Assembly: GCA_002695025.1 (NCBI GenBank)
Contig: NZNV01000017.1
Span: 310,001-374,000, forward strand
Length of the DNA: 64,000 bases
Reading direction: 5' to 3'
From: Owenweeksia sp.
GTDB lineage: Bacteria; Bacteroidota; Bacteroidia; Flavobacteriales; Schleiferiaceae
This document shows, one piece after another, positions 1 through 64,000 of this stretch (the first letter of the stretch is position 1; every line of letters starts with the position of its first letter). The notes under the pieces are model-generated. The model saw only the letters and a list, made by a program, of their open reading frames with translations, did not search any database and was not told where the DNA came from. A program made the translations under genes and the position numbers.

Positions 1-1394
1 CTTACATCATCCAGTTTACCGTTAAGAGCAGCGGTGATCATGGCCCGGGTGTATTTTAGTTTCATACGCTGGCCTACACCATACGCACCTCCGGACCAAC
101 CCGTATTTACCAACCATACGTTAACACCGGCATCCTTCATTTTACGACTTAGCATATCCGCGTAGCGGGTAGGGTGTAAAGGCATAAAGGGTGCTCCGAA
201 GCAAGCCGAGAAAGTGGTTTGGGGTTCGTCCACACCAGCTTCTGTTCCGGCCACTTTTGCCGTATATCCGCTAATGAAATGGAAAGCTGCCTGGCCGGGA
301 GTAAGCTTGGAAATAGGAGGTAAAACCCCGTAAGCATCGCAGGTAAGGAAGAAAATATTCTTTGGGTTCTCACCGTAGGATGGCTTCTGGATATTGTTAA
401 TGTGGTTAATAGGATAACTTACCCGTGTATTTTGGGTTCTGCTACCGTCTTCATAATCCACTTCGTTTGTACCCTCCTTGAAAACAATGTTCTCCAACAA
501 GGCGCCTTGTTTAATAGCGCGGAAGATATCGGGCTCCTTTTCTTCACTGAGGTCAATAACCTTGGCGTAGCAGCCACCTTCAAAATTGAAGATAACGTTA
601 TCCTTGGTCCAGCCATGCTCATCATCACCGATCAGTTTACGGTTGGGATCAGCAGAAAGCGTGGTTTTACCGGTACCGGATAATCCGAAGAAAAGAGCAG
701 TATCACCGGCTTCACCTACATTGGCGGAGCAGTGCATGCTCAATACGTCACGTTGATGAGGCAGAATAAAGTTAAGTGCTGAGAAAATTCCCTTCTTGAT
801 CTCCCCGGTATATCCGGTGCCACCGATAATGGCGGTTTGTTTGGAGAAGTTCAGAATAGCAAAATTGTGCTGGCGGGTACCGTCTACTGCGGGATCAGCC
901 ATAAAACTGGGGGCGTTGATCACTACCCAATCCGGTTCAAAGTCCTTAAGTTCTTCTTCACTAGGGCGAAGGAACATATTGTAAGCAAACATATTGGACC
1001 AGGGATATTCGTTGATCACCCGGATCTTCAGTTTGTAACGCTCATCCGCACAGGCGTACACATCACGCACATAAACTTCTTTACCACTCAGGTAGTCCGC
1101 CATCTTGCCCTGAAGGCTGTCAAATTTGTCAGCATCAAATTTAATGTTGACATCACCCCACCATACTGCATCCTTGGTAATCTCATCTTCAACAATAAAG
1201 CGGTCTTTGGGTGACCGGCCGGTGAACTCTCCAGTATCAATGGCTATGGCTCCTGACGCTGACCTTACTGCCATGTTTTTTTCAATAGCAATTTCTTCAA
1301 GATCAGAAGGGTTCAGGTTCCAGTGAGCCTCGGCATCCTTAATTCCGTATTTCTCCAGCGAGAAATTAGAGGGTTTTATTTCCGTGAAATTCAT
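1..1394 (-). CDS. pckA: Phosphoenolpyruvate carboxykinase (ATP), 3' end outside window
   Basis: ATP-dependent PEP carboxykinase converts oxaloacetate and ATP to phosphoenolpyruvate, CO2 and ADP, the entry step of gluconeogenesis, in the cytoplasm. I translated the minus strand from the ATG at 1392-1394; the frame is open to the window edge and gives about 464 residues of the usual ~530. The kinase P-loop GLSGTGKTTL is clear, as are the R-S-P-K-D-R-F substrate segment, FTGRSPKDR, and the metal/nucleotide region around LIGDDEHGW. A TAACTTTG promoter element lies about 40 bases upstream. The product is unambiguous; only the C-terminus is missing because the window begins inside the gene. Confidence 0.97.
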   Translation of the reverse strand, partial: MNFTEIKPSNFSLEKYGIKDAEAHWNLNPSDLEEIAIEKNMAVRSASGAIAIDTGEFTGRSPKDRFIVEDEITKDAVWWGDVNIKFDADKFDSLQGKMADYLSGKEVYVRDVYACADERYKLKIRVINEYPWSNMFAYNMFLRPSEEELKDFEPDWVVINAPSFMADPAVDGTRQHNFAILNFSKQTAIIGGTGYTGEIKKGIFSALNFILPHQRDVLSMHCSANVGEAGDTALFFGLSGTGKTTLSADPNRKLIGDDEHGWTKDNVIFNFEGGCYAKVIDLSEEKEPDIFRAIKQGALLENIVFKEGTNEVDYEDGSRTQNTRVSYPINHINNIQKPSYGENPKNIFFLTCDAYGVLPPISKLTPGQAAFHFISGYTAKVAGTEAGVDEPQTTFSACFGAPFMPLHPTRYADMLSRKMKDAGVNVWLVNTGWSGGAYGVGQRMKLKYTRAMITAALNGKLDDV

Positions 1395-1433
1395 AAAGTC
1401 TGAAAGTTTGTTTCACACAAAAAATTAAAGCCG

Positions 1434-1441
1434 CAAAGTTA
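1434..1441 (-). promoter_or_regulatory. Bacteroidota -7 promoter element for pckA
   Basis: The minus strand reads TAACTTTG, a full match to the Bacteroidota -7 consensus TAnnTTTG, about 40 bases before the pckA start. No clear -33 TTTG is visible at the usual spacing, so the assignment rests on the -7 box and position alone. Confidence 0.5.
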
Positions 1442-1515
1442 GGCTTATTTACACGAAGCACTATAAGAATGGCGGCTAATTTTCACCTTTTAGAAAGTGT
1501 GATATGTACACTTTA

Positions 1516-1905
1516 TCAAGATTTTGAATGACGAAAACCTGCTAAAAGGATAAGAAACCAACCGGCTATAAGAAACAATCCTCCAATGGGTGTAACAGGG
1601 CCTAAAAGACTGAGGTCAATGTTCATAGCACTATCCAGTGATAAAAGATAGATGCTTCCTGAAAAAAGGCAGGTACCAATTACCCAGCATTGAAATATGC
1701 GTTTCTTGAAAGGGAAATCTGCAGGCGAAAAACTAATGGCCAGTAAAGCCAGGCTGTGCCATGCCTGATAGCGTACACCGGTGGTATAGCTATCCAGGGT
1801 GGCAGGATCCAGGAGCTCCTTAAGAGCATGTGCACCAAAGGCTCCCAGTATTACGGCCGTAAATCCCATTAGTCCGCCACCTATCAAAATATTCCTGTTG
1901 TTCAC
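1516..1905 (-). CDS. DUF423 family small membrane protein (YgdD-like)
   Basis: This 129-residue protein has four hydrophobic segments and the family signature GAFGAHALK near residues 22-30, followed by YQAWHSLALL. DUF423 proteins are small inner-membrane proteins of unknown function, usually 120-130 residues, so the length is right. The start overlaps the end of the upstream DUF4476 gene by 4 bases (1902-1905), so the two are probably cotranscribed. Nothing suggests a specific substrate. Confidence 0.88.
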   Translation of the reverse strand: MNNRNILIGGGLMGFTAVILGAFGAHALKELLDPATLDSYTTGVRYQAWHSLALLAISFSPADFPFKKRIFQCWVIGTCLFSGSIYLLSLDSAMNIDLSLLGPVTPIGGLFLIAGWFLILLAGFRHSKS

Positions 1906-2762
1906 AAGTACTTCTTTTTAAACTGCTCTTTGCTCAATTCATATTCTAACGTTGCTTCCAGCTCTTTTATGTTTTCAGGATCCCGGATTTTTTCAACCGC
2001 ATGGTGGAGGAATTGCAAGCGGGTATTATCGTATTGAAAATACTGAAACACCTCTCTTACCTCTGCCACACTCATGGCATGTTTATCCGAATATCCCTTG
2101 GCCTGGTTGAGCTTTACAAATTCAAATTCCGCTTGTTGTAATGATGTTATAAGAACCTCAAATGGTGGGGGAGAGGCAGGCGCTTTGTCTGTATTTTTAA
2201 CGGGAAGTTTATCAATGGATACCGTAGGTTTCGGTTTAACCGTATCCGCTTTCTGAACCACAGATTTTGTTGCAATTGTATCCTTTTTCACCACTGGTTT
2301 TGGCTTGGGGGGCTGAGGTTTCCTGGTGGGTTCGGAAGCTTTGGTTTGTGTAGTGCTGGCTGTTACTATACTCGGTTTTTTGGGAGTTGGCCAGGGCAGT
2401 ATTTTCTGTCGGCTCATGGAAATCACCCCAACGGGGTAGGAAGCCACTGTACCCCGGTACCTCAATTGATATTGTTTCTCGAAGTTTTGCATGATCACAT
2501 ACTGGTGATTTCCATTTTTCGGAAGGTGCAGAGGCCTGGCCAGTTTCAGGGTGTCTTTACCTTTAATAAGGTGAATGTTCAGAAGGTGTTTACTGGTATC
2601 CAGCTTTTCAATGATCAGTTTTTTAACCGGTTCCGTATTTTGAAGGTAACCGTCCACCCCCAGCAGGAAACTACTTCCGGTTTCATCAGAGATCATAATA
2701 TTCACCTGGGCCTGAGCGGTAAAGGAGAAAAGGACCAAAATAACCAGACGGATACAGTGCAT
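1902..2762 (-). CDS. Secreted DUF4476 domain protein
   Basis: The C-terminal ~85 residues (from VLITSLQQAEFEFVKL) match the Bacteroidota DUF4476 pattern, a helical domain of unknown function. A Pro/Lys/Thr-rich linker rich in KPKP repeats joins it to an N-terminal region. I chose the ATG at 2760-2762 because it begins a good signal peptide (MHCIRLVILVLFSFTAQAQ); the frame could extend to 2807, but that would add 15 polar residues before the signal peptide and run past a TACTTTTG promoter box at 2767-2774. Product is about 286 residues, likely periplasmic or surface exposed. It shares a 4-base overlap with the DUF423 gene. Confidence 0.8.
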   Translation of the reverse strand: MHCIRLVILVLFSFTAQAQVNIMISDETGSSFLLGVDGYLQNTEPVKKLIIEKLDTSKHLLNIHLIKGKDTLKLARPLHLPKNGNHQYVIMQNFEKQYQLRYRGTVASYPVGVISMSRQKILPWPTPKKPSIVTASTTQTKASEPTRKPQPPKPKPVVKKDTIATKSVVQKADTVKPKPTVSIDKLPVKNTDKAPASPPPFEVLITSLQQAEFEFVKLNQAKGYSDKHAMSVAEVREVFQYFQYDNTRLQFLHHAVEKIRDPENIKELEATLEYELSKEQFKKKYL

Positions 2763-2766
2763 AGCG

Positions 2767-2774
2767 CAAAAGTA
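2767..2774 (-). promoter_or_regulatory. -7 promoter element for the DUF4476 gene, close to its start codon
   Basis: The minus strand reads TACTTTTG, matching TAnnTTTG, and ends only 4 bases before the chosen ATG at 2762. If used, the transcript would be leaderless or nearly so. Confidence 0.4.
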
Positions 2775-2791
2775 ATAGTTAGAGCTTTCAA

Positions 2792-2821
2792 TTGCGTGGA
2801 AGGCCAATAATTCTAAATTTG
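2792..2821 (+). promoter_or_regulatory. Bacteroidota promoter for the saccharopine dehydrogenase-like gene
   Basis: TTG at 2792-2794 and TAAATTTG at 2814-2821 are separated by 19 bases, a good match to the Bacteroidota -33/-7 arrangement, and lie 20 bases before the ATG at 2842. It faces away from the DUF4476 promoter in the same short divergent interval. Confidence 0.6.
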
Positions 2822-2841
2822 CTCACCTCTCAAATCAAACT

Positions 2842-4188
2842 ATGAAAGAAATTCTCATCATAGGAGCGGGCCGCTCCACATTAAGTCTTATTACGTATCT
2901 GCAGCATTATTCTGAAAAAGCAGACTGGAAGATTGTTGTAGCTGATCAGTCGCTGGAACTGGCGCAAAAGAGGGCAGGCAATCATCCCCGAACTAGGGCA
3001 ATAGCGCTGGATGTAACGGATGATATGAAACGTACCAGTGCTATTTCGGGTGCAGACCTGGTGATCAGCATGCTGCCAGCTCACATGCACATTCCGGTGG
3101 CACGTGATTGCATTGCTCTCAGGAAACACATGGTTACCGCGTCCTACATATCCAAAGAAATGCAGGAATTGGATGAACGAGCCAAAGAGGCGGGCGTGGT
3201 CATGATCAACGAAATAGGAGTGGACCCCGGCATCGATCATCTGAGCGCTATGCGTGTGCTGGACAAGATCAGGGAAGAAGGAGGTAAAATGCTCATCTTT
3301 GAATCCTTTACCGGTGGGCTGGTAGCCCCGGAAAGCGATGATAACCCCTGGAACTATAAGTTTAGCTGGAACCCCCGCAATGTAGTATTGGCCGGGGCCG
3401 GAGGAGCCGTAAAATTCATACAGGAAGGCCAGTACAAATACATACCCTATCACCAGCTTTTCCGAAGAACGGAGCTTGTGAATATTGAAGGTTATGGCCG
3501 CTTTGAAGGCTACGCCAACCGCGACTCATTGAAATACCGTGACGTGTATGGTCTTAAGGATATCCCCACTATTTATCGTGGTACCTTCAGAAGGCCGGGC
3601 TTTTGCCGCGCCTGGGATGTTTTTGTAAAACTGGGCATGACGGATGATAGTTACGTTTTGGAAGACAGCGAGGATATGACCTACCGGCAGTTCACCAATA
3701 CGTTTCTGGCGTACAATCCGAATGATTCCGTTGAACTGAAACTGATGCATTACCTCAGTATTCCCCAGGATTCAGAATTGATGGACAAACTGAGTTGGAT
3801 TGGGCTGTTTGATGATGTGAAGATCGGTCTTAAGAAAGCCACACCGGCCCAGGTCTTACAGCACATTCTTGAACAGAAATGGACCCTGAAGGAAGATGAT
3901 AAGGATATGATCGTGATGTACCACAAATTCGGATACGAAAAGGAGGGAAAGCAAAAAATGATCGAATCTTCTATGGTTACCCTTGGGCAGAATAGTGAGC
4001 AAACCGCTATGGCCCGTACCGTGGGTTTGCCGGTAGGTATTGCCACCCGGCTTATCCTGAAGGGAACTATTAATACGCCTGGGGTACAGATACCCATCAC
4101 CAAAGAGATCTATGAACCTATGCTGGCTGAACTTGAGGAGCATGGGATCTGTTTCAACGAAAGAGAAATTTCTTATCAAGGTTATTAA
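2842..4188 (+). CDS. Saccharopine dehydrogenase family protein
   Basis: The protein (448 residues) starts with a Rossmann dinucleotide-binding motif, IIGAGRSTLSL, and carries the saccharopine dehydrogenase hallmarks: the ADLVISMLPAHMH segment near residue 75 and NEIGVDPGIDHLSAM near residue 130, then the large alpha/beta substrate domain. Family members oxidise saccharopine to glutamate and aminoadipate semialdehyde in lysine degradation, or carry out related reductions, using NAD(P) in the cytoplasm. Length is normal. It is followed after 2 bases by a DinB-type gene, so the two are probably one transcript. The exact substrate cannot be read from sequence. Confidence 0.88.
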   Translation: MKEILIIGAGRSTLSLITYLQHYSEKADWKIVVADQSLELAQKRAGNHPRTRAIALDVTDDMKRTSAISGADLVISMLPAHMHIPVARDCIALRKHMVTASYISKEMQELDERAKEAGVVMINEIGVDPGIDHLSAMRVLDKIREEGGKMLIFESFTGGLVAPESDDNPWNYKFSWNPRNVVLAGAGGAVKFIQEGQYKYIPYHQLFRRTELVNIEGYGRFEGYANRDSLKYRDVYGLKDIPTIYRGTFRRPGFCRAWDVFVKLGMTDDSYVLEDSEDMTYRQFTNTFLAYNPNDSVELKLMHYLSIPQDSELMDKLSWIGLFDDVKIGLKKATPAQVLQHILEQKWTLKEDDKDMIVMYHKFGYEKEGKQKMIESSMVTLGQNSEQTAMARTVGLPVGIATRLILKGTINTPGVQIPITKEIYEPMLAELEEHGICFNEREISYQGY

Positions 4189-4190
4189 TT

Positions 4191-4742
4191 ATGGATATCA
4201 ACGCGCTGGAACGTAAAAAATACCCCATCGGAAAATTTGAAAGCCCCAATGCCATACAGGATGATCTTTTCAGTTCGTGGGTCCGCTCAATGGAAACACT
4301 ACCGTCACGACTGGAGGAGGTGGTAAGCTCCATTAGCATGGACCAACTGGACTCACAGTACCGCCCCGGCAGCTGGACGGTCAGGCAGGTTATTCACCAC
4401 CTTCCTGATAGTCATCTCAATGGCTACACTCGTATGAAGCTTGCCCTTACGGAAGATAATCCAACCATAAAGCCTTACGATGAAAATGGCTGGTCGTTAT
4501 TAACGGATGTGCAAACGGTGGATGTACAGGTTTCATTGGATCTTCTTAAAAATATACACACCCGCTGGATAGCCTTGATAAAGGGTTTGAACTCAGCTGA
4601 GATGAAGCGTACTTTTTACCATCCTGCGAATAAGGTGAAGGTTTCCGTAGCGGAGCAGGTAGGCTTGTATGCCTGGCATGGAGAGCATCACCTGTCCCAT
4701 ATCAAGGCTGCCCTGGAACAGGACAGGAGTTTAACGGAGTAA
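4191..4742 (+). CDS. YfiT-type bacillithiol transferase / DinB superfamily metal-dependent enzyme
   Basis: This 183-residue protein matches the YfiT/BstA branch of the DinB fold: YPIGKFE at the N-terminus, PGSWTVRQVIHHLPDSH near residue 60 and a C-terminal WHGEHHLSHI. The three histidines (in VIHHLPDSH and in WHGEHHLSH) are the expected metal ligands. Some family members transfer bacillithiol or other thiols to electrophiles; whether this organism makes bacillithiol is not visible here. It starts 2 bases after the saccharopine dehydrogenase-like gene and converges with, and overlaps by 12 bases, the sulfotransferase-like gene. Confidence 0.85.
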   Translation: MDINALERKKYPIGKFESPNAIQDDLFSSWVRSMETLPSRLEEVVSSISMDQLDSQYRPGSWTVRQVIHHLPDSHLNGYTRMKLALTEDNPTIKPYDENGWSLLTDVQTVDVQVSLDLLKNIHTRWIALIKGLNSAEMKRTFYHPANKVKVSVAEQVGLYAWHGEHHLSHIKAALEQDRSLTE

Positions 4743-5777
4743 TTTGGAGGCGAAGGCTTTAGCCTGAAAGATCAGCCAATCTGTAAAGTTTGCTTCTTCC
4801 CGGTCAAAAGCCTTTTCCATAAGGGGATCTGCATTCTGCCAAACTTTCCTGGAGAGGTAGGAATATAAGCCGTGGTTTTGATCGTGAATAAACTGGGCCA
4901 CCCGGATTGCTTCTTCCGGTGATAGTTCTTCCCGGTGGTACGGCTTGGGTTTATCCTCTCGCAAAGCATGGAGATAGTCTTCCCAGCCAGGGAGTTCATA
5001 TCCGGAAAGCAAAGCGTCCAGTTTGTCAACGATCTGATCCAGGTACCGCGCATATTCCTCGGGGGGAGTCAGGGAGAAATGTTGCTGACCTCCTTTGTAG
5101 TTCTGTAAAACTTTGTCCAATTGGTAATCGGCATACTTGCTTAAGGGTAAGGCATTTAGTCTTCTCTTTAATTCCAGCGCGCTGAGGCTGTACGAAGGGT
5201 TTATGACCGAATTACTTTTTTCCGGAACCATTGGAATACTCAGGCTTTGAAGAAAGTCGGCAATAAGACTGTTTCTCCTGAAACATTGTTTCTGGTAATA
5301 CCGCACTGTAAAGCAGGATTGCCCGCAATGATCCAGGTATCTCTTCAGCCGGATAAAGCGGGAATAATCAATATTGGCAATGGTGAATTTTTCCGTCTTG
5401 CGGTTGCGCTTTACCGCCTGGTTGTGGTAGGATTCCATATTCTGCAGGGGCTGCCGCAGGTACAGGATAAATTCTGCCTGGGGGCAATTATCATGGATTT
5501 CCATAACGTCCCGGTAAAAAGCTTCGGAGGAGAAGAGCAGGGTATGGGCTCCGGCTACTTCAGCTTTTTGGATCAGTTGCTCCAGCTTTCTGCGGTCAAA
5601 ATGATCTTTGGAATAAACCGAATCCCGGTTCCCGGTGCTCACTCCGTTGGGGTCAACATAGTGTTCAGGATAGTAAATACCCTGCTGCAGGAGTTGCGCA
5701 CGATTCCGGTTCAGGAAATCCTGTATAAAGGAAGTTCCGGTTTTGGGTGGGCCCACATGAAATAGGATTCGCTGCAT
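4731..5777 (-). CDS. Sulfotransferase family protein
   Basis: The N-terminus reads ILFHVGPPKTGTSFIQDFL, the 5'-phosphosulfate-binding loop of PAPS-dependent sulfotransferases, and residues near 110-125 (YLRQPLQNMESYHNQ) fit the 3'-phosphate-binding arginine/serine segment. At 348 residues it is of normal length for bacterial members that sulfate carbohydrates or surface polymers. No signal peptide or membrane segment is seen. It stands alone, converging on the DinB-type gene with a 12-base overlap. The acceptor is unknown. Confidence 0.75.
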   Translation of the reverse strand: MQRILFHVGPPKTGTSFIQDFLNRNRAQLLQQGIYYPEHYVDPNGVSTGNRDSVYSKDHFDRRKLEQLIQKAEVAGAHTLLFSSEAFYRDVMEIHDNCPQAEFILYLRQPLQNMESYHNQAVKRNRKTEKFTIANIDYSRFIRLKRYLDHCGQSCFTVRYYQKQCFRRNSLIADFLQSLSIPMVPEKSNSVINPSYSLSALELKRRLNALPLSKYADYQLDKVLQNYKGGQQHFSLTPPEEYARYLDQIVDKLDALLSGYELPGWEDYLHALREDKPKPYHREELSPEEAIRVAQFIHDQNHGLYSYLSRKVWQNADPLMEKAFDREEANFTDWLIFQAKAFASKLLR

Positions 5778-5808
5778 TATACCTGGATAGAAAGGGACGG
5801 AGCTAAAA

Positions 5809-6510
5809 TTAGAAATTTAAGTAGAAGTTGCGGGTAAGCTGGCGGTATTCACTTGAAAATCCACCGTTATCATCCCTGATAAAAAGATCTTCCTCCAGGG
5901 TTTTTCCAGGCTTTGCGCTCATTTCCATTAGCCATCGCTTTACTTCACCTCCCTGGTGATTGTATACAAGCGTCTTACGAAGTAGCTTCAGCGGTGTGTA
6001 AGCCCGGATATTTTCAGCTTCTTCTACCGGTAGTATCAGGTTTAAGCTCCCGTGCTTGTTGAGCAATGCGGTGGCCTTTTCAATCATAGTACTATGCGGA
6101 AGGCTAAAGGTATGGCGCGCCTGATCACGGGTAACATTTCCTGAAAGAAAAGCCCGTTCAAAAAAGGGAGGGTTGCTCACGATGAGGTCAAAGGTCTTTC
6201 CCTCAAAATTGTAGTTCCTAAAGTCTGCATGCAGAATATGTACCCGTTCCGAAAAAGGAGAAGCTTCTACATTTTCCATGCTTTGCAGGTAGGAATCATG
6301 ATCCAATTCAATGCCGGTAATTTGGGCATGGGGAAACCTCTGCGCGAGCATTAGCGCAATGAGCCCGCTGCCACTGCCAATGTCCAGGATATGAAGTGGT
6401 GATGGGGCCTGTGCCCAGGCGCCCAGGAGCACGCCATCGGTACCTACCTTATGGGCGCAGCGGTTATGATGAATAGTAAATTGCTTAAAGTGGAACCAGC
6501 TATTGGCCAT
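5809..6510 (-). CDS. trmN6: tRNA1(Val) (adenine37-N6)-methyltransferase
   Basis: A 233-residue class I SAM methyltransferase. Motif I is ILDIGSGSGLIALML (about residue 40) and the catalytic motif IV is IVSNPPFF, the NPPF form used by N6-adenine methyltransferases. The start MANSWFHFKQFTIHHNRCAHKVGTDGVLLGAW follows the YfiC/TrmN6 pattern (F-x-V-...-KVGTDGVLLG). It modifies A37 of tRNA-Val. The gene overlaps the end of rimM by 11 bases, so it is the last gene of a translation-related operon rpsP-rimM-trmN6. Confidence 0.9.
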   Translation of the reverse strand: MANSWFHFKQFTIHHNRCAHKVGTDGVLLGAWAQAPSPLHILDIGSGSGLIALMLAQRFPHAQITGIELDHDSYLQSMENVEASPFSERVHILHADFRNYNFEGKTFDLIVSNPPFFERAFLSGNVTRDQARHTFSLPHSTMIEKATALLNKHGSLNLILPVEEAENIRAYTPLKLLRKTLVYNHQGGEVKRWLMEMSAKPGKTLEEDLFIRDDNGGFSSEYRQLTRNFYLNF

Positions 6511-7033
6511 CCAGGTAAATGTCTAACAATCCCGGAGGGGTTTGCAGGTATATGGTCCGGGTATCCCGGTCTATGGATTGGATGAATTCATCCACGGCTG
6601 GCACCAGTATTTCGGTACCATCCTTATCGATCTGGAAAATAGGTTGTGCGGACTGGTCTATGATGTCCATACAGGTGCCAATCGGCCCTGCTTCAGCGTC
6701 AACCATACTGAAACCGATGACTTCATGAAAGTAAAAGGATTTTCCGCTTAGCGGGGGTAATACTTCCAAGGGAAGGTATAATTCCCGGCCAATAAGCTTC
6801 TCGGCATCCTCATCGGTTACCACATCCTCAAGGCCCAGGATAAAATGGCCTTTGGAATTCATGGCCATTTCTTCAATAAAAAAAGGAATCAATTCTCCGT
6901 GGATGTCCAGGAGAACTGATTCCAATGCTGTGTAATTTTCTTTCTGATCCGTATCAAAAACCGCTATCACTTCGCCTTTATAACCGTGTTTTCGGCTGAT
7001 GTGGCCCAGGTAAAAGCAGTCCTCTTTACGCAT
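6500..7033 (-). CDS. rimM: 16S rRNA processing protein RimM
   Basis: RimM helps mature the head of the 30S subunit and binds S19. The 177-residue protein opens with YLGHISRKHGYKGEVIA, the conserved RimM N-terminus, and ends in a PRC-barrel domain (from about residue 95, FHEVIGFSMVDAE, with EILVPAVDEFIQSID). It lies 3 bases after rpsP and overlaps trmN6 by 11 bases; the rpsP-rimM order is the common bacterial arrangement. Confidence 0.96.
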   Translation of the reverse strand: MRKEDCFYLGHISRKHGYKGEVIAVFDTDQKENYTALESVLLDIHGELIPFFIEEMAMNSKGHFILGLEDVVTDEDAEKLIGRELYLPLEVLPPLSGKSFYFHEVIGFSMVDAEAGPIGTCMDIIDQSAQPIFQIDKDGTEILVPAVDEFIQSIDRDTRTIYLQTPPGLLDIYLDGQ

Positions 7034-7036
7034 TCA

Positions 7037-7642
7037 TTAGTCTTTCTTTTCCTCGGAAGCCTCTTCTGCAGGAGCTTCTTCGGTAGCTTCAGCCTTAGTT
7101 TCCTCAGCAGGAGCTTCGGCAGTGGCTTCTTCTGCAGCTTCAGCGGCAGGAGCTTCTTCGCCTTCGGCTACTTCTTCAGCAGCGGGGGCTTCAGCTTCAA
7201 CACGTGCAGCAGCACGTGCCTTATTTACTTCTGTTTCAGCTTCAAGGGCTTTGGCTTTGGCATCTTCCTTAGCCTTGCTCAAAGAATCTTTCTTGCCCTG
7301 GATCTTCTGGGTTTTGTCCATCAACCAGGATTCGAATTTCTTCTCAACTTCCTCTTCACTGTGCGCGCCTTTTTTCACACCTTCCAACAAGTGTTTCTTC
7401 ATCATCACACCTTTGTACTTCAAAATAGCACGGGCAGTGTCACTTGGTTGAGCACCTTTCATAACCCAATCCACAGCGCTGTCAAAATTGATCTCGATGG
7501 TGGCAGGATTGGTGTTGGGGTTATACGTTCCCAGCTTTTCAATCAGGCGACCATCTCTTTTGGCGCGTGCATCGGCTACTACAATGTGGAAGAAGGGTTG
7601 GCCTTTACGACCGTGGCGTTGTAATCTGATTCTTGTTGCCAT
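7037..7642 (-). CDS. rpsP: 30S ribosomal protein S16 with long acidic C-terminal tail
   Basis: The first ~85 residues are canonical S16 (ATRIRLQRHGRKGQPFFHIV, then KLGTYNPNTNP and GAQPSDTARAILKYKGVM). After about residue 100 comes a ~100-residue extension rich in Ala, Glu and Lys, largely helical at first and then low complexity (PAEEAxEE-type repeats). Such tails are common in Bacteroidota S16 and make this protein 201 residues rather than ~85. First gene of the rpsP-rimM-trmN6 operon, with a strong promoter upstream at 7705-7734. Confidence 0.97.
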   Translation of the reverse strand: MATRIRLQRHGRKGQPFFHIVVADARAKRDGRLIEKLGTYNPNTNPATIEINFDSAVDWVMKGAQPSDTARAILKYKGVMMKKHLLEGVKKGAHSEEEVEKKFESWLMDKTQKIQGKKDSLSKAKEDAKAKALEAETEVNKARAAARVEAEAPAAEEVAEGEEAPAAEAAEEATAEAPAEETKAEATEEAPAEEASEEKKD

Positions 7643-7704
7643 AAATCATTAATTGTTTTAGAAGGGTACGCGACCCGGTTAATTAATTTTTCTAAAAAGG
7701 GCTG

Positions 7705-7734
7705 CAAATGTAATCCTTTTAATTAAAAGTCAAA
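7705..7734 (-). promoter_or_regulatory. Promoter of the rpsP-rimM-trmN6 operon
   Basis: On the minus strand TTTG (7731-7734) is followed after 18 bases by TACATTTG (7705-7712), a near-ideal Bacteroidota -33/-7 pair. It lies about 60 bases before the rpsP start and directly after the stop of the DUF5074 gene. Confidence 0.75.
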
Positions 7735-7740
7735 CACTTA

Positions 7741-8766
7741 TTAGTGGTTAAAGTAGAAGCCATTGGGATTGATGCCGCAATTGAAACTTTGTGCCAAATT
7801 GCCACTCCTGTTGTAGATAAGAACTTCCCCTTGCTGAACATAATCCTTAGCATCTCCCAACCATATTTGATTATTGTCAGAATGATAGCCAATGCCATAA
7901 AAACTGCGGTTGCTTCCGTCAATAAAGGCAGATGCAGGAGCAGTAGTGGCCGTAGTAGCCATTTTGTATACGTTACCGGTGAGCAGGTATACTGAATCGC
8001 GGGTGCTGTTAAAAGCCATCTGGTTGGTATAGGAACTGCCGGATAATACAACCTGGCGGCTTACCTGGTCGGTAGAGGGATCAATTACATCTACGGAGCC
8101 GGAGATGCCCTGGAACTGGTCACCACCACAAAGAACAAGGAGTTGATTACCGGCATCCAGGCCAATGGCGTAGGGATTAAAGGTTGTAGTAATGGTGCTT
8201 ACTTTCTCGGTAAGGGTGTTGATTACGGTAATATGAGAAATGTAGGGGTTGGTTATGTAAACCTTATCACCCACTTTAACCATTTGCTCACTACTCGCAG
8301 AAATATTAATGTAATGATCAATGGTTTTCGTGTTAAGGTCAACCACCGCCACGCTGTCCGAATAAAGGTCAGACACATAAGCCAGTGAGTTGCCTACCGG
8401 CAATATGTAACGTGGGGAGTTCAAACCGCTGATGGTGCCGGTAGAGGTGAAATCTTCAGAATTCACCACTTCTATTCTCCCGAAATTATTGATCACCAGG
8501 TAAAGTTCATCGTTGATCTCTGCCATGGATTGAAACACATCTCCCAGTGGACGTCCGTTTTTGGAAGCAAATACGTTGGCAGCATAGGTGCTGTCATCCA
8601 GGTTATAAACCCCCAGCGATCCGTTCCCTGCCTGAAAAGCACCTTCATTGATGACCAGTACATTATTACTGCCGGGATCATTGGGATTATTGGTGTCCGG
8701 TTCATCTTTTTTGCAGGAACTGAGAGAAAATACGAGAGCTAAACCTCCGATAATGAGCTTTTTCAT
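7741..8766 (-). CDS. DUF5074-type beta-propeller lipoprotein of the cobalamin uptake locus
   Basis: A 341-residue lipoprotein: signal peptide and lipobox LSSC (residues 14-17 region of MKKLIIGGLALVFSLSSC), then repeated YncE-like blades such as SLGVYNLDD, VVDLNTKTIDHY and VIDPSTDQVSRQV. Such proteins (DUF5074/YncE-like) often sit beside BtuB-type receptors in Bacteroidota and are thought to be surface partners of the transporter. The start codon overlaps the stop of the upstream receptor gene in an ATGA (8763-8766), so translation is likely coupled and the riboswitch at 10774-10950 probably controls both. The role in B12 uptake is inference from context. Confidence 0.8.
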   Translation of the reverse strand: MKKLIIGGLALVFSLSSCKKDEPDTNNPNDPGSNNVLVINEGAFQAGNGSLGVYNLDDSTYAANVFASKNGRPLGDVFQSMAEINDELYLVINNFGRIEVVNSEDFTSTGTISGLNSPRYILPVGNSLAYVSDLYSDSVAVVDLNTKTIDHYINISASSEQMVKVGDKVYITNPYISHITVINTLTEKVSTITTTFNPYAIGLDAGNQLLVLCGGDQFQGISGSVDVIDPSTDQVSRQVVLSGSSYTNQMAFNSTRDSVYLLTGNVYKMATTATTAPASAFIDGSNRSFYGIGYHSDNNQIWLGDAKDYVQQGEVLIYNRSGNLAQSFNCGINPNGFYFNH

Positions 8767-10667
8767 GGCAATTGTTTGAGTTTAAAATTAATGTTGAGTC
8801 CTACACTGAATTGTGTGCCCGGCATAGGTCGGTTGCGGACCACCTGGTAATCATGGTCCCAAATATTTTCAATACGCAGGAATAGGCTCCCGTCCAGTTT
8901 TTTCCAATCGGTATCATAGCCCAGGTAAATGCTGCCCAAGTGGTAGGGTTCCAGGTACTCGCTATGATCAGAAGTAGTATAGGTATAACCGGTATACCGG
9001 TGCTGGTAGCGGAAGGTCAATAATTTGTAGCGGGTGGTGAAGCCTGCCATGCCGCTGTATACCGGTGTATAGATCAATTGTTTACCTAGAGAGGCATCAT
9101 TGGTTCTTGGCGACTTTTCGTTGGTGGAAAGCGTATAATTGGTAGTGAGGTTGAGGCCTAGCTGCCAGTTCCCACTTTTCCAGGATAGCTCCGAACGGCT
9201 TTCCAAACCACGGCTGTGTACTTCCAGCAGGTTTTGTGGCGACCATATCCCGGCCACAGGCAACCACACTATCCAGTTGGTGATCTGGCGGTTATATCCA
9301 CTCAGGCTGAGGCTGTAATCCCATTCATTAAGTTCGTGGCTCCATGTAGCACTTATTTCTTCTGCAAAACCATATTCAGACTGCAGGTCACGATTGCCAC
9401 CTGGTACCCAATACAGGTCGTTTAGGGTAGGGGCACGGTATACTTTGGAGAACTGACCTTTCAGTTCCAGTTGGGGCAAAACCTGCCATGAAAGCCCGCC
9501 CGTAAACGTAAAGGGTGCCACTTTACCGTCAATAATCTCCTGGCGGAGCATCAGGCTGAAATCCAGTACAGGCAGCACAGCCCAATGGTAGCCTCCGAAA
9601 AAGGACTGACGATACTGTTGGACCTTTCCCATGCTTCGGTAGGAGTCCACATCGGCCAGAAAAGTGGAGTGGTTAATACCAAGGTCCAGGCTATGGTGCT
9701 GTGCCATCCGGTAATTCAGTTCGGCTTCCGCCATCAGGCTTTGATAGCCGTTATGGTAAAGAGTATCCGCAGTGATACTATGGTAAAACTGATCTTCATT
9801 AAAGTAGGCACCTCTCACCTTGAGGTTGGCCTTTTTAAAGGAATGCAGCCATTGGCTGGTGAGCCGGATCACATCATCTTTTTGGTTGGAGAGTGAGCTC
9901 TCAAACAAACTCGGTGGAATGTTACGATCGGTCTTTTGTAACCAGAGATGGGTGTTCAGGAGGTCTTTGGTACCAAGCCGGATGTGATTTTCAGAAAGTA
10001 GGCCCAGGTTGGAAAGTTGGTTGTTGCGCTGCTTCCTGTCCTCACCGGTAAAAGGATCAGTATAACCAAAGTCATTTTCAGCAGACTGGCGCGTTAGCAT
10101 AAGTCGGCCGGAGTAATTCCGGGAGCCATAACTCATCTGCAAATTTTGGCTGTAAGTGTCAAAACTTCCGGCCTGTAGACCAGCCCCGATGGTCAGGTGT
10201 GGTTTGAAATTGGCTTTATGGCCGAGGTGTATGGAGCCACCGATGGCTCCACTGCCCCAAAGTGCACTCGAAGCACCTGGTTGCACCTGAATTTCATCAA
10301 AGGAGTTTACCGGAAAAAGGCTCAGGTCAAATTGGCCGTTTAAGGGGCTGTTGATGTTGAAACCATTCCAGGTAACCACGGTCTGTTGGGCATTGGCTCC
10401 CCGGAAACTGGTGGTGGCCAGGTTTCCGGGGCTGTAGTGTTTCAGGTAAAATAAGCCCTCCTGGCTGAGTACTTCGGTAAGGCTTTGTCCGTTCCGGCCC
10501 TTAAGCCGGGTACTGTCTATCGTGATCAGTTCACTGCCTACCGCAAAATTGCGGGTGCGTGCTTCCACCACGTCTACAGTTTGCAGGTTTACGGTATCGG
10601 TTTGAGCATATCCGGTCAGCCTGCCAAGTAGCAAGATCAAAAAAAAGGATGAGCGCAGTTGAGCCAT
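8763..10667 (-). CDS. btuB: TonB-dependent outer-membrane receptor, BtuB-like (cobalamin)
   Basis: A 634-residue outer-membrane receptor: signal peptide (residues 1-21, ending GYAQ), a short TonB-box-like stretch TVDVVEA, a plug domain (about 40-150; FRGANAQQTVVTWNGFNIN and GSGAIGGSIHLG) and a 22-strand barrel to the C-terminus. It lacks the long carboxypeptidase-like N-terminal domain of SusC proteins and has BtuB size. The strongest functional evidence is the cobalamin riboswitch in its leader. TonB energises uptake across the outer membrane. The next gene is a DUF5074 lipoprotein overlapping by 4 bases. Cobalamin is the likely ligand; cobinamide or related corrinoids are possible. Confidence 0.88.
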   Translation of the reverse strand: MAQLRSSFFLILLLGRLTGYAQTDTVNLQTVDVVEARTRNFAVGSELITIDSTRLKGRNGQSLTEVLSQEGLFYLKHYSPGNLATTSFRGANAQQTVVTWNGFNINSPLNGQFDLSLFPVNSFDEIQVQPGASSALWGSGAIGGSIHLGHKANFKPHLTIGAGLQAGSFDTYSQNLQMSYGSRNYSGRLMLTRQSAENDFGYTDPFTGEDRKQRNNQLSNLGLLSENHIRLGTKDLLNTHLWLQKTDRNIPPSLFESSLSNQKDDVIRLTSQWLHSFKKANLKVRGAYFNEDQFYHSITADTLYHNGYQSLMAEAELNYRMAQHHSLDLGINHSTFLADVDSYRSMGKVQQYRQSFFGGYHWAVLPVLDFSLMLRQEIIDGKVAPFTFTGGLSWQVLPQLELKGQFSKVYRAPTLNDLYWVPGGNRDLQSEYGFAEEISATWSHELNEWDYSLSLSGYNRQITNWIVWLPVAGIWSPQNLLEVHSRGLESRSELSWKSGNWQLGLNLTTNYTLSTNEKSPRTNDASLGKQLIYTPVYSGMAGFTTRYKLLTFRYQHRYTGYTYTTSDHSEYLEPYHLGSIYLGYDTDWKKLDGSLFLRIENIWDHDYQVVRNRPMPGTQFSVGLNINFKLKQLP

Positions 10668-10773
10668 AATCTACATTTGGCTTTCGCGGAGAGCATAGGG
10701 TAAAAAGCAACAGAATAGAATACACCTGTAGTTTTCATCCAGCTTTTATCCCGAAAGCGGTAATGATCAAATG

Positions 10774-10950
10774 CATGAGGCAGGTCTTCTGACTTACACC
10801 CTGCAACCGGTCTTCCCATCCCGAGTACTCGGAACAGTGACAAAGAGGGGTTGCGCTTGGCGGTGCTTACAGCAGCGGGAACTGTCCCGGATTTACACCG
10901 GATTCCCTTTTAATCCCAGCGTCTGTCCTGACGCTGAAAACCAAATGCGG
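10774..10950 (-). promoter_or_regulatory. Cobalamin riboswitch
   Basis: Read on the minus strand, the leader contains the conserved core GGGAATCCGGTGTAAATCC, then GGGACAGTTCCCGCTGCTGT, and ends with AGTCAGAAGACCTGCC (from about 10794 down to 10779). These are the diagnostic B12-riboswitch elements in the right order and spacing. It begins just after a TACATTTG promoter box and ends about 105 bases before the btuB start, so it most likely represses btuB and the following lipoprotein when adenosylcobalamin is bound. Boundaries are by eye. Confidence 0.93.
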
Positions 10951-10952
10951 GG

Positions 10953-10960
10953 CAAATGTA
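10953..10960 (-). promoter_or_regulatory. -7 promoter element upstream of the cobalamin riboswitch
   Basis: The minus strand reads TACATTTG, matching TAnnTTTG, immediately before the first conserved riboswitch bases. This positions transcription start so that the whole aptamer is transcribed. No good -33 TTTG was found at the right distance. Confidence 0.55.
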
Positions 10961-11000
10961 TCAAAATAATTAGTGCGCATAATGGCCCGAAGAAATTGGT

Positions 11001-11204
11001 TCAATCCTGGTATTCAAGCAGGTCGCCCGGTTGGCAATTCAGCTCTTTACACAGTGCTTCCAGGGTGGAAAAACGTATAGCCCTGGCCTTGCCGGTTTTT
11101 AAAATGGACAAATTAGCTTCGGTAATGCCAATGCTTTCCGCCAGGTCTTTGGAGCGTACCTTTCGCTTGGCCATCATTACATCCAGGTTTACAATTATAG
11201 CCAT
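11001..11204 (-). CDS. YozG-type helix-turn-helix regulator
   Basis: A 67-residue Cro/C1-family DNA-binding protein: MAKRKVRSKDLAESIGITEANLS is the first helices and turn, and AIRFSTLEALCKELNCQPGDLLEY the last. This type pairs with DUF2975 membrane proteins in many Firmicutes and Bacteroidota. Its start overlaps the stop of the DUF2975 gene (TGATG at 11202-11206), so it is coexpressed with it. Two identical palindromes upstream of the operon (11821-11841 and 11881-11897) are candidate operators for autoregulation. Confidence 0.9.
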   Translation of the reverse strand: MAIIVNLDVMMAKRKVRSKDLAESIGITEANLSILKTGKARAIRFSTLEALCKELNCQPGDLLEYQD

Positions 11205-11806
11205 CAGATAGTAAGTTCTTGTTCTTCTTTCATTTTAAGGGCTTCTCCAAAAGCTACGGTAATGGCATACAGTAGAAAACCGATTACTAATAGTGTGAAG
11301 TCTATATCTCCTGACCACTGGTAAGTAAAGCCTTCAGGCAGAGTATAGGTGTGATCAATAACCAGTAAAAAGATCAGCTCTAAAATACCGGAAAAAAGCG
11401 GGGCCAGGATGAGTAACCACGCCACCCGTTTAAGCCGGATGATATTCAGGTAACGAAAAACGTTCTTATCGCTCACGTCCTGTACAATGTTCAAAATAGC
11501 CTGAAGTATCCAAAGGAGATAGACAAACACCGTAATGATAGCAAAAACTTTAAGCCACCTGAGTTGCCAGCTTATCGGCATTTCGGTATCAATACCGCCA
11601 ACGGAAAGATGGATGCCGTTTGTAGTAGTAAGCATTTGATCTAATTGATCCTGTAGTTTTTCATCCGTAATGGATACTACTGGAGATTCTACAATAATGG
11701 GTTCGTCTTTAATAAATAATATAATGACCAATGCTAGTCCGCCAATGATGATGCCGGCCCATTTAAGGAAGATCAGAATGCTGCTGATGATTTTAAGTTT
11801 ATTCAT
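11204..11806 (-). CDS. DUF2975 four-helix membrane protein
   Basis: About 200 residues from the ATG at 11804-11806 (MNKLKIISSILIFLKWAGII), with four hydrophobic segments near residues 8-30, 85-110, 125-150 and 165-190, the DUF2975 layout. The frame is open upstream to 11959, but that would add a second hydrophobic leader and cross two palindromic sites, so I prefer the inner start. Function unknown; the family is almost always followed by a small HTH gene, as here. The pair may sense a membrane signal and release or control the regulator, which is inference. Confidence 0.82.
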   Translation of the reverse strand: MNKLKIISSILIFLKWAGIIIGGLALVIILFIKDEPIIVESPVVSITDEKLQDQLDQMLTTTNGIHLSVGGIDTEMPISWQLRWLKVFAIITVFVYLLWILQAILNIVQDVSDKNVFRYLNIIRLKRVAWLLILAPLFSGILELIFLLVIDHTYTLPEGFTYQWSGDIDFTLLVIGFLLYAITVAFGEALKMKEEQELTI

Positions 11807-11820
11807 GCTAAAAGGAAATT

Positions 11821-11841
11821 TATTATTGAAAAACAATAATA
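11821..11841. promoter_or_regulatory. Palindrome 1, candidate operator of the DUF2975/HTH operon
   Basis: A perfect 8-base inverted repeat TATTATTG - AAAAA - CAATAATA, 15 bases before the DUF2975 start. Its core TTATTG-N5-CAATAA recurs at 11881-11897. The 58-base centre-to-centre distance is between 5 and 6 helical turns. A transcriptional operator bound by the downstream HTH protein is likely; a hairpin in the leader RNA is the alternative. Confidence 0.55.
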
Positions 11842-11880
11842 GAATGAAAAAAGAAAATAACCAATTGAATCGGCAAAAGA

Positions 11881-11897
11881 TTATTGATAAACAATAA
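11881..11897. promoter_or_regulatory. Palindrome 2, candidate operator of the DUF2975/HTH operon
   Basis: TTATTG - ATAAA - CAATAA, an exact repeat of the arms of the palindrome at 11821-11841 with the same 5-base spacer length. Two copies of one palindrome in one promoter favour a repressor-binding site. Confidence 0.55.
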
Positions 11898-12029
11898 CTG
11901 AATAAAATCTGGGCCGGTTGAAACAGGGTGCGGTCTAACTTTTCAAAGCTTATCAACATTCCTTTTTTGCTCGTAACGTTTACGTAACTTTAAGCTCTGT
12001 TTTCTGAAATCATAAAGATCTAGTTCCTA

Positions 12030-15000
12030 GTGTTTTTAATATTCGATACCGAGACTACCGGCCTTCCCATACGCGATGATGCGCCATTAACGGATTTTGA
12101 GAACTGGCCCCGCGCGGTACAAATTTCCTGGCAGTTGCACGACCTGGAAGGAAAGCTGGTTGAGGTCAAGGATTTTGTGATCCGGCCGGATGGTTTTGAC
12201 ATACCTTACAACGCGGCCAAGGTACACGGTATCACTACCGAGGTGGCTGAACATTACGGTGTTCCCCTTGAGGAGGCTATGGCTGAATTCAGTGAGGCGG
12301 TTAAGAAGTCCAAATACCTGGTGGGTCATAATATCCAGTTTGATATCAATATCCTGGGTTGTGAGTACTTGCGCCTTGGGCAGGACAACCTGCTGGAGGG
12401 TATGCCTGATATTGATACCAGCAAGGAAACCACCAACTATTGCCAGTTGCCCGGAGGTAAAGGAGGAGGCTTTAAGTATCCGAAGCTGGAAGAGCTTTAC
12501 CAAAAACTCTTTAACGAAGGTTTTGCTGAAGCGCATAATGCCGCTGCAGATGTGGAAGCCACTACCCGTGCTTTCCTGGAGTTGGTGAGGATAGGGGTTT
12601 TTACCAATGAAAGACTGGATTTTTCCCCTGAAGATAAACAGGCTTTTCTGCGGAACTACCCGGATACAGTGCAGCCCATCGGGCTTAAAGTGGAATCGTT
12701 CAAGGAACTGGCCCGTAAACTCCGGGAAAAGAGCGCAGACGGAACCACCGAAGTGGTGGAGGAAGTAGTGGATGCCAGCCAGGAGTTTGTTCACCTTCAT
12801 GTGCATACGCAGTTTTCAATCCTGCAGGCTACTTGTGAGATCAATGACTTGATCGCCAAGGCCAAGGAATTGGGTATGCCAGCCGTGGCCATGACGGACC
12901 ATAGCAATTTGTACGGGGCTTTCCAGTTTGTACAAACCGCCCTCAAAAATGATATTAAACCCATCCTGGGTTGTGAATTCCAGGTGTGCCGTGATCATGC
13001 CGATAAAACGGTGAAGGATAACGGCTACCAGCAGGTGTTTATCGCTAAGACCAAGAATGGTTATCACAATCTCGCCAAGTTATCTTCCATAGGCTACGTG
13101 GATGGCTTTTACTACGTCCCCCGTATTGATAAGGAATTGATCCAACAATACAAGGATGACCTTATAGCGGTTACCGGTAACCTGTACGGTGAGATCCCTT
13201 CGCTGATACTTAACGTGGGAGAAAAACAGGCCGAGGAGGCTTTTGTATGGTACCACGAGCAATTTGGCGATGATTTTTACGTGGAGCTGATGCGCCACGG
13301 GGATGCTACCGATGAAGAAAGAGAGCGGGAAGACGTAGTAAACCAAACCTTGCTGCGCTTTGCCGAAAAATACGGGGTGAAATACTTTGCCTCCAACAAT
13401 GTGTATTATCTCAGCCGCGAAGATGCCAATGCGCATGACATCCTCCTTTGTGTAAAGGATTCGGAATATCAATCCACGCCTAAAGGCCGTGGGCGCGGTT
13501 TCCGTTTTGGCTTTCCCAATGAAGAGTTTTATTTCAAGAGTTCTACAGAAATGCAGGAACTCTTTAAAGACCTTCCTGAAGCCATTTCCACCACCGTTGA
13601 AATTGCTGATAAAATTGAAAGTTTTTCCCTGGCCAGGGATGTGCTGCTTCCCAAATTTGAGATCCCTGAAGAATTCAAGGACCCCCTGGATGATGAGGAT
13701 GGTGGTAAAAGAGGGGAGAACGCCTATCTCCGCCATATTACCTACGAAGGAGCCAAAAAACGTTACGGTGAGATCACCGATGAAATAAAAGAGCGGCTGG
13801 ACTTTGAGTTGGCCACCATTGCCAATACCGGTTATCCTGGTTACTTTCTTATTGTTCAGGATTTTACCAGCCAGGCCCGTAAAATGGGTGTTAGTGTGGG
13901 GCCGGGCCGTGGTTCAGCGGCCGGTTCAGCGGTAGCCTATTGCATAGGTATTACCAATGTGGATCCCATCGCCTACGATCTGCTGTTTGAGCGTTTTCTC
14001 AACCCGGACCGTGTTTCTCTCCCGGATATCGATATTGACTTTGACGATGAAGGCCGTGGAAAGATCATCGACTGGGTGGTGAATAAATATGGCAAAAGCC
14101 AGGTGGCCCAGATCATCACCTACGGTACCATGGCCGCCAAATCTGCTATTCGCGATACCGGCCGGGTACTGCAATTGCCCTTATCGGATACCGACCGTAT
14201 TGCCAAGCTGGTACCCGATACCAAGCTCGCCAAACTGTTTAGTTGGGATGATAAGCAGTTGAGTTCACAGCTCAATGGTGATGCTTACCAGATGGGAAAA
14301 CAACTTCGCGAGCTGGCCGAAACCCAGGGGCCGGAAGCCGAGGTGGTGAACCAGGCCCGTATCCTGGAAGGGTCAGTACGGAATACCGGTATACACGCCT
14401 GTGGAGTGATTATCACGCCTGATGACATTACCAAGTTCATTCCGGTAGGAACGGCTAAGGATTCCGAACTGTTAGTTACACAGTTTGATAACTCCGTGGT
14501 AGAATCAGCCGGTATGCTGAAGATGGACTTCCTGGGGTTGAAAACCCTGAGTATCATTAAGGATGCCATTGCCATTATAAAGGATAAACACGGGGTTGAG
14601 ATTGACCCGGACCAGATCCCGCTGGATGATCCCAAAACCTTTGAATTGTACCAAAGGGGGGAAACCAACGGTACCTTCCAGTTTGAAAGTGCGGGAATGC
14701 AGAAGCACCTCAAGGCACTTAAACCTGATAAGTTTGAGGATCTCATTGCCATGAACGCCCTCTACCGCCCGGGACCGCTGGAATACATCCCCAACTTTAT
14801 CAAGCGTAAGCACGGAGAGGAGGAGATCAGCTATGACCTGGCTGAGATGGAGGAATACCTGGCCGAAACCTACGGGATTACCGTATACCAGGAGCAAGTG
14901 ATGCTCCTTTCACAAAAGCTGGCCGGCTTTACCAAGGGTGAGGCCGATAAGCTGCGGAAGGCGATGGGTAAGAAGCTTCGTGACGTACTGGACCAGATGA

Positions 15001-16343
15001 AGCCCAAGTTCATTGAGGGTGGAAAGGAAAGGGGGCACGATCCGGATATTCTTGAAAAGGTTTGGAAAGACTGGGAAGCCTTTGCGGCCTATGCTTTTAA
15101 TAAGTCTCACTCTACCTGCTATTCCGTGGTGGCCTTCCATACGGGTTACCTTAAGGCCAATTACCCGGCTGAATATATGGCTTCGGTGCTTACCCATAAC
15201 ATGAATGACATCAAGAAGGTAACCTTCTTCATGGAAGAGTGTAAGCGTATGGGTATCCCGGTTCTGGGGCCGGATGTGAACGAATCACAATTGAAGTTTA
15301 CCGTAAACGCCAAGGGTGAGATACGTTTTGGCCTGGGGGGAATGAAAGGCGTGGGAGAAGGCGCTGTAATGACCATCGTTAACGAGCGCCTGGAGAATGG
15401 TCCCTACCGTAATATTTTTGACCTGCTGAAGCGGGTAGACCTGCGTGCAGTGAATAAAAAGACCCTGGAGAACCTGGCTTTGGGCGGGGCTTTTGATGCC
15501 TTCCCCAATGAACACCGCGCAGTGTATTTCTACCAGAACGGGGATGATCGAACTTTCCTGGAACGGGCTATGAAGTACGCACAAATGCTGAAAGCCCAGG
15601 AAGAGTCATCCCAGGTATCCCTTTTTGGTGAAGCCCAGGAGGTGAGTTTGCCGGAACCTGACATTCCAGTAGTGGCGCCCTGGCCACGCCTGATGCTTTT
15701 GGGTAAGGAAAAGGAAGTAAACGGTATTTACCTGAGCAGCCATCCGCTGGATGATTTCAAATACGAGCTCAAAATGCTGTGTTCCCATGAGCTGAGAAGC
15801 TTTGCCAGTTTTGACGGTATTACAGATTTTACGGTAGGCGGTATTATTTCGGATGTACGTCATGCCACTACCCGCAAGGGAAAACCCTTTGGCGTGTTTA
15901 CGCTGGAGGATTTTTCCGGCAACCATGAGTTTGCTCTCTTCGGTGAAGAATACCTCACCTTCAAACCTTACCTGGATACCAATGTTATGCTGATGGTAAA
16001 AGGTTATATAAACCGTTACGCCCCAGGCTGGGAAGGAGCCCAACCACGAGTGGAGCCTAAACTTAAACAGGTTACCTTACTGCAGGATGTAATGGAGCAA
16101 ATGGGGCAATCGGTAAGCCTTACCATAGCTTTAAACGATGTAACCCGTGAAAATATAGAGGTTATCAATGATATAGTTGAGAAACATAAGGGTAAGAAAA
16201 GGTTAAATTTAATGATCTTTGACCCCGAGAAACCTAAGGTGAACGTTAAGATGCCGCGTAGGAGCAGCGGAGTGGAAATTTCCAGGGAGTTACTGGATGT
16301 GTTGAATGAAACACCTTTTGTAAAAATGCAGTTGAACGCCTAA
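12030..16343 (+). CDS. dnaE: DNA polymerase III alpha subunit with N-terminal proofreading-type exonuclease domain
   Basis: A 1437-residue replicative polymerase. Residues 1-200 are a DnaQ-like DEDD exonuclease (FDTETTG with D6 and E8; VGHNIQFDINIL; HNAAADVEAT). The PHP domain starts near 253 (FVHLHVHTQFS). The C-family polymerase core holds VGPGRGSAAGSAVAY (~620) and the catalytic aspartates PDIDIDFDD (~664), followed by the fingers, helix-hairpin-helix and OB domains. Exonuclease plus DnaE in one chain is usual in Bacteroidota, giving ~1430-1500 residues. The start is a GTG; the only alternative would cut into the exonuclease D-x-E motif. It is transcribed away from the DUF2975 operon; TAACTTTA at 11985-11992 may be its -7 box. 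Confidence 0.96.
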   Translation: MFLIFDTETTGLPIRDDAPLTDFENWPRAVQISWQLHDLEGKLVEVKDFVIRPDGFDIPYNAAKVHGITTEVAEHYGVPLEEAMAEFSEAVKKSKYLVGHNIQFDINILGCEYLRLGQDNLLEGMPDIDTSKETTNYCQLPGGKGGGFKYPKLEELYQKLFNEGFAEAHNAAADVEATTRAFLELVRIGVFTNERLDFSPEDKQAFLRNYPDTVQPIGLKVESFKELARKLREKSADGTTEVVEEVVDASQEFVHLHVHTQFSILQATCEINDLIAKAKELGMPAVAMTDHSNLYGAFQFVQTALKNDIKPILGCEFQVCRDHADKTVKDNGYQQVFIAKTKNGYHNLAKLSSIGYVDGFYYVPRIDKELIQQYKDDLIAVTGNLYGEIPSLILNVGEKQAEEAFVWYHEQFGDDFYVELMRHGDATDEEREREDVVNQTLLRFAEKYGVKYFASNNVYYLSREDANAHDILLCVKDSEYQSTPKGRGRGFRFGFPNEEFYFKSSTEMQELFKDLPEAISTTVEIADKIESFSLARDVLLPKFEIPEEFKDPLDDEDGGKRGENAYLRHITYEGAKKRYGEITDEIKERLDFELATIANTGYPGYFLIVQDFTSQARKMGVSVGPGRGSAAGSAVAYCIGITNVDPIAYDLLFERFLNPDRVSLPDIDIDFDDEGRGKIIDWVVNKYGKSQVAQIITYGTMAAKSAIRDTGRVLQLPLSDTDRIAKLVPDTKLAKLFSWDDKQLSSQLNGDAYQMGKQLRELAETQGPEAEVVNQARILEGSVRNTGIHACGVIITPDDITKFIPVGTAKDSELLVTQFDNSVVESAGMLKMDFLGLKTLSIIKDAIAIIKDKHGVEIDPDQIPLDDPKTFELYQRGETNGTFQFESAGMQKHLKALKPDKFEDLIAMNALYRPGPLEYIPNFIKRKHGEEEISYDLAEMEEYLAETYGITVYQEQVMLLSQKLAGFTKGEADKLRKAMGKKLRDVLDQMKPKFIEGGKERGHDPDILEKVWKDWEAFAAYAFNKSHSTCYSVVAFHTGYLKANYPAEYMASVLTHNMNDIKKVTFFMEECKRMGIPVLGPDVNESQLKFTVNAKGEIRFGLGGMKGVGEGAVMTIVNERLENGPYRNIFDLLKRVDLRAVNKKTLENLALGGAFDAFPNEHRAVYFYQNGDDRTFLERAMKYAQMLKAQEESSQVSLFGEAQEVSLPEPDIPVVAPWPRLMLLGKEKEVNGIYLSSHPLDDFKYELKMLCSHELRSFASFDGITDFTVGGIISDVRHATTRKGKPFGVFTLEDFSGNHEFALFGEEYLTFKPYLDTNVMLMVKGYINRYAPGWEGAQPRVEPKLKQVTLLQDVMEQMGQSVSLTIALNDVTRENIEVINDIVEKHKGKKRLNLMIFDPEKPKVNVKMPRRSSGVEISRELLDVLNETPFVKMQLNA

Positions 16344-16395
16344 CGCCATAATGGCGGGAAGTCAGAAAAATGACCCTTTGGTTCGTTGTTTGTAC

Positions 16396-16403
16396 TAAAT
16401 TTG
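16396..16403 (+). promoter_or_regulatory. -7 promoter element for trxA
   Basis: TAAATTTG matches TAnnTTTG and lies 34 bases before the trxA ATG. A TTTG at 16377-16380 could be the -33 box, but the 15-base spacing is shorter than usual. Confidence 0.55.
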
Positions 16404-16437
16404 AAACACTTATTTATTAATCAGAATAACTATAGCA

Positions 16438-16758
16438 ATGGCAGTTGAAATAACAGATGCTAACTTCGAAGATGTAGTATTAAAATCCGATAAGCCTGTA
16501 TTGGTAGATTTTTGGGCAGAATGGTGTGGTCCATGCCGTATGGTAGGTCCTATCGTTGAAGAACTGGCTACCGAATACGATGGCAAAGCCGTAGTGGGAA
16601 AAGTGAATGTAGATGAGAATTCGGAAATTTCCATGAAGTACGGTATCCGTAACATTCCAACTCTTTTGGTTTTTAAAGGAGGAGAAATTGTTGACAAGCA
16701 GGTTGGTGTAGCACCTAAAAATGTGCTTTCCGGAAAGCTTGATGCGCACATGGCGTAA
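16438..16758 (+). CDS. trxA: Thioredoxin
   Basis: A 106-residue thioredoxin with the active site WCGPC (residues 29-33 region, DFWAEWCGPCRM), the cis-proline segment RNIPTLLVF and the FKGGE loop. No signal peptide, so it is cytoplasmic and acts as a general disulfide reductase with thioredoxin reductase. It has its own -7 box upstream and an intrinsic terminator just downstream, so it is probably monocistronic. Confidence 0.97.
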   Translation: MAVEITDANFEDVVLKSDKPVLVDFWAEWCGPCRMVGPIVEELATEYDGKAVVGKVNVDENSEISMKYGIRNIPTLLVFKGGEIVDKQVGVAPKNVLSGKLDAHMA

Positions 16759-16778
16759 GTCATAAAGAATATATCCTT

Positions 16779-16807
16779 AAGCCCCTGAGATCTTCGGGGG
16801 CTTTTTT
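16779..16807 (+). terminator. Intrinsic terminator after trxA
   Basis: AAGCCCC and GGGGGCTT form a stem around a short loop, followed by a run of six T. It starts about 20 bases after the trxA stop. Confidence 0.85.
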
Positions 16808-16887
16808 ATTGGAATAATTTACCGTAAACTAAGGTTTGCAAGAAAGTGCGGCTAAATCATCCTATCTTGTCGCACAACTAACAGAAT

Positions 16888-17829
16888 ATGGACAGAGGAA
16901 CCTTTGATCTTCAGCATTACCGCGACCTGGAACACCTGGAGTTGTACGCCCGCCAAGTGGTGGAAGGCTTCATTACCGGTTTGCATAAAAGTCCGTATCA
17001 CGGTTTTTCAGTAGAGTTTTCCGAACACCGTATTTACAATCCCGGGGAGAGTACCCGAAACATTGACTGGAAGTTATACGGACGCACAGACCGATTGTAC
17101 ACCAAGCGCTACGAAGAAGAGACAAACCTTCGCTGTCACATGGTTATTGATACTTCCGGCAGTATGTTTTATCCGCTGGATCGCTTATGGAATACCCGTG
17201 AACCCAATAAGGTCCTGTTTTCTTCTGTTTCAGCATTAGCTATTATGCAGTTGATGCGCAAGCAGCGCGATGCCGTAGGCCTCACCCTCTTTGGTCAGGC
17301 AGATGTGAAAACCGATGCCCGTTCCACCCGGCAGCATCATAAAGCCATAACCGTTGAACTGGGTAAAGTGCTGATGGAACATGATCCGGAAGCCAAACCT
17401 GAAACTAAAACCAGCCTGGCAGATAGCCTGCATGTGTTGGCTGAGCGTATTCCTAAACGTTCTATGGTGCTGTTGTTTTCCGACCTTTTTGACATGCAGG
17501 AGAATGAAGAAGCGGTTTTTGATGCCTTGCAACACCTGAAATACAATAAACATGAAGTGGTCATCTTCTGGACCACGGATCACCAGACCGAGCTCGACTT
17601 CTCCTTTGAAGAGCGCCCCTATCGTTTCATAGACCTGGAAAGTAAAGCTGTGGTAAAGATGAACCCGGCTGAGGTTCGTACCCATTACCGCCAGGAGATG
17701 GAGCGCTTTGCCCATGATTTAAAAGTACGGTGTATGCAGTATAAAATAGACCTGGTGGAGGCCGATGTGCGCAAGGGCTATTACCCGGTTATGGAGAGTT
17801 ATATCTTTAAACGGAGAAAGTTGTACTGA
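16888..17829 (+). CDS. DUF58 domain protein (vWA-like)
   Basis: A 313-residue DUF58 protein. The DUF58 signature is NPGESTRNIDWKLYGRTDRLY (near residues 51-70), followed by a von Willebrand A-type metal site VIDTSGSM (D-x-S-G-S). DUF58 proteins usually accompany MoxR AAA ATPases and aerotolerance (BatA/B) genes; none is in this window, and this copy stands alone between trxA and a convergent pentapeptide-repeat gene. Cytoplasmic by sequence. Its partner and role are unknown. Confidence 0.88.
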   Translation: MDRGTFDLQHYRDLEHLELYARQVVEGFITGLHKSPYHGFSVEFSEHRIYNPGESTRNIDWKLYGRTDRLYTKRYEEETNLRCHMVIDTSGSMFYPLDRLWNTREPNKVLFSSVSALAIMQLMRKQRDAVGLTLFGQADVKTDARSTRQHHKAITVELGKVLMEHDPEAKPETKTSLADSLHVLAERIPKRSMVLLFSDLFDMQENEEAVFDALQHLKYNKHEVVIFWTTDHQTELDFSFEERPYRFIDLESKAVVKMNPAEVRTHYRQEMERFAHDLKVRCMQYKIDLVEADVRKGYYPVMESYIFKRRKLY

Positions 17830-17832
17830 TCG

Positions 17833-18405
17833 TTACTCAATCTTCAACTTATACCTGTCCAGCAAACCTTCCAGGGAATCCCGTGAAAATGTAGCTCCGG
17901 TGATTTGATTCATTTCCGGATCAATAGAAAATCCATAGGATCCTCTCAGGTCCGCGTTCTCCAGCCTGGTACTTTCAAAAATAGCCTGGCTCAGATCACA
18001 AGCCTGTAGGAGTGAAGAACTAAGGTCGGCCTCCGTAAAGTCAGCTTCTTTCAATTGACAGTTCTCAAAACGACTGTTCTTTAAGGGCAACTTATAGAAG
18101 GAAGCCAACTGCATCTGGCAATTCTTAAAATCCATTTCCAGCAAAAAGCCGTTGCATTCGTCAAAGCGCGTTCCCAGCAATTTACAGTTCTTGAATTGTA
18201 CGTTTCGGAAAGCGGTATTTCCCAGGTGGGCGTTGCTTAAGTCACAATCCGTAAAGGTGCATTCCAGGAAAGTGTAATTGGAAAGATGGCTGTTGGAGAA
18301 GTCACATTGTAGAAATTCACAGTTGTCATATTCGCCTTTGGGGAGCGCTTTTTTTCCGTGGTTTAACCCCTTGAAATGTTCTTCTTCAATATAGTTTTCA
18401 GCCAT
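17833..18405 (-). CDS. Pentapeptide-repeat protein (Qnr/McbG-like)
   Basis: The 190-residue protein is built almost entirely of A(D/N)LXX-type pentapeptides, for example CDFSNSHLSNYTF, DCDLSNAHLGNTAF and EADFTEADLSSSLL, interrupted near residue 95 by a less regular stretch. This predicts a right-handed quadrilateral beta-helix, as in Qnr and McbG proteins that mimic DNA and shield gyrase. Size and two-part layout fit that subgroup. No signal peptide. It converges with the DUF58 gene, separated by 3 bases. Gyrase protection is an inference from fold only. Confidence 0.85.
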   Translation of the reverse strand: MAENYIEEEHFKGLNHGKKALPKGEYDNCEFLQCDFSNSHLSNYTFLECTFTDCDLSNAHLGNTAFRNVQFKNCKLLGTRFDECNGFLLEMDFKNCQMQLASFYKLPLKNSRFENCQLKEADFTEADLSSSLLQACDLSQAIFESTRLENADLRGSYGFSIDPEMNQITGATFSRDSLEGLLDRYKLKIE

Positions 18406-18617
18406 GCTTCAATATTAGCATTTCTTGCCAAGAACAGGAGTAGTACATGGGCTGAATGCTGTAAATAAAACTCTGGCAGTATACTTAACAGGCCAGTATT
18501 TAGGGGTTTTTCCCTGGGGGATTATGATAACCAATTGTTTAAAGATTGTTTTGGCTATCTTCACAATAATTTGGAACACTATTCACGTTATTATAACCTA
18601 ACACTAAAACCTGCAAA

Positions 18618-19838
18618 ATGAGAACTTTTACCAGCTATGTATTGATCAGCGCCATGGTGCTCCTGGTATTTTCCTGTTCCAAGGATAAAGACCAGGATAA
18701 TTGTAAAACCTGTCCCTCTAATGCGCAGATTTCCGGGGTAGCCCAAAAAGGGCCTTTTCTCAATGGTTCTGCGGTAACACTATCAGAGTTGGACCCCAGC
18801 TTCAATGCAACCGGGCGTGTCTTTAATACCAATATCCTGGATAATTCCGGAGCTTTTCAATTCAATGGAATAAGCCTTGCGTCCAGCTATGCTACCACCC
18901 GCGTAAATGGTTATTATTTTAATGAAGTATGTGGAATGCAATCTGCAGCTCCCATTACCTTGGAAGCCATTGTTGATCTGAGTGCCGGCAATAATGTAAA
19001 CCTCAATGTGCTTACGCATCTTGAAAAACCAAGGGTAGAATATCTATTGAGTAACGGAAGCACATTTACCGATGCTAAACAACAAGCCCAGAAGGAGGTT
19101 TTGGCCATATTTGGCATTGATGCTGACTCCATTACCATTGTAAATTCTGAACAACTGAATATTGCAGGCCCTACGGATGGTGATGCCGTTTTGATAGCCG
19201 TATCTTCTATTTTACAAGGTTATCGCTCCGAAAGCGGATACTCCGAGATAATGGCAGACATTATAAGTGATATCCGCACCGATGGAGTGTTAAACAGTGG
19301 CCCTTTGTCAGATAAACTTTATGCTCATGCCCGGGCGTTGGATATAACGGCTATCCGTAATCACGTTTCTGATCGCTATGCCAATATCGGGATAACCGCC
19401 ACGGTTCCCGGCTTTGAGAAATATGTGAACCAGTTTGTAGGTCAATTTAATAATCAAACCTCACTCATAGCGGAATTCCCGGCCTCTGGTGATTATGGTG
19501 TAAACCTTCTGGATCCTAACAATATAAGCTTCAGCGCCAGTGGGGGGCACAGTTTTCGTGTGGATTGTCCTGGGCAATGCTCCCAAGTTAAGGTAGTATT
19601 GAGTTTTGTGAGTGGCTCGGGTACTTCGGTTGGCAAGTGGTTTATGAACGTGGCTTTGGTCAATAACTGGACCGTCCAGGTTTATGACAATGTCATCCAC
19701 CAACAGGTATTTACATCAAGTACCCCGGGAAAATGTGACCTGGAACTGTTATTTGCAGAGGCAGGGACCTATCGTATTGAGTATTATGAAGGAAATGAAA
19801 CTACTCCATCCTTCACCAAAACAATAACGCTTAATTAA
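18618..19838 (+). CDS. Large lipoprotein with ISGVAQKGPF N-terminal domain
   Basis: A 406-residue lipoprotein: signal peptide with lipobox VFSC (cysteine at about residue 20), then AQISGVAQKGPFLNGS, a domain seen in other Bacteroidota and Fibrobacter lipoproteins in which a carboxypeptidase-like beta-sandwich (TLSELDPSFNATGRVF...GAFQFN) is followed by a helical part with NVLTHLEKPRVEYLL. The C-terminal ~120 residues look like a beta-rich domain. Likely on the periplasmic or outer face of the outer membrane. Function unknown. A strong terminator follows. Confidence 0.75.
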   Translation: MRTFTSYVLISAMVLLVFSCSKDKDQDNCKTCPSNAQISGVAQKGPFLNGSAVTLSELDPSFNATGRVFNTNILDNSGAFQFNGISLASSYATTRVNGYYFNEVCGMQSAAPITLEAIVDLSAGNNVNLNVLTHLEKPRVEYLLSNGSTFTDAKQQAQKEVLAIFGIDADSITIVNSEQLNIAGPTDGDAVLIAVSSILQGYRSESGYSEIMADIISDIRTDGVLNSGPLSDKLYAHARALDITAIRNHVSDRYANIGITATVPGFEKYVNQFVGQFNNQTSLIAEFPASGDYGVNLLDPNNISFSASGGHSFRVDCPGQCSQVKVVLSFVSGSGTSVGKWFMNVALVNNWTVQVYDNVIHQQVFTSSTPGKCDLELLFAEAGTYRIEYYEGNETTPSFTKTITLN

Positions 19839-19865
19839 TTCCTGATCTCCTCTTAGCAAACATAC

Positions 19866-19886
19866 AGGCCCTTCGGGGCCTTTTTT
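19866..19886 (+). terminator. Intrinsic terminator after the lipoprotein gene
   Basis: AGGCCC-TTCG-GGGCCT, a stem closed by a stable TTCG tetraloop, followed by TTTTTT. Begins about 28 bases after the stop codon at 19838. Confidence 0.85.
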
Positions 19887-19978
19887 CTTGATGTTTACAC
19901 ACCTTAATATAACTTTCATCTATCCTCCGGAATAACAAAATTCTATATAAATCTCAACCCTGGAATTAAACCAAAGGG

Positions 19979-19986
19979 TACTTTTG
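19979..19986 (+). promoter_or_regulatory. -7 promoter element for the RND efflux operon
   Basis: TACTTTTG matches TAnnTTTG and sits 54 bases before the start of the adaptor gene. No repressor gene is adjacent, so regulation is not visible. Confidence 0.5.
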
Positions 19987-20039
19987 CTCGTCTTACAACT
20001 CTTACTTCCCACGAATAGCTTTATATCTAAAAGCATTGC

Positions 20040-21155
20040 ATGAAGACTAAAACACTATTGAATATCCTAACGGCCGCACTGATTGTATTGGCTTGCGGCA
20101 ATGAAAATACACAACAGGGTCAGCAGCAGCGTACTCCGGTGCTGCCTACCGTTAAAGTGGAAAACCGCACCCTTACCTCCTATAGGAGTTATCCTACCAG
20201 TATTGAAGGAGTGATCAACAACCAGGTACGTGCCCGGGTAAGTGGTTATATCCAGGATGTATTGGTGGATGAAGGTCAGGAAGTTAAAAAGGGTCAGGCT
20301 CTATTCCGTCTGGAAACCCAAACTCTTAATCAGGATGCCGAAGCCGCTCAGGCTGCAGTGAATGCCGCCCAGGTAGAGGTTGATAAACTTAAACCCCTGG
20401 TAGAAAAAGGGATTATCAGTGAAGTTCAGCTGGAAACGGCAAAGGCTAACCTGGCACAGGCCAAAAGCCGCTATAACAGCACAAATGCCAACGCGGGTTA
20501 TGGCACTATCCGCAGCCCGGTTAACGGGGTGGTGGGCTCCATCCGTTTCAGGCGGGGTAGCCTGGTAAGCCCTTCAGATCAGCAAGCCATTACAACCGTA
20601 GCAGATATCAGTGAAGTGTACGCCTATTTTTCCATGAATGAAAAGGAATACCTGAACTTTTTGGAAACTACGAAAGGAGAAAGCCTTTCCGGGAGAATTG
20701 AAAATTTCCCCGAGGTGATACTGGTGCTGGCCAATGGTAGTGAATACCCCATTAAAGGAAAAATAGAAACGGTAAGCGGGCAGGTGAATACCTCTACAGG
20801 AACCGTAAGCTTCCGCGCCAAGTTTGATAATCCCAACCATTTGCTCACCAATGGTAACAGCGGTACCATCAAAATACCAGTTACCTATGAAAATGCCATG
20901 GTGGTTCCCGCCATGAGTACCTTTGAGCAGCAAGGCGATAAATTCGTATTTAAGGTTACCGAAGAAGGAAAGACCCGTTCCGCCAAGATCACGGTGCAGG
21001 ATGAGGTGAAGGACCTGGTAGTAGTGAGTGGGGGCCTTAACACAGGAGAGGAGATCATTGCGAAAGGCGTGGCCAAGGTAAGGAATGACATGCCCGTACA
21101 GGCCAGGCCGGTACCCATGGATAGTGTGGCCACTTTTGATACCGTGTTCAAGTAA
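20040..21155 (+). CDS. RND efflux periplasmic adaptor (AcrA/MexA-like lipoprotein)
   Basis: A 371-residue adaptor with a lipobox (VLACGN, cysteine near residue 20), split biotinyl-lipoyl halves (VRARVSGYIQDVLVDEGQEVKKGQ near 60-85 and IRSPVNGVVGSI near 160), a helical hairpin between them (QAAVNAAQVEVDKLKPLVEKG), and beta-barrel and membrane-proximal domains to the end. It links the inner-membrane pump to the outer-membrane channel. First gene of a three-gene operon; 24 bases separate it from the pump gene. Confidence 0.93.
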   Translation: MKTKTLLNILTAALIVLACGNENTQQGQQQRTPVLPTVKVENRTLTSYRSYPTSIEGVINNQVRARVSGYIQDVLVDEGQEVKKGQALFRLETQTLNQDAEAAQAAVNAAQVEVDKLKPLVEKGIISEVQLETAKANLAQAKSRYNSTNANAGYGTIRSPVNGVVGSIRFRRGSLVSPSDQQAITTVADISEVYAYFSMNEKEYLNFLETTKGESLSGRIENFPEVILVLANGSEYPIKGKIETVSGQVNTSTGTVSFRAKFDNPNHLLTNGNSGTIKIPVTYENAMVVPAMSTFEQQGDKFVFKVTEEGKTRSAKITVQDEVKDLVVVSGGLNTGEEIIAKGVAKVRNDMPVQARPVPMDSVATFDTVFK

Positions 21156-21179
21156 AAACCGAGCTGTAAAACCAATTGC

Positions 21180-24100
21180 ATGAAATTAGATGTTTTTATA
21201 GACCGGCCCGTTCTCTCCACGGTGATATCCATCATCCTGGTTATACTGGGAATACTGGGGCTTAATACCTTACCGGTAACCCAGTATCCGGATATAGCAC
21301 CCCCTACAGTACAGGTTACGGCCAACTATCCCGGAGCCAATGCCCAAACCCTGCTGGAAAGCGTCATCATTCCCCTGGAGGAGCAGATCAACGGGGTGGA
21401 AGGGATGACCTACATCACTTCTACCGCCAGCAATAACGGTAGTGCTACCATACAAGTACTTTTTGAGCAGGATGTAAATCCCGATATAGCCGCTGTGAAC
21501 GTGCAAAACCGGGTGGCCCGTGCTAATGCTGTACTTCCTTCGGAGGTTATCCGTAGTGGGGTGATTACGCAAAAGCGTGAGAACTCAGCTCTGATGTATG
21601 CGGCTCTGTATTCGGAAAACGAAGATTACGGGGATACTTACCTTCAAAACTACCTCAATATCAATGTGAAGCCCGAGGTTCAGCGTATCCGTGGTGTGGG
21701 AGAAGTGAACGTTTTTGGCGGTAAGGATTACGCAATGCGTATATGGATCGATCCCGTAAAAATGGCGGCCTATAACCTTACTCCGGCTGATGTGATCAAC
21801 GCGGTAGGGGAGCAAAGTCGTGAAGCAGCGGCAGGAGCCCTGGGACAAAACTCAGGCGAGTCATTTGAATATGTTATCACCTATAAAGGCCGTTATAAAA
21901 CCGCGGAAGAATACAAGGATGTTATCATTAAAGCCCTGGATAACGGACAATTCCTGCGGGTGGGAGATGTAGCGGAAGTAGAACTCGATGCCGCCTCCTA
22001 TAGCTCCATAGGCCGTACACGCGTACACCCCAGTATCAGCTTTGGAGTATTCCAGACCCCTGGTTCCAATGCACAGGAGATTACCGAGGCCCTCTACGTG
22101 CGGTTGGAAGAACTGGAAAAAGACTTCCCCCCCGGAGTGCATTACGTGATAAACTTTGATACCAATAAATTTCTTACTGCCTCCATTGAAAAAGTAGTAC
22201 ATACCCTGGTGGAAGCGTTCCTCCTGGTTTTCCTGGTGGTATTTATCTTCCTGCAGGATTTTAAATCAACCCTGATACCCGCCATTGCCGTGCCGGTGGC
22301 TATTATCGGTACCTTTTTCTTCCTGCAGTTGTTTGGCTATTCCATTAACCTGCTTACACTATTCGCTTTAGTGTTGGCCATTGGTATTGTGGTGGATGAT
22401 GCCATTGTAGTGGTAGAGGCTGTACATGCCAAGCTGGAAGATAAGGAGTTTGACTCCGCAGAGCGCGCTACCAAAACCGCTATGGGAGAGATCAGTGGAG
22501 CTATTATTTCCATTACCCTGGTAATGGCTGCGGTATTTGTTCCCATTACTTTTATCCAGGGTCCAACCGGGGTGTTTTACGAGCAGTTCGGGGTTACCCT
22601 TATTGTGGCCATACTGATCTCGGCTTTGAACGCATTAACCCTGAGTCCGGCTCTTTGTGCACTGTTCCTGCGCAAACACAATAAGCACGGAGAACGAAAG
22701 AAGAATCTTTTGCAAAGGTTTTATGCGGGATTTAATGCCGGCTTTGAAGTGACTACCCAACGATATGTCCGCTCCGTACAATTCCTCACCCGGCATAAAT
22801 GGATTACGGCATTGATCCTGCTGCTGGCTATTGGGGGTATCTGGTTCTTTAACCGAATTACCCCCGGTGGTTTTGTACCCAGTGAAGACCGGGGTGTGAT
22901 CTTCGTAAACGTGGAGTTGCCACAGGGAGCATCGCTTGACCGTACCTATAGTGTGATGCAGGAGGTATACCAGCGCATTGGGAATATTCCTGGGGTTCGA
23001 TCTGCCTCCATCGTGAGCGGACGGAATTTTTTCTCCGGCTCCGGTAGTTCCTACGGTTTGGGCTTTGTGTTGCTGGACAGTTTTGAAGAACGCGATGCCG
23101 ACAGCCTTTCCTCGGAAGCTATTACCCAGAAGATGTTCATGCGCACAGCCGGTATAGCCGATGCTAAGATCATCTTCTTTACGCCACCCAGCGTTCCCGG
23201 TTTTGGAGCTTCAGATGGCTTTGAGGTCCGGCTGCTGGATCGAACCGCCCGCGACATCCGTGACCTGGACCAGGTAGCCACCGAATTCAGTGGAGTACTG
23301 TCCCAACGGCCGGAGATCAGCTATGCCAACAATTCCTTCAGTACCACCTTTCCACAGCTGATGATGGAAGTTAATATTCCCAAAGCCAAAGAGGCTGGGG
23401 TACCCGTCAGTGATATCCTCAGTGCTATGCAAGGCTACATCGGTGGTTTTTATGCGGCCGACTTTAGTCGCTTCGGAAAACAGTTCCGGGTGTTTGTGCA
23501 GTCCAAGCCGGAAGACCGTGAAGAAGCCGATGACCTGAACAGTATTTTTGTGCGCAATACCCAGGGTGAAATGGCACCCATTTCCGAATTTGTAAGCCTG
23601 GAGCGTACCTACGGGCCCCAGACCATTGGCCGGTTCAACCTTTTTAATAATGTTACTCTGAACGGGGGCGCTGCTCCCGGTTACAGTTCCGGTGATGCCA
23701 TCCGTGCCATACAGGAAGAAGCGGAAAAGCTACCGGCTGATTACGACATCGCCTTCTCCGGGATCACCCGGGAGGAGATAGCTTCAGCCGGGCAGGCCGG
23801 GATCATCTTTGCACTCAGTATATTGTTTGTGTATTTCTTCCTGGCCGCGCAGTACGAAAGTTATGTGCTGCCGCTGGCGGTCCTGTTGTCGCTACCCATT
23901 GGTGTGGCCGGTGCTTATGCCAGTATCAGCCTTATGGGCCTGGAGAATAATATTTACTTCCAGATTGCCTTGATCATGCTGCTCGGGCTGCTCGCCAAGA
24001 ACGCCATCCTTATCGTTGAATTTGCCCGCCAGCGCAGGCAGCATGGTTTGTCCATAACCGAGGCGGCTGTGGAAGGTGCCAGGGTTCGGTTAAGGCCTAT

Positions 24101-24335
24101 CCTTATGACCTCCTTTGCTTTTATCCTGGGACTGCTGCCCCTGGCTTTGGCCAATGGAGTAGGAGCCGTGGGTAACCGTTCCATAGGTACTGGTGCTGTG
24201 GGAGGCTTACTCGTAGGAACCGTGATCGGGGTTTTTGTTATACCCGTCTTGTTTATTGTTTTCCAATATCTCCAGGAAAAGGTGAGCAGCAAGCCTGCTG
24301 TTATTCATTCCAATGAGACTAAACCAAATGTTTAA
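21180..24335 (+). CDS. RND multidrug efflux pump (HAE-1 family, AcrB-like)
   Basis: At 1051 residues with twelve predicted transmembrane helices and two large periplasmic loops, this is a full-length AcrB-type proton antiporter. The N-terminus FIDRPVLSTVISIILVILG and the PVTQYPDIAPPTV segment are hallmark sequences; the proton-relay aspartate pair is in GIVVDDAIVVVEAV in TM4, and the second half repeats the pattern (LLGLLAKNAILIVEFA). It exports hydrophobic drugs, detergents or dyes. It is followed by the outer-membrane factor gene, overlapping or abutting it. Confidence 0.95.
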   Translation: MKLDVFIDRPVLSTVISIILVILGILGLNTLPVTQYPDIAPPTVQVTANYPGANAQTLLESVIIPLEEQINGVEGMTYITSTASNNGSATIQVLFEQDVNPDIAAVNVQNRVARANAVLPSEVIRSGVITQKRENSALMYAALYSENEDYGDTYLQNYLNINVKPEVQRIRGVGEVNVFGGKDYAMRIWIDPVKMAAYNLTPADVINAVGEQSREAAAGALGQNSGESFEYVITYKGRYKTAEEYKDVIIKALDNGQFLRVGDVAEVELDAASYSSIGRTRVHPSISFGVFQTPGSNAQEITEALYVRLEELEKDFPPGVHYVINFDTNKFLTASIEKVVHTLVEAFLLVFLVVFIFLQDFKSTLIPAIAVPVAIIGTFFFLQLFGYSINLLTLFALVLAIGIVVDDAIVVVEAVHAKLEDKEFDSAERATKTAMGEISGAIISITLVMAAVFVPITFIQGPTGVFYEQFGVTLIVAILISALNALTLSPALCALFLRKHNKHGERKKNLLQRFYAGFNAGFEVTTQRYVRSVQFLTRHKWITALILLLAIGGIWFFNRITPGGFVPSEDRGVIFVNVELPQGASLDRTYSVMQEVYQRIGNIPGVRSASIVSGRNFFSGSGSSYGLGFVLLDSFEERDADSLSSEAITQKMFMRTAGIADAKIIFFTPPSVPGFGASDGFEVRLLDRTARDIRDLDQVATEFSGVLSQRPEISYANNSFSTTFPQLMMEVNIPKAKEAGVPVSDILSAMQGYIGGFYAADFSRFGKQFRVFVQSKPEDREEADDLNSIFVRNTQGEMAPISEFVSLERTYGPQTIGRFNLFNNVTLNGGAAPGYSSGDAIRAIQEEAEKLPADYDIAFSGITREEIASAGQAGIIFALSILFVYFFLAAQYESYVLPLAVLLSLPIGVAGAYASISLMGLENNIYFQIALIMLLGLLAKNAILIVEFARQRRQHGLSITEAAVEGARVRLRPILMTSFAFILGLLPLALANGVGAVGNRSIGTGAVGGLLVGTVIGVFVIPVLFIVFQYLQEKVSSKPAVIHSNETKPNV

Positions 24336-24336
24336 T

Positions 24337-25743
24337 ATGGGAAGCTCATCCATAAAGATAGTATGGGTTTTGCCAGCTATCCTGGTAATGGCCCAGTCGT
24401 GTTTTGTAGCTAAGAATTATGAACGCCCGGAGGAAATAGAAGCACAGGCTCAGAAGCTTTTCCGTACGGATAGCTTGCCACAGGATAGCCTTTCCATGGC
24501 GGATATCTCCTGGCGTGAACTCTTTACCGATCCAATTCTGGTAGGCCATATCGAGAAGGCACTGGAAAACAATATTGATATCCGTATAGCCCTTCAGCAG
24601 ATCATGGCTGCAGAAGCTTACCTGAAACAAGGAAAACTCGGTTATCTGCCTTCTGTTAATGCTACCTTACAGAATAGTTACCAGGAAACCTCCGGCAACA
24701 GCCAGTTCGGTAATTTCTTCAGCACCTTAAGCCAGAATCAATTATCCGCCACAGCCTCCTGGGAGGCAGATGTATGGGGGAAAATACGCAGCCAGAAGAG
24801 AGCTTATGAAGCAGGATACCTGCGGTCTGTGGCTGCTCACCAGGCGGTAAAGACCCGATTGATTGCCAACGTGGCCAATACCTATTACCAGATACTCTCG
24901 CTGGACGAGCAGATCAATGTTACCGATACTACGGTGCAAACCCGCAGCCGCAGCCTGGAAACCACCCGTGCCCTGAAAGATGCCGGTAGTGTTACCGAAG
25001 TGGGGGTACAGCAAACCGAAGCCCAACTGTACACTGCCCAGGCTATTCTCGTAAACCTGAAGAACCAGCGCAGGCGCCTGGAAAATGCTTTTAGCATTTT
25101 ATTAGGAGAAGAACCGCACGCCATTGAACGGGGAAAACTATCGGAGCAATACATTAGCATAAAGCCGGAGTTGGGTTACTCCATGAGTGTTCTGGAAAAC
25201 CGTCCGGATGTACGGGCTGCGGAGTATGAACTGGTGAATGCCTTTGAACTTACCAATGTGGCCCGCAGTAATTTTTACCCTTCGCTTAGCATTTCAGCCA
25301 CCTATGGGTTTCAGGCGGTATCTCCCAATCCTCTGCTTACACCGGAAAGTATATTCCTGCAGGTGGTAAGCTCGTTATCCGGTCCTGTATTTCAAAGGCG
25401 CGCCATCAAAACACAATATGAAGCGGCCAAAGCCAGCCAGCAGCAGGCAGTGCTTAATTTCAGGCGTAGTTTATTGGTGGCTGGCCAGGAAGTGTCCAAT
25501 GCCCTGAGCGATCTTAACGCTACAGATAGCATCGTATCCATACGCCAGCGGGAAGTAGGAGCTTATCGTAAGGCTTCAGACTATTCGCAGGAGTTACTCA
25601 ATAATGGTCTGGCCAACTACCTGGAAGTGTTGACGGCCCGGCAGAATGCTCTGAATTCAAGCTTGCAGCTCATCCAGAACCGCCAGGCACAGCTCAGTGC
25701 TTTGGTGAACCTCTATACCGCTTTGGGTGGAGGGTGGAAATAG
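24337..25743 (+). CDS. Outer-membrane efflux lipoprotein (TolC/OprM/NodT family)
   Basis: The protein has a lipobox (AQSCF) after a signal peptide and two repeated TolC-type halves, each with long helices (for example NIDIRIALQQIMAAEAYLKQG and LENRPDVRAAEYELVNAFE). RPDVRAAE is a family landmark. I chose the ATG at 24337, one base after the pump stop codon, giving about 468 residues; in-frame starts at 24313 and 24328 are also possible and would overlap the pump gene by 23 or 8 bases. It completes the tripartite pump. A bidirectional terminator follows. Confidence 0.92.
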   Translation: MGSSSIKIVWVLPAILVMAQSCFVAKNYERPEEIEAQAQKLFRTDSLPQDSLSMADISWRELFTDPILVGHIEKALENNIDIRIALQQIMAAEAYLKQGKLGYLPSVNATLQNSYQETSGNSQFGNFFSTLSQNQLSATASWEADVWGKIRSQKRAYEAGYLRSVAAHQAVKTRLIANVANTYYQILSLDEQINVTDTTVQTRSRSLETTRALKDAGSVTEVGVQQTEAQLYTAQAILVNLKNQRRRLENAFSILLGEEPHAIERGKLSEQYISIKPELGYSMSVLENRPDVRAAEYELVNAFELTNVARSNFYPSLSISATYGFQAVSPNPLLTPESIFLQVVSSLSGPVFQRRAIKTQYEAAKASQQQAVLNFRRSLLVAGQEVSNALSDLNATDSIVSIRQREVGAYRKASDYSQELLNNGLANYLEVLTARQNALNSSLQLIQNRQAQLSALVNLYTALGGGWK

Positions 25744-25753
25744 GTTAATAAAA

Positions 25754-25777
25754 AAGCCCTTCGTTTCCGAAGGGCTT
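25754..25777. terminator. Bidirectional terminator between efflux operon and type IX-secreted protein gene
   Basis: AAGCCCTTCG - TTTC - CGAAGGGCTT is a perfect 10-base stem with a 4-base loop. An A run precedes it, so it can serve as a terminator for the minus-strand gene as well; T stretches after it on the plus strand are short. Confidence 0.7.
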
Positions 25778-25796
25778 AATAGCAGACAGGAATAGC

Positions 25797-27815
25797 TTAG
25801 ATCTTAATGAACGGGATTTTCCAGATATAACCTCCTGCATTGATGATCATATAGTAGTACCCTCCTAGCAAATGGTTTACATCTATGCCCAATTCACCTT
25901 CAACGGTGGTGAGGGTTCCGGAGCTCCACACCACGTTTCCGTTGAGGTCTACAATAGTTATAAAGAAAGAGGTGAACCAGGGAATATCTGAAAAATCAAA
26001 GGTAAGCACCATAGTTCCTGAGGTAGGATTGGGGCTTAGTCCAAACCCTACTCCCGGGTATTGATTTTCAGGGGTATGAGGATAGTAGAGGAGGGAATCA
26101 TTATTAATGTGGGGGAAGAATCCACAAGTCTGATCACTGGTAGTACAGGTATTGGAACTTGCGGCAATGATCTTGTTCAATTTGGCTAAGGTATCCCTCA
26201 CGCAATCAGGGTTGTGCCAAGGTTGGTTAAGGTGGTGGAAATCTACCGTATTACCGGTCCAGTTCGAAAAGTTGGTAGGAAAACCATTTTCAGAGAAGCC
26301 TATGTGAAAGAGATCCTGGCTGCCACAAGCCGGAATGGGAGCAAAGCGGTTGTTCCAGGAGATGCCGGGCGAACCTACTTTTCCGAAGGAACCTGGATAA
26401 TATGGGTCTTCCTGCAAAAAGCCAATGTAATAAGACACGGGGTTTCCAAAGGAGGTTTTTACCTCCAGCCGGTTGCAAAGTATATCCACCAAAGGGTTAT
26501 CATTGATGAGAATGATCGCTCCGTTGTAAAAGGTACAGCTAATCTCCATATCGGAGTAAATAAAATTCTGGCTGATGGTACTGGTGTTGACATTGCCGGA
26601 CTCCCGTACGGTAATGGCCGATGCTCCACGAACATATCCTGGTAGCGGGTTATCGGTTTCGCACACACCTATGGTGTTTCCGTAGTGGTACTGAAAATCA
26701 AAAGAGTTCCGGTCAATGTGAAAATCATCTACCTCGTCCAGGTAAATACCGTTGGTAAAGGACCCTGGTTTGCGGGCTATAAAGTTTCTGATGGACTCAT
26801 TGATCACAAAGCGGCATTGGCTTATGGCGATCCGGCTTACCGCATTATTCTGCGCCCAGGAGTGTGTAGCAGTAGGAAAGATACTGGTGGAATAGGAGGT
26901 ACTGATCCCGAAAAGATTATTGATAAACTCGGCTCCCAGGATATCGATCATGGCGTTGGGGCTTTGGATACCACTCATTTGGAAGTTATCGAAAGCTATG
27001 CCCGTGCAAAGCCCCGTGAACAGGTTTTGCTGGCCGTTACAAGGAACACATAGGGTATCGTCCACAAAAGGGTCATCATAATGGTAAGCGCAGGGTCCCA
27101 TGTTTTTTACTACAAAGCCGGAATTATTGGATAAAATGCCAATACCCCTTGCTTTCCAGCTCATGGCCATATCCGTAACGGAATAAGGATCAGTACTCAG
27201 GCCTCCCGGTTCCCATTCCAGCCAGTTCCGGGTATTGGAAAATATACAGCCTTTAAAAACCACCTTGTAAACCTCGTCCAGTACTACGTGTACCATATTT
27301 TCTCTAAGCACAGGTATATAGCTGGTTTGGGGGATATTGGTTCCAGCAGGATAGAAAAGAGAAGGGTAGTAGGAGGAATTCCATTCAAAGATCACGTTTT
27401 CCAGCTCACAGTTCATGCTGATACTCGGATCCGGCTCAAACCAGATGTCATAACGGTTGTTGGTGAACTTTCCCTTGGAGGCGGTGATAACACCTCCGGA
27501 TTTAACGGTTACCCCGATGGCCGCATTCTTAATGGTAGCCCAGTCTTCAATATGCAGGGTGCCCCCGTTTTGAACAACTATACCTTTCCACGCTTGCCCG
27601 GGAACAGAAGAATTCAGCACCGCACCGGCAGAGAGGGTAAGTGTAACCCCATTCATTACATAGATTGTTTTGCCAGGTCCCATATTAACCGGAGCGCTGA
27701 TGGTGCAGTTGGAACTGATTCCTATATCCACGTTGTAGGTACCGGATGGACATATCGCCCACAGCGCACTGTTCAAGAATAATACTGAAAAAATAAGGTA
27801 GATGATTCTTTTCAT
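25797..27815 (-). CDS. Secreted beta-helix protein with type IX secretion sorting domain
   Basis: A 672-residue secreted protein: signal peptide (ends near ALWA, residue 20), then a right-handed parallel beta-helix-like central part with repeats such as GVTLTLSAGAVLNSS, GGTLHIEDWATIKN and SGGVITASKGKF, and a C-terminal ~80-residue domain with GFGLSPNPTSGTMVLTF and IVDLNGNVVWSS, the Por/type A sorting signal of the type IX secretion system. It should cross the outer membrane and be attached or released at the surface. The nature of its target is unknown; no polysaccharide-lyase motif is recognised. Confidence 0.85.
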   Translation of the reverse strand: MKRIIYLIFSVLFLNSALWAICPSGTYNVDIGISSNCTISAPVNMGPGKTIYVMNGVTLTLSAGAVLNSSVPGQAWKGIVVQNGGTLHIEDWATIKNAAIGVTVKSGGVITASKGKFTNNRYDIWFEPDPSISMNCELENVIFEWNSSYYPSLFYPAGTNIPQTSYIPVLRENMVHVVLDEVYKVVFKGCIFSNTRNWLEWEPGGLSTDPYSVTDMAMSWKARGIGILSNNSGFVVKNMGPCAYHYDDPFVDDTLCVPCNGQQNLFTGLCTGIAFDNFQMSGIQSPNAMIDILGAEFINNLFGISTSYSTSIFPTATHSWAQNNAVSRIAISQCRFVINESIRNFIARKPGSFTNGIYLDEVDDFHIDRNSFDFQYHYGNTIGVCETDNPLPGYVRGASAITVRESGNVNTSTISQNFIYSDMEISCTFYNGAIILINDNPLVDILCNRLEVKTSFGNPVSYYIGFLQEDPYYPGSFGKVGSPGISWNNRFAPIPACGSQDLFHIGFSENGFPTNFSNWTGNTVDFHHLNQPWHNPDCVRDTLAKLNKIIAASSNTCTTSDQTCGFFPHINNDSLLYYPHTPENQYPGVGFGLSPNPTSGTMVLTFDFSDIPWFTSFFITIVDLNGNVVWSSGTLTTVEGELGIDVNHLLGGYYYMIINAGGYIWKIPFIKI

Positions 27816-27990
27816 GACTTGATAGTATTTGTTGAGTTAGGTTTTCAGAAGGCCACACCCTGTAGCCTTTCATCATCTAAATTGGGACTTCTGTAAAGGG
27901 TGTTAAAGCTCCGTTTACCCGATGGCGGTAAAGGATGTACAGGTGGAAAGTTTTATTGTATAAGTGGCCGGTAAGGGCTACTCTTCAAAA

Positions 27991-28737
27991 CTATAATTTG
28001 AATAGCTCCAGGAAGGGTTTTTTGCGTCTCTTGGCCAAAGGCACTTCAGAACCATCACACATGCTGATGCTGCCGCCCTCTCCACGATGATATTTGTCCA
28101 CGTGTTGCAGGTTGATCAAATGGGAGTGGTGTGCCCGAAAGAAAAAAGTGTCAGAAAGGAGGTCCTGGTATTCCTTGAGGTTGTGAGAACTCAGCATTTT
28201 TTTCCCTTTCGTGAGCCATATCCAGGTGTAATTGCCATCGGCTTCCAAGCGGATAATATCTCCCAGTACCACAAACTGCAAACCTTCGGTAAGGGGAATG
28301 GCGATCCTGCTTTGCAGGTCTTGTTTTGACTGCATGTTCTCAACCAGCATCCGGAGGTTGTTCTTTTCCGTTTCCCGGCTGAGTTTCACTTTTATCCGTT
28401 CAACGCAATCCTGCAACTCTTTTATATTAACGGGTTTCAGCAGAAAGTCCATAGCGCTAACCCGTATGGCTCTTATGGCGTATTCATCATGAGCTGTAAC
28501 AAACACCACCTGGAAACCCGCTTCGGGGAACGCCTTTAAAAGGTCAAATCCGGATCCGTTGGGCATATTAATGTCCAAAAAAGCCAGTTGGGGCTGATGC
28601 TTCCGGATCAGTTCTACGCCATCCGCCAGGTTTGCGGATTCACCGATAATTTTTATATCCGGGCAGTACCGCCTGAGCATATCGCGGAGAATAGACCGGC
28701 TGGGAGCTTCATCGTCTATGAGTATTGTTTCAATCAT
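27991..28737 (-). CDS. LytTR-type response regulator
   Basis: A 248-residue regulator: receiver domain 1-120 with phospho-acceptor D55 in LAFLDINMPNGSG and the conserved K in FLLKPVN, then a LytTR DNA-binding domain (about 140-248; IIRLEADGNYTWIWL, FFRAHHSHLINL). It lies 5 bases after the propeller histidine kinase gene and is surely its partner. LytTR regulators bind direct repeats rather than palindromes. Confidence 0.95.
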   Translation of the reverse strand: MIETILIDDEAPSRSILRDMLRRYCPDIKIIGESANLADGVELIRKHQPQLAFLDINMPNGSGFDLLKAFPEAGFQVVFVTAHDEYAIRAIRVSAMDFLLKPVNIKELQDCVERIKVKLSRETEKNNLRMLVENMQSKQDLQSRIAIPLTEGLQFVVLGDIIRLEADGNYTWIWLTKGKKMLSSHNLKEYQDLLSDTFFFRAHHSHLINLQHVDKYHRGEGGSISMCDGSEVPLAKRRKKPFLELFKL

Positions 28738-28742
28738 GAGGG

Positions 28743-31700
28743 TTAGTAAAGTTGCTTCAAGATAATGATTACCCGGGTTCCGGAGGGCACACCTTGATCA
28801 TCGTGAAGGTCCAGGATATCCATACGTACCGTTTCCTTATCCAGTGCATTGTAAGCTTTTAAACGTTCCATGATGAGGTGTATGCCCCGTGATTTTTGCT
28901 TTTGGTTCAGGGTGTTTTTCAGCTGCCTGGATCTTTCCCGTCCTACACCGTTATCTTCCACCACTATGGTCACTTCATGTTCTTGTATATCAATACCCAG
29001 AAATAACTTTCCCTTACGATCCTGCAGCGCCAGTCCGTGTTGTATGGCGTTCTCCACAAAGGGTTGAAGGATCATGGAAGGAATCTCTATAAAATCCATC
29101 TCCTCCTCGGGAGGAATTTCGGTAATGAACTCAAAACGGGACTCAAAGCGCAAGGCTTCCAGTTCCACAAAAAGTTTAACCATACGTACCTCCCCGCTCA
29201 GCGGTACCTTCCTGTTAATGGATGCCTCCAGGAAATAACGGATCAGCCGGGCAAAGCTGGTGAGATAGTCATTGGCTGCTAAAAGATCGCCCTGCAGCAT
29301 ATAGTGTTGAACGGAATGTATGGCATTGAAGATAAAGTGCGGGTTCATTTGTGACTGCAGGGCTTTTAACTCCATATAGGCCAGCTCTTTCTCCATTTCC
29401 GATCTTCTTCTTTCTTTTTGGAGCCGGGACCTCATTATCCTTACTACCACACCCGCTGCTAGCAGGAAAATACCGAGGCTGAGAGCCGGGTAGAACCATT
29501 TTCTTTGCCATAAGGCAGGCTGTATGTTGAAGTGGAGTGTACGCTTGTAAGGCCAGCTTATCCTGTCCATTGAAGCTTCAAGCACGAAGGTGTATTCATC
29601 CGGAGGTAAGTTGGTATAGGTAGCCACCGGCAGGCGTCCGCTGGTTTCCTTCCATTCCTGGTCAAAGGGAAGCAGTTTATACCGGTACCGATACTGGGCC
29701 GGCCGGCTGAACTCCAGTAAGCTAAACCTGAAGTGAACGTTATTCTCATAATGCTGTAGCCGGTTTTCTCCTTGCAGGTATAAGCCCTCCATCCTTTCCT
29801 CGCCATTGGTCTCAAATGAAGTGATCACCAGGTTTGCGGCTATAGGGTTGTGGGAAACTTGTTGTTGCGGTTGGAAAGACACCATACCCCCTTTGGTGCC
29901 AAAGAAAAGTTGGCCGGAAGCATGTTTCCCGCTTACCGAGAAATTAAAATCATTGCTGATAAGGCCGTCTTCCTCGTAATAACAGCTAATGCTTTTAGTA
30001 GCCAGGTGGAAGCGGCATAAACCGTTTACCGTTCCTATCCATACGTTTCCGAGTGAATCAGGTTCGAGGCTACAAACGGACATGGAGGTGAGTCCCTGCT
30101 CTGTGGTATAGCGTTCAAGGCTCTGGCTCGGAGCGTTATACCTGTAAAATCCCCGGTCTGTACTAGCCAGGAAGTAATCCCCTTGTCCGTTGGTCTTTAT
30201 ATCCCAAATGTGGGCCTCCTCCAGCCCTTTTACCGCCTGGCAACGAAAGCCACGATCCGGCACTTCTGTAATATGATACAGACCCTGGCTGGTGCCCGCC
30301 CATATTGAACCGTCTGAATCGGGAAAAAGATCCCATATAGACAACTTCTCTGAATCTCCCACTTTAAGATGCTCGGCCTTCCCCTTACCATCCATCATCC
30401 AAAGTCCACGGTCTTTTTCGCCCACCCATATCCGGTTGTGGGTATCCTCACATAAAGAAAAGATCTCCGGGGTTTCTTCAGGTTCGTTCCCGGGGAAAGA
30501 TCGTTCGGGATAAAATCCTTTGCGGGCCGGATCAAATTTAAAGAGGCCTTCCAGTCCGCCACACCAAACTTCTCCTTGCCGACTTACCAAATAAGTATTG
30601 ATGGTGGGGAGGGTGATAGCTGACCCCTGACGGGTCATAACCGGAATGGTTTCTTTGGCGGTGAACCCTCCCAGGGTGGAATTATAAGTGAGCTTTTCGG
30701 GCCATGCCCACTTAAAACCCAGCCAAACAGAATCACAGTTTACGTGAAGAGCCCGGATGTAATCACTTTGTATCCTGACTTCTCCGCGGTCTGGAGTATA
30801 ATTACGGAAGCGGTATTTCTTGTGGTCTGTTTTAAACAGGCCGTGGTTGGTAGCAAACCAGAGCAGGCCGGAATGATCTTCTAGTATTTCAAGGCTGGGA
30901 AAGGGAAGGTTTGGCTCTTGTGTTTCAAGGTAAAGAGGTTCTTTATGCAGTATATATAACTTGTGGTTAAAAGCGTATAGCCGCTTACAAAAGGGGCGAT
31001 CGTTGGTACGGTAAGCCGAGGGTGCGGTGGTGGGGATCTTAATCAGCGAATCGGTATCCACACGGTATTGAAAAAAGGAATTTTCAAGGATTACGAGAAG
31101 GTTCCCCTCGCCATCCGTTCCAAACAGGTCTATAGGATCCTGGTGATTGCGTAAGCACTCTGGCAGAGGTAGACTCTTTAAACTCTCCGGATGCAAGCGG
31201 TGTATTTCCTGGGAGTTGGAGATAATCCATAGGCCACCTTTACCTTCCGGGTAGATCCCCCGGACACCCCGTTCTATGAATATGCTTGAGACACTATCCT
31301 CAGCCTCCAGGTAATATCCTACATGGCCGGTACTGGTGGCAAACCATAGTTTGCCTTGTCCATCATCATACAGGAAGTTTATAAAGCCTGTACTTCGTTC
31401 TAAGGCGCTTTTCTCTGACCAATTGTTCCGGTAGGTATCCCATACCATAACTTCACCGGCCCGCGCGCAGAACCACATGCGGCCACTTTTATCCTGGTAA
31501 ATGTTTTCAATTACCTGGGACCAGTGGTTTTCTTTAAGAGGGGTTTTTACGGTGCTAAAATCAATACCATCGTACCGGCATAAACCGTTGGCGGTGCCTA
31601 TCCAGAGGTAACCCATATGATCCTCGCAGAGGGCTGTAATAGTGTTGTGTGGTAACCCGTCCTGAGTGGTAAACAGATCCGGTCTGTCCCCATGTATACC

Positions 31701-31769
31701 ATCCTGTGCGTGAAGCAGAGCACCGTACAGCACCAGCATAAAGCTCCGCAGTACTTTTTTAAATGTCAT
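28743..31769 (-). CDS. Two-component propeller histidine kinase (Reg_prop/Y_Y_Y/LytS-type)
   Basis: A 1008-residue sensor. After a signal peptide come many two-component-propeller repeats (for example GLPHNTITALCEDHMGYLWIGT), giving two seven-bladed propellers, a Y_Y_Y domain near residues 660-730, one membrane helix (about 745-765; ALSLGIFLLAAGVVVRIM) and a LytS-type His_kinase domain with the phospho-acceptor histidine in NPHFIFNAIHS and the ATP site FVENAIQHGL. It senses an extracellular or periplasmic ligand and phosphorylates the adjacent LytTR regulator. Unlike hybrid sensors it has no fused receiver or AraC domain. Confidence 0.95.
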   Translation of the reverse strand: MTFKKVLRSFMLVLYGALLHAQDGIHGDRPDLFTTQDGLPHNTITALCEDHMGYLWIGTANGLCRYDGIDFSTVKTPLKENHWSQVIENIYQDKSGRMWFCARAGEVMVWDTYRNNWSEKSALERSTGFINFLYDDGQGKLWFATSTGHVGYYLEAEDSVSSIFIERGVRGIYPEGKGGLWIISNSQEIHRLHPESLKSLPLPECLRNHQDPIDLFGTDGEGNLLVILENSFFQYRVDTDSLIKIPTTAPSAYRTNDRPFCKRLYAFNHKLYILHKEPLYLETQEPNLPFPSLEILEDHSGLLWFATNHGLFKTDHKKYRFRNYTPDRGEVRIQSDYIRALHVNCDSVWLGFKWAWPEKLTYNSTLGGFTAKETIPVMTRQGSAITLPTINTYLVSRQGEVWCGGLEGLFKFDPARKGFYPERSFPGNEPEETPEIFSLCEDTHNRIWVGEKDRGLWMMDGKGKAEHLKVGDSEKLSIWDLFPDSDGSIWAGTSQGLYHITEVPDRGFRCQAVKGLEEAHIWDIKTNGQGDYFLASTDRGFYRYNAPSQSLERYTTEQGLTSMSVCSLEPDSLGNVWIGTVNGLCRFHLATKSISCYYEEDGLISNDFNFSVSGKHASGQLFFGTKGGMVSFQPQQQVSHNPIAANLVITSFETNGEERMEGLYLQGENRLQHYENNVHFRFSLLEFSRPAQYRYRYKLLPFDQEWKETSGRLPVATYTNLPPDEYTFVLEASMDRISWPYKRTLHFNIQPALWQRKWFYPALSLGIFLLAAGVVVRIMRSRLQKERRRSEMEKELAYMELKALQSQMNPHFIFNAIHSVQHYMLQGDLLAANDYLTSFARLIRYFLEASINRKVPLSGEVRMVKLFVELEALRFESRFEFITEIPPEEEMDFIEIPSMILQPFVENAIQHGLALQDRKGKLFLGIDIQEHEVTIVVEDNGVGRERSRQLKNTLNQKQKSRGIHLIMERLKAYNALDKETVRMDILDLHDDQGVPSGTRVIIILKQLY

Positions 31770-32480
31770 GACGCTTCAATACTACTAAAAAAGAACACTT
31801 GAAGGTAGAAGGGAAAAGGATTTCCCCAGGCTTGCTTTAGTGAAAGTTGGTTTTGGGTTACCAGCGGTTTATTAGCGACCAGATAAACCAGCCTGTAAGT
31901 TACCTGCAATTTTCAGCATGGATTTGGGCTATGGCACACGTTGATGTCCGTAAAGCAGACTCACCTTTTTGTTTAGCCTAGCCTGGTGGCGGGTTAAGGA
32001 CATATTGATTTAGTCTTGAACTGAGAACTTGCGGTAAGCAGGTCATTGTTTTTTTTTAACCACGTCACATCCATTAATCTCATAGTGAGTGTTTTACCAT
32101 CCCGGGATAAAATAGGATTTCCCGGATGGAATCACCCTTTAACCCTGCCCCTACTTTAGCCCCAGATTTCAAATCTAAACATGCCATCTCAGGAATACCA
32201 GGCCTTGTACAACCTGGTATACGGTACCACAAATAAAAGCCTGATCCGCTTTTACCCGAATGGCAAAAACTGGCAGAAGGAATCTCTTCTCTCCACAGCG
32301 TGAGGAAGAGTTCGGACTGAAGAGACCTCCTGAAGCCCCTTCCTCATTTCGGCAGTTGGCATGCCCGACCGGCATCCACGATCTGATGAGATAGAGCCTA
32401 TAGTATTCAGGCTTTTAAGGGGATAGCTATGTCCGGCAGTCAGCTGCTTTCACTGAGTAAAAATTTCAAAATGAAAAATC
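31770..32480. other. Gene-poor 700-base interval with structured sequence
   Basis: No long gene is present. It contains an imperfect 11-base hairpin CCATCCCGGGA / TCCCGGATGG (32097-32129), a -7-like TACTTTAG (32152-32159), a 40-codon frame starting at 32181, a perfect 8-base stem TGAGGAAG / CTTCCTCA (32301-32308 with 32339-32346), a 5-base hairpin ATGCC-CGACC-GGCAT (32361-32375) and a weak terminator-like stem AGCCT / AGGCTTTT (32395-32416). The run of structures suggests a non-coding RNA or a translated leader; nothing is recognised. Confidence 0.4.
32181..32303 (+). CDS. Possible 40-residue small protein
   Basis: ATG at 32181 opens 40 codons reading MPSQEYQALYNLVYGTTNKS and on to a TGA. 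A TACTTTAG box 22 bases before the ATG and ordinary residue composition make it plausible, but it has no recognised relatives and the downstream stem-loops could mean the segment is an RNA gene instead. Low confidence. Confidence 0.25.
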   Translation: MPSQEYQALYNLVYGTTNKSLIRFYPNGKNWQKESLLSTA

Positions 32481-32852
32481 ATGAAAGTAAATATTGCCAA
32501 GATATCGATTTGCCTGATGGGACTGCTCGTAGGCTTAAGTAGCTGTGAAAGCAATCAACTGGAAAAGGAAACCTTCCTGGAGAAAAAGGGGGGTGAGGAT
32601 ACCGATACACCTATAATGGTGGGCCTGGCAAAGGATCAGGAAGAGGATCCTATATATCCTGCCCATGTTGAATTGTATATGGTGGGTGAAACCTCCGTGC
32701 TGGCTGATACTACCACGGAAGAAAACGGAACTTTTCAGTTCCGTGTGGATACCGGGTATTACTACGTGAAACTGTATCAGAATGAACAACTTCTGATCAC
32801 GAGTGAGGCCGTTGAAGTGGTAGACAGTACCTACTTTGTGGTCCAACTGTAG
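32481..32852 (+). CDS. Small lipoprotein with transthyretin/carboxypeptidase-like domain
   Basis: A 123-residue lipoprotein with lipobox LSSC (cysteine near residue 22). The second half is a beta-sandwich pattern of the carboxypeptidase regulatory/prealbumin kind: AHVELYMVGETSVLADTTT, then ENGTFQFRVDTGYYYVKLYQ. Such modules are common in Bacteroidota envelope proteins. It converges with the TPR kinase gene and shares a terminator with it. Function unknown. Confidence 0.7.
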   Translation: MKVNIAKISICLMGLLVGLSSCESNQLEKETFLEKKGGEDTDTPIMVGLAKDQEEDPIYPAHVELYMVGETSVLADTTTEENGTFQFRVDTGYYYVKLYQNEQLLITSEAVEVVDSTYFVVQL

Positions 32853-32862
32853 AGTTGGCAGA

Positions 32863-32887
32863 CCGGCAGCCTCAGGCTGCCGGTTTT
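32863..32887. terminator. Intrinsic terminator between convergent genes
   Basis: CCGGCAGCC - TCA - GGCTGCCGG is a perfect 9-base stem with a 3-base loop followed by TTTT. It lies 10 bases after the lipoprotein stop and overlaps the last codons of the minus-strand kinase gene. Confidence 0.8.
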
Positions 32888-34824
32888 ATTTTAACCTGTA
32901 TGGTGGCCACGGTGCCCTTCTTGTTTTCAAGGGTAAAAGAACCATTCAGTTGCTGAACAAAAAGGCCAACCAACTTAAGACCTTTGGTCTCTTCACTTTT
33001 CAGGTCTTGCTTTATGCCAGGACCGTTATCAGCTATAGAAAGAGAAAGTACTTCTCCCTGGTACTTCATTCGAATGGCCATCTTCGGATGGGGCTGATCT
33101 CTTAAGCCGTATTTAAAGGCATTGGTCAACAGTTCATTGACAATTAGGGCCAATAAAGTAGCGTCATCGGCTGAAAGTTCCACTTTTGTAAGCTGCCACG
33201 TGATTTTCACCTCAGGAGTATTTTCGCGGAAAGTAAGTTGGATCCGTTCTACCAATTCCTGTAGAAGGGTGTTGAAGTTAACCGATCCGCTATCCGTGTT
33301 TTCCAGTAACTTGTGAATCTTTAGCATGGCATGTACGCGACTTTGGCTTTCCTGAATAGCCGCCTTCGCATTTTCATCATCCGTTGTCCTGAGTTGGAAC
33401 TGAATGAAGTTTACCAGCGTTTGCAGGAAGTTCTTGGTGCGGTGCTGAACTTCCATTTTTTGAGCTTTTTCCCAGCGGGCATATTTCCGGTTTTTCCGGA
33501 GGCTATTAGCCAATATTACAGCAATAATGGTGATGAGTATAGCTATTAGCAGATACGTAGATTTTGCTTTGCGCTCCTTTTGGGCAAGAAGCTCTTTAAG
33601 CTCATTTTCCAGGGTTAATTCTTTTACAGTGGTTTGTAATTCCGAAAGTCCGAGTTCAGCCGTTTTTTGTTCAATAATTTCCTGCCGCTCACGCTGGTAA
33701 TATTGGTCTTTGAGTTCTGAAAAACCTTTTAGGAAAAGGTAAGCCGTATCTATATTTCCTTGTTTTTCGTATAACTGCCACTGATATTCAAAAGCACTGA
33801 GTTGTATATCCAGATATTCCTGCCGCTCGGCAATTTTGGCAGCTTCTTTTAAATACTCTTTGGCTTTACCGTATTTTTCTAATTCAACGTATAAACCACC
33901 CAGTGCTGCAGATGAATAGGCAAAAGCTTTGAGGTCGCCATCCGCCTTACGTAGCTTAATGGATTGGAGGTAATATTCTTCAGCCTTACCGTAGTCCTTC
34001 ATTTTCTGATACACTTCGGCTATATTGCCAAGGGTCATAGGGTTAAAGGCAGAGTCTCCTAACTCCATGGATCGTTGATAATATTTCAGGGCCTCCTGGT
34101 AGTCCTTCAATTGTTTATAGGTATTACCCATATCATTTAGCACGGATGCCATGGCTATACTGTCTTTCTGGACCTCATAGTAACTCAAGGCTTTTTTGTG
34201 AAAATAGAGAGATAAGGAATCTTTTTGGATCTCCCGGTTTATATTTCCAATGGTTTGATAACACTTAGCCTGAAGATCCTTGATCTGTAAGGTTTTAAAT
34301 TTTTCAGAAGCTTCCAGAGCCAAGCTGATCGCTTTATCATTCGCCCCCAATTCTTTGTATGATAGGGCGAGGTTAAATTGAATGGAGGCCAAAAGGGTGT
34401 CATTTTGTAATTCCTTTAAGACGGATATTGCCTTGTTAAACTTTTGAATGGCCTCAAGATGCTTACCTGTTTGGCTATAAACCGCTCCTGCGTTGATAAG
34501 TATTCTGGATTGCAGTTCTTTATTTCCTGACACCTGAGCCAATTCATAGGCGCGGTTGTAAGCTTTAAAAGCAGAGTCCGTCTGATGTGCTTTAAAGAGG
34601 AGGTCTCCAGTTTTAAAGTACAGTTTACTTTGCTGTTCAGGGGGAGCATTTTCCAGGTTTTTAGCAAGAAGCGCTAGGGCTTCCTTAAACTGTTTTTTTT
34701 GTTCTAAATGTTTTGCTTCCTTAATAATTTGAGCATACTGTTCTTCAGATTGAGCTAACATACTCAGTGAAAAAAAGCTGATTAAAAAAATGATCAGAAC
34801 TCGAGGAAGCGATGGAGAAGACAT
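32872..34824 (-). CDS. TPR-containing sensor histidine kinase (HisKA_2 type)
   Basis: A 650-residue protein with a signal peptide (to about residue 25), 8-9 tetratricopeptide repeats (residues 30-370, such as ALKYYQRSMELGDSAFNPM), a coiled coil, a membrane helix near 425-445 (STYLLIAILITIIAVILAN), and a HisKA_2/HWE-like kinase. The phospho-acceptor is the histidine of VQHRTKNFLQT, and the ATP site has VNELLTNAFKYG and IADNGPGI. It is divergent from a LytTR regulator gene 60 bases away, its likely partner. Confidence 0.9.
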   Translation of the reverse strand: MSSPSLPRVLIIFLISFFSLSMLAQSEEQYAQIIKEAKHLEQKKQFKEALALLAKNLENAPPEQQSKLYFKTGDLLFKAHQTDSAFKAYNRAYELAQVSGNKELQSRILINAGAVYSQTGKHLEAIQKFNKAISVLKELQNDTLLASIQFNLALSYKELGANDKAISLALEASEKFKTLQIKDLQAKCYQTIGNINREIQKDSLSLYFHKKALSYYEVQKDSIAMASVLNDMGNTYKQLKDYQEALKYYQRSMELGDSAFNPMTLGNIAEVYQKMKDYGKAEEYYLQSIKLRKADGDLKAFAYSSAALGGLYVELEKYGKAKEYLKEAAKIAERQEYLDIQLSAFEYQWQLYEKQGNIDTAYLFLKGFSELKDQYYQRERQEIIEQKTAELGLSELQTTVKELTLENELKELLAQKERKAKSTYLLIAILITIIAVILANSLRKNRKYARWEKAQKMEVQHRTKNFLQTLVNFIQFQLRTTDDENAKAAIQESQSRVHAMLKIHKLLENTDSGSVNFNTLLQELVERIQLTFRENTPEVKITWQLTKVELSADDATLLALIVNELLTNAFKYGLRDQPHPKMAIRMKYQGEVLSLSIADNGPGIKQDLKSEETKGLKLVGLFVQQLNGSFTLENKKGTVATIQVKIKPAA

Positions 34825-34855
34825 ACTATATCCTAAAATAGTTGTAACAAAATTC

Positions 34856-34863
34856 TACTTTTG
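34856..34863 (+). promoter_or_regulatory. -7 promoter element for the LytTR regulator gene
   Basis: TACTTTTG matches TAnnTTTG and lies 22 bases before the preferred ATG at 34886. This supports the inner start over the longer frame that opens at 34790, which would begin upstream of the promoter. Confidence 0.55.
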
Positions 34864-34885
34864 GTACAAATTGAAACAATTTTCC

Positions 34886-35611
34886 ATGAGTGCCAAAATA
34901 TTAGTAGTAGAGGATAACCTTCTTACCCTTGAAAATATAGTATTTGCTTTAGAAACAGAAGATTATTCTATTGAAAAAGCTTCATCACCGGAGCAGGCCC
35001 TTACTTTACTTTCACCAGGTGCTCCGGATCTGATCCTTATGGATATTGACCTGAACTCGGACATGGATGGCATTGAACTGGCCGCTAAGATCCATAAAAA
35101 ACACCCTGATATTCCCATAATCTACCTTACCGATAAAAAGGACGGCCGGATAGTAGACAGGGCGCGGAATATCCATCATGCCTATTATATGACCAAGCCT
35201 TTTGAGGATGCCATTTTATTGTCTCAGGTAGAATTGGCGCTAGGCCAGTCGGCTGGTACGGTTAAAGCCGGCCCCCAAAGTCTTTTTGTGAGAATGAAAG
35301 CTACAGATTCCTATAAAACGGCTATTCCGTTTGACCAGATCTGCTATCTGCAGGCGCAAAGGGTTTATTGCGATCTTTATTATTTGCCGGAAGGGGAAAA
35401 GGCACTTAAGAAACTGGAATTGTCCCTTAATATGTCAGATACCCTGAAAAAATTACCCGCAGACCGCTTTATCCAGGTACACCGCTCCTATTGCATTAAC
35501 GTGACCAGGATCAATGCGTATGATAACCGCGATATTATTATTAAAGACCGGGCAATTCCGGTGAGTAAAAGTTTTCGGGCTAAACTTTCGGAATATATAA
35601 ATCAGGTTTAG
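34886..35611 (+). CDS. LytTR-type response regulator
   Basis: A 241-residue response regulator: receiver 1-120 with D53 in LILMDIDLNSDMDG, then a LytTR DNA-binding domain (about 145-241; ICYLQAQRVYCDLYY, RFIQVHRSYCINVTRI). The ATG at 34886 begins exactly at the receiver (MSAKILVVEDN); the frame stays open back to 34790, but those 32 codons overlap the divergent kinase and its promoter. Partner of the TPR histidine kinase on the other strand. The three genes that follow on the same strand may be in its regulon or transcript. Confidence 0.93.
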   Translation: MSAKILVVEDNLLTLENIVFALETEDYSIEKASSPEQALTLLSPGAPDLILMDIDLNSDMDGIELAAKIHKKHPDIPIIYLTDKKDGRIVDRARNIHHAYYMTKPFEDAILLSQVELALGQSAGTVKAGPQSLFVRMKATDSYKTAIPFDQICYLQAQRVYCDLYYLPEGEKALKKLELSLNMSDTLKKLPADRFIQVHRSYCINVTRINAYDNRDIIIKDRAIPVSKSFRAKLSEYINQV

Positions 35612-35694
35612 GAAACGTAATTCAAAGTTCCGGAAGCATTCGCAACGGGAATTTCCTTTAGCTTTTTTATTTCGGTATAGTAATTCAAAATGCT

Positions 35695-36558
35695 ATGCCT
35701 GACTATTCTGTATTTGATGTAAACCTTTTGTTGGAAACCCTGGCTATCCAAGTGGGGGTTCCAAAGCTGGACAAAGGCGGCCTTGATAAGATCAGCCGCC
35801 AGATACGAGCCAGGGGAAATCCTTATGAAGTAAACATATCGGCCCGTTATTTAAAGGAGCGTTTATACGACCGCTTGCAGAAAGCGGTTGATGAAGGCCA
35901 GCCGCTTTTGGATATCAGCCAGGCTTATATTGATAGTATAAGCTACTTTCTGGGTTTCAACAGCTTTACGGCTTTTCAGAAGGCCAGGAATAGCCTGCAG
36001 GAATGGTTGCCCGGTACTGCTGATGGAAAATCGGAGGCTCAGAAAGTGGTGATCATACACCGGGAAAAGGACGGTAAGCAACTTGAGGAAATCAAACAGC
36101 TTACCGATCAGCTGGAGGAACCAGCTTTATGGATACGCCCGGAGGATGCGGCTGAAATACCTGAACAAGTGCCCAATGCCTCCCTGGTACTTTGCACCGT
36201 AAAGGAACCGAAGGATCTGGACCGTATTGAAAGCCTTTTAGTAACTGTGGAAAGAGCAGATTGGCCACCGCTTTTTCTCTACAACCTCAGTGGCAATACC
36301 TCCCTGGAAAAAAAGCTACCTGTACACTGGCAGGAGCGGCCACTGTTGGGTAAACACAATCTGGCCATGGTCCTGTCACTCCTGCATACCGGTACGGAAG
36401 CCTCAAAAAGCGAGGAACAGGAATACCACCTCAGACCGGAAAGTATTCGCCTGAAAAAGTCAGGAGCTATCATAGGAGGTAAGCATAAGTTCAAGGGTGA
36501 ATACCAAAACGTGGGTACCATGAATATTACGATTAACAAGAACAAACCTAAACCCTAA
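35695..36558 (+). CDS. Unknown cytoplasmic protein with C-terminal KGxYQxV motif
   Basis: Not recognised as a named family. Of 287 residues, 1-105 are helical and include YFLGFNSFTAFQKA, which resembles a helical N-terminal module seen in other Bacteroidota signalling proteins. Residues 115-240 alternate strands and helices in a Rossmann/TIR-like order (KVVIIHREKD, EPALWIRP, ASLVLCTV, PPLFLYNLSG). The tail, residues 263-282, is basic and contains KGEYQNVGTMNI, which reappears at the N-terminus of the third gene in the operon (KGKYQAVNGDINI). No signal peptide. It starts 83 bases after the LytTR gene and ends 5 bases before the next gene. Confidence 0.65.
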   Translation: MPDYSVFDVNLLLETLAIQVGVPKLDKGGLDKISRQIRARGNPYEVNISARYLKERLYDRLQKAVDEGQPLLDISQAYIDSISYFLGFNSFTAFQKARNSLQEWLPGTADGKSEAQKVVIIHREKDGKQLEEIKQLTDQLEEPALWIRPEDAAEIPEQVPNASLVLCTVKEPKDLDRIESLLVTVERADWPPLFLYNLSGNTSLEKKLPVHWQERPLLGKHNLAMVLSLLHTGTEASKSEEQEYHLRPESIRLKKSGAIIGGKHKFKGEYQNVGTMNITINKNKPKP

Positions 36559-36563
36559 ACTGA

Positions 36564-37079
36564 TTGCCTGAGTCCCGATCCAGATTAAAAGCTCTCTTAG
36601 CTGCGGCTTTAGTGATGTTAGTGCTATCCTGTAATATGCCTGTTCAAACGGAAGAAGAACTGGTTCAGAAAGATAGTGCGCTTGTTGATACCAATGCATT
36701 TATAGACTCACAACCCACTGTGGAGGTGTGCATGGAAGGCAAGGATTTTTACAGCGATGCCTGGCATGATTACCTGATTTTTGACTTTGCCTTATACAAC
36801 CAGAATGAAAAAGGCATTCGTGCCCTGAAGGGCAAGGTGATCTTTTACAATGTTTTTGGCGAGGAACAGCACCAATTGCAATTGAGCTGTGAACAACAGA
36901 TTCCTGCTTGTGGGATGGTGAAACAAGAGGTGAAAATGACTTTCCGTCCTTATGTGGAAAAGGATGTGGCACTGAAAGAAAGACCTCCGGAAGCTTTGGA
37001 AGTGCAGTGGTTCCCGGAGCGGATAATCTTTACGGATAACTCCACCATTTCATTTAAGAATTCAATAAGGGGGGAATGA
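36564..37079 (+). CDS. Lipoprotein of unknown function, FxLYD-like domain
   Basis: A 171-residue lipoprotein. The start is a TTG at 36564: only this gives a complete signal peptide (SRLKALLAAALVMLVLSC) with lipobox LVLSC; the next ATG is inside the hydrophobic core. The remainder is a single immunoglobulin-like domain with DFALYNQNEKGIRALKGKV and KQEVKMTF, in the style of FxLYD domains. It overlaps the following gene by 4 bases (ATGA at 37076-37079), so the operon is translationally coupled. Confidence 0.65.
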   Translation: MPESRSRLKALLAAALVMLVLSCNMPVQTEEELVQKDSALVDTNAFIDSQPTVEVCMEGKDFYSDAWHDYLIFDFALYNQNEKGIRALKGKVIFYNVFGEEQHQLQLSCEQQIPACGMVKQEVKMTFRPYVEKDVALKERPPEALEVQWFPERIIFTDNSTISFKNSIRGE

Positions 37080-38338
37080 ATAAATATAAGGGAAAATACC
37101 AGGCCGTTAATGGAGACATCAATATCTGGAAACGTCTGAAAAGTATAGAGGCTAGACTGGCTTTTGGGGTGGGGTTGGCTCTGGTTATCGTTATTTTAGT
37201 ATGGGCCATCCTTATTCCCTGTCCTTCCCAAAGCCAGTTTCAGATTTCCCGTATAGTACTGTCGCTGGGTGCAGCCAGCCTGGCGGCAGCCCTACCTGAA
37301 TTCTTTCGTTTAAGTCACTCAGGGATACTTAAAATTGGGGCCGGGTTAATGGTTTTTACGGTAGTTTACTTTTTTATTCCGGCTGGTATAATGGCTAAAG
37401 ATAATTGCCATCAAGAAAAGCATTTAAAAGGCAGGGTGCTCTATTCCAATGTGCCTCTCCAGGGTGTTGAGGTTATTGCACCTTCGCAGGGTGAAGCCGA
37501 TAAAACCAATGGTGTAGGGGATTTTAATATTCCCTATGAAGGAGAACTGGAGATGCCGTTAACTCTTCAACTTAAATATGGCACTATTGATACCACCGTC
37601 TCTATTGAAGAGGTTAAAGAGTTCATTGAAATTAAGCTCAGGGATACCATTCCTGTTTTATCCCTATCCCAGGCATCGGTTCTCGTGCAGGGTTACCTGG
37701 ATCGTCAGCAGGAAAAGCTACAGGCTGCACACCAGGCGTTCATGGCACGGCACGGAGGACGAAAAGTGAATTTTGAGGAGATCTGCCGGATCTACAAACA
37801 CCACGAGAGCTTTTGCAATAGCGAGCGTAACGGGGTTTCATTTGAGAATGGATTTGACCAGCTCTCCACGCAAAAGGCCATCAGGGAAGCTCATATTCTT
37901 ATTGAGCCGTTCAATCCGTACGGAGCGTATTATCTGGATAATTATGATACCTACCTATATCAACTGGATTCAGCTAAAGAGCAAAGCAAACGGTCCTGTA
38001 AAATGCATTTTGCATTGCTCAACCTCAATAAGCCCACTTTCCGCATAGAGTCATTAACTACATTAAGCCGTCAGGCTTATTTGATAAGGGTATCGTTTAA
38101 AGATAATGTTCGCCAGGTAAGGACCCTGGCGGATTTTGAAAGTGAGCAGTCTAAAAAAATGGACCCGGAATTTTCAAGATCCGGCAAAGATCCCAGGGCC
38201 ATAGGCTCCGGTCCCCGTTATATTAAAGTCTCGGGGGGCAGGAAAAGCCAGACCACCAGCTATACGGGTACCCGACCTTACGAGAGTTTTATCATACACT
38301 ATCAAAGAGGGCATTGGCAGATCAGCGGTACGAAATAG
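37076..38338 (+). CDS. Membrane protein with N-terminal KGxYQxV motif and carboxypeptidase-like domain
   Basis: A 420-residue protein of no recognised family. Residues 5-17 (KGKYQAVNGDINI) repeat the tail motif of the protein encoded at 35695. Three hydrophobic segments follow (about 32-52, 60-80 and 85-105), then a beta-sandwich typical of carboxypeptidase regulatory domains (KGRVLYSNVPLQGVEVIAP, GVGDFNIPYEG) and a mixed C-terminal part. The N-terminal motif should be cytoplasmic and the C-terminal domain periplasmic, so it could connect an outside signal to the cytoplasmic partner. Confidence 0.65.
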   Translation: MNKYKGKYQAVNGDINIWKRLKSIEARLAFGVGLALVIVILVWAILIPCPSQSQFQISRIVLSLGAASLAAALPEFFRLSHSGILKIGAGLMVFTVVYFFIPAGIMAKDNCHQEKHLKGRVLYSNVPLQGVEVIAPSQGEADKTNGVGDFNIPYEGELEMPLTLQLKYGTIDTTVSIEEVKEFIEIKLRDTIPVLSLSQASVLVQGYLDRQQEKLQAAHQAFMARHGGRKVNFEEICRIYKHHESFCNSERNGVSFENGFDQLSTQKAIREAHILIEPFNPYGAYYLDNYDTYLYQLDSAKEQSKRSCKMHFALLNLNKPTFRIESLTTLSRQAYLIRVSFKDNVRQVRTLADFESEQSKKMDPEFSRSGKDPRAIGSGPRYIKVSGGRKSQTTSYTGTRPYESFIIHYQRGHWQISGTK

Positions 38339-38444
38339 AGCGATCGGGTTTGATTCGGAAACCGTATCCGTTCGTTGGGAAAGAAGATTGACTCCTGGGG
38401 TAGTGAGCGACTTTACTTCGTAGTCCTAAACAAAGCAAACTAGT

Positions 38445-38942
38445 ATGAAGAAGGTGTTTTCACTTTCCTTGTTTACCCTCGTCTTTTTGAGCGCCTGTGA
38501 GAAAGAAATTTTCACGGAAGGTACTACAGGCCCACAAGGTATTCCTGGAGAACCGGGTAATGCAAACGTAAGATCTGGTACCTACGAAGTTTCAGAGTGG
38601 AATTACCAATACCCTCACTATATGGCAAATATTGATGTTTCATTTATAACAGATGAAATATTCTCTTCTGGGGTGATACTAGTCTATGTAAAGCGGACAG
38701 AAGACTCATACACTCAATTGCCTTTAACGTTTTATTGGACAGACTGGTATTCCACAACTTTGGAGGTTATTACTCGTGTAGGGCAAGTTACAATTGAATG
38801 GACAGATTCTGATTTGACAGAGCCTGTTGAACCTGGGTCGTACACCTTCAAAATAGTAGCCATTGAGTCCTCTGAATTACTGAAGCAATCCGGGGTTGAC
38901 CCAAGTGATTATGAGGGTTTAAGCAGAGAGTTTCAATTATAA
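38445..38942 (+). CDS. Small lipoprotein with collagen-like segment
   Basis: A 165-residue lipoprotein: lipobox LSAC near residue 18, a short G-x-x stretch GTTGPQGIPGEPGN, and a ~120-residue beta-rich domain starting TYEVSEWNYQYP. Many Bacteroidota genomes contain this arrangement of lipoprotein, short collagen-like linker and beta domain. Function unknown. It begins a run of three small envelope genes (38445-39573). Confidence 0.65.
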   Translation: MKKVFSLSLFTLVFLSACEKEIFTEGTTGPQGIPGEPGNANVRSGTYEVSEWNYQYPHYMANIDVSFITDEIFSSGVILVYVKRTEDSYTQLPLTFYWTDWYSTTLEVITRVGQVTIEWTDSDLTEPVEPGSYTFKIVAIESSELLKQSGVDPSDYEGLSREFQL

Positions 38943-38964
38943 TCATTCAAGCCAAACCTTACTT

Positions 38965-39333
38965 ATGAAAAAGCTGATAATCCCCCTTGTTCTTATAATG
39001 GGTGTATTGCTAGTAATTGCCAACTACCAGGATATTTATGAGAAGGTTGTGCCACCTAATCCAGTAATAGTAAGCTCTTATGCTGATGGCTCATCTTCTA
39101 AATTTCTTAACTACAGTATGAAAGTACAGGGTGAAATAATGAATAAGGGAGGAGATGGGACTATCGTAATAGAAGCAACGGTGTTTCAGGGCTCAAAAAA
39201 GTGGACGAAACGCAAAACCATTTTTATTTCTTCTAATAATGTAGGTACGGTAGAACTCATTTTTGATGAGGTCAAACTCTTGGCAAAATCACCGACCTAT
39301 AGTATAGATGCTTTTCCATTAGGCTCACGATAA
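38965..39333 (+). CDS. Membrane-anchored small protein, FxLYD-like
   Basis: A 122-residue protein with an N-terminal hydrophobic anchor (LIIPLVLIMGVLLVIANY) lacking a lipobox, then a single beta-sandwich with VQGEIMNKGGDGTIVIEATVF and a GTVELIF strand, similar to FxLYD-type domains. It starts 22 bases after the collagen-like lipoprotein gene and ends 3 bases before the DUF3761 gene. Function unknown. Confidence 0.6.
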   Translation: MKKLIIPLVLIMGVLLVIANYQDIYEKVVPPNPVIVSSYADGSSSKFLNYSMKVQGEIMNKGGDGTIVIEATVFQGSKKWTKRKTIFISSNNVGTVELIFDEVKLLAKSPTYSIDAFPLGSR

Positions 39334-39336
39334 ATC

Positions 39337-39573
39337 ATGTTACAAATGAAAAATTACTCTTTTCTTTTTTTTGGTATGCTGGTATTGCAAGCCTGCACAG
39401 CTTCCCAAAATCTCCCCAAAACCACTGACCCTTATTTTCAAGGAGCAGAACGCTGTTTCAAAGATTCTGAGAACCGTATTGGAGCCCTGTGTAATGACAG
39501 TACTTATAGCAAAACCGTGGGCTCCGGTGCCTGCTCCCACCACGGTGGGGTTAAGGTGTGGTTGTGTAAATAA
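39337..39573 (+). CDS. DUF3761-like small lipoprotein
   Basis: A 78-residue lipoprotein: lipobox LQAC near residue 20, then a C-terminal motif CNDSTYSKTVGSGACSHHGG that matches DUF3761 (C-x-D-G/S-T-Y-S ... C-S-H-H-G-G-V). The start may be the ATG at 39337 or, three codons later, at 39346. Conserved cysteines suggest a disulfide-stabilised domain. Function unknown. Confidence 0.7.
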   Translation: MLQMKNYSFLFFGMLVLQACTASQNLPKTTDPYFQGAERCFKDSENRIGALCNDSTYSKTVGSGACSHHGGVKVWLCK

Positions 39574-39600
39574 ATGAACTGTGATCAAGATTTCAAGAGG

Positions 39601-39684
39601 GTTGGTTTTGTTCATTTCGATACGCCCCGATCCCGTCCCGAGTTCTCGGGATCGGGACGGAGCACTCAATGTGACAAAACCAAC
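39601..39684. repeat. Palindromic intergenic repeat, type A copy 1
   Basis: The element has perfect 11-base inverted ends, GTTGGTTTTGT (39601-39611) and ACAAAACCAAC (39674-39684), enclosing ATTTCGATACGCCCC, a central perfect hairpin TCCCGAG-TT-CTCGGGA and GAGCACTCAATGTGACA. The same outer sequence recurs, inverted, at 55597-55653 and again at 55662-55715, so this is a dispersed repeat (REP-like), not just a terminator. Confidence 0.75.
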
Positions 39685-39731
39685 GGCTGCTCATAAACTA
39701 ACACTCTGTTAAATAATAAGCTCTGAAAAAA

Positions 39732-40787
39732 ATGGACTTACAAAATCAACTCAAAGGATTAGCCGACAAAATAGAACAGCTTAAAGATCGTATTGAAACG
39801 GAAGAATCCACCAAACACGCTTTTGTGATGCCCTTTATTGCTTTGCTGGGCTATGATACCTACAATCCGTTGGAGGTGGTACCGGAGTTTACCGCTGACC
39901 TGGGCCTGAAGAAAGGGGAGAAGGTAGATTACGCTATATTCCAGGATGAGGTTCCCATCCTTATTATCGAATGCAAGAACTGGCGTCAGGATCTTAATGT
40001 GCACAATAGCCAGTTATTCCGCTACTTCCACGTTACGAAAACGCGTTTTGCCCTGCTTACCAACGGCATTGAGTACCGCTTCTACACCGACCTGGAGAAC
40101 ACCAATAAAATGGATGAGAAACCCTTTCTGGAATTCAACATCTGTGAGGTAAAGGAGAATACCATTCACGAGATAGCCAAGTTCCACAAGTCTAACTTTG
40201 ATGTGGACAAGATATTGAGCAACGCCAGTTCGCTGAAATACATCAAAGAGCTGAAGCGCTATTTAGGCCAGGAGTTCAAGGAACCTTCCCCGGATTTTGT
40301 GCGGTTGTTTGCCTCCCAGGTGTATTCCGGCCGGCTCACCGAAAAGGTGATGGCCGAGTTTACCGAGTTGGTGCAAAAGGCCGCCTCCCAGATCATCAGC
40401 GAAAAGGTGAGCGATCGCCTCAACTCTGCCCTGCATAAAGAAGCCGAAGTGCGCCAGCAGGAAGAGCACGAACCCGAAGAGGAAGAAGACAGCAAGATTG
40501 TAACTACCGAAGAAGAGATGGAAGCTTACCGCATTGTAGTCGCCATTCTCAGGCGTAAGATCCCGGTAAACCGCATTGCTCTGCGCGACACGCAATCCTA
40601 TTGCGGGGTATTGCTGGACGACAACAACCGCAAACCACTTTGCCGCTTTCACTTCAACGGCAGCAATAAATACCTGGGGTTACTGGATCAGGATAAAAAG
40701 GAAACCCGTCACTTGCTGGAATCACTGGATGCTATTTACAGCTACGAGGAGCAATTGCTGGAGGCGGTGGGGTATTATGGGGAGTAA
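39732..40787 (+). CDS. Stand-alone HsdR_N-like nuclease (type I restriction enzyme-like)
   Basis: The 351-residue protein has the N-terminal HsdR/PD-(D/E)xK nuclease pattern: E24-E25 with FVMPFIALLGYD, VDYAI with D66, and LIIECKNW with E80 and K82, then an NGIEYRFYTD strand typical of HsdR_N proteins. It lacks the helicase of a true HsdR. Residues 235-250 are acidic; the last ~90 residues (KIPVNRIALRDTQSYCGVLL ...) form a separate small domain. Such proteins are common alone in Bacteroidota. A diverged copy of its last 43 codons lies at 41573-41704. Confidence 0.8.
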   Translation: MDLQNQLKGLADKIEQLKDRIETEESTKHAFVMPFIALLGYDTYNPLEVVPEFTADLGLKKGEKVDYAIFQDEVPILIIECKNWRQDLNVHNSQLFRYFHVTKTRFALLTNGIEYRFYTDLENTNKMDEKPFLEFNICEVKENTIHEIAKFHKSNFDVDKILSNASSLKYIKELKRYLGQEFKEPSPDFVRLFASQVYSGRLTEKVMAEFTELVQKAASQIISEKVSDRLNSALHKEAEVRQQEEHEPEEEEDSKIVTTEEEMEAYRIVVAILRRKIPVNRIALRDTQSYCGVLLDDNNRKPLCRFHFNGSNKYLGLLDQDKKETRHLLESLDAIYSYEEQLLEAVGYYGE

Positions 40788-40892
40788 GGGGTAAATGATA
40801 CATGTCCGTAGTAATGAGGATATCATAAATCCTGTTTTTAAGGGATAGAGATCAGGAGCTTACATTTCATATTTGCTTGTATTCTTTATAAG

Positions 40893-41255
40893 ATGAGTCA
40901 AAAAAAGGGAATAGAGGGCAAGAAGCCGGTTTTGGAAATAGTAGCAGACAGTCGTGATGCAGTATTTATTGAAAGGTATTTCACAGAATACACTCAACGG
41001 GATCTGCAAATCCAGCAATTACCTATTCCTCAGAGACCATTCTGGCTTCGTGTCACCGTGAAAAGTATACGGCTTTACAGGAAGCACCTATCCCGAAGAT
41101 TAGGGAACAGATGTGTGTTCGACCCCAGCTGTTCGCATTATGCGGAGCAGGCTTTTAGAGAAAAGGGCTTTTATCAAGGAATAAAACTAACTCTAAGCAG
41201 ACTTCGAAGGTGCAATCCCTCTAACGGAGGAACAGACTTATTGAAACATAATTAA
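40893..41255 (+). CDS. YidD family protein, copy 1
   Basis: The C-terminal 70 residues of this 120-residue protein are YidD: IRLYRKHLSRRLGNRCVFDP, then SCSHYAEQAFREKG and LRRCNPSNGG, with three conserved cysteines. Canonical YidD (membrane protein insertion efficiency factor) is ~80 residues and sits in the rpmH-rnpA-yidC locus; this copy has a ~48-residue N-terminal extension (VADSRDAVFIERYFTEYT) and sits in an accessory island next to a DUF4177-like gene. A near-identical copy is at 51022-51381. It is probably a paralogue with another task. Confidence 0.85.
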   Translation: MSQKKGIEGKKPVLEIVADSRDAVFIERYFTEYTQRDLQIQQLPIPQRPFWLRVTVKSIRLYRKHLSRRLGNRCVFDPSCSHYAEQAFREKGFYQGIKLTLSRLRRCNPSNGGTDLLKHN

Positions 41256-41266
41256 TCTACTATAGC

Positions 41267-41458
41267 ATGCAATACAAAATTCAACAAATAGGTGCCCGCT
41301 TTTCCGATAAAGGGATTGTAAACCTTGAGAAGGAATTTAATAGCTATTCAAGTGGTGGCTATAAGTATCATTCCGTAATTGAAATCCAAAAGACGGGTTG
41401 TTTGGGAATTGGCAAACCTTCCATTACGTACATTGCTATTTTCGCGAAGGAGGAGTAA
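41267..41458 (+). CDS. DUF4177-like small protein, copy 1
   Basis: A 63-residue protein with LEKEFNSYSSGGYKYHSVIE and TYIAIFAKEE, matching the small alpha/beta DUF4177 pattern (strand - helix - GW/GY - strand - strand). It begins 11 bases after the yidD-like gene. The same pair occurs at 51022-51584. Function unknown. Confidence 0.7.
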   Translation: MQYKIQQIGARFSDKGIVNLEKEFNSYSSGGYKYHSVIEIQKTGCLGIGKPSITYIAIFAKEE

Positions 41459-41482
41459 GGGGCATATCGTCTTACATATCTT

Positions 41483-41533
41483 AACCCTTCCAGGTCTCTC
41501 GCTGGCTGTAGCCAACAGTGACCTGGAAGGGTT
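41483..41533. repeat. Intergenic hairpin repeat, type B copy 1
   Basis: AACCCTTCCAGGTC pairs perfectly over 14 bases with GACCTGGAAGGGTT, with a structured 23-base loop and TTTT after it. The arm ACCTTCCAGGT recurs in hairpins at 49897-49941 and 54210-54256 and in related form at 50043-50073. It may also terminate the yidD/DUF4177 transcript. Confidence 0.75.
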
Positions 41534-41572
41534 TTCTTGCGCTGTTGCTTATCTGTCCTTTCATCTTACGTC

Positions 41573-41704
41573 AACGGCAGCAATAAATACCTCGGCTTTT
41601 TGGACCCTCATAAAAAGGAAACCCGCCACCTGCTGGAATCACTGGATGCTATTTATAGCTACGAGGAGCAGTTGTTGGAAGCGGAGGGGTATTATGGGGA
41701 GTAG
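41573..41704 (+). pseudogene. Remnant copy of the 3' end of the HsdR_N-like nuclease gene
   Basis: These 132 bases align without gaps to 40656-40787, the last 43 codons plus stop of the nuclease gene, with about 16 mismatches (roughly 88% identity by eye). They still read NGSNKYLGFLDPHKKETRHL and on to EGYYGE and a TAG. There is no start codon or upstream domain. The yidD/DUF4177 cassette lies between the intact gene and this remnant, so the cassette is bracketed by a direct repeat. Confidence 0.9.
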
Positions 41705-41827
41705 GGGGGCAGAGATAGAGGAGGACAGTTGTTTGGAGTACACCCTGGGAGTGCTATTAATGTTTGAATCTATTGTATTAAACTACGCATAACCAAGCAA
41801 AAGATATTTGATGCTCCACGTTATCTC

Positions 41828-43246
41828 TCACATATAGAAAGCATAAGCCTCCTTTGGAATTTCATTTGGCCCTAAGTACTTCATAATCTCTCCAACCTTC
41901 CTAGCACATGCTATTGTAATTGGATATTTGTGATCAAACTGAGTACTGTTCCAATTCATTTTAGTTAAGCCGAGAATTTCCCTGCAGATATTTTTTTGTG
42001 AGGAGGATCTTTTAATGATTCTAATGTCTAAAGGAGCAGGAATATACATCCCTGGATAGGTCTGGTATTGATGCACTGAGCCCCTTGTGTAGAGGATATA
42101 TCTATCCTTAGTTAACTCAATTAAGGTACCCCGTGCGGGAGGGTAACTGTTGTTTCTAAAGAACCTAAGGTCTGTTTCCATTATGGTTACTACATCATAT
42201 TCTGTAATATGAAGGTCTTGTAAGGCATCCTCAAAACCGTCCAACTCATCTTGATAATACTTTGAAGTCTTATGAAGCACTATACGCCCTGGTAAACTAC
42301 CTGTTGCAAACTTGTACTTCTCTAGAGCATCTTTTAGAAGCGAGAATGCTTGATCATATTCTAAATGAGGAATACGATCTTCCTTATCCTCCTTCACAGT
42401 GTTGCCCCGTAAAATAACTCCTTTCCCATTTTCATTAAAAATCTGGGCTAGACTCGTTTGGATAGTACTTTTATCTCTACTTCGGTAAAATCCAATCCCA
42501 ACAAAGCATGCTCGAGGTCTGTTTTCGTCCATATCTAGTTTCCATGGAATCGTTTGTAAAGCTTTATAGTAAAGAGCGGTGCATAAATTCCAAGCTTTGG
42601 TAGCTCTATCTTGAGAACTTTTCTTGTCCTTCATAGATTCCTCCTTTAAGAGCTGGATAGGCTTGTTCGAAATCATTACCCGTGCTTTTAAAGCTCTCCT
42701 AAAATTCAGTTCAAACTCTGGTCCTTCATTATCATCAGCCGTTTCCTCAACTTCTATTTCTTCTTCTGCAACGATATATTTTTCCAATTCCTTAGGTACT
42801 ATACATAAGATAACATCGCAATTTTTGATGTTGGAGAGAAAATCCACATGCTTAGCATAGATGTCAACAGCCTGTTTTATCTGATCATCTCGATCTTCTT
42901 TCTTTTTTATTTCCTCGATCTCGTTGGGAGTAATTATTCTTTCATAGTTGGAATCATAAAGCATCTTGGCACAAAATCCTTTGTTTTGAGTGAACCCTGG
43001 GAATTCTTTGAATAAGCCGGGTTGCTTTCCCGATTCGCTGGCAGGTATAAACCTTTCAAAAATTTTAAGGACACCACGCATTTCCTCTATATTTTCTTCA
43101 ATACCAACAATTCCAATAATCAATTGATCTCTGCGGGCAACTTCTACAGTATCGTAAACTTTTAGGTTGGCAATTCCTTCCCTTGGGCAGATGCTTTTGC
43201 CTTCCCCAAAGATTAACATTGGTTCTTCGAGAAATTCAGCTTTCAT
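41828..43246 (-). CDS. Short prokaryotic Argonaute (MID-PIWI), catalytically inactive
   Basis: A 472-residue short pAgo without N or PAZ domains. The N-terminus has the family landmark EPMLIFGEGKSICPREGI. The PIWI part starts near residue 246 (ACFVGIGFYRSRDKS): the first catalytic Asp of active pAgos (GID-x) is replaced in GIGFY, and the later HKTS (near residue 320; GRIVLHKTSKYYQDELDGF) is the usual short-pAgo form lacking a catalytic Asp. The C-terminus (LTKMNWNSTQFDH) also fits. It presumably uses a guide to recognise invading nucleic acid and trigger the partner effector. The start overlaps the DUF4062-APAZ stop by 4 bases, implying a 1:1 complex. Fewer G/C bases than the flanking housekeeping genes suggest transfer. 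Confidence 0.9.
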   Translation of the reverse strand: MKAEFLEEPMLIFGEGKSICPREGIANLKVYDTVEVARRDQLIIGIVGIEENIEEMRGVLKIFERFIPASESGKQPGLFKEFPGFTQNKGFCAKMLYDSNYERIITPNEIEEIKKKEDRDDQIKQAVDIYAKHVDFLSNIKNCDVILCIVPKELEKYIVAEEEIEVEETADDNEGPEFELNFRRALKARVMISNKPIQLLKEESMKDKKSSQDRATKAWNLCTALYYKALQTIPWKLDMDENRPRACFVGIGFYRSRDKSTIQTSLAQIFNENGKGVILRGNTVKEDKEDRIPHLEYDQAFSLLKDALEKYKFATGSLPGRIVLHKTSKYYQDELDGFEDALQDLHITEYDVVTIMETDLRFFRNNSYPPARGTLIELTKDRYILYTRGSVHQYQTYPGMYIPAPLDIRIIKRSSSQKNICREILGLTKMNWNSTQFDHKYPITIACARKVGEIMKYLGPNEIPKEAYAFYM

Positions 43247-44625
43247 TGGAAAAGTCCGTCTTTAAGTGATTCGAGTTTTTTTCTTTCCTGAGGAGATTCC
43301 AAGTTCAGCCAAGTATTATCAGGGATTATTGGGGAAAAATTGAATTGCTCCATCTGTTCTAGTGCTAGAAATTTATAGTCATCATATTGAGTAAACATAG
43401 ATTTTGAATCGCTTGGTTGTAAATATTTGAGGATAAATACAAAATCATTATAAACCTTTTGATTACGTTCCATTCTCTTCAGGTTTTGAATAGATTTAAA
43501 GCCAAACCGACAATACCTAAAATCTGACCATAAATAAGTCCAATCTGGTTTTATCGAAATGTACCATTGATTTTCTAAAAGCTCAAACCTGCTTCTAAAG
43601 GCTAGACATTTCAGATTGAATATTTTTGAGTTATCTTTTTTATCTTTTGTAATCCAAACGACTTGCCTAGTTGATTCTTTGCGGCCTTTAGTCCAAGTAA
43701 CCTTTCGGTCTTTCCAGTTATCTTCCTCGTCTTTTTGTACAGGTATAAAGGCAAATAAACCGTCTTCACGGATCCATTTTATGCCTTTTTTGTACAACAT
43801 TGTTTCGAGGCACATTTTGAGAAGAAATTTAAATTTGGACAGTTGATCTTCATTGGATTCGTAGAACTCCTGAACCGAAAACCGTTCTACTGATCCATGA
43901 TCTATTATCTCTGCCAAGGGAAGGCTAGGGTCTTGAAGATCATGGAAGGTATATATAGCTTTGTCATAAGCCACCCAGTCATGAGGAAAGGAGATCCCTT
44001 TCATTTTCAAAGCAGATATTGCATAGCTCTGCAGGGTGGGTTTTTTAGAACTAAAGCCCCTTTCTTTGTTAAAGGCAGTGACCTCTTTTTTGTCGATATT
44101 AAGTTCAGCCCGATATAGCGTTTTAGGAATGTGTATCTTAACGAGATTAGAGTAAATCCATTCCTTTTGGGAGTACAGCTTTGTCTTTAGCTTCTCAATT
44201 TCTTCTTGTAAGGATCTGACCATTTCGGTTTGCAATTCAAAAGCATCTGCAACCATTTTTCGAAAATATGCTGACTCAACTCTTCTCTCAAAAAGGCGTT
44301 GCAGTTCTTCTTTATCTTCTGGAGTATTAAAGGCCAGAACAGGGATGTTGTTTTTAACAGCAGTATTGTACTCCATTTCAGTTATTGACTCCTTCTCCTC
44401 TGGCCGCCACCCATAACGATTTCCAAGCACTAGTACATAAATATCCGCTTGTTTTACACGCTCAAGACAAGCTGTTACGGAATCGGAACTCACTGCTGGC
44501 ATGGTGAACTCAGACATCAGGGGTAAACCACCAACTTCCTCTACAGCTTTCAAAGCCGCTCTGCGTTCATTTTTCAGGTCATAGATAGTACTACTTATGA
44601 ATATTTTAGGTTGGGTGTTAAGCAT
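43243..44625 (-). CDS. DUF4062-APAZ fusion, predicted effector partner of short pAgo
   Basis: A 460-residue protein. Residues 1-150 are DUF4062: KIFISSTIYDLKNERRAALK, then LPLMSEF, DIYVLVLGNRYGW and ESITEMEYNTAV, a TIR-like alpha/beta fold known from STAND and immune-type proteins. E83 and E85 in ITEMEY sit where TIR enzymes carry their catalytic glutamate. A coiled coil (about 120-150) leads to a C-terminal region (about 165-440) that I read as APAZ: FLLKMCLETMLYKKGIKWI, then LAFRSRFELLENQWYISIKP and MERNQKVYNDFVFILKYLQ line up with the order of segments in TIR-APAZ proteins. Described APAZ fusions known to me carry TIR, SIR2 or DUF4365/Mrr; DUF4062 would be new. APAZ is a by-eye assignment. 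Confidence 0.78.
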   Translation of the reverse strand: MLNTQPKIFISSTIYDLKNERRAALKAVEEVGGLPLMSEFTMPAVSSDSVTACLERVKQADIYVLVLGNRYGWRPEEKESITEMEYNTAVKNNIPVLAFNTPEDKEELQRLFERRVESAYFRKMVADAFELQTEMVRSLQEEIEKLKTKLYSQKEWIYSNLVKIHIPKTLYRAELNIDKKEVTAFNKERGFSSKKPTLQSYAISALKMKGISFPHDWVAYDKAIYTFHDLQDPSLPLAEIIDHGSVERFSVQEFYESNEDQLSKFKFLLKMCLETMLYKKGIKWIREDGLFAFIPVQKDEEDNWKDRKVTWTKGRKESTRQVVWITKDKKDNSKIFNLKCLAFRSRFELLENQWYISIKPDWTYLWSDFRYCRFGFKSIQNLKRMERNQKVYNDFVFILKYLQPSDSKSMFTQYDDYKFLALEQMEQFNFSPIIPDNTWLNLESPQERKKLESLKDGLFQ

Positions 44626-44944
44626 TGTCCTGAAACTAGATTATAGGATTTATACCTTCTCTCCTGATTCTTGCAATTTATTTAATTATCTCCCATTCTA
44701 CACAATGATAGAAGACTTACTTATTAAGTGTTCAATGTGAAGTATTACGCCAGAAAGTAAAGAATGAAATGGTGTTAAATAAAATTTAAATATCCTGTTT
44801 ATAGGAATTAATACATCTTTTGAAAGTAGATAAAGGAAAGTAGTAATAAATAACTCATTTTCGATTAGATAAATAAACTTCTTCAACTAATCCATTCGAA
44901 TTTCTCTCAAAATGAATGTGTCAAAGTGACTTGTAAATAGTAAT
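44626..44944. other. AT-rich intergenic region upstream of the pAgo operon
   Basis: About 320 bases, very AT-rich, between the helicase fusion and the DUF4062-APAZ gene. Apart from the candidate promoter at 44649-44676 I see no repeat, RNA gene or convincing frame; a 62-codon TTG-initiated minus-strand frame at 44698-44886 is hydrophobic low-complexity translation of AT-rich DNA and probably not a gene. Confidence 0.5.
44649..44676 (-). promoter_or_regulatory. Candidate sigma70-like promoter of the DUF4062-APAZ/pAgo operon
   Basis: On the minus strand TTGCAA (44671-44676) and TATAAA (44649-44654) are separated by 16 bases, like a classical -35/-10 pair, and end 23 bases before the ATG. No TAnnTTTG box is seen, unlike the housekeeping genes around. 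In AT-rich DNA such matches arise by chance. Confidence 0.3.
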
Positions 44945-47900
44945 TCACCCCCTCCCAAACCCTATCTCCGGCAAAACCACCCGTATTTCCTGCTCAGCAT
45001 CTTCTCCTTTCCAGTACAGGATAAAGTTCACTTTAATACGCTCTAAAACATAGCCTTTCTCCCGCAACAATTCCAGTTCTTCTGTAAAGCGTTTGGAGAA
45101 CCGGAGTACCGGCTGACCTTTTGCGTTGTAAGCCGTATGCTCTTCAACGGTCAATGGATCCCCGCTTTGCAGTTGGGAAATAGCGGATTGACAAGAAGCA
45201 AAATAATCCAGCCACACATCCTTATAGCCCGGGTGGAGGGCCAGGAAGGGCGGGGCAGGGTAGTTATGGCGATCCTCCGCGTAGATGAGGTTTTCAGCCG
45301 AATAGCCGGTCAGGAAGTTGCGGTTCAGGTGAACGCTGAGGTTTTGTTTGGCGCGGGTCAGGGCCACGTAAACCTGGCGCTTTTGCTCCTCCGTTTTCGG
45401 GTAAAAGTTTGGCAAAAGCAGGAACACATTATCAAACTCACGGCCCTTGGCTTTGTGAATGGTAGAAACCATAATGGTTTCGCTGCCGGCATGGTAAAAG
45501 TCTTCCAGTTTGGATTCGCGGATAAAAACTTCCAGGTCTGAGCGGTATTTTCGCTTGGGGTGGGTGGTTTCAAAGTCTTCCAGAAGGTTGAGGCAGAGCG
45601 GCAGCTTGGTGCTGTTGCGGAATTGATCCTTCAGGGCTTTTTTAGCGTGTTCCCAATCCTCCGCAGCAATGAGAAAGGTATCATCCTTCAGTTGCAGTTG
45701 GTCCAGGAAGAAACGGACTTCCAGCAAATGGTACAGGTTAAAGCCATCGTTGGACTGTATAAGGCGGGCGGGCATACCTTCTTTCAGCAACATACCCGTG
45801 ATCTGCCGTGCTTCCTCATTATCGTGCGTCAGCACACAGGTAGTACCGCTGAGGTCAGCGGAAAGGATATCCTTTACCAGAGGAACCAGGAGGGTATCCG
45901 ACTGGTAGTGCACCACTTTGATGCGGCCATTCTCTGCCGTAACCGACATGATGGGATTCCTTTTAAGGCGATGCTGAAGTGTTTGCACAAATTGATGGCT
46001 GAAATGCACCAGGTTGCTCTTACTGCGGTAATTTTCAACCAGTTCAAATACCGTGGCATTCTGCTTTTTCATAAAATCTTCCAGGTACTCCGAACGGGCA
46101 CCCCGGAACTCGTAGATGTTCTGATCATCATCACCCACGGCAATCACCCGCATCTCCTCGTTCTGTTCCATCAGGGCGCGGATCAGGGCGTATTCGTGCT
46201 TGTCCATATCCTGCGCCTCATCAATCACCAGCACCGTTTTGGTAATGCGGTTGCGTTCCACCTCTCCCTTTTGGATAGCCTCCACCGCCTGCTGTATAAT
46301 GGTTTGCGACTTTTCCAGGCTGCCCACCCGGCCCAGCAGGTCAAAGCAATAGGAATGAAAAGTCTTGATCTCTACATAAAGGGCCGCGTTGCCGATAAGG
46401 CTTATCAGGCGCTTTTTAAATTCGGTGGCAGCCGCCCGTGAGAAGGTTACCATCAACAACTGCTCATGCTTTACATCCTCCATTAAAAGCAAAGAAGCCA
46501 GTTTATGCACCAGCACGCGGGTTTTTCCACTGCCTGGCCCGGCCGCCACAGCTATATGCTGCGTTTCATTGTCTTTTATGATCTTCAGTTGCGTGGGCGA
46601 AAGTTGGCCGAACAGCTTTTTAAACTTTCCCGGGGTCATCTTCAGTTTCAGTTCATCCGCTTTGCTGCCCGGGAAATACTTGCGGAGGAAAGAGGAGTAG
46701 TTCAGCTGAAAGTAATCTTCCACAAACTGCAGGGCATCGCGGTAATCGGTGATCATCCTGCGCGCATATTCCCCCACAATGTGGATCTGCTGCACCTTGC
46801 TTTTGTAAAACTGCTTTAGCTGGCTGTAATCCTCCTGCTTATAGCGTATTTTATTGTTCAGTTCCAGGCGTTCCAGCGTAAGCTGGTTGTACACCACCAG
46901 AAAGCCGCCTTCTATCTTCAGGGCTTCAATACGGGAGAGGTAAAACAGGGCGTCTTCCACATCCGCTATCCCCACTTCCATCCTGAAAAGGCCGTCCTGC
47001 TTTTTCTCAAAGCCTTCCTTCAGTTCGTGTACGGAAAACTCTACCAAAGTTTCCGGTTTAGGTGGTGGCTCTTCCCTTGGATTGGCCTGGCTCCTTTCGT
47101 ACAGGAAATGGAGGATAAAACGCGCCAGTTGATGCCGCTTTTCCAGCTTTTGGCGCAGCTTTTCTTCCGGGTGCAGGGCTATCACATTTACGTGATGCTG
47201 TGAATGCCGCTGGTTTTGCCGTTTGATCCAGTTCTTGATGGCCCAGAAGTTGAGGATGGTCTTGATCTTATGCGGGCTTACCCCGCTCAAACCCTGTTCT
47301 TCGGCTTCTTCGTTGAGCTGTTTCAGGTGAAAGCCTTGTTCGCTTTGCCCGAAGCGGGGCAGCAGGAAGTTTTCTATTTTGGCAAAGCTCTCCAAAATGT
47401 TTAGTGCGTGCCGGCTGTTTTCGCCCTGGCGGATAAATGCCGTGAGGTCCCGGGTATCGGCCAGTATCTTTTCCTCGCGCAGCAGGTTGATGATGCGGAT
47501 CACTTCTTCTTTTACAATGCCCAGGTGGTCGGAGATGTAATCCACGCGCGATTCGGCTTCCTCTTCGCTGGCGTGCTTACGGCTTTTGCTGGAAAACAGT
47601 TTTTTGATAATGCGGGTGGCCTGTAGCTTTTGGCTGGTATTGAACCTTGGGGAGGCGCGGATCTTTTCTATGGCTTCCTGGGCATTTTTGCTGAGGATGC
47701 TGTTGGCAAACACCCGCGGCATGTTTTGCCCCCGTTTCAGGTAACCCGCTTCTTCCAGCGCGGAAATGGCGGTGGTTACGCGGGTTTCTATTTCGGCCAC
47801 CGTATCATCCCAACCTGCTTTACGGGCAATTTCCAGGGCCGATTGGGAAACGGAATTCCGGAATTTGGTAATATACTTAATGGCGTTCCACACCTGCTGG

Positions 47901-49747
47901 ATCTCCTTAATGGAGAGTTTGGTCTGGTTGAGCAGGATAAAGTGCTTGCTGAGGTCTTCTTCGTTGAATAGCACAAAACAGTCCGCTTGCAGCTTTTCAT
48001 CGCGACCGGCCCGCCCGGCTTCCTGTACGTAGTTTTCCAGGGAGTCGGATATCTCGTAATGCACCACCATGCCCACGTCCTTTTTATCCACACCCATTCC
48101 AAAGGCGGAGGTAGCCACCATAATGGGCACTTCACCCTCTATAAAAGCATCCTGGTTAATGGTTTTTTCGGCCTTGTCCATTTTGCCGTGGTAGGGGCGG
48201 GCATCAAAGCCATCATCCGTAAGCCTTTGCGCCAGGAGGTAAGCCCTGCGGGTGCGGGAAACATACACTATAGTGGGGCAGTTCTTTTGGCCGATGAGGT
48301 TGCGCAGGGCGTTGTATTTCTCCTCCTCATCTTCCTGGGGTAAAACCTTATAGTGCAGATTGGTGCGGCTCACCCTGGCGGTGAAGAGTTGCAGTTCCAG
48401 GGAGAGGTTTTCCCGGAAATACCTGCGGATATCTCCAATTACCTTTTGCTTGGCGGTGGCAGTAAAGCAGGAAACGGGGATGGCATCCGCCCCGTTTTTC
48501 TTCCGTTGAAGGTTTTTGATGAAGTCTGCAATGTAGAGGTAATCCACCCGGAAATCCTGACCCCAGGCGGAGAAGCAATGCGCCTCATCAATTACAAAGC
48601 GCGTAATGTTCCGCCCGAGCAACAGCCTTTCAATGGTACGGGACCGTAAGGATTCCGGGGAAATGTAGAGCAGGGAGGCGGAGCCGTCTTCCACCCGCTC
48701 AAAGGATTTGGCCCGTTCCACCGGGTCCAGCAAACCGTTGATGGTTACCGCTTCGGTAATTCCCGCTTTTTCCAGGTTGTCTACCTGGTCTTTCATCAGC
48801 GATTGCAGGGGTGAGATCACCACCGTTAAGCCCCTGGTGTTTTCCCCGCTCATCAGGGCCGGGAGTTGAAAGGTGATGGACTTACCGCCCCCGGTAGGAA
48901 AAACCGCCAGGATGGATTGATGAGCTACCGCAGCTTTTACCGCCTTTTCCTGCAAAGGTTCTCCCCCGTAAGAGCGGAAACCTTGAAAACCGAAAAAATG
49001 GTCCAGGCCCTGGTACACATCCAGCGCCTGATCGCAATAATTGCATCCTTCCACGCAGGGCTTGTTGCGCAGCAGGTGCATGATACGCTGTACCTGCGGG
49101 TAGTTTTTCAGCACCCAGGGTGGGGTGATGGAGTAGCGGTGGTTGGCATGGATCAGGGAAAGGCAATAGGCCAGTTCTACCGGATTATCTTCAATCAGGA
49201 GAGACAGATCTACATTGGCGCAAATGCTATTCTTAAAGTGCGCTGAGATCAGCTCCTTGGGATCGGTATGGGCGGGCCAGTAATCCAGGTACTGGAAAAA
49301 GGCTCCGAACTCCCATTGTTCTTTGAGCAGCCCGTAAAAGATGCGCTGCAGGCGCTCATCCAGTTTTTGGAAGGCGTTCACCTCGTCAAAAAACAGGTCA
49401 CGGGCCTTAATAGCATCGTTCAGCGGATTATTGGCTTCATCGGTTTGCAGCTTGTCGTCTTTCACCAGAGCGTGGTACGGATTGCCGGGAAAGAGCAGGG
49501 GAGAGAGGTAGAGGGTGTCAATGGCCGGTATGCGGAAGAAGGGCGCCCGCGGGTTGGCCTTGCGCAGGTATTTCAGGTCGTGGTAAATAATGTTGTGCCC
49601 CGCCAGGAACTCTGCGCCTTGCAGGAACTGGCCAAACTCCTGCAAAGAGGCTTTATGAAAAGTACGGCCATCGCTTTTTATGCAGCCGATGTCCAGGATC
49701 TTACTGCGGGCATTGGTTTCTATATCGGCAAAGGCGATGGGTTTCAT
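44945..49747 (-). CDS. Exonuclease-RecQ-UvrD fusion helicase
   Basis: A 1600-residue three-module protein. Residues 1-150 are a DnaQ-like DEDD exonuclease (FADIET with D8 and E10; AGHNIIYHDL; NPLNDAIKARDLF). A C-x3-C-x2-C cluster (PCVEGCNYC) precedes a RecQ helicase with Walker A PTGGGKS (~284), DEAH box (~386) and YVQEAGRAGRDE. The last ~550 residues are a UvrD/Rep superfamily 1 helicase: AAGPGSGKTRVL (~1065), VIDEAQDMD (~1176), GDDDQNIYEFRGA and VALTRAKQNLSVH. Two helicases and a nuclease in one chain suggest processing of DNA ends, forks or invading DNA. It lies upstream of the pAgo pair on the same strand, 320 bases away. Confidence 0.88.
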   Translation of the reverse strand: MKPIAFADIETNARSKILDIGCIKSDGRTFHKASLQEFGQFLQGAEFLAGHNIIYHDLKYLRKANPRAPFFRIPAIDTLYLSPLLFPGNPYHALVKDDKLQTDEANNPLNDAIKARDLFFDEVNAFQKLDERLQRIFYGLLKEQWEFGAFFQYLDYWPAHTDPKELISAHFKNSICANVDLSLLIEDNPVELAYCLSLIHANHRYSITPPWVLKNYPQVQRIMHLLRNKPCVEGCNYCDQALDVYQGLDHFFGFQGFRSYGGEPLQEKAVKAAVAHQSILAVFPTGGGKSITFQLPALMSGENTRGLTVVISPLQSLMKDQVDNLEKAGITEAVTINGLLDPVERAKSFERVEDGSASLLYISPESLRSRTIERLLLGRNITRFVIDEAHCFSAWGQDFRVDYLYIADFIKNLQRKKNGADAIPVSCFTATAKQKVIGDIRRYFRENLSLELQLFTARVSRTNLHYKVLPQEDEEEKYNALRNLIGQKNCPTIVYVSRTRRAYLLAQRLTDDGFDARPYHGKMDKAEKTINQDAFIEGEVPIMVATSAFGMGVDKKDVGMVVHYEISDSLENYVQEAGRAGRDEKLQADCFVLFNEEDLSKHFILLNQTKLSIKEIQQVWNAIKYITKFRNSVSQSALEIARKAGWDDTVAEIETRVTTAISALEEAGYLKRGQNMPRVFANSILSKNAQEAIEKIRASPRFNTSQKLQATRIIKKLFSSKSRKHASEEEAESRVDYISDHLGIVKEEVIRIINLLREEKILADTRDLTAFIRQGENSRHALNILESFAKIENFLLPRFGQSEQGFHLKQLNEEAEEQGLSGVSPHKIKTILNFWAIKNWIKRQNQRHSQHHVNVIALHPEEKLRQKLEKRHQLARFILHFLYERSQANPREEPPPKPETLVEFSVHELKEGFEKKQDGLFRMEVGIADVEDALFYLSRIEALKIEGGFLVVYNQLTLERLELNNKIRYKQEDYSQLKQFYKSKVQQIHIVGEYARRMITDYRDALQFVEDYFQLNYSSFLRKYFPGSKADELKLKMTPGKFKKLFGQLSPTQLKIIKDNETQHIAVAAGPGSGKTRVLVHKLASLLLMEDVKHEQLLMVTFSRAAATEFKKRLISLIGNAALYVEIKTFHSYCFDLLGRVGSLEKSQTIIQQAVEAIQKGEVERNRITKTVLVIDEAQDMDKHEYALIRALMEQNEEMRVIAVGDDDQNIYEFRGARSEYLEDFMKKQNATVFELVENYRSKSNLVHFSHQFVQTLQHRLKRNPIMSVTAENGRIKVVHYQSDTLLVPLVKDILSADLSGTTCVLTHDNEEARQITGMLLKEGMPARLIQSNDGFNLYHLLEVRFFLDQLQLKDDTFLIAAEDWEHAKKALKDQFRNSTKLPLCLNLLEDFETTHPKRKYRSDLEVFIRESKLEDFYHAGSETIMVSTIHKAKGREFDNVFLLLPNFYPKTEEQKRQVYVALTRAKQNLSVHLNRNFLTGYSAENLIYAEDRHNYPAPPFLALHPGYKDVWLDYFASCQSAISQLQSGDPLTVEEHTAYNAKGQPVLRFSKRFTEELELLREKGYVLERIKVNFILYWKGEDAEQEIRVVLPEIGFGRG

Positions 49748-49896
49748 TGTATCACATATATTGAGTAATAATTATTTCTCCCTATAGTGCATCTGTGAGT
49801 TGAGGTATTTCAACATTCAGTTTTTCTGCGGTTTTTGAAGTCTTTCATAGCCTAACAATATTACGGAAATAAGAGAGATAGAAAATCAGTATTTAT

Positions 49897-49941
49897 CCTT
49901 TCAGGTTTCTGTTTGCTATGGCCTGCGGGAGACCTGGAAGG
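49897..49941. repeat. Intergenic hairpin repeat, type B copy 2
   Basis: CCTTTCAGGTTTC pairs with GAGACCTGGAAGG over 13 positions as RNA, with two G-U wobbles, around a 19-base loop. Arms match the hairpins at 41483-41533 and 54210-54256. Confidence 0.65.
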
Positions 49942-50042
49942 TTTCTGCTCTAACTTCTATTTAAGCCCCACCTGTGCAGAAATGAGCAATAATCAGAATA
50001 GACACTTTGTTTAGCTTTTATCCATTTAGTTTAGGAAGATGA

Positions 50043-50073
50043 GACCTGAGAGGTTTGTCAAACCTCTCAGGTC
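50043..50073. repeat. Intergenic hairpin repeat, type B-related copy 3
   Basis: GACCTGAGAGGTTT - GTC - AAACCTCTCAGGTC, a perfect 14-base stem with a 3-base loop. The ACCT...AGGT arms resemble the other type B hairpins but with GAGAGG instead of GGAAGG. It is flanked by AAACCTC-rich sequence and may act as a terminator. Confidence 0.7.
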
Positions 50074-50192
50074 TTACAATCTGCCTCCGGGAGTAGGCAG
50101 GTAAACCTTCGGAAGGCAATTCTTGCTCTTCGGAAAGCACTTGGTTCTTCTCTTTAACCAAAAGGGGAATTTCATCCCAAAATCTACCACCC

Positions 50193-50393
50193 ATGAAAAA
50201 GTATTATGTAAACAACCGCGCCCAGGCTAATGGCGATCATGAAGTGCATGATGAAGATTGCCACTATCTGCCCTCCGATAGGAAATACCTGGGTTTACAC
50301 AACCACTGCAGGTCAGCGGTGGAAGCAGCCAAAGCCTATTACCGGCAGGTGAACGGCTGTAAGTTTTGTAGTGAGGATTGTCATACGCAATAA
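50193..50393 (+). CDS. Small Cys/His protein with H-x2-D-C-x-Y-L ... C-K-x-C motif
   Basis: A 66-residue protein. The motif H19-x2-D22-C23-x-Y25-L26 is followed 30 residues later by C56-K-x-C59 and then another cysteine, giving a likely zinc or disulfide cluster. The same motif occurs at H54...C84 of the membrane protein encoded at 53490. No signal peptide. It begins the plus-strand run that continues with the 50410 gene. Function unknown. Confidence 0.65.
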   Translation: MKKYYVNNRAQANGDHEVHDEDCHYLPSDRKYLGLHNHCRSAVEAAKAYYRQVNGCKFCSEDCHTQ

Positions 50394-50409
50394 AAAATCA
50401 ATTTATCCC

Positions 50410-51012
50410 ATGATTAAAATATCCCTGACAGACTTAATTGATTTTGTAAGTAAAGTAGGTTCTACCAAATTGACTTTGGTGAATAAAGTCAAAAATCGTG
50501 ACGATTACCATCCCGCTCGTGATTTCTACAAAGTGTTGAGAGATGGAATTATCGACAATCATATAAACGGGGGTGATAAGAAGAGCCTTGAAGAGATGCT
50601 TATTACCGTTCACCCTAAGAAGAAAGATAACTTTCAGGAAGCTATACAAGGCTATAAAAAATTCTGGGGCAGGAAGGACCTTCAGTGGATAGAGCCTGTA
50701 TTTAAACACTGGCAGATAGATGATCTGGATGTGAAAATAAACCCGGAGTTAGGTTTAATGATTAATGGTAAGCCTCACGTTATTAAACTATATCTAAAAT
50801 CTGATAAGCTCTCCAAGAATAAGAGTGATCAGATACTGGCATTGCTTGAATCTGAATTGAGAAGAAAAGCCGGAAAGCAAACAGTTTTTTGTGTACTGGA
50901 TGTTCGCCAGGGTAAGCTTTACTGTAATGAAGATAAGAGGAAGGACCTAATCCCACTTTTGGTTGGTGAAGCCAGGAGCTTTGCGAGTATATGGAATAGT
51001 CTGGAAAAATAG
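50410..51012 (+). CDS. Unknown protein next to yidD-like copy 2
   Basis: About 200 residues from ATG at 50410 (MIKISLTDLIDFVSKVGSTK); the frame opens at 50371, but those codons overlap the preceding gene. A helical N-terminal part with KVLRDGIIDNHINGGDKKSLEE is followed by strands and NGKPHVIKLYLK, then LALLESELRRKAGK and VFCVLDVRQGKLY. The last part resembles a small nuclease or ligand-binding alpha/beta domain, but no catalytic motif is secure. It lies 9 bases before the yidD-like gene. Not recognised. Confidence 0.6.
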   Translation: MIKISLTDLIDFVSKVGSTKLTLVNKVKNRDDYHPARDFYKVLRDGIIDNHINGGDKKSLEEMLITVHPKKKDNFQEAIQGYKKFWGRKDLQWIEPVFKHWQIDDLDVKINPELGLMINGKPHVIKLYLKSDKLSKNKSDQILALLESELRRKAGKQTVFCVLDVRQGKLYCNEDKRKDLIPLLVGEARSFASIWNSLEK

Positions 51013-51021
51013 TGAGGGACA

Positions 51022-51381
51022 ATGAGAATGGAAATTACAGATCAGACAGAAGAGCTATTTGAAATAGTGGCGGATAGTCATGATGCCGTAGTTATTGAAA
51101 GATGTTTTTCAAAATACACTAAACGGGATATGGAAATCCAGCAGTTAGCAATTCCTCAAAAACCAATCTGGCTTCGGGTTACAGTGAAAAGCATACGATT
51201 TTACCGCAAGCATTTATCCCAAAGATTAGGGAACAGATGTGTGTTCGATCCCAGTTGTTCGCATTATGCGGAGCAGGCTTTCAGAGAAAAAGGGTTTTTT
51301 AAAGGGGTGAAGCTAACGCTAATAAGGCTCCGAAGATGTAACCCCTCCAACGGAGGGACAGATTTATTGAAACATAATTAA
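51022..51381 (+). CDS. YidD family protein, copy 2
   Basis: A 119-residue paralogue of the protein at 40893, with the same N-terminal extension (VADSHDAVVIERCFSKYT) and the YidD core (RLGNRCVFDPSCSHYAEQAF, LRRCNPSNGG). At DNA level long stretches are identical or nearly so, including the intergenic sequence before the DUF4177-like gene. The duplication is recent. Unlike copy 1 it follows a gene of unknown function rather than the HsdR_N-like nuclease. Confidence 0.85.
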   Translation: MRMEITDQTEELFEIVADSHDAVVIERCFSKYTKRDMEIQQLAIPQKPIWLRVTVKSIRFYRKHLSQRLGNRCVFDPSCSHYAEQAFREKGFFKGVKLTLIRLRRCNPSNGGTDLLKHN

Positions 51382-51392
51382 ATCAATATATC

Positions 51393-51584
51393 ATGCAATA
51401 CAAAATTCAACAAATTGGTGCTCAGTTTTCAAACCAAGGTATCAGTAACCTGGAGAAGAATCTGAACAGTCGGGCAGACCAGGGCTACAAGTTTCATTCT
51501 GTCATACAGATACAGAAAACGGGTTGTTTAGGGATAGGGGCGCCAACAGTCACATATATCGCAGTTTTTGCGAAGGATGAATAA
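51393..51584 (+). CDS. DUF4177-like small protein, copy 2
   Basis: A 63-residue paralogue of the protein at 41267: LEKNLNSRADQGYKFHSVIQ and TYIAVFAKDE. It keeps the 11-base spacing to the yidD-like gene. Pairing in two places suggests the two proteins act together. Function unknown. Confidence 0.7.
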   Translation: MQYKIQQIGAQFSNQGISNLEKNLNSRADQGYKFHSVIQIQKTGCLGIGAPTVTYIAVFAKDE

Positions 51585-51648
51585 ATCCGGGTCTATTTCC
51601 TTTGGTCAGGACATAATAGGTTTTATAAGGCCAGAAGATTAATTAGAA

Positions 51649-53484
51649 ATGAAGAGTTTCTCGATAAAAGCACGAAGCTGCGTATTAAGAAATAAGAAAG
51701 CTTCACAAGATGTGGATAGCCTTCTTTCAGGCAATATCAAATTCATCATACCAGTCTTTCAACGGTCTTATTCCTGGGACGGGCGACAGGTGGAAAAATT
51801 GCTGAACGACATTCTCTACACCTTCGAAAGTGAAGATGGCCAATTGGGTGCCGAACCCATCTTTATTGGCACCATGCAGTTAGGTAAACCCAAAGAAAAC
51901 GGGGAGCAGGAAGTTATTGACGGTCAGCAACGCCTCACCACTATACTTTTAATGATCAAGGTGTTAAGCTTATTGTTTCCGAACTGTGCCCGTCTTAAAG
52001 AGGTGGGGTTTGACTGGATAGAAAGCAGAGTGAGTAAAGGAGAACAGCAAAAACGGCTGGAAGAAGTATTAACTATTAGTAATGTAAAGAGCTTACTGCA
52101 AAAAGATGAGCAGCGGGAAAATGTAAACCGTTATCTCAAGAACACACAGCTCATCTGCCAAATCCTCGGCACCTATTTTGAAGAAGAGGGCGAAGGAAAA
52201 CCCAGTGCTCTGATAGAATATTTATTGCAACAGGTCTATTTTGTGGTGATCGAAACCCATGCAGGTCTCTCCAAAACCCTGCAGATATTTGACGCTATAA
52301 ACACCACCGGACTTGATCTCAACGGAGGAGATGTATTTAAGATAAGGATGTATGAATACCTCACCAGCAAAAAAGGAGAGCAGAAGGAGGTGTTTGACGA
52401 GATATCCGGATTATACCAGAAAATTGAGGCTTATAACGTAAAAATCGGATCTTCATTTATGTCAATGCCCCATATTTTGGGGATCTACCAATTTTACCTG
52501 ATTGGGGTTTATGATTTGCCAAAGGAGCTATACCGCTACTCGTATAGCCGTTTCTTCGAAGAGTTTTTTGATACCGCCTTTGGGTTACAGAAGGAAGGAC
52601 ATTTTAAAGATAAAACGGATAGGATAGAGCTTCGGTTAGAGGACATTGAATCTTTGATCGAATCACGTTACGACTGGGAGGCCAATTGGTGGAGCAAGGC
52701 TTATTATACGGAGGAGGATGTATGCATGAGTCATATGATGTGTGGGTCACGTTACTCGACTTTCTGGCGGATTATTGTTCTGTACAATCTTCAATTAAGG
52801 AAAACTGATATTACCGAACCCGAACGTTGGGCGCGAGTACTGCTATTCAATTCTAATCTGAGCCGACTGTATTTTGCCTATAGCATCGTATATGCCCGGG
52901 CAGTAAACCACGTTCGCAGCAAAACCTATAAACTCTCTCTATTGATCTCGGAGGGAGATCTGGATGAAACAGATCGGGAACTATCCATTATGTTGAATAA
53001 TGTGGATTTATACAATAGGGTTGAGAAAAGGCTGGCAGGGGAGATCACCGATAACGCCAAAGCCAAAAATATGATCTGCAGGCTTTCCGCCATGCTGGAA
53101 GAAGATTATAAGGCTGAAGCAGTGCAGGACGAGCATTACAGATCAAAGTTGGAGCGCATTTTATATAACCCTAACCAGCCAATCGATATCGAACATATTC
53201 AGTCTTACCATCATGAAGATGAAGCTATACGGGAATCTATTTGGGAAGAGTGGAAGGGGGATATCAATTCCATCGGAAACCTAACCGTACTGGAAAGAGA
53301 TAAGAACCGCCATATTAAAAACAAATCTTTCAGTAAAGTAAAGCGCCTGCAGTACGCGGAGAGCTGCTATGCCGGTGTAAGGAGTATCGGGGATCAGGAA
53401 GAGTGGACTTTGGAAGATGCCCGAAAAAGAAAAGATGAGCGATCCAAAGCTATTCTTGATTACCTGTTTGGAAGTGCTTCATAA
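51649..53484 (+). CDS. DUF262/DUF1524 protein (GmrSD-like restriction factor)
   Basis: A 611-residue protein. The DUF262 N-terminal domain (ParB-like) has FIIPVFQRSYSWDGRQVEKL and the hallmark VIDGQQRLTTILLM; the C-terminal DUF1524 domain has a His-Me finger-type signature IEHIQS ... SIGNLTVLERDKNRHIKNK. GmrSD enzymes cleave glucosylated hydroxymethylcytosine DNA of phages using NTP; related single-chain proteins defend in other ways. The N and C domains are joined by a long helical linker. It is followed after 5 bases by a small Cys-motif membrane protein gene, so they are probably cotranscribed. Confidence 0.88.
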   Translation: MKSFSIKARSCVLRNKKASQDVDSLLSGNIKFIIPVFQRSYSWDGRQVEKLLNDILYTFESEDGQLGAEPIFIGTMQLGKPKENGEQEVIDGQQRLTTILLMIKVLSLLFPNCARLKEVGFDWIESRVSKGEQQKRLEEVLTISNVKSLLQKDEQRENVNRYLKNTQLICQILGTYFEEEGEGKPSALIEYLLQQVYFVVIETHAGLSKTLQIFDAINTTGLDLNGGDVFKIRMYEYLTSKKGEQKEVFDEISGLYQKIEAYNVKIGSSFMSMPHILGIYQFYLIGVYDLPKELYRYSYSRFFEEFFDTAFGLQKEGHFKDKTDRIELRLEDIESLIESRYDWEANWWSKAYYTEEDVCMSHMMCGSRYSTFWRIIVLYNLQLRKTDITEPERWARVLLFNSNLSRLYFAYSIVYARAVNHVRSKTYKLSLLISEGDLDETDRELSIMLNNVDLYNRVEKRLAGEITDNAKAKNMICRLSAMLEEDYKAEAVQDEHYRSKLERILYNPNQPIDIEHIQSYHHEDEAIRESIWEEWKGDINSIGNLTVLERDKNRHIKNKSFSKVKRLQYAESCYAGVRSIGDQEEWTLEDARKRKDERSKAILDYLFGSAS

Positions 53485-53489
53485 ATAAG

Positions 53490-53837
53490 ATGAGTAGTTC
53501 TAAAAGTAGATCCATGAAACCTGGCAAAGGGTATATCCTATTTATCAGCATCTTTTTACTTGGAGGATGGCTTTTTTACTGTCACTATTCTCCCGCCCGC
53601 GAACATCTTAGCGATCAGGTCTATATCACAAAAACCGGAAAAAAATATCATCAGGTGGATTGCTATTACCTGCGCCACAGTAAAATTGAAATGAGCCGCG
53701 TAAAAGCGGAGGAATTGGGTCTAACACCTTGTAAGGTATGCTTTTATAAGCCTGCTGCTTATCAGGAAGGCGATACGGTGATTTTTGAGGAGGCTCTGGT
53801 ATTTCAGATTCAGCTAGAGAATACGTCTGTTTATTAA
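53490..53837 (+). CDS. Membrane-anchored protein with H-x2-D-C-x-Y-L ... C-K-x-C motif
   Basis: A 115-residue protein. Residues 13-32 are one membrane helix (GYILFISIFLLGGWLFY); the rest, starting SDQVYITKTGKKYHQVDC, carries H54-x2-D57-C58-x-Y60-L61 and C81-K-x-C84. The segment is an Ada-like or treble-clef zinc module often seen at the end of larger bacterial proteins; the same motif is in the small protein at 50193. The domain should be periplasmic. It follows the DUF262 gene by 5 bases. Confidence 0.7.
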   Translation: MSSSKSRSMKPGKGYILFISIFLLGGWLFYCHYSPAREHLSDQVYITKTGKKYHQVDCYYLRHSKIEMSRVKAEELGLTPCKVCFYKPAAYQEGDTVIFEEALVFQIQLENTSVY

Positions 53838-53896
53838 AATAAAAAATCTGAGAAGGAAAATTAATTTTTAATTGATCAAAAATTAAACTAATAAAT

Positions 53897-54169
53897 ATGG
53901 GATACGAAGCATTAATCACATTAGATCTTCCGAACTCTACAGATGAGCAACGGGACAAGTTTTATGAGGTACTGGCGAAAGAAAAGTGGGTAAAGTTAAA
54001 AACCCTCACAACCACATGGACTGTCTTATTTAATGATGGAGTTACACGAGCTAGATGTGTAGAGATATTGATGCAGGATTTAAAGAAAGCTAAGGAGCAA
54101 AGTAGAATATATACTGTAGCATACGCCATTCAATTGGATCAGCAATCGGTTGAGGTAGACAAGCTTTAG
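53897..54169 (+). CDS. Small alpha/beta protein, Cas2-like by topology only
   Basis: A 90-residue protein with strand YEALITLDL, helix SDEQRDKFYEVLAKE-like, strand TTTWTVLFN, helix RCVEILMQDLKKAKEQ and strand IYTVAYAIQL. This beta-alpha-beta-beta-alpha-beta order fits the ferredoxin-like fold of Cas2/VapD and of several unrelated small families. There is no CRISPR array nor cas gene nearby, so CRISPR adaptation is unlikely. A hairpin repeat follows the gene. Confidence 0.6.
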   Translation: MGYEALITLDLPNSTDEQRDKFYEVLAKEKWVKLKTLTTTWTVLFNDGVTRARCVEILMQDLKKAKEQSRIYTVAYAIQLDQQSVEVDKL

Positions 54170-54209
54170 GGTGTTTTGTTGACTGTAAAGAAAACTAAGC
54201 CTTCGATAT

Positions 54210-54256
54210 AAACCTTCCAGGTTTTTCTTCATAGCGGGAATAAACCTGGAAGGTTT
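54210..54256. repeat. Intergenic hairpin repeat, type B copy 4
   Basis: AAACCTTCCAGGTTT pairs perfectly over 15 bases with AAACCTGGAAGGTTT around a 17-base loop and is followed by TTTT-type sequence. Same arms as the hairpins at 41483 and 49897. Lies between convergent genes at 53897 and 54266. Confidence 0.75.
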
Positions 54257-54265
54257 TAATTATGA

Positions 54266-54415
54266 TTAACTCTTACAACCATTTTTCCCACAGGTTATGC
54301 TGGAACTAGTATTAACCCAATGTTCCGGATGTTTCTTGGTGTCTGTGCCGCAACCGGTAGTTCCTCCTTTGCTTCCTCTGTGTACTTCATTAGTAGGGGT
54401 GTGTTTAACTGCCAT
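54266..54415 (-). CDS. 49-residue Cys-rich small protein
   Basis: A minus-strand frame from ATG (54413-54415) to TAA (54266-54268) reads MAVKHTPTNEVHRGSKGGTT, then GCGTDTKKHPEHWVN and ends ITCGKNGCKS. The C-x...HW...TC-x2-NGC pattern and the balanced composition mark it as a real conserved-type gene despite its size. It may bind zinc through three cysteines and a histidine. No signal peptide. Function unknown. Confidence 0.75.
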   Translation of the reverse strand: MAVKHTPTNEVHRGSKGGTTGCGTDTKKHPEHWVNTSSSITCGKNGCKS

Positions 54416-54491
54416 AAAATAGATATTTAAAAGTTTATATAAATAAACAAAAAATATCTAACATTTGATAGTCTTAATTTTTAAAAATAAC

Positions 54492-55523
54492 ATGTTTATT
54501 ATGAGAAACATTTACCTGCTATTATGCCTGGTTATATCCGGCACCCTCTTATCCCAGAAATACGATCTGCAACAGATCCACGCTACCCAAAAGTTTTACC
54601 TCAATAATGCCACCCGGGAAGCTTTAGGGACCGGAAACAGCAAAACCACTTTATCCATACCCTTGCCGGATAATACGGTAGAATGGTATTATTCCTTTTC
54701 GGCCACTCGTGAAGATGGCAGCCAGAGCCTGAATCTCTTTGGTCAATTGATCAACATCCTGGAACCTTCCGGTATTTCCGGAGCTATGTTTGGTGCCATT
54801 ACCGTACCGGATGGTAATGCGGCCTGCAATATTTATATGACCGACTTTGAAAACGCGCGACTATTTGAAGAAGGCTCTCGGTTTACTTATTACCCAGCTC
54901 ATTCGAGGGAGAGTTATACGGAAGGTGTTGTGAAAGTCAATGAATTTAATGGTCAGGGTTTATATCTCTGCATTGAAAACCCGGCCAATTGGGAGGGAGC
55001 TACTGTTTTTGTTGAGGTTACAGCCCTGGTGGATACCGCAAAGCCTGAAAAAGCTCCCACTACCGAAGAAATAATAACCGATGGAATCGTCAACCTGCTC
55101 GGGGCGATCCAAGAGAATAATAAAGCTAAAAAAGAAGCTCGTAAACAGGAAGAACAGTTTCGCAATTATTGGAATACGGGCCGGGTATTTTACGAGAGTG
55201 GTGACTTTGAAACCGCTATGTCCTATACCCAAAAAGCCCTGGAGCTGGGTGAACACCCCACTCTGTATTTTAACCTCGGTTTGGACCAATGGTGCAGCGA
55301 CAGCAGCAACACCTGCACAGCGACTTACCTTAAAGGGTTAAATATGATTTATCAATTGGAAAGCCAGGAAGAAGCTATTGAAGCATTGGAAGCGAGTATT
55401 CAAGACTTGGAAGAGGCGGTGAGTAAATACCATTTTGTGAGCTATACCCCACCTGCAGTCAGGCTTTTGGCTTTAAAGCTTGAAGAGGTAAAAGCGGTGG
55501 AGAAGTGGAAGAGGAGGTTTTGA
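54492..55523 (+). CDS. Secreted TPR-containing protein
   Basis: About 343 residues. The signal peptide (MRNIYLLLCLVISGTLLS, preceded by MFI) argues for a start at 54492 or 54501; the frame itself opens at a TTG at 54465. A beta-rich N-terminal domain (SKTTLSIPLPDNTVEWYYSF) is followed by a charged helix (NKAKKEARKQEEQFRN) and tetratricopeptide repeats (VFYESGDFETAMSYTQKALE). Periplasmic or surface. Unknown role; transcribed alone. Confidence 0.7.
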   Translation: MFIMRNIYLLLCLVISGTLLSQKYDLQQIHATQKFYLNNATREALGTGNSKTTLSIPLPDNTVEWYYSFSATREDGSQSLNLFGQLINILEPSGISGAMFGAITVPDGNAACNIYMTDFENARLFEEGSRFTYYPAHSRESYTEGVVKVNEFNGQGLYLCIENPANWEGATVFVEVTALVDTAKPEKAPTTEEIITDGIVNLLGAIQENNKAKKEARKQEEQFRNYWNTGRVFYESGDFETAMSYTQKALELGEHPTLYFNLGLDQWCSDSSNTCTATYLKGLNMIYQLESQEEAIEALEASIQDLEEAVSKYHFVSYTPPAVRLLALKLEEVKAVEKWKRRF

Positions 55524-55596
55524 CGCGAGATAAAACCTTCTTAGTTAATATGTTATATAGTTTAACGTGAGTTTGATTTAAGATTCACGGAGGAGC

Positions 55597-55653
55597 GTTT
55601 TGTCACATTTAGTGTCCCGAACTGGCTTCGGGGTGTATTGAAATGGACAAAAC
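55597..55653. repeat. Palindromic intergenic repeat, type A copy 2 (inverted)
   Basis: GTTTTGTCACATT ... GGACAAAAC with inner AGTGTCCCG / CGGGGTGTATTGAAATG. It is the reverse complement of the element at 39601-39684 with a different central hairpin. Terminal GTTTTGTC and GACAAAAC are inverted copies. Confidence 0.7.
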
Positions 55654-55661
55654 AATACACG

Positions 55662-55715
55662 GTTTCGATACAATCCATCCCGGCTGAGCCGTGACGGATC
55701 ACTCAACCTGACATT
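55662..55715. repeat. Palindromic intergenic repeat, type A copy 3 (partial)
   Basis: GTTTCGATACAATCC ... GGATCACTCAACCTGACATT repeats the inner segments of the element at 39601-39684 in the same orientation, with a GGCT/AGCC hairpin in the centre and without the long terminal arms. It abuts copy 2 head to head. Confidence 0.65.
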
Positions 55716-55755
55716 CGTTTATCATCATAGACTTACGTTAGTTTAGCTCTCGATA

Positions 55756-56595
55756 CTACTTTTTCCCCCCGAAGACACGATTGATCAACGATTGCCCCTC
55801 CCGTTCCTCCAGTTGCTGCCGTATGGCCTCAAACTCGCTGTTGATGGCGGCCAGCTTTTCGTTTTGTTGCGTGAAATGGGTACTGAAGTTGTTTTTCACA
55901 TCAGCTATATTCTGGTTAAAGGTTTGGATATCACCACCTTCAAATAAAGCGGCTATCCGGGACTGGGTTTCTTTAGAGAGCTTTTGTAGACTGGCCATAT
56001 TCTGCTCCAGCGTGCTTTGGATGGTCTGTTCCCCACTGCTGATTTGCTCTTTCACCTTGTCTTCTACGGTTTGTTTAAGAGAGGACAGTAAGTCCTTAAA
56101 ACCACTTTGGTGATCATGTACCAGCTTTTCCTGCTCGGCTACCAGCTCCGTGGTTTTGTCGGTCAGGGAGTTGAGCTTCGCGGAATGATGATCCAGTTTG
56201 GTCTTAATACCCTTATAATCTTCCAGGCTTACTTCCAGCTTTTGCAGTTGAACCGTGAAATGCTCATTGGTTTGATTGACCTGTTGCACGTAAGCCTGGT
56301 ATTGCATGCTAAGGGATTGGAGATGTTTTTTATGGGTTTCGTTCTGGGCCTGCAAGTGTGTATTGGTGTGTTGCTGGTATTCGGCAAAAGCTTTTCCATA
56401 ATAATTAGTCAGTTCGGTAAGCTTTTGAGCCAGTTCCTTCAGGTAGTGGTCCGTAGAATTTTTAAGGTGCTCCAGATTCTGGGAGAGGAACAGCTTCTGG
56501 TTGCCTTCATATCGCCTGATATGGCGTACCATTACAATGATGGTAACGATATGCGTAAGAACTAGGAATATAATGAGATTGAAAAGATCGTTCAT
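55756..56595 (-). CDS. Membrane-anchored coiled-coil protein of the tubulin/actin-like operon
   Basis: A 279-residue protein with one N-terminal membrane helix (LFNLIIFLVLTHIVTIIVMV, residues 4-23) and an almost continuous coiled coil to the end (for example KELAQKLTELTNYYGKAFAE). Last gene of the minus-strand operon, 4 bases after the lipoprotein gene at 56600. A structural or scaffold role linking the membrane to the cytomotive proteins is inferred from neighbours only. Confidence 0.7.
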   Translation of the reverse strand: MNDLFNLIIFLVLTHIVTIIVMVRHIRRYEGNQKLFLSQNLEHLKNSTDHYLKELAQKLTELTNYYGKAFAEYQQHTNTHLQAQNETHKKHLQSLSMQYQAYVQQVNQTNEHFTVQLQKLEVSLEDYKGIKTKLDHHSAKLNSLTDKTTELVAEQEKLVHDHQSGFKDLLSSLKQTVEDKVKEQISSGEQTIQSTLEQNMASLQKLSKETQSRIAALFEGGDIQTFNQNIADVKNNFSTHFTQQNEKLAAINSEFEAIRQQLEEREGQSLINRVFGGKK

Positions 56596-56599
56596 AAAC

Positions 56600-58063
56600 T
56601 TACTCTATGCGGATGCGCAGTTTTTCAGTTACCATCCATTTTCCTCCCTCTAGTTTTAAGCGGCCGGGCTGGTTCTTATCCTGCACAATGTGCTTACCTT
56701 CCAGATGTCCACCCTCTATTTCGCATACCGGTTCCAGCTCATAGGCGTAATTAGTAAGTGCAGAACTCACCGCGCTTTCTTCCTGGGTTAGAAACAAGAA
56801 CGTAGCTTCGGTAGGTGTCTGGGAGTTTACGTCTATTCGGTAAGTATGTTTATTCGGATCGAGTTCCGGTTTCTTCTTTTCATCGGGGAAATAGCCTTCC
56901 GGAGAGGGGGGAGGGGAGTAATAGGTGTCCATTATTAATTCCTTATCGGATTGCCTTAACTTTTCCTGAAGAGTTACTAAATAAGCATCAAGCTTTTGGT
57001 CAAAATCTTCTTTACGGATCTTATCCAGATCATAATTCATCTTAAGCTTATCTATCTCATCTTTAACCAGGTAATAAAGCTTGTTCTTTCTATGGAGATT
57101 AGTGAAGAGGTTGGACCATTCTTTCAGATCAATCAGCCTTTGTGGTTCCAGCTTAGCGTTGATCTCATGCAAAGTATAGGTTTGCGGTTCTGATGGTTGC
57201 TGAGAACGTATTCTGTGTGAAGCTTTCTCGGGTTCTGTTGACCTGTTATTTTGCCGGATACTTGTACTCAGTCCCTCCACCTGCAGTGATATGGAGTTGA
57301 GATCCTTTGATTTAGAATTCAGACGGTTGGAAATGTCTGTGATCAATTTTTTTTGGCCTCGAATTTGGGAAAATAGATAAACCAGGGCTATGAGAATAAG
57401 GGCTATCAGTCCAACCACAAACCAGCTTAACCAATTATTCATGAAATCAGGATCAGGACTGTTATCAATATCCTGTTTAACTGATTCCTCGGATGAGAGT
57501 ACTCGTAATGCATTGAATTCAGATATGGTTGAGTTCCTAAGGATCGATAACCTTTGGCCCCATTCGGTAGAATAGTAGCGCTTATTAGTTAAAATTTGAT
57601 GAGCTGTGGTTGAGAGGGAGTCAAGATGAATGATAAAATTCTCTGAATCGACTTTTTGTGCTAATTGGCCTTGTCTACGCTTAAGGTTTTGAAAAATGTC
57701 CTGGTTTTTATCAGGAATGCTATCAAACAGAATTTCCAGTTTTTTGGCATTCATGCAACCTTCTTCATAACAAAGGCAGTTGGCGTGGATAATATCAAGC
57801 TCGTATTTTTCAGCGGTGTCCTTCTCGAGCTTACCTGAGCGCCTTACTTCAATTAAGTATTGCGAAACGATGCAATTCAATTTATTACCATAGGAGTTAA
57901 ATAACCGCTTAACGTAATCAGAGGATGCGGCAGGCTTTTCGTGCTTTTCAGCAACAGAGACTGGTTTTTTAACTTCAGAACTTTGACTTTCCGGATTATC
58001 GCAGCTGCTGAAACAAAAGGACAAAAAGAAAAGTATGGAAAGGGTATATTTTGCTCTATTCAT
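56600..58063 (-). CDS. Lipoprotein with internal membrane helix, operon member
   Basis: A ~487-residue protein. The ATG at 58061-58063 starts a signal peptide with lipobox FSSC (MNRAKYTLSILFFLSFCFSSC); an in-frame TTG at 58078 overlaps the upstream stop codon and is an alternative start. Residues ~40-200 are helical with paired cysteines (ANCLCYEEGC), a membrane helix follows (WFVVGLIALILIALVYLF, ~215-235), then coiled coil and a C-terminal beta-rich domain (TYRIDVNSQTPTEATFLF). No family recognised. It probably spans the inner membrane and contributes to the operon's complex. Confidence 0.65.
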   Translation of the reverse strand: MNRAKYTLSILFFLSFCFSSCDNPESQSSEVKKPVSVAEKHEKPAASSDYVKRLFNSYGNKLNCIVSQYLIEVRRSGKLEKDTAEKYELDIIHANCLCYEEGCMNAKKLEILFDSIPDKNQDIFQNLKRRQGQLAQKVDSENFIIHLDSLSTTAHQILTNKRYYSTEWGQRLSILRNSTISEFNALRVLSSEESVKQDIDNSPDPDFMNNWLSWFVVGLIALILIALVYLFSQIRGQKKLITDISNRLNSKSKDLNSISLQVEGLSTSIRQNNRSTEPEKASHRIRSQQPSEPQTYTLHEINAKLEPQRLIDLKEWSNLFTNLHRKNKLYYLVKDEIDKLKMNYDLDKIRKEDFDQKLDAYLVTLQEKLRQSDKELIMDTYYSPPPSPEGYFPDEKKKPELDPNKHTYRIDVNSQTPTEATFLFLTQEESAVSSALTNYAYELEPVCEIEGGHLEGKHIVQDKNQPGRLKLEGGKWMVTEKLRIRIE

Positions 58064-58074
58064 GACTAAGGCTT

Positions 58075-61000
58075 TCAACTTTTTAATTCTTCCATTCTTC
58101 CCGAATCTATCATAGCCATGGAAAGGTCATACATAATAGCACGTATGGGATAAAAGAACATGGTTTCGTGTACCACCTGCTGGCTTTCGTAGTTTTTCTT
58201 TTGTTGTATAGCCAGGCGTAAGGCACTTTGGATATTATTCTCGTTCAGGCAGTAATTCTTGCACTTCTCCTGGTTGTAGCTGTCGTCCAAACCAAAATTG
58301 CGGGTAAAGCCACAGTCGTACCACAGGTCTTCAAAGAAAAACTCCAGGAAGTTCATTACGTTGTGAGTCACCTCCTGTACGGTAGGATCATCATCGTCCA
58401 GGAATTTTTCGTAGCGATAATTCTTCTTGACCTTACCATCATTATCATGTATCAGCGTATAATTATCCCCCAGGGCAAAGTGATATACTTCCTGGTCGGC
58501 ATCCAGTTTATCTTTTATGGAGGGCAGTCCAATAATTCCCCCAGCTGCGGTAGCGTGTTTGGGGTTTTGACTGATCTCCAGTTTCAGGGGTGGTACTTCT
58601 TCGGTCTCAAATACTTTCCCGAAGATAGTGGATATCAGTTGTGCCATGCCATTGGAACGGTTCAGGTCCGGGTCGCGGTTGGTCATTTCCAGTAACCTGG
58701 CCCCGTTGCCACTTAAGCCGATCTTATCTGGCATGTCCGCCCCACTCATTTTCACAATTTGAGCAGCATGGTAAAAGAGGGCGGAGTGATGTAGGAGGAA
58801 CAGTAATTGTAATTCCTTGTCCAGTTGGATCACTTCACGCATTTCTCTTTGTTTGAGGAAGAACATCATCAGGTCTGAGGAGCGTAGGTTCTTCTCATTC
58901 ACCATATAATTGATGATGCGGGTTTTGGAGGCATTGCCTTTAAAAACCTCTTTTCCTTTTTCCAGGTATTTCTGGAAGATACCGTTGCGCTTTTGCGGAT
59001 CCACATTCTTATTGAGGCCATCTTCATAAAGATGATCGCCTGCGAAGCGGAATGAAGAAGTCATCAGAGGTGCCCCGTCTTTAAACAGCAGGAAATCACT
59101 GGTACCACCCCCTATATCCACGTTCAGGTACAAACGGCCAGGTCCGTAACTGCGGGTATGGCTGAAGTAAGGCGCCCAGGATTCGGTTACCTCGTACAGT
59201 TGAGGTTTATTTTCAGCGGTTTTGGCAAAATACTTCAGGTAGGTTTGTCGCCATATATTTTTAAAGGTAGTAGCCTGGTCAATATTCATGCTAAGGGGTT
59301 TAAACCAGATCACATCCGTACGGTCCGGTTGCACACCCATTTCCAGCAAGCGTGTACGCCCCATCAAAGCTACCTGGTCAATGAACAGGTGCAAGCGGTT
59401 ACGCACATCCGGGCTATTAGGGTCGGACGTCCCCCATTTAAGGTGACTATACGCTTTATCCAGGCTCTGACGCATCTCAAATTGTTCAATGGCAAAGGGT
59501 ATGTTCACGTTTACCAGGGCACTGAGCTCGTCAATTTCTTTGGGGTTGGTGTCGTTATCCTGGTTAATGATGGTGCGTATGGGAAATTCGTAATCTGAGC
59601 CATCTCCTATAACTGAAGGCATGAGTTCGGACATTTGCGGAGGTAGAAAGGAAATGAAATTATCTACCCCGTAATCGTACTTTTCTGAGCCGCGTTTGCC
59701 CGGGACTGGCTCATGTAAAAAGGCCAGGTGTGGAAAATCATCCCCCTCGCTGGTTGGGGATGAGCTTAGGGTTTCTGGTTGCCCATTATCACCCGCAACC
59801 GTCACATAGGTATTGCTAGTACCGATGTCAAAAGCAATAGAACCTTTGCTGTGCAATTGCTTTAGTTCTCCCCATTGCGGGATTACCACGCATTCCGTAA
59901 GAAAACCTTTGGTGGTTATTTCCACACCAATTATGTCAAAGCGGATGTCATCGGTTGTGCCTTTGTTGGCCTTACGGTCTTTATCCAAAGAATGGGTGGC
60001 TAATTCGGTATACTGGGTATTGTAGCGCTGTCCTTCTTCTTTCCGGGTGCGGCTAAACTCAAGGTTTCGTTTAATGAGAACGGTTTGTGGTCCATTCCTG
60101 TCTTCTCTTAAAAAAGAACAATGCAGGCGCTCAATGGAATTATCGTAAAACTGGGCGATCTTATAAAAGTCGTTGTAGCGGTTATCCGAAACCCGGAAGA
60201 AGGGGTAGATACCCAGGCCAAAGCTCACTTTCACGATGGCTCCCTTGGCATCGCTGCTTACCCCGGCTGGGTCTACATCAGAATAGAGTCTTTCAAAGGT
60301 AATGGAGCCGGTGTCGTTATCTCCCTGAACAGGTATGGTTAGCTTTACAGAAACTGCTCCACTTTGCAAGCGTTCCATATTGAGATTGGCTTCCAGGTCA
60401 TTAAGGGTGAAATAGTCGAAGTAGGCGGGTTTTATAGGCGGTAATAAGTTCTGGCATTCTCTGCCACCCACGGTTTTAAACCTCTCAGAGTTGATATTGG
60501 CCTCCTCAATTTCCACCAGGTTTTTAGCCAGGAAATCATTTTTACCAAAGCAAGGGTATTTGATATTAAACTTAGGCAGCTCCCGATCTTCAATAACGGA
60601 AGTGTTAAAGTTATTGGGGTCTACATCAGCAGGCATGGGGCCGGTATAGTATTTCCAGTGGTGCATGCGGGAATCAGGGATGATTATCAGCGGTGGGTTT
60701 TGCAGGTTTTTACCACTGCGTATAGCATAGTCACTGTTTCTTAATATTTCTTTTGGGTCTGCACCTTTTTCACAACGGTACTGCAGGTCTTTACCTAATA
60801 AAAAGAGTGGGTTGTTGGAGATGGAAAGTACCTGGCAGCGAGGTTCTTCATCTTTACCCAGGGCATTGTTCTCTATTTTACGGATAAAGTCTTTCAACTC
60901 AGGCTCCGCAATATGCTGCCGGCTGTTTTTGATGTAACGGTGTACATCCGGGAAGGCATTTACGGCAATGGAACTTGTCTCAAAAAACCAGTTTAGAAAT

Positions 61001-61659
61001 TTCTGAAAGCCTGTATCCCGTTTGTAGAGAGGTTGCCGGTCACGGAAAAAGTAGGAAGCATCGAGTTTCTGAATGTCTTTTGGCGTTCTTTCGTTAATAG
61101 TAAAGAAGCCGGTAAGGGGAGAGGTGCCGCCTATAATACTACTGTCCAGCCGAATAAGTAGCAGGTTTCTAAAGGGGTTCTTATCGCCATAGCGCTTTCC
61201 TTCCTGGTTGTAATTGCGGATGTAATTACGGAGCGTACCGGCAAAGGTCTCCCGGCCCACGTCACCATTAGAAGCAAAGCGGTCCAGTTCACTATCGTTC
61301 CAGTTTAGCACGGATATACGCTGGCTAAGTCCTAGTACATCATAATTATACATCAGTTCGTAAAGGTCCAGGCAGTGGGACACGATGCGGTGATAAGTGG
61401 TTTCACCATCCAGTACTTTTTCCTGCTTGCCCTGACCTTTTTCTGCATCGCGATAGGCTTCATTGATAAAGCGGAAGGCCGTTTCAAAAAGGTGCATTTG
61501 TGCAAAGGGGCTGGGTATAGAGGTTACCGGTATTTCACGTTCGCCCACATTGTCTTTTATCTTACTGATAGTTTCCTCATTATGAGGGTTTCCGGCAAAG
61601 GCATTCCATAATAAATTGGGTACACTTTCCCCCCGGTTAATGCTGATCTTGTAAGCCAT
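58075..61659 (-). CDS. Hsp70/actin-superfamily ATPase, 1194 residues
   Basis: The last 600 residues carry the actin/Hsp70 nucleotide fold in order: phosphate 1 loop SIAFDIGTSNTYVTVAG (~608), phosphate 2 loop NVDIGGGTSDFLLF (~848) and adenosine motif KIGLSGNGARLLEM (~980). The first 600 residues are a separate region of mixed strands and helices (for example FRYxLLLIRLDSS-type segments) that I do not recognise. Far larger than DnaK (~640) and with no substrate-binding domain. It lies 3 bases after the tubulin-like gene. ATP hydrolysis is very likely; polymerisation is not shown. It may be related to the large actin-like proteins of membrane-remodelling loci. Confidence 0.82.
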   Translation of the reverse strand: MAYKISINRGESVPNLLWNAFAGNPHNEETISKIKDNVGEREIPVTSIPSPFAQMHLFETAFRFINEAYRDAEKGQGKQEKVLDGETTYHRIVSHCLDLYELMYNYDVLGLSQRISVLNWNDSELDRFASNGDVGRETFAGTLRNYIRNYNQEGKRYGDKNPFRNLLLIRLDSSIIGGTSPLTGFFTINERTPKDIQKLDASYFFRDRQPLYKRDTGFQKFLNWFFETSSIAVNAFPDVHRYIKNSRQHIAEPELKDFIRKIENNALGKDEEPRCQVLSISNNPLFLLGKDLQYRCEKGADPKEILRNSDYAIRSGKNLQNPPLIIIPDSRMHHWKYYTGPMPADVDPNNFNTSVIEDRELPKFNIKYPCFGKNDFLAKNLVEIEEANINSERFKTVGGRECQNLLPPIKPAYFDYFTLNDLEANLNMERLQSGAVSVKLTIPVQGDNDTGSITFERLYSDVDPAGVSSDAKGAIVKVSFGLGIYPFFRVSDNRYNDFYKIAQFYDNSIERLHCSFLREDRNGPQTVLIKRNLEFSRTRKEEGQRYNTQYTELATHSLDKDRKANKGTTDDIRFDIIGVEITTKGFLTECVVIPQWGELKQLHSKGSIAFDIGTSNTYVTVAGDNGQPETLSSSPTSEGDDFPHLAFLHEPVPGKRGSEKYDYGVDNFISFLPPQMSELMPSVIGDGSDYEFPIRTIINQDNDTNPKEIDELSALVNVNIPFAIEQFEMRQSLDKAYSHLKWGTSDPNSPDVRNRLHLFIDQVALMGRTRLLEMGVQPDRTDVIWFKPLSMNIDQATTFKNIWRQTYLKYFAKTAENKPQLYEVTESWAPYFSHTRSYGPGRLYLNVDIGGGTSDFLLFKDGAPLMTSSFRFAGDHLYEDGLNKNVDPQKRNGIFQKYLEKGKEVFKGNASKTRIINYMVNEKNLRSSDLMMFFLKQREMREVIQLDKELQLLFLLHHSALFYHAAQIVKMSGADMPDKIGLSGNGARLLEMTNRDPDLNRSNGMAQLISTIFGKVFETEEVPPLKLEISQNPKHATAAGGIIGLPSIKDKLDADQEVYHFALGDNYTLIHDNDGKVKKNYRYEKFLDDDDPTVQEVTHNVMNFLEFFFEDLWYDCGFTRNFGLDDSYNQEKCKNYCLNENNIQSALRLAIQQKKNYESQQVVHETMFFYPIRAIMYDLSMAMIDSGRMEELKS

Positions 61660-61662
61660 GAG

Positions 61663-63183
61663 TTAGTTTTTAAAGCGTTCAGAGTAAATGGCATTACTGC
61701 CTTCCTGCAACAACGCAATGAGTTTCATTTCAAAGGATTGGAGCTCCTTGTTTTGCGTAATATCATCCACCTTTTGGGTGAAAGTCTTATCGAAGTCAAT
61801 AGCATCTTTTCTAAAGAAGTTGGAGTTGTCTAAAGCGGGTATGCCGTTTACCACGTTAAAAAGGCTTTCACGGCTTAGATTAAGTTCAATGGGAGTGCCG
61901 TTATTCCCCACAGATCCGCTTACATTCATATTAAAGGGCACAAACTTGCGGCCGTGCCGGTCAGAACCGAGCTGGTACAGCCACCGGTAATAATACTTAC
62001 CGCAAAATTCCCGTAGGTCTTTTACGAGTTGGTTGGATTTGAAGTTGGCGGGTACTTGCAGCTCTTTTCGCCAGGTAAGGCGAGAGTCGTCTAAAGCATC
62101 ATTCAGGTAATTGGTAATGTACAGGCTCAGGTACTTGAACTTGATAAACTGTTCCAGCAGGTTATCACTGGTTTTACCCAGGTGGGTAAGATTGATCTCG
62201 GTAGTATCCTCACTAATGCCAAATTCAAAGTATTTAATGGGAGAACTGAGTTCGGAAGCTTCCTTAGCTTCATTTTCGTGCTGTATGAATTCCAGGATGG
62301 AGAGGGCAGAGGCAAATTCAATAAAATTAGCCTCATTCTTTTGGTTTTCACCCCCGTCAAAATTTTCATACTGGCTTCTGCGGTAATCTCCTGTATAAAA
62401 AAGAGCGTTGAGATTGCTGGCCAGGTATTTTTCATAATAAGCCAGGGCGGCTTTGGTTTTAGAAGTAAAGGTATTGCTGTCAATGGCACTTTCTCCGTTC
62501 CGGAATTTATCGGAATCCACTTCAAAGTAGGGTAAAATAGAAATACCCCCTATAATAGAGTCCTTTATATACTCACTGTTGTTGATGCCGCTTTTAGGGT
62601 CACGAAAAACATTGAGTAGAAGCGGAAAACCCGCAGCACCGGTGCCTCCAAATATAGAACTGATGATGAAAATGCGATCACCTGGTTTAAACTCCTGCGT
62701 AAACTCTTTAAAGCCTCGTGATTCCACTACTTGCTTAAGTACGATGCTACCCACACTAGGAACTCCTAAAAAACCTTTTTCCAGGTTCATCTCACGACTG
62801 GCCTCAGTAAAAAGTAAGTCTATTAAGCCTTTAGTAGAGGTGAGATCGGAAGCATTCAGTTGGTTATAGCCGATCATATTGGCGAGGGTGCCTATATCGG
62901 TGCCACTGATGTTTAGTTCTTTAGGCATTTCCACTTCTGTACGGAAAAAGCTATCCGGGTAAAGGTTGGTAGGCACATTGTTGTAAAGCTTTTCATGAAT
63001 ATCACGGTATTTACCTACGATGTGCCGGAAGTACTCCAGGTCACCATTATTAACATCCGTATCAATCACCATAGGTACAATCTTGTCTGTTTCGGCTTTT
63101 AGGCCTGAAGCCAGGAGCATGACCAGTGATTTTAAAACGCGTGTTCCTGTTCCTCCTATCCCGAATACATATAGTTTGGACAT
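61663..63183 (-). CDS. Tubulin/FtsZ-like GTPase domain protein
   Basis: A 506-residue protein of the divergent tubulin-like group. The N-terminus YVFGIGGTGTRVLKSLVMLL has the first nucleotide loop (GIGGTGTR, residues 8-15), VIDTD is the second strand, and IFGGTGAAGFPLLL (~178-190) is the tubulin signature loop T4 (GGTG(A/S)AG). It lacks the FtsZ C-terminal peptide and is otherwise very diverged. It is encoded directly before an Hsp70/actin-like ATPase and with membrane proteins, as in operons proposed to remodel membranes. GTP binding is likely; filament formation is an inference. Confidence 0.85.
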   Translation of the reverse strand: MSKLYVFGIGGTGTRVLKSLVMLLASGLKAETDKIVPMVIDTDVNNGDLEYFRHIVGKYRDIHEKLYNNVPTNLYPDSFFRTEVEMPKELNISGTDIGTLANMIGYNQLNASDLTSTKGLIDLLFTEASREMNLEKGFLGVPSVGSIVLKQVVESRGFKEFTQEFKPGDRIFIISSIFGGTGAAGFPLLLNVFRDPKSGINNSEYIKDSIIGGISILPYFEVDSDKFRNGESAIDSNTFTSKTKAALAYYEKYLASNLNALFYTGDYRRSQYENFDGGENQKNEANFIEFASALSILEFIQHENEAKEASELSSPIKYFEFGISEDTTEINLTHLGKTSDNLLEQFIKFKYLSLYITNYLNDALDDSRLTWRKELQVPANFKSNQLVKDLREFCGKYYYRWLYQLGSDRHGRKFVPFNMNVSGSVGNNGTPIELNLSRESLFNVVNGIPALDNSNFFRKDAIDFDKTFTQKVDDITQNKELQSFEMKLIALLQEGSNAIYSERFKN

Positions 63184-63203
63184 AATAATTTCAGATTAAA
63201 TGA

Positions 63204-63608
63204 TTAGCGAAATGGATTGAAAGGTACGTGGCGGTTATGCAGACTTAAATTGTTGAAAATCAGCGAAAAGATCAGAAAAAGTATCACGGTGTAAAGGGTG
63301 GAATTCCAGATGGCAAATACCCAGATATCCATATTTATTCCACTCAATGTGGCGTGGTCAAAAGACAGAAAACCACACATAAGAGCTGTGCTGATAAAAA
63401 CCAGGAGCTCGGTAAAGAACATAAAGCTGAACCACCAGCCTACGGAGGCATATTTTCGGGTGGTTCGGCCGATAATAAGGTAGTAGATGATCGTCATAAG
63501 GAGGCAGCACAAAACCAGAGTGGTAAAGCCCAGTACAAAGCCACTGGAATACCATATTTCAAAATCGGTATGGGTAGGGTTGAACAAACTGTAGATGTTT
63601 TCCAGCAT
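63204..63608 (-). CDS. Small multi-pass membrane protein, operon member
   Basis: A 134-residue protein with four hydrophobic helices (for example FVLGFTTLVLCCLLMTIIYYL and WWFSFMFFTELLVFISTALM). No family recognised. It lies between the truncated gene and the tubulin-like gene with gaps of 2 and 20 bases. A membrane-embedded subunit of the operon's complex is a reasonable guess. Confidence 0.65.
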   Translation of the reverse strand: MLENIYSLFNPTHTDFEIWYSSGFVLGFTTLVLCCLLMTIIYYLIIGRTTRKYASVGWWFSFMFFTELLVFISTALMCGFLSFDHATLSGINMDIWVFAIWNSTLYTVILFLIFSLIFNNLSLHNRHVPFNPFR

Positions 63609-63610
63609 AA

Positions 63611-64000
63611 TTATGGTTGATTAATGGTTTCTTTAAAATTGATAGTTAGCAGGGTCGGGCTTTCGTCATAAGCTTTGTAAAAAGCTTCCATCAGGGATTG
63701 AAAAGCATAGGTTTTACCCTCCAGGGATGCGAGGCTAATCTCTACATCATCGTCCAGGTGTGCTTGTCGGGTCCATCGGGCCTCAGGTTTATGAAGTTGT
63801 AGCTGAAAGTCGCCACTGGTTTCGGAGAGGTTGGTAAAGCTAAGGCTAAGGAGGTGGGTAAGTTTTTCCCGGCTCATTACCGGCCTTACTTCTGTGTATT
63901 CTTTTTCGGTATCTATATCTTCTTTATTTATTACACCCACCTCACCATCAATGTGACTTTGATTAAACTGAAAATGGGATTGCAGGAAAGAAGGAGTAGC
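63611..64000 (-). CDS. Unknown protein, 5' end outside window, first visible gene of the operon
   Basis: The frame is open from the window edge (ATPSFLQSHFQFNQSHIDGE at the visible start) to the stop at 63611; at least 129 residues are visible. A GTG at 63940 is inside the frame and is not the start, since coding continues upstream. Segments such as VMSREKLTHLLSLSFTN and FQLQLHKPEARWTRQ give a mixed alpha/beta pattern. No motif recognised. It ends 2 bases before the membrane protein gene. Confidence 0.6.
   Translation of the reverse strand, partial: ATPSFLQSHFQFNQSHIDGEVGVINKEDIDTEKEYTEVRPVMSREKLTHLLSLSFTNLSETSGDFQLQLHKPEARWTRQAHLDDDVEISLASLEGKTYAFQSLMEAFYKAYDESPTLLTINFKETINQP

Follow-up and report, generated by a model that had tools for sequence, protein, structure and literature searches.

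A six-gene operon at the edge of the window

Six genes, named A to F here, lie tightly packed on the minus strand at positions 55756-64000 of the window (the whole stretch of 64,000 nucleotides that was analysed) and extend past its edge. They encode, in this order, a lipoprotein (A), a protein with three transmembrane (TM) segments (B), a tubulin-like protein (C), a 1194-aa ATPase of the actin/Hsp70 fold (D), a lipoprotein with one TM helix (E) and a TM coiled-coil protein (F). The features are as follows:

63611..64000 (3′ part; full gene G000:C21:373611-374903), minus strand: A, 430-aa secreted lipoprotein with a lipobox and a vWA-like [DE]xSxSM motif
63204..63608, minus strand: B, 134-aa membrane protein, hydrophobic stretches at residues 18-36, 59-77 and 95-113; flanked by A and C in 79 of the 80 named loci (see below)
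61663..63183, minus strand: C, 506-aa tubulin/FtsZ-superfamily protein, from Pfam, profile and structure matches
63139..63162, minus strand: glycine-rich loop GIGGTGTR of C, residues 8-15; G10, G11, T12, G13 and R15 do not vary across the 52 aligned rows
62629..62649, minus strand: tubulin signature loop GGTGAAG of C, residues 179-185; no variation at G179-A183 across the 52 aligned rows
58075..61659, minus strand: D, 1194 aa, an ATPase with the actin/MreB/Hsp70 fold preceded by a large N-terminal half, from profile and structure matches
59851..61659, minus strand: N-terminal half of D, residues 1-603, with conserved TSIPSPFAR and GGTSP
58492..59850, minus strand: actin-like ATPase domain of D, residues 604-1056, from invariant motif residues and structure matches
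56600..58078, minus strand: E, 492 aa, lipobox-like FSSC (by eye), hydrophobic stretch at residues 212-230 and a conserved C-terminal part
55756..56595, minus strand: F, 279 aa, N-terminal hydrophobic stretch and long coiled coil; occupies the place of a MotA/MotB-like pair in many relatives

The intergenic gaps are 2-20 bp, and D and E overlap by 4 bp provided that E begins at its first TTG (an alternative start, an ATG, lies at 58063); from this tight spacing alone we infer that A-F share one transcript. All the open reading frames listed in the original prediction, an earlier reading of this DNA, were found at their positions, and so were the membrane and coiled-coil partners that it had placed beside the tubulin-like and ATPase genes, in the form of the predicted features of A, B, E and F. 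The gene lying beyond 64000 was located and is A, which is cut by the window edge and reaches G000:C21:374903. Rfam returned nothing at gathering score on the leader upstream of A, and a terminator scan of 55400-55800 found none. The flanks contain an HEC-06-like gene, 2.3 kb beyond the F end of the operon, and a type I restriction gene, some 11 kb outside the A end.

The lipobox cysteine of A is invariant in 37 of 37 aligned members, among which the SxSM and SD motifs are nearly invariant. It is nevertheless doubtful that A is a vWA protein, given that only the motif speaks for it and that every vWA profile test, in Pfam as well as in the PDB profile searches, was negative. No PADLOC match up to E 1 was obtained for A, B, C, D or E. 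The best PADLOC match of F was ZorA3 (E 2.5e-5), with several other coiled-coil families matching as well.

The tubulin-like and actin-like proteins

The assignment of C to the tubulin superfamily, already made in the original prediction, was borne out. That is, C matched the Pfam families Tubulin_2 (PF13809, which we take to be the FtsZl1 family; E 4e-5, 23.5 bits, under the curated 27) and Tubulin (E 2.4e-3, 18.6 bits, under the curated 33), and 20 of 25 relatives of C matched Tubulin_2 at E<=0.01, the best at 2.3e-10. The predicted model (mean pLDDT 84.9) comprises a nucleotide-binding domain at about residues 1-350 and a mostly helical remainder, and shows a CetZ/FtsZ fold (Z about 16), aligning with CetZ 3zid (Z 16.2, 216 aligned residues, 3.6 A) and FtsZ 1rlu (Z 15.8); Foldseek matched it to CetZ2 (E 2.8e-4, probability 1.00). 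The signature loops are kept, with FGGTGA invariant in 52 of 52 aligned C rows. The structural alignments of this whole-chain model mostly end near residue 350, where the helical part begins, and neither an FtsZ-type C-terminal domain nor a T7 loop was recognised in it; filament formation by C is putative.

For D, membership of the actin superfamily was likewise confirmed, by an MreB/DnaK fold with Z about 12. In the predicted model (pLDDT 83.1, pTM 0.74), residues 604-1056 aligned with MreB 2wus (Z 12.5, 286 aligned residues, 3.4 A), DnaK (Z 12.2), ParM (Z 12.1) and FtsA (Z 11.7), and the D profile matched Hsp70 chains as well as MreB. Residues D611, G613, E826, D848, G850, G851, D855 and G984, which we take to be the phosphate-1, catalytic acid, phosphate-2 and adenosine motifs, are invariant in 52 of 52 D rows, and the nucleotide site of D thus appears intact, as judged from its motif set. 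The best Pfam match of D was FtsA (E 9e-4, 20.1 bits, under the curated 31.8). SrfB was considered as a relative of D on account of a supposed likeness and was rejected, there being no SrfB among the Pfam matches up to E 1. The large N-terminal half was originally said to have no obvious counterpart, a statement that holds at the level of sequence, to which it is confined: the profile search found no sequence relative among solved structures.

The original prediction also held it unusual that both cytomotive superfamilies occur in one operon. This part did not stand, because ftsA-ftsZ is such a pair, and is present in this genome (ftsA at C11:62702-63826 and ftsZ at C11:64147-65130, both over the curated cut-offs). 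As these ordinary genes sit elsewhere, C and D were rejected as the division FtsZ and FtsA and constitute a second tubulin-actin pair; the unusual feature is that a further, independent pair occurs in this company. In division, FtsA-FtsZ works with Tol-Pal, so that an actin-like and tubulin-like pair and a TolQR-family motor meet at the envelope. The present system resembles this arrangement in combining such a pair with an envelope motor family, and in the sub-cut-off match of D to FtsA, but differs in the reversed order of the C and D genes and in the 1194-aa ATPase with its new N-terminal half.

Conservation, distribution and a motor-like gene pair

Relatives were compared through 80 named loci, the best 80 of at least 571, which are not mutually independent: 44 are Hymenobacteraceae as counted from titles (we assumed this to be the family of Rufibacter), and 77 are Bacteroidota by title, the query having been built mostly from Bacteroidota. 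Among these best 80, C and D are adjacent in every locus and the order A-B-C-D is kept in 79, the exception being a 3,054-bp contig. Plain chance co-location of the operon genes is ruled out by this conserved order. In two class-sample genomes of the same genus (G166 and G433), C and D are on separate contigs. Pairwise distances over 65 loci gave r=0.96 for C-D, 0.90 for C-A and 0.89 for C-B.

In 63 of the same best 80 loci the operon continues with a ZorA/MotA-like gene (M) and a ZorB/MotB-like gene (N), whose products are a probable ion-driven stator; over 43 loci, pairwise distances gave r=0.95 for C-M and 0.85 for C-N. The N profile matched ZorB of type I Zorya (8vvn, E 1.6e-14) and of E. 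coli (8qyd, E 7.7e-9), PADLOC ZorB models were matched by four of four single N proteins, and the TM aspartate D14 is invariant in 26 of 26. The M profile matched ZorA (8vvn, E 8e-5) along 61 positions of the channel part, its best PDB matches being unrelated coiled coils (4tql, E 9.7e-8), and ZorA was matched at E<=0.01 by two of five single M proteins and by none of the other three. All Pfam matches of single M and N proteins were under the curated cut-offs.

At the window's locus and in its ten nearest relatives, the coiled-coil gene F takes the place of M and N. The M and N profiles found nothing in the window's genome or in those of four F-type relatives; as a control, both were found in three of three M/N genomes, which had contributed profile rows. 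From its position, F may be in place of the tail of M. That F is itself a shortened M was considered unproven, as hhalign gave a probability of 34%, over the coiled coil, and the ZorA3 match stands beside those of other coiled-coil families.

In one genus, presumably Hymenobacter, all 101 genomes sampled carry C (matched in two pieces in five of them, and in G494 only with E 1.6e-37 over 300 residues); in the window's own family, 36 further genomes were sampled and none has C. A solid C was present in 24 of the 396 class-sample genomes, 23 of which also have D, and presence outside the Hymenobacteraceae is sporadic. Three matches (G059, G174 and G278; E 5e-4 to 1e-3, each over a short stretch) were left uncounted, and A-E genes were not found around those of G059 and G174. 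With the D profile, 331 of the 396 genomes gave a match, since FtsA/MreB-type proteins too are picked up through the short ATPase motif; only long matches (22 genomes) were counted. This search scored at most two candidates per genome, overlooked the D gene next to C in G078 and may have overlooked others. Among plasmid records, 4 of 72,556 matched C, one of them 1.77 Mb long, and copies were also seen on plasmids of cyanobacteria and on contigs from IMG/VR (four IMG/VR loci with C, one contig with D); D had no match in 50,697 phage records. In one divergent locus (L053), the genes after C and D are one for a second actin/Hsp70-like protein (by eye), a TerD gene (E 8e-43 against TerD 3ibz), another that by eye is also TerD-like, and one of OmpA type; in two other loci (L144 and L050), inspection by eye pointed to TerD-like or kinase-like genes.

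A candidate trans-envelope machine and its alternatives

The original prediction read the locus as encoding an envelope-associated machine, and since many relatives carry ZorAB/MotAB-like genes, this reading is strengthened as far as gene content can speak. We somewhat favour an envelope-spanning, NTP-dependent machine with a tubulin-like and actin-like core, often coupled to a motor. C and D would form a nucleotide-dependent assembly in the cytosol, in which the relation of D to C could be that of FtsA to FtsZ; B and E, together with F in the window's clade, would tie this core to the inner membrane, and the N-terminus of E and lipoprotein A would lie on the periplasmic side. The common form would include a peptidoglycan-bound 5:2 ion-driven motor (M5N2), coupled by the coiled-coil tail of M with the C/D core and either gated by this core or acting on it. 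In the window's clade the motor would be missing and F may stand in for the tail of M, leaving an NTP-driven scaffold. The work done would probably be mechanical or organising, such as peptidoglycan/outer-membrane attachment or remodelling; a part in cell division or plasmid partition is less likely.

Tentatively, and at somewhat less than even chances, we suggest that this is a kind of trans-envelope motor not described before, one that joins a ZorAB/MotAB-type stator to a dedicated tubulin/actin pair and that belongs to the core genome in Hymenobacter, was acquired horizontally elsewhere, and has a coiled coil in place of the motor in the window's clade. If so, bacteria would have a second, independent tubulin-actin pair, tied to an ion-driven motor in many carriers, and stator coupling would bring ion flow and nucleotide-driven assembly together in one machine. 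To our knowledge, no machine combining a tubulin-like protein, an actin-like protein and an ion-driven motor is known. In the related FtsZl1 operons, a 2010 referee of Makarova and Koonin (PMC2875224) noted that a cytoplasm-to-periplasm link was missing; a MotAB/ZorAB-type stator, with its cytoplasmic tail and peptidoglycan-binding periplasmic domain, would be that link.

FtsZl1 itself, as described in the main text of the same paper, has a divergent FtsZ-like GTPase domain with no recognisable T6-H7 and a mostly helical C-terminus, and its operons encode vWA, OmpA-type and TM proteins with a predicted role in membrane remodelling (PMC2875224). C is similar in its divergent FtsZ-like domain, in which T6-H7 again could not be recognised, in its mostly helical C-terminus and in its TM partner genes, but in its model, judged by inspection, no extended coiled coil like that of FtsZl1 was apparent, and A carries [DE]xSxSM and SD motifs and fails the vWA profiles. 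That main text does not appear to give actin as an operon partner and names no Hsp70, MotA, MotB, TolQ or ExbB, although D or M may stand unnamed in its Additional Files 5 and 6. As for Zorya ZorAB (PMC11890865; 8VVN, 8VVI), N comes closest to ZorB, and M has a long coiled-coil tail and a weak channel match of ZorA type, whereas no ZorC, ZorD or ZorE was recognised in the operon, where C and D take that place, and the window's genome has no counterpart of the stator pair by the M and N profiles. The overview of Kaur et al. 2020 (PMC7159879) covers systems joining GTPases with tubulin and HSP70, which have tubulin, TM and vWA components close to the membrane, comparable with C, with the membrane partners and, as far as its motif goes, with A; they are centred on TRAFAC GTPases and GAP1, for neither of which the window's operon genes had a Pfam match up to E 1. 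According to section 29 of that paper, the versions with tubulin and with HSP70 belong to firmicutes and actinobacteria and form non-overlapping themes; the words 'MotA' and 'proton channel' are absent from its body text. The vWA-TolQ force transducers, predicted PMF-driven vWA trans-envelope systems also present in Bacteroidetes, have no tubulin partner, a word absent from the article text (PMC12204202), and no tubulin link was found in the text on CoCoNuT-type Hsp70/vWA systems (PMC11090510). No description of an operon with tubulin, actin and MotAB/ZorAB was found in a literature coverage mostly outside subscription journals and supplements.

An anti-phage system of Zorya type, in which an envelope complex would sense phage entry and the C/D assembly would be the response or effector, is an unlikely alternative. 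It is suggested by the resemblance of N to ZorB and, more weakly, of M to ZorA, by the sporadic presence in the family (0 of 36 other genomes) and class (24 of 396), by the copies on cyanobacterial plasmids and IMG/VR contigs and by the HEC-06-like and type I restriction genes nearby; in addition, Kaur et al. 2020 (PMC7159879) predict that other systems with tubulin or HSP70 act in conflicts. However, unlike typical defence genes, C is present throughout one genus (101 of 101 genomes sampled), D lacks phage matches, A-E lack PADLOC matches, and no nuclease or toxin family was recognised among the window's operon genes. Moreover, 92 flank proteins of 14 loci, with operon genes left out, matched 52 PADLOC families at E<=1e-10, as against 43 for 92 proteins drawn at random from 268 of 20 control regions in the same 14 genomes, which is no clear enrichment in a coarse test that counts families and not genes; ZorC, ZorD and ZorE were absent from the 25 of those 52 families that were listed. 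An accessory to motility or secretion, resembling gliding or type 9 secretion and with the ZorAB-like motor as its drive, would fit with the powering of both processes by MotAB-type motors, as stated in the Zorya paper's text (PMC11890865), and with the Bacteroidota titles of 77 of the 80 kept loci from a query mostly built from that phylum, but is highly improbable given that the pair is absent from the window's genome and those of four close relatives.

A chaperone or Ter-like envelope-stress system, in which D would be a chaperone of Hsp70 type and C would provide the scaffold, is quite improbable: it could account for the TerD, OmpA-type and kinase-like neighbours in L053, L144 and L050 and for the Hsp70 chains matched by the D profile besides MreB, yet the window's operon genes showed no TerD, kinase, DnaJ or GrpE match, and whole-protein searches recognised no substrate-binding domain in D. 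Partition systems of both the tubulin and the actin type exist, ParM (Z 12.1) is among the structures matched by the ATPase domain of D, and some copies are plasmid-borne; still, DNA segregation by a phage-type tubulin (TubZ/PhuZ-like) with a ParM-like actin is hardly credible, considering the 4 plasmid records with C, the lipoprotein and membrane partners in the operon and the phage records devoid of D. For the envelope-spanning machine that we favour, Hymenobacter, with C in all of its sampled genomes, would be a direct test ground.

In the D tree, loci labelled 'Williamsia' and 'Acetatifactor' stand beside Bacteroidota loci, and 'Sulfuricurvum' among them; because of this placement, the three labels likely reflect binning error.

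Operon layout and the tubulin- and actin-like proteins

The gene sought upstream of position 64000 proved to be that of A, which starts beyond the window edge in the Owenweeksia sp. assembly (4.46 Mb, 41 contigs); the window spans positions 310001-374000 of contig C21.

Operon products in transcription order, minus strand, right end of the window
A, 430 aa, lipoprotein
B, 134 aa, membrane protein
C, 506 aa, tubulin-like protein
D, 1194 aa, actin/Hsp70-fold ATPase
E, 492 aa, lipoprotein with one transmembrane helix
F, 279 aa, transmembrane coiled-coil protein

The intergenic gaps are 2 to 20 bp (D and E overlap by 4 bp if E begins at the first TTG), no ORF of at least 90 aa is present in the ~0.8 kb upstream of A, and the next ORF past F has the opposite orientation, an arrangement indicating that A to F are likely expressed as one transcript.

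Sequence profiles put C with the tubulins weakly but consistently: the window copy matches Tubulin_2 at E 4e-5 and Tubulin at E 2.4e-3, both under the curated cut-offs, and at E ≤ 0.01 the two families are matched by 20 and 19 of 25 aligned members, respectively. For the AlphaFold2 model (52 sequences; mean pLDDT 84.9, pTM 0.90), the top Foldseek match was CetZ2 (E 2.8e-4, probability 1.00), and VIA-align gave Z 16.2 over 216 residues for CetZ and 15.8 for FtsZ, mostly within the first 350 residues. Beyond about residue 350 the model is mostly helical, as is the remainder of FtsZl1 in the examined text of PMC2875224. Polymerisation elements were not recognised in C, and filaments are therefore not claimed for it.

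Profile matches of D include MreB, Hsp70 chains and a filament protein of the actin family, the best at E 3.3e-6. In the D model (pLDDT 83.1, pTM 0.74; first 50 residues poor), residues 604-1056 form an actin-type ATPase domain, with Z 12.5 over 286 residues to MreB, 12.2 to DnaK, 12.1 to ParM and 11.7 to FtsA; Foldseek also retrieved MreB (E 4.3e-9). All 52 aligned sequences share the motif residues D611, G613, E826, D848, G850, G851, D855 and G984. Thus, C belongs to the tubulin superfamily and the nucleotide-site motifs of D are intact, and neither of the outcomes named as contrary to the original prediction occurred. The N-terminal half of D (1-603) is a conserved region, 16 of its columns being invariant across 25 sequences. 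A sequence search of solved structures found no relative for it, in line with the claim of no obvious counterpart; the best match was a keratin (E 0.13).

The lipobox Cys of A is invariant (37/37). Near its N-terminus A carries a [DE]xSxSM-type motif which, with a conserved SD, resembles a vWA metal site; the first position is the canonical D in both cyanobacterial rows and E in most Bacteroidota rows. Since no vWA profile match was obtained (window A at E ≤ 1; 0/37 members against Pfam at E ≤ 0.1; none in the PDB), 'vWA-like' refers to the motif only. Hydropathy indicates three hydrophobic stretches in B, an internal one in E, whose lipobox was assigned by eye, and an N-terminal one in F.

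Relatives and a motor-like gene pair

A scan with the C alignment, using one genome per species, found at least 571 relatives. Among the best 80, analysed as loci, C and D are adjacent in all 80, A-B-C-D are ordered in 79 and A-B-C-D-E in 78. A MotA/ZorA-like gene (M) is present in 67 of these 80, together with a MotB/ZorB-like gene (N) in 63, and F in 10; M, N and F are all absent in three, two of them on contigs <6 kb. Single M and N proteins match MotA_ExbB (best E 2.7e-4) and OmpA (best E 2.4e-5), both under the curated cut-offs; in PADLOC, ZorB was matched by 4/4 N proteins (best E 1.9e-13) and ZorA by 2/5 M proteins (best E 6.2e-5). The N profile matches ZorB of the Shewanella type I Zorya structure (8VVN; PMC11890865) at E 1.6e-14 and E. 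coli ZorB at E 7.7e-9, and the M profile matches ZorA of 8VVN at E 8e-5, with three coiled-coil matches having better E-values. N shows the consensus FFWxSYxDLMTSLFFVMLVLFV with an invariant aspartate; M retains a PLYLGLxGT motif and has a coiled-coil-like tail, and ZorA is described as having an elongated cytoplasmic tail (PMC11890865).

In an unrooted D tree (74 rows, quick method), the 11 loci with F in place of M and N form one group with support 100, made up of the Owenweeksia genome and ten Flavobacteriaceae (e.g. Aquimarina, Dokdonia, Psychroserpens). The M and N profiles gave no match in the Owenweeksia genome or in the genomes of four of these relatives, and found both genes in 3/3 M/N genomes, which had themselves supplied profile rows. 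The tubulin-actin core can therefore persist without the motor-like pair. Elsewhere in the Owenweeksia genome, two ExbB/TolQ family proteins score above the cut-off, and one more match is weak. Metagenome-assembled contigs labelled Acetatifactor, Williamsia and Sulfuricurvum (L099, L112, L121) fall among Bacteroidota loci in the tree, and the labels are probably binning errors.

Distribution and co-inheritance

Within the class sample, solid C was found in 24 of 396 genomes, 23 of which also have D; in the remaining one C lies at a contig end. No long D match was seen without C in that sample, in a search scoring at most two candidates per genome. C and D are on different contigs in two genomes of one genus (L043/G166, L046/G433), which shows that the two genes do not form an operon in every carrier. 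In L044 (G400) an in-frame stop splits D into two ORFs of 429 and 698 aa, and this copy is perhaps decaying. C occurs in 0/36 other genomes of the window's family, yet the genus to which G225 belongs has it in 101/101 genomes sampled (five match in two pieces); a 100% match to H. aerophilus suggests that this genus is Hymenobacter. C and D are also neighbours on three cyanobacterial plasmids, in one of which A lies on the opposite strand. Pairwise distances correlate between C and D (r=0.96, 65 loci) and between C and M (0.95, 43), of which shared ancestry alone would yield much. Three IMG/VR contigs filed as viral (L060/L141, L142, L143) carry A-B-C-D, followed on two by M-N and, at a greater distance, by a gene for an EndG-like nuclease (identified by eye in L142).

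Possible roles, published systems and neighbouring genes

If the pair resembles FtsA-FtsZ, D may serve C as its partner on the membrane side or as its regulator. If M and N resemble ZorAB, an M5N2 complex would draw on ion flow, with N holding peptidoglycan and the M tail reaching the cytosol, where C and D could gate the complex or themselves be driven by it. Periplasmic contacts would come from A and E.

Genes bearing on alternative roles
L053:1639-2361, TerD-like (by eye) or OmpA-type gene
L053:2289-2858, TerD, E 8e-43 to TerD structure
L053:917-1627, TerD-like (by eye) or OmpA-type gene
L144:17682-18863, TerD-family gene (by eye)
Window 51649-53484, plus strand, HEC-06-like candidate defence gene, E 7.9e-33, 2.3 kb past F
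L003:6247-8781, minus strand, type I restriction gene, E 6.9e-126, ~11 kb beyond A

A stress-response role is a less likely reading that would fit the TerD-family and kinase-like genes accompanying divergent tubulin-actin loci. In L053, the genes after C-D are, in order, one judged by eye to encode a second actin/Hsp70-like protein, TerD, a further TerD-like gene (also by eye) and one of OmpA type; L144 has TerD-like genes and L050 a kinase-like gene (both by eye). A Zorya-like anti-phage role would fit the ZorAB likeness of M and N, the sporadic spread and the nearby HEC-06-like and restriction genes, but it is unlikely given the universal presence in one genus and a flank test showing no clear enrichment.

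Makarova and Koonin (PMC2875224) predicted a membrane-remodelling complex around FtsZl1 with vWA and OmpA-type proteins, and a referee replied that its components are not all on the same side of the membrane; this kind of system is thus already anticipated in print. The main text of that paper contains no occurrence of Hsp70, MotA, MotB, TolQ or ExbB, and in its examined text actin is not an operon partner of FtsZl1. The overview of Kaur et al. (PMC7159879) mentions tubulin and HSP70 as partners in GTPase systems; its section 29 places these versions in firmicutes and actinobacteria and treats each as a theme of its own. Tubulin does not occur in two 2025 papers on MotAB/TolQ evolution. Therefore, the combination of tubulin, actin and MotAB/ZorAB appears undescribed in the literature searched.

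The HEC-06-like gene is presumably DUF262-like. Small YidD-like Cys-containing ORFs recur by the operon in this genome and Flavobacteriaceae carriers (window 51022-51381; L066:7977-8294; L068:8003-8284; L098:5265-5564), and short proteins sharing an H-C-C-C pattern flank it in several carriers (window 53490-53837; L002:16183-16611; L066:7462-7680; L068:7424-7675), all by eye. Upstream of A in the Flavobacteriaceae loci L066, L068, L087 and L098 is a response-regulator-like gene (221 aa), beside a TPR sensor-kinase-like gene in L066, L068 and L087, the pair being on the other strand in L087 (by eye); these are possible regulators.
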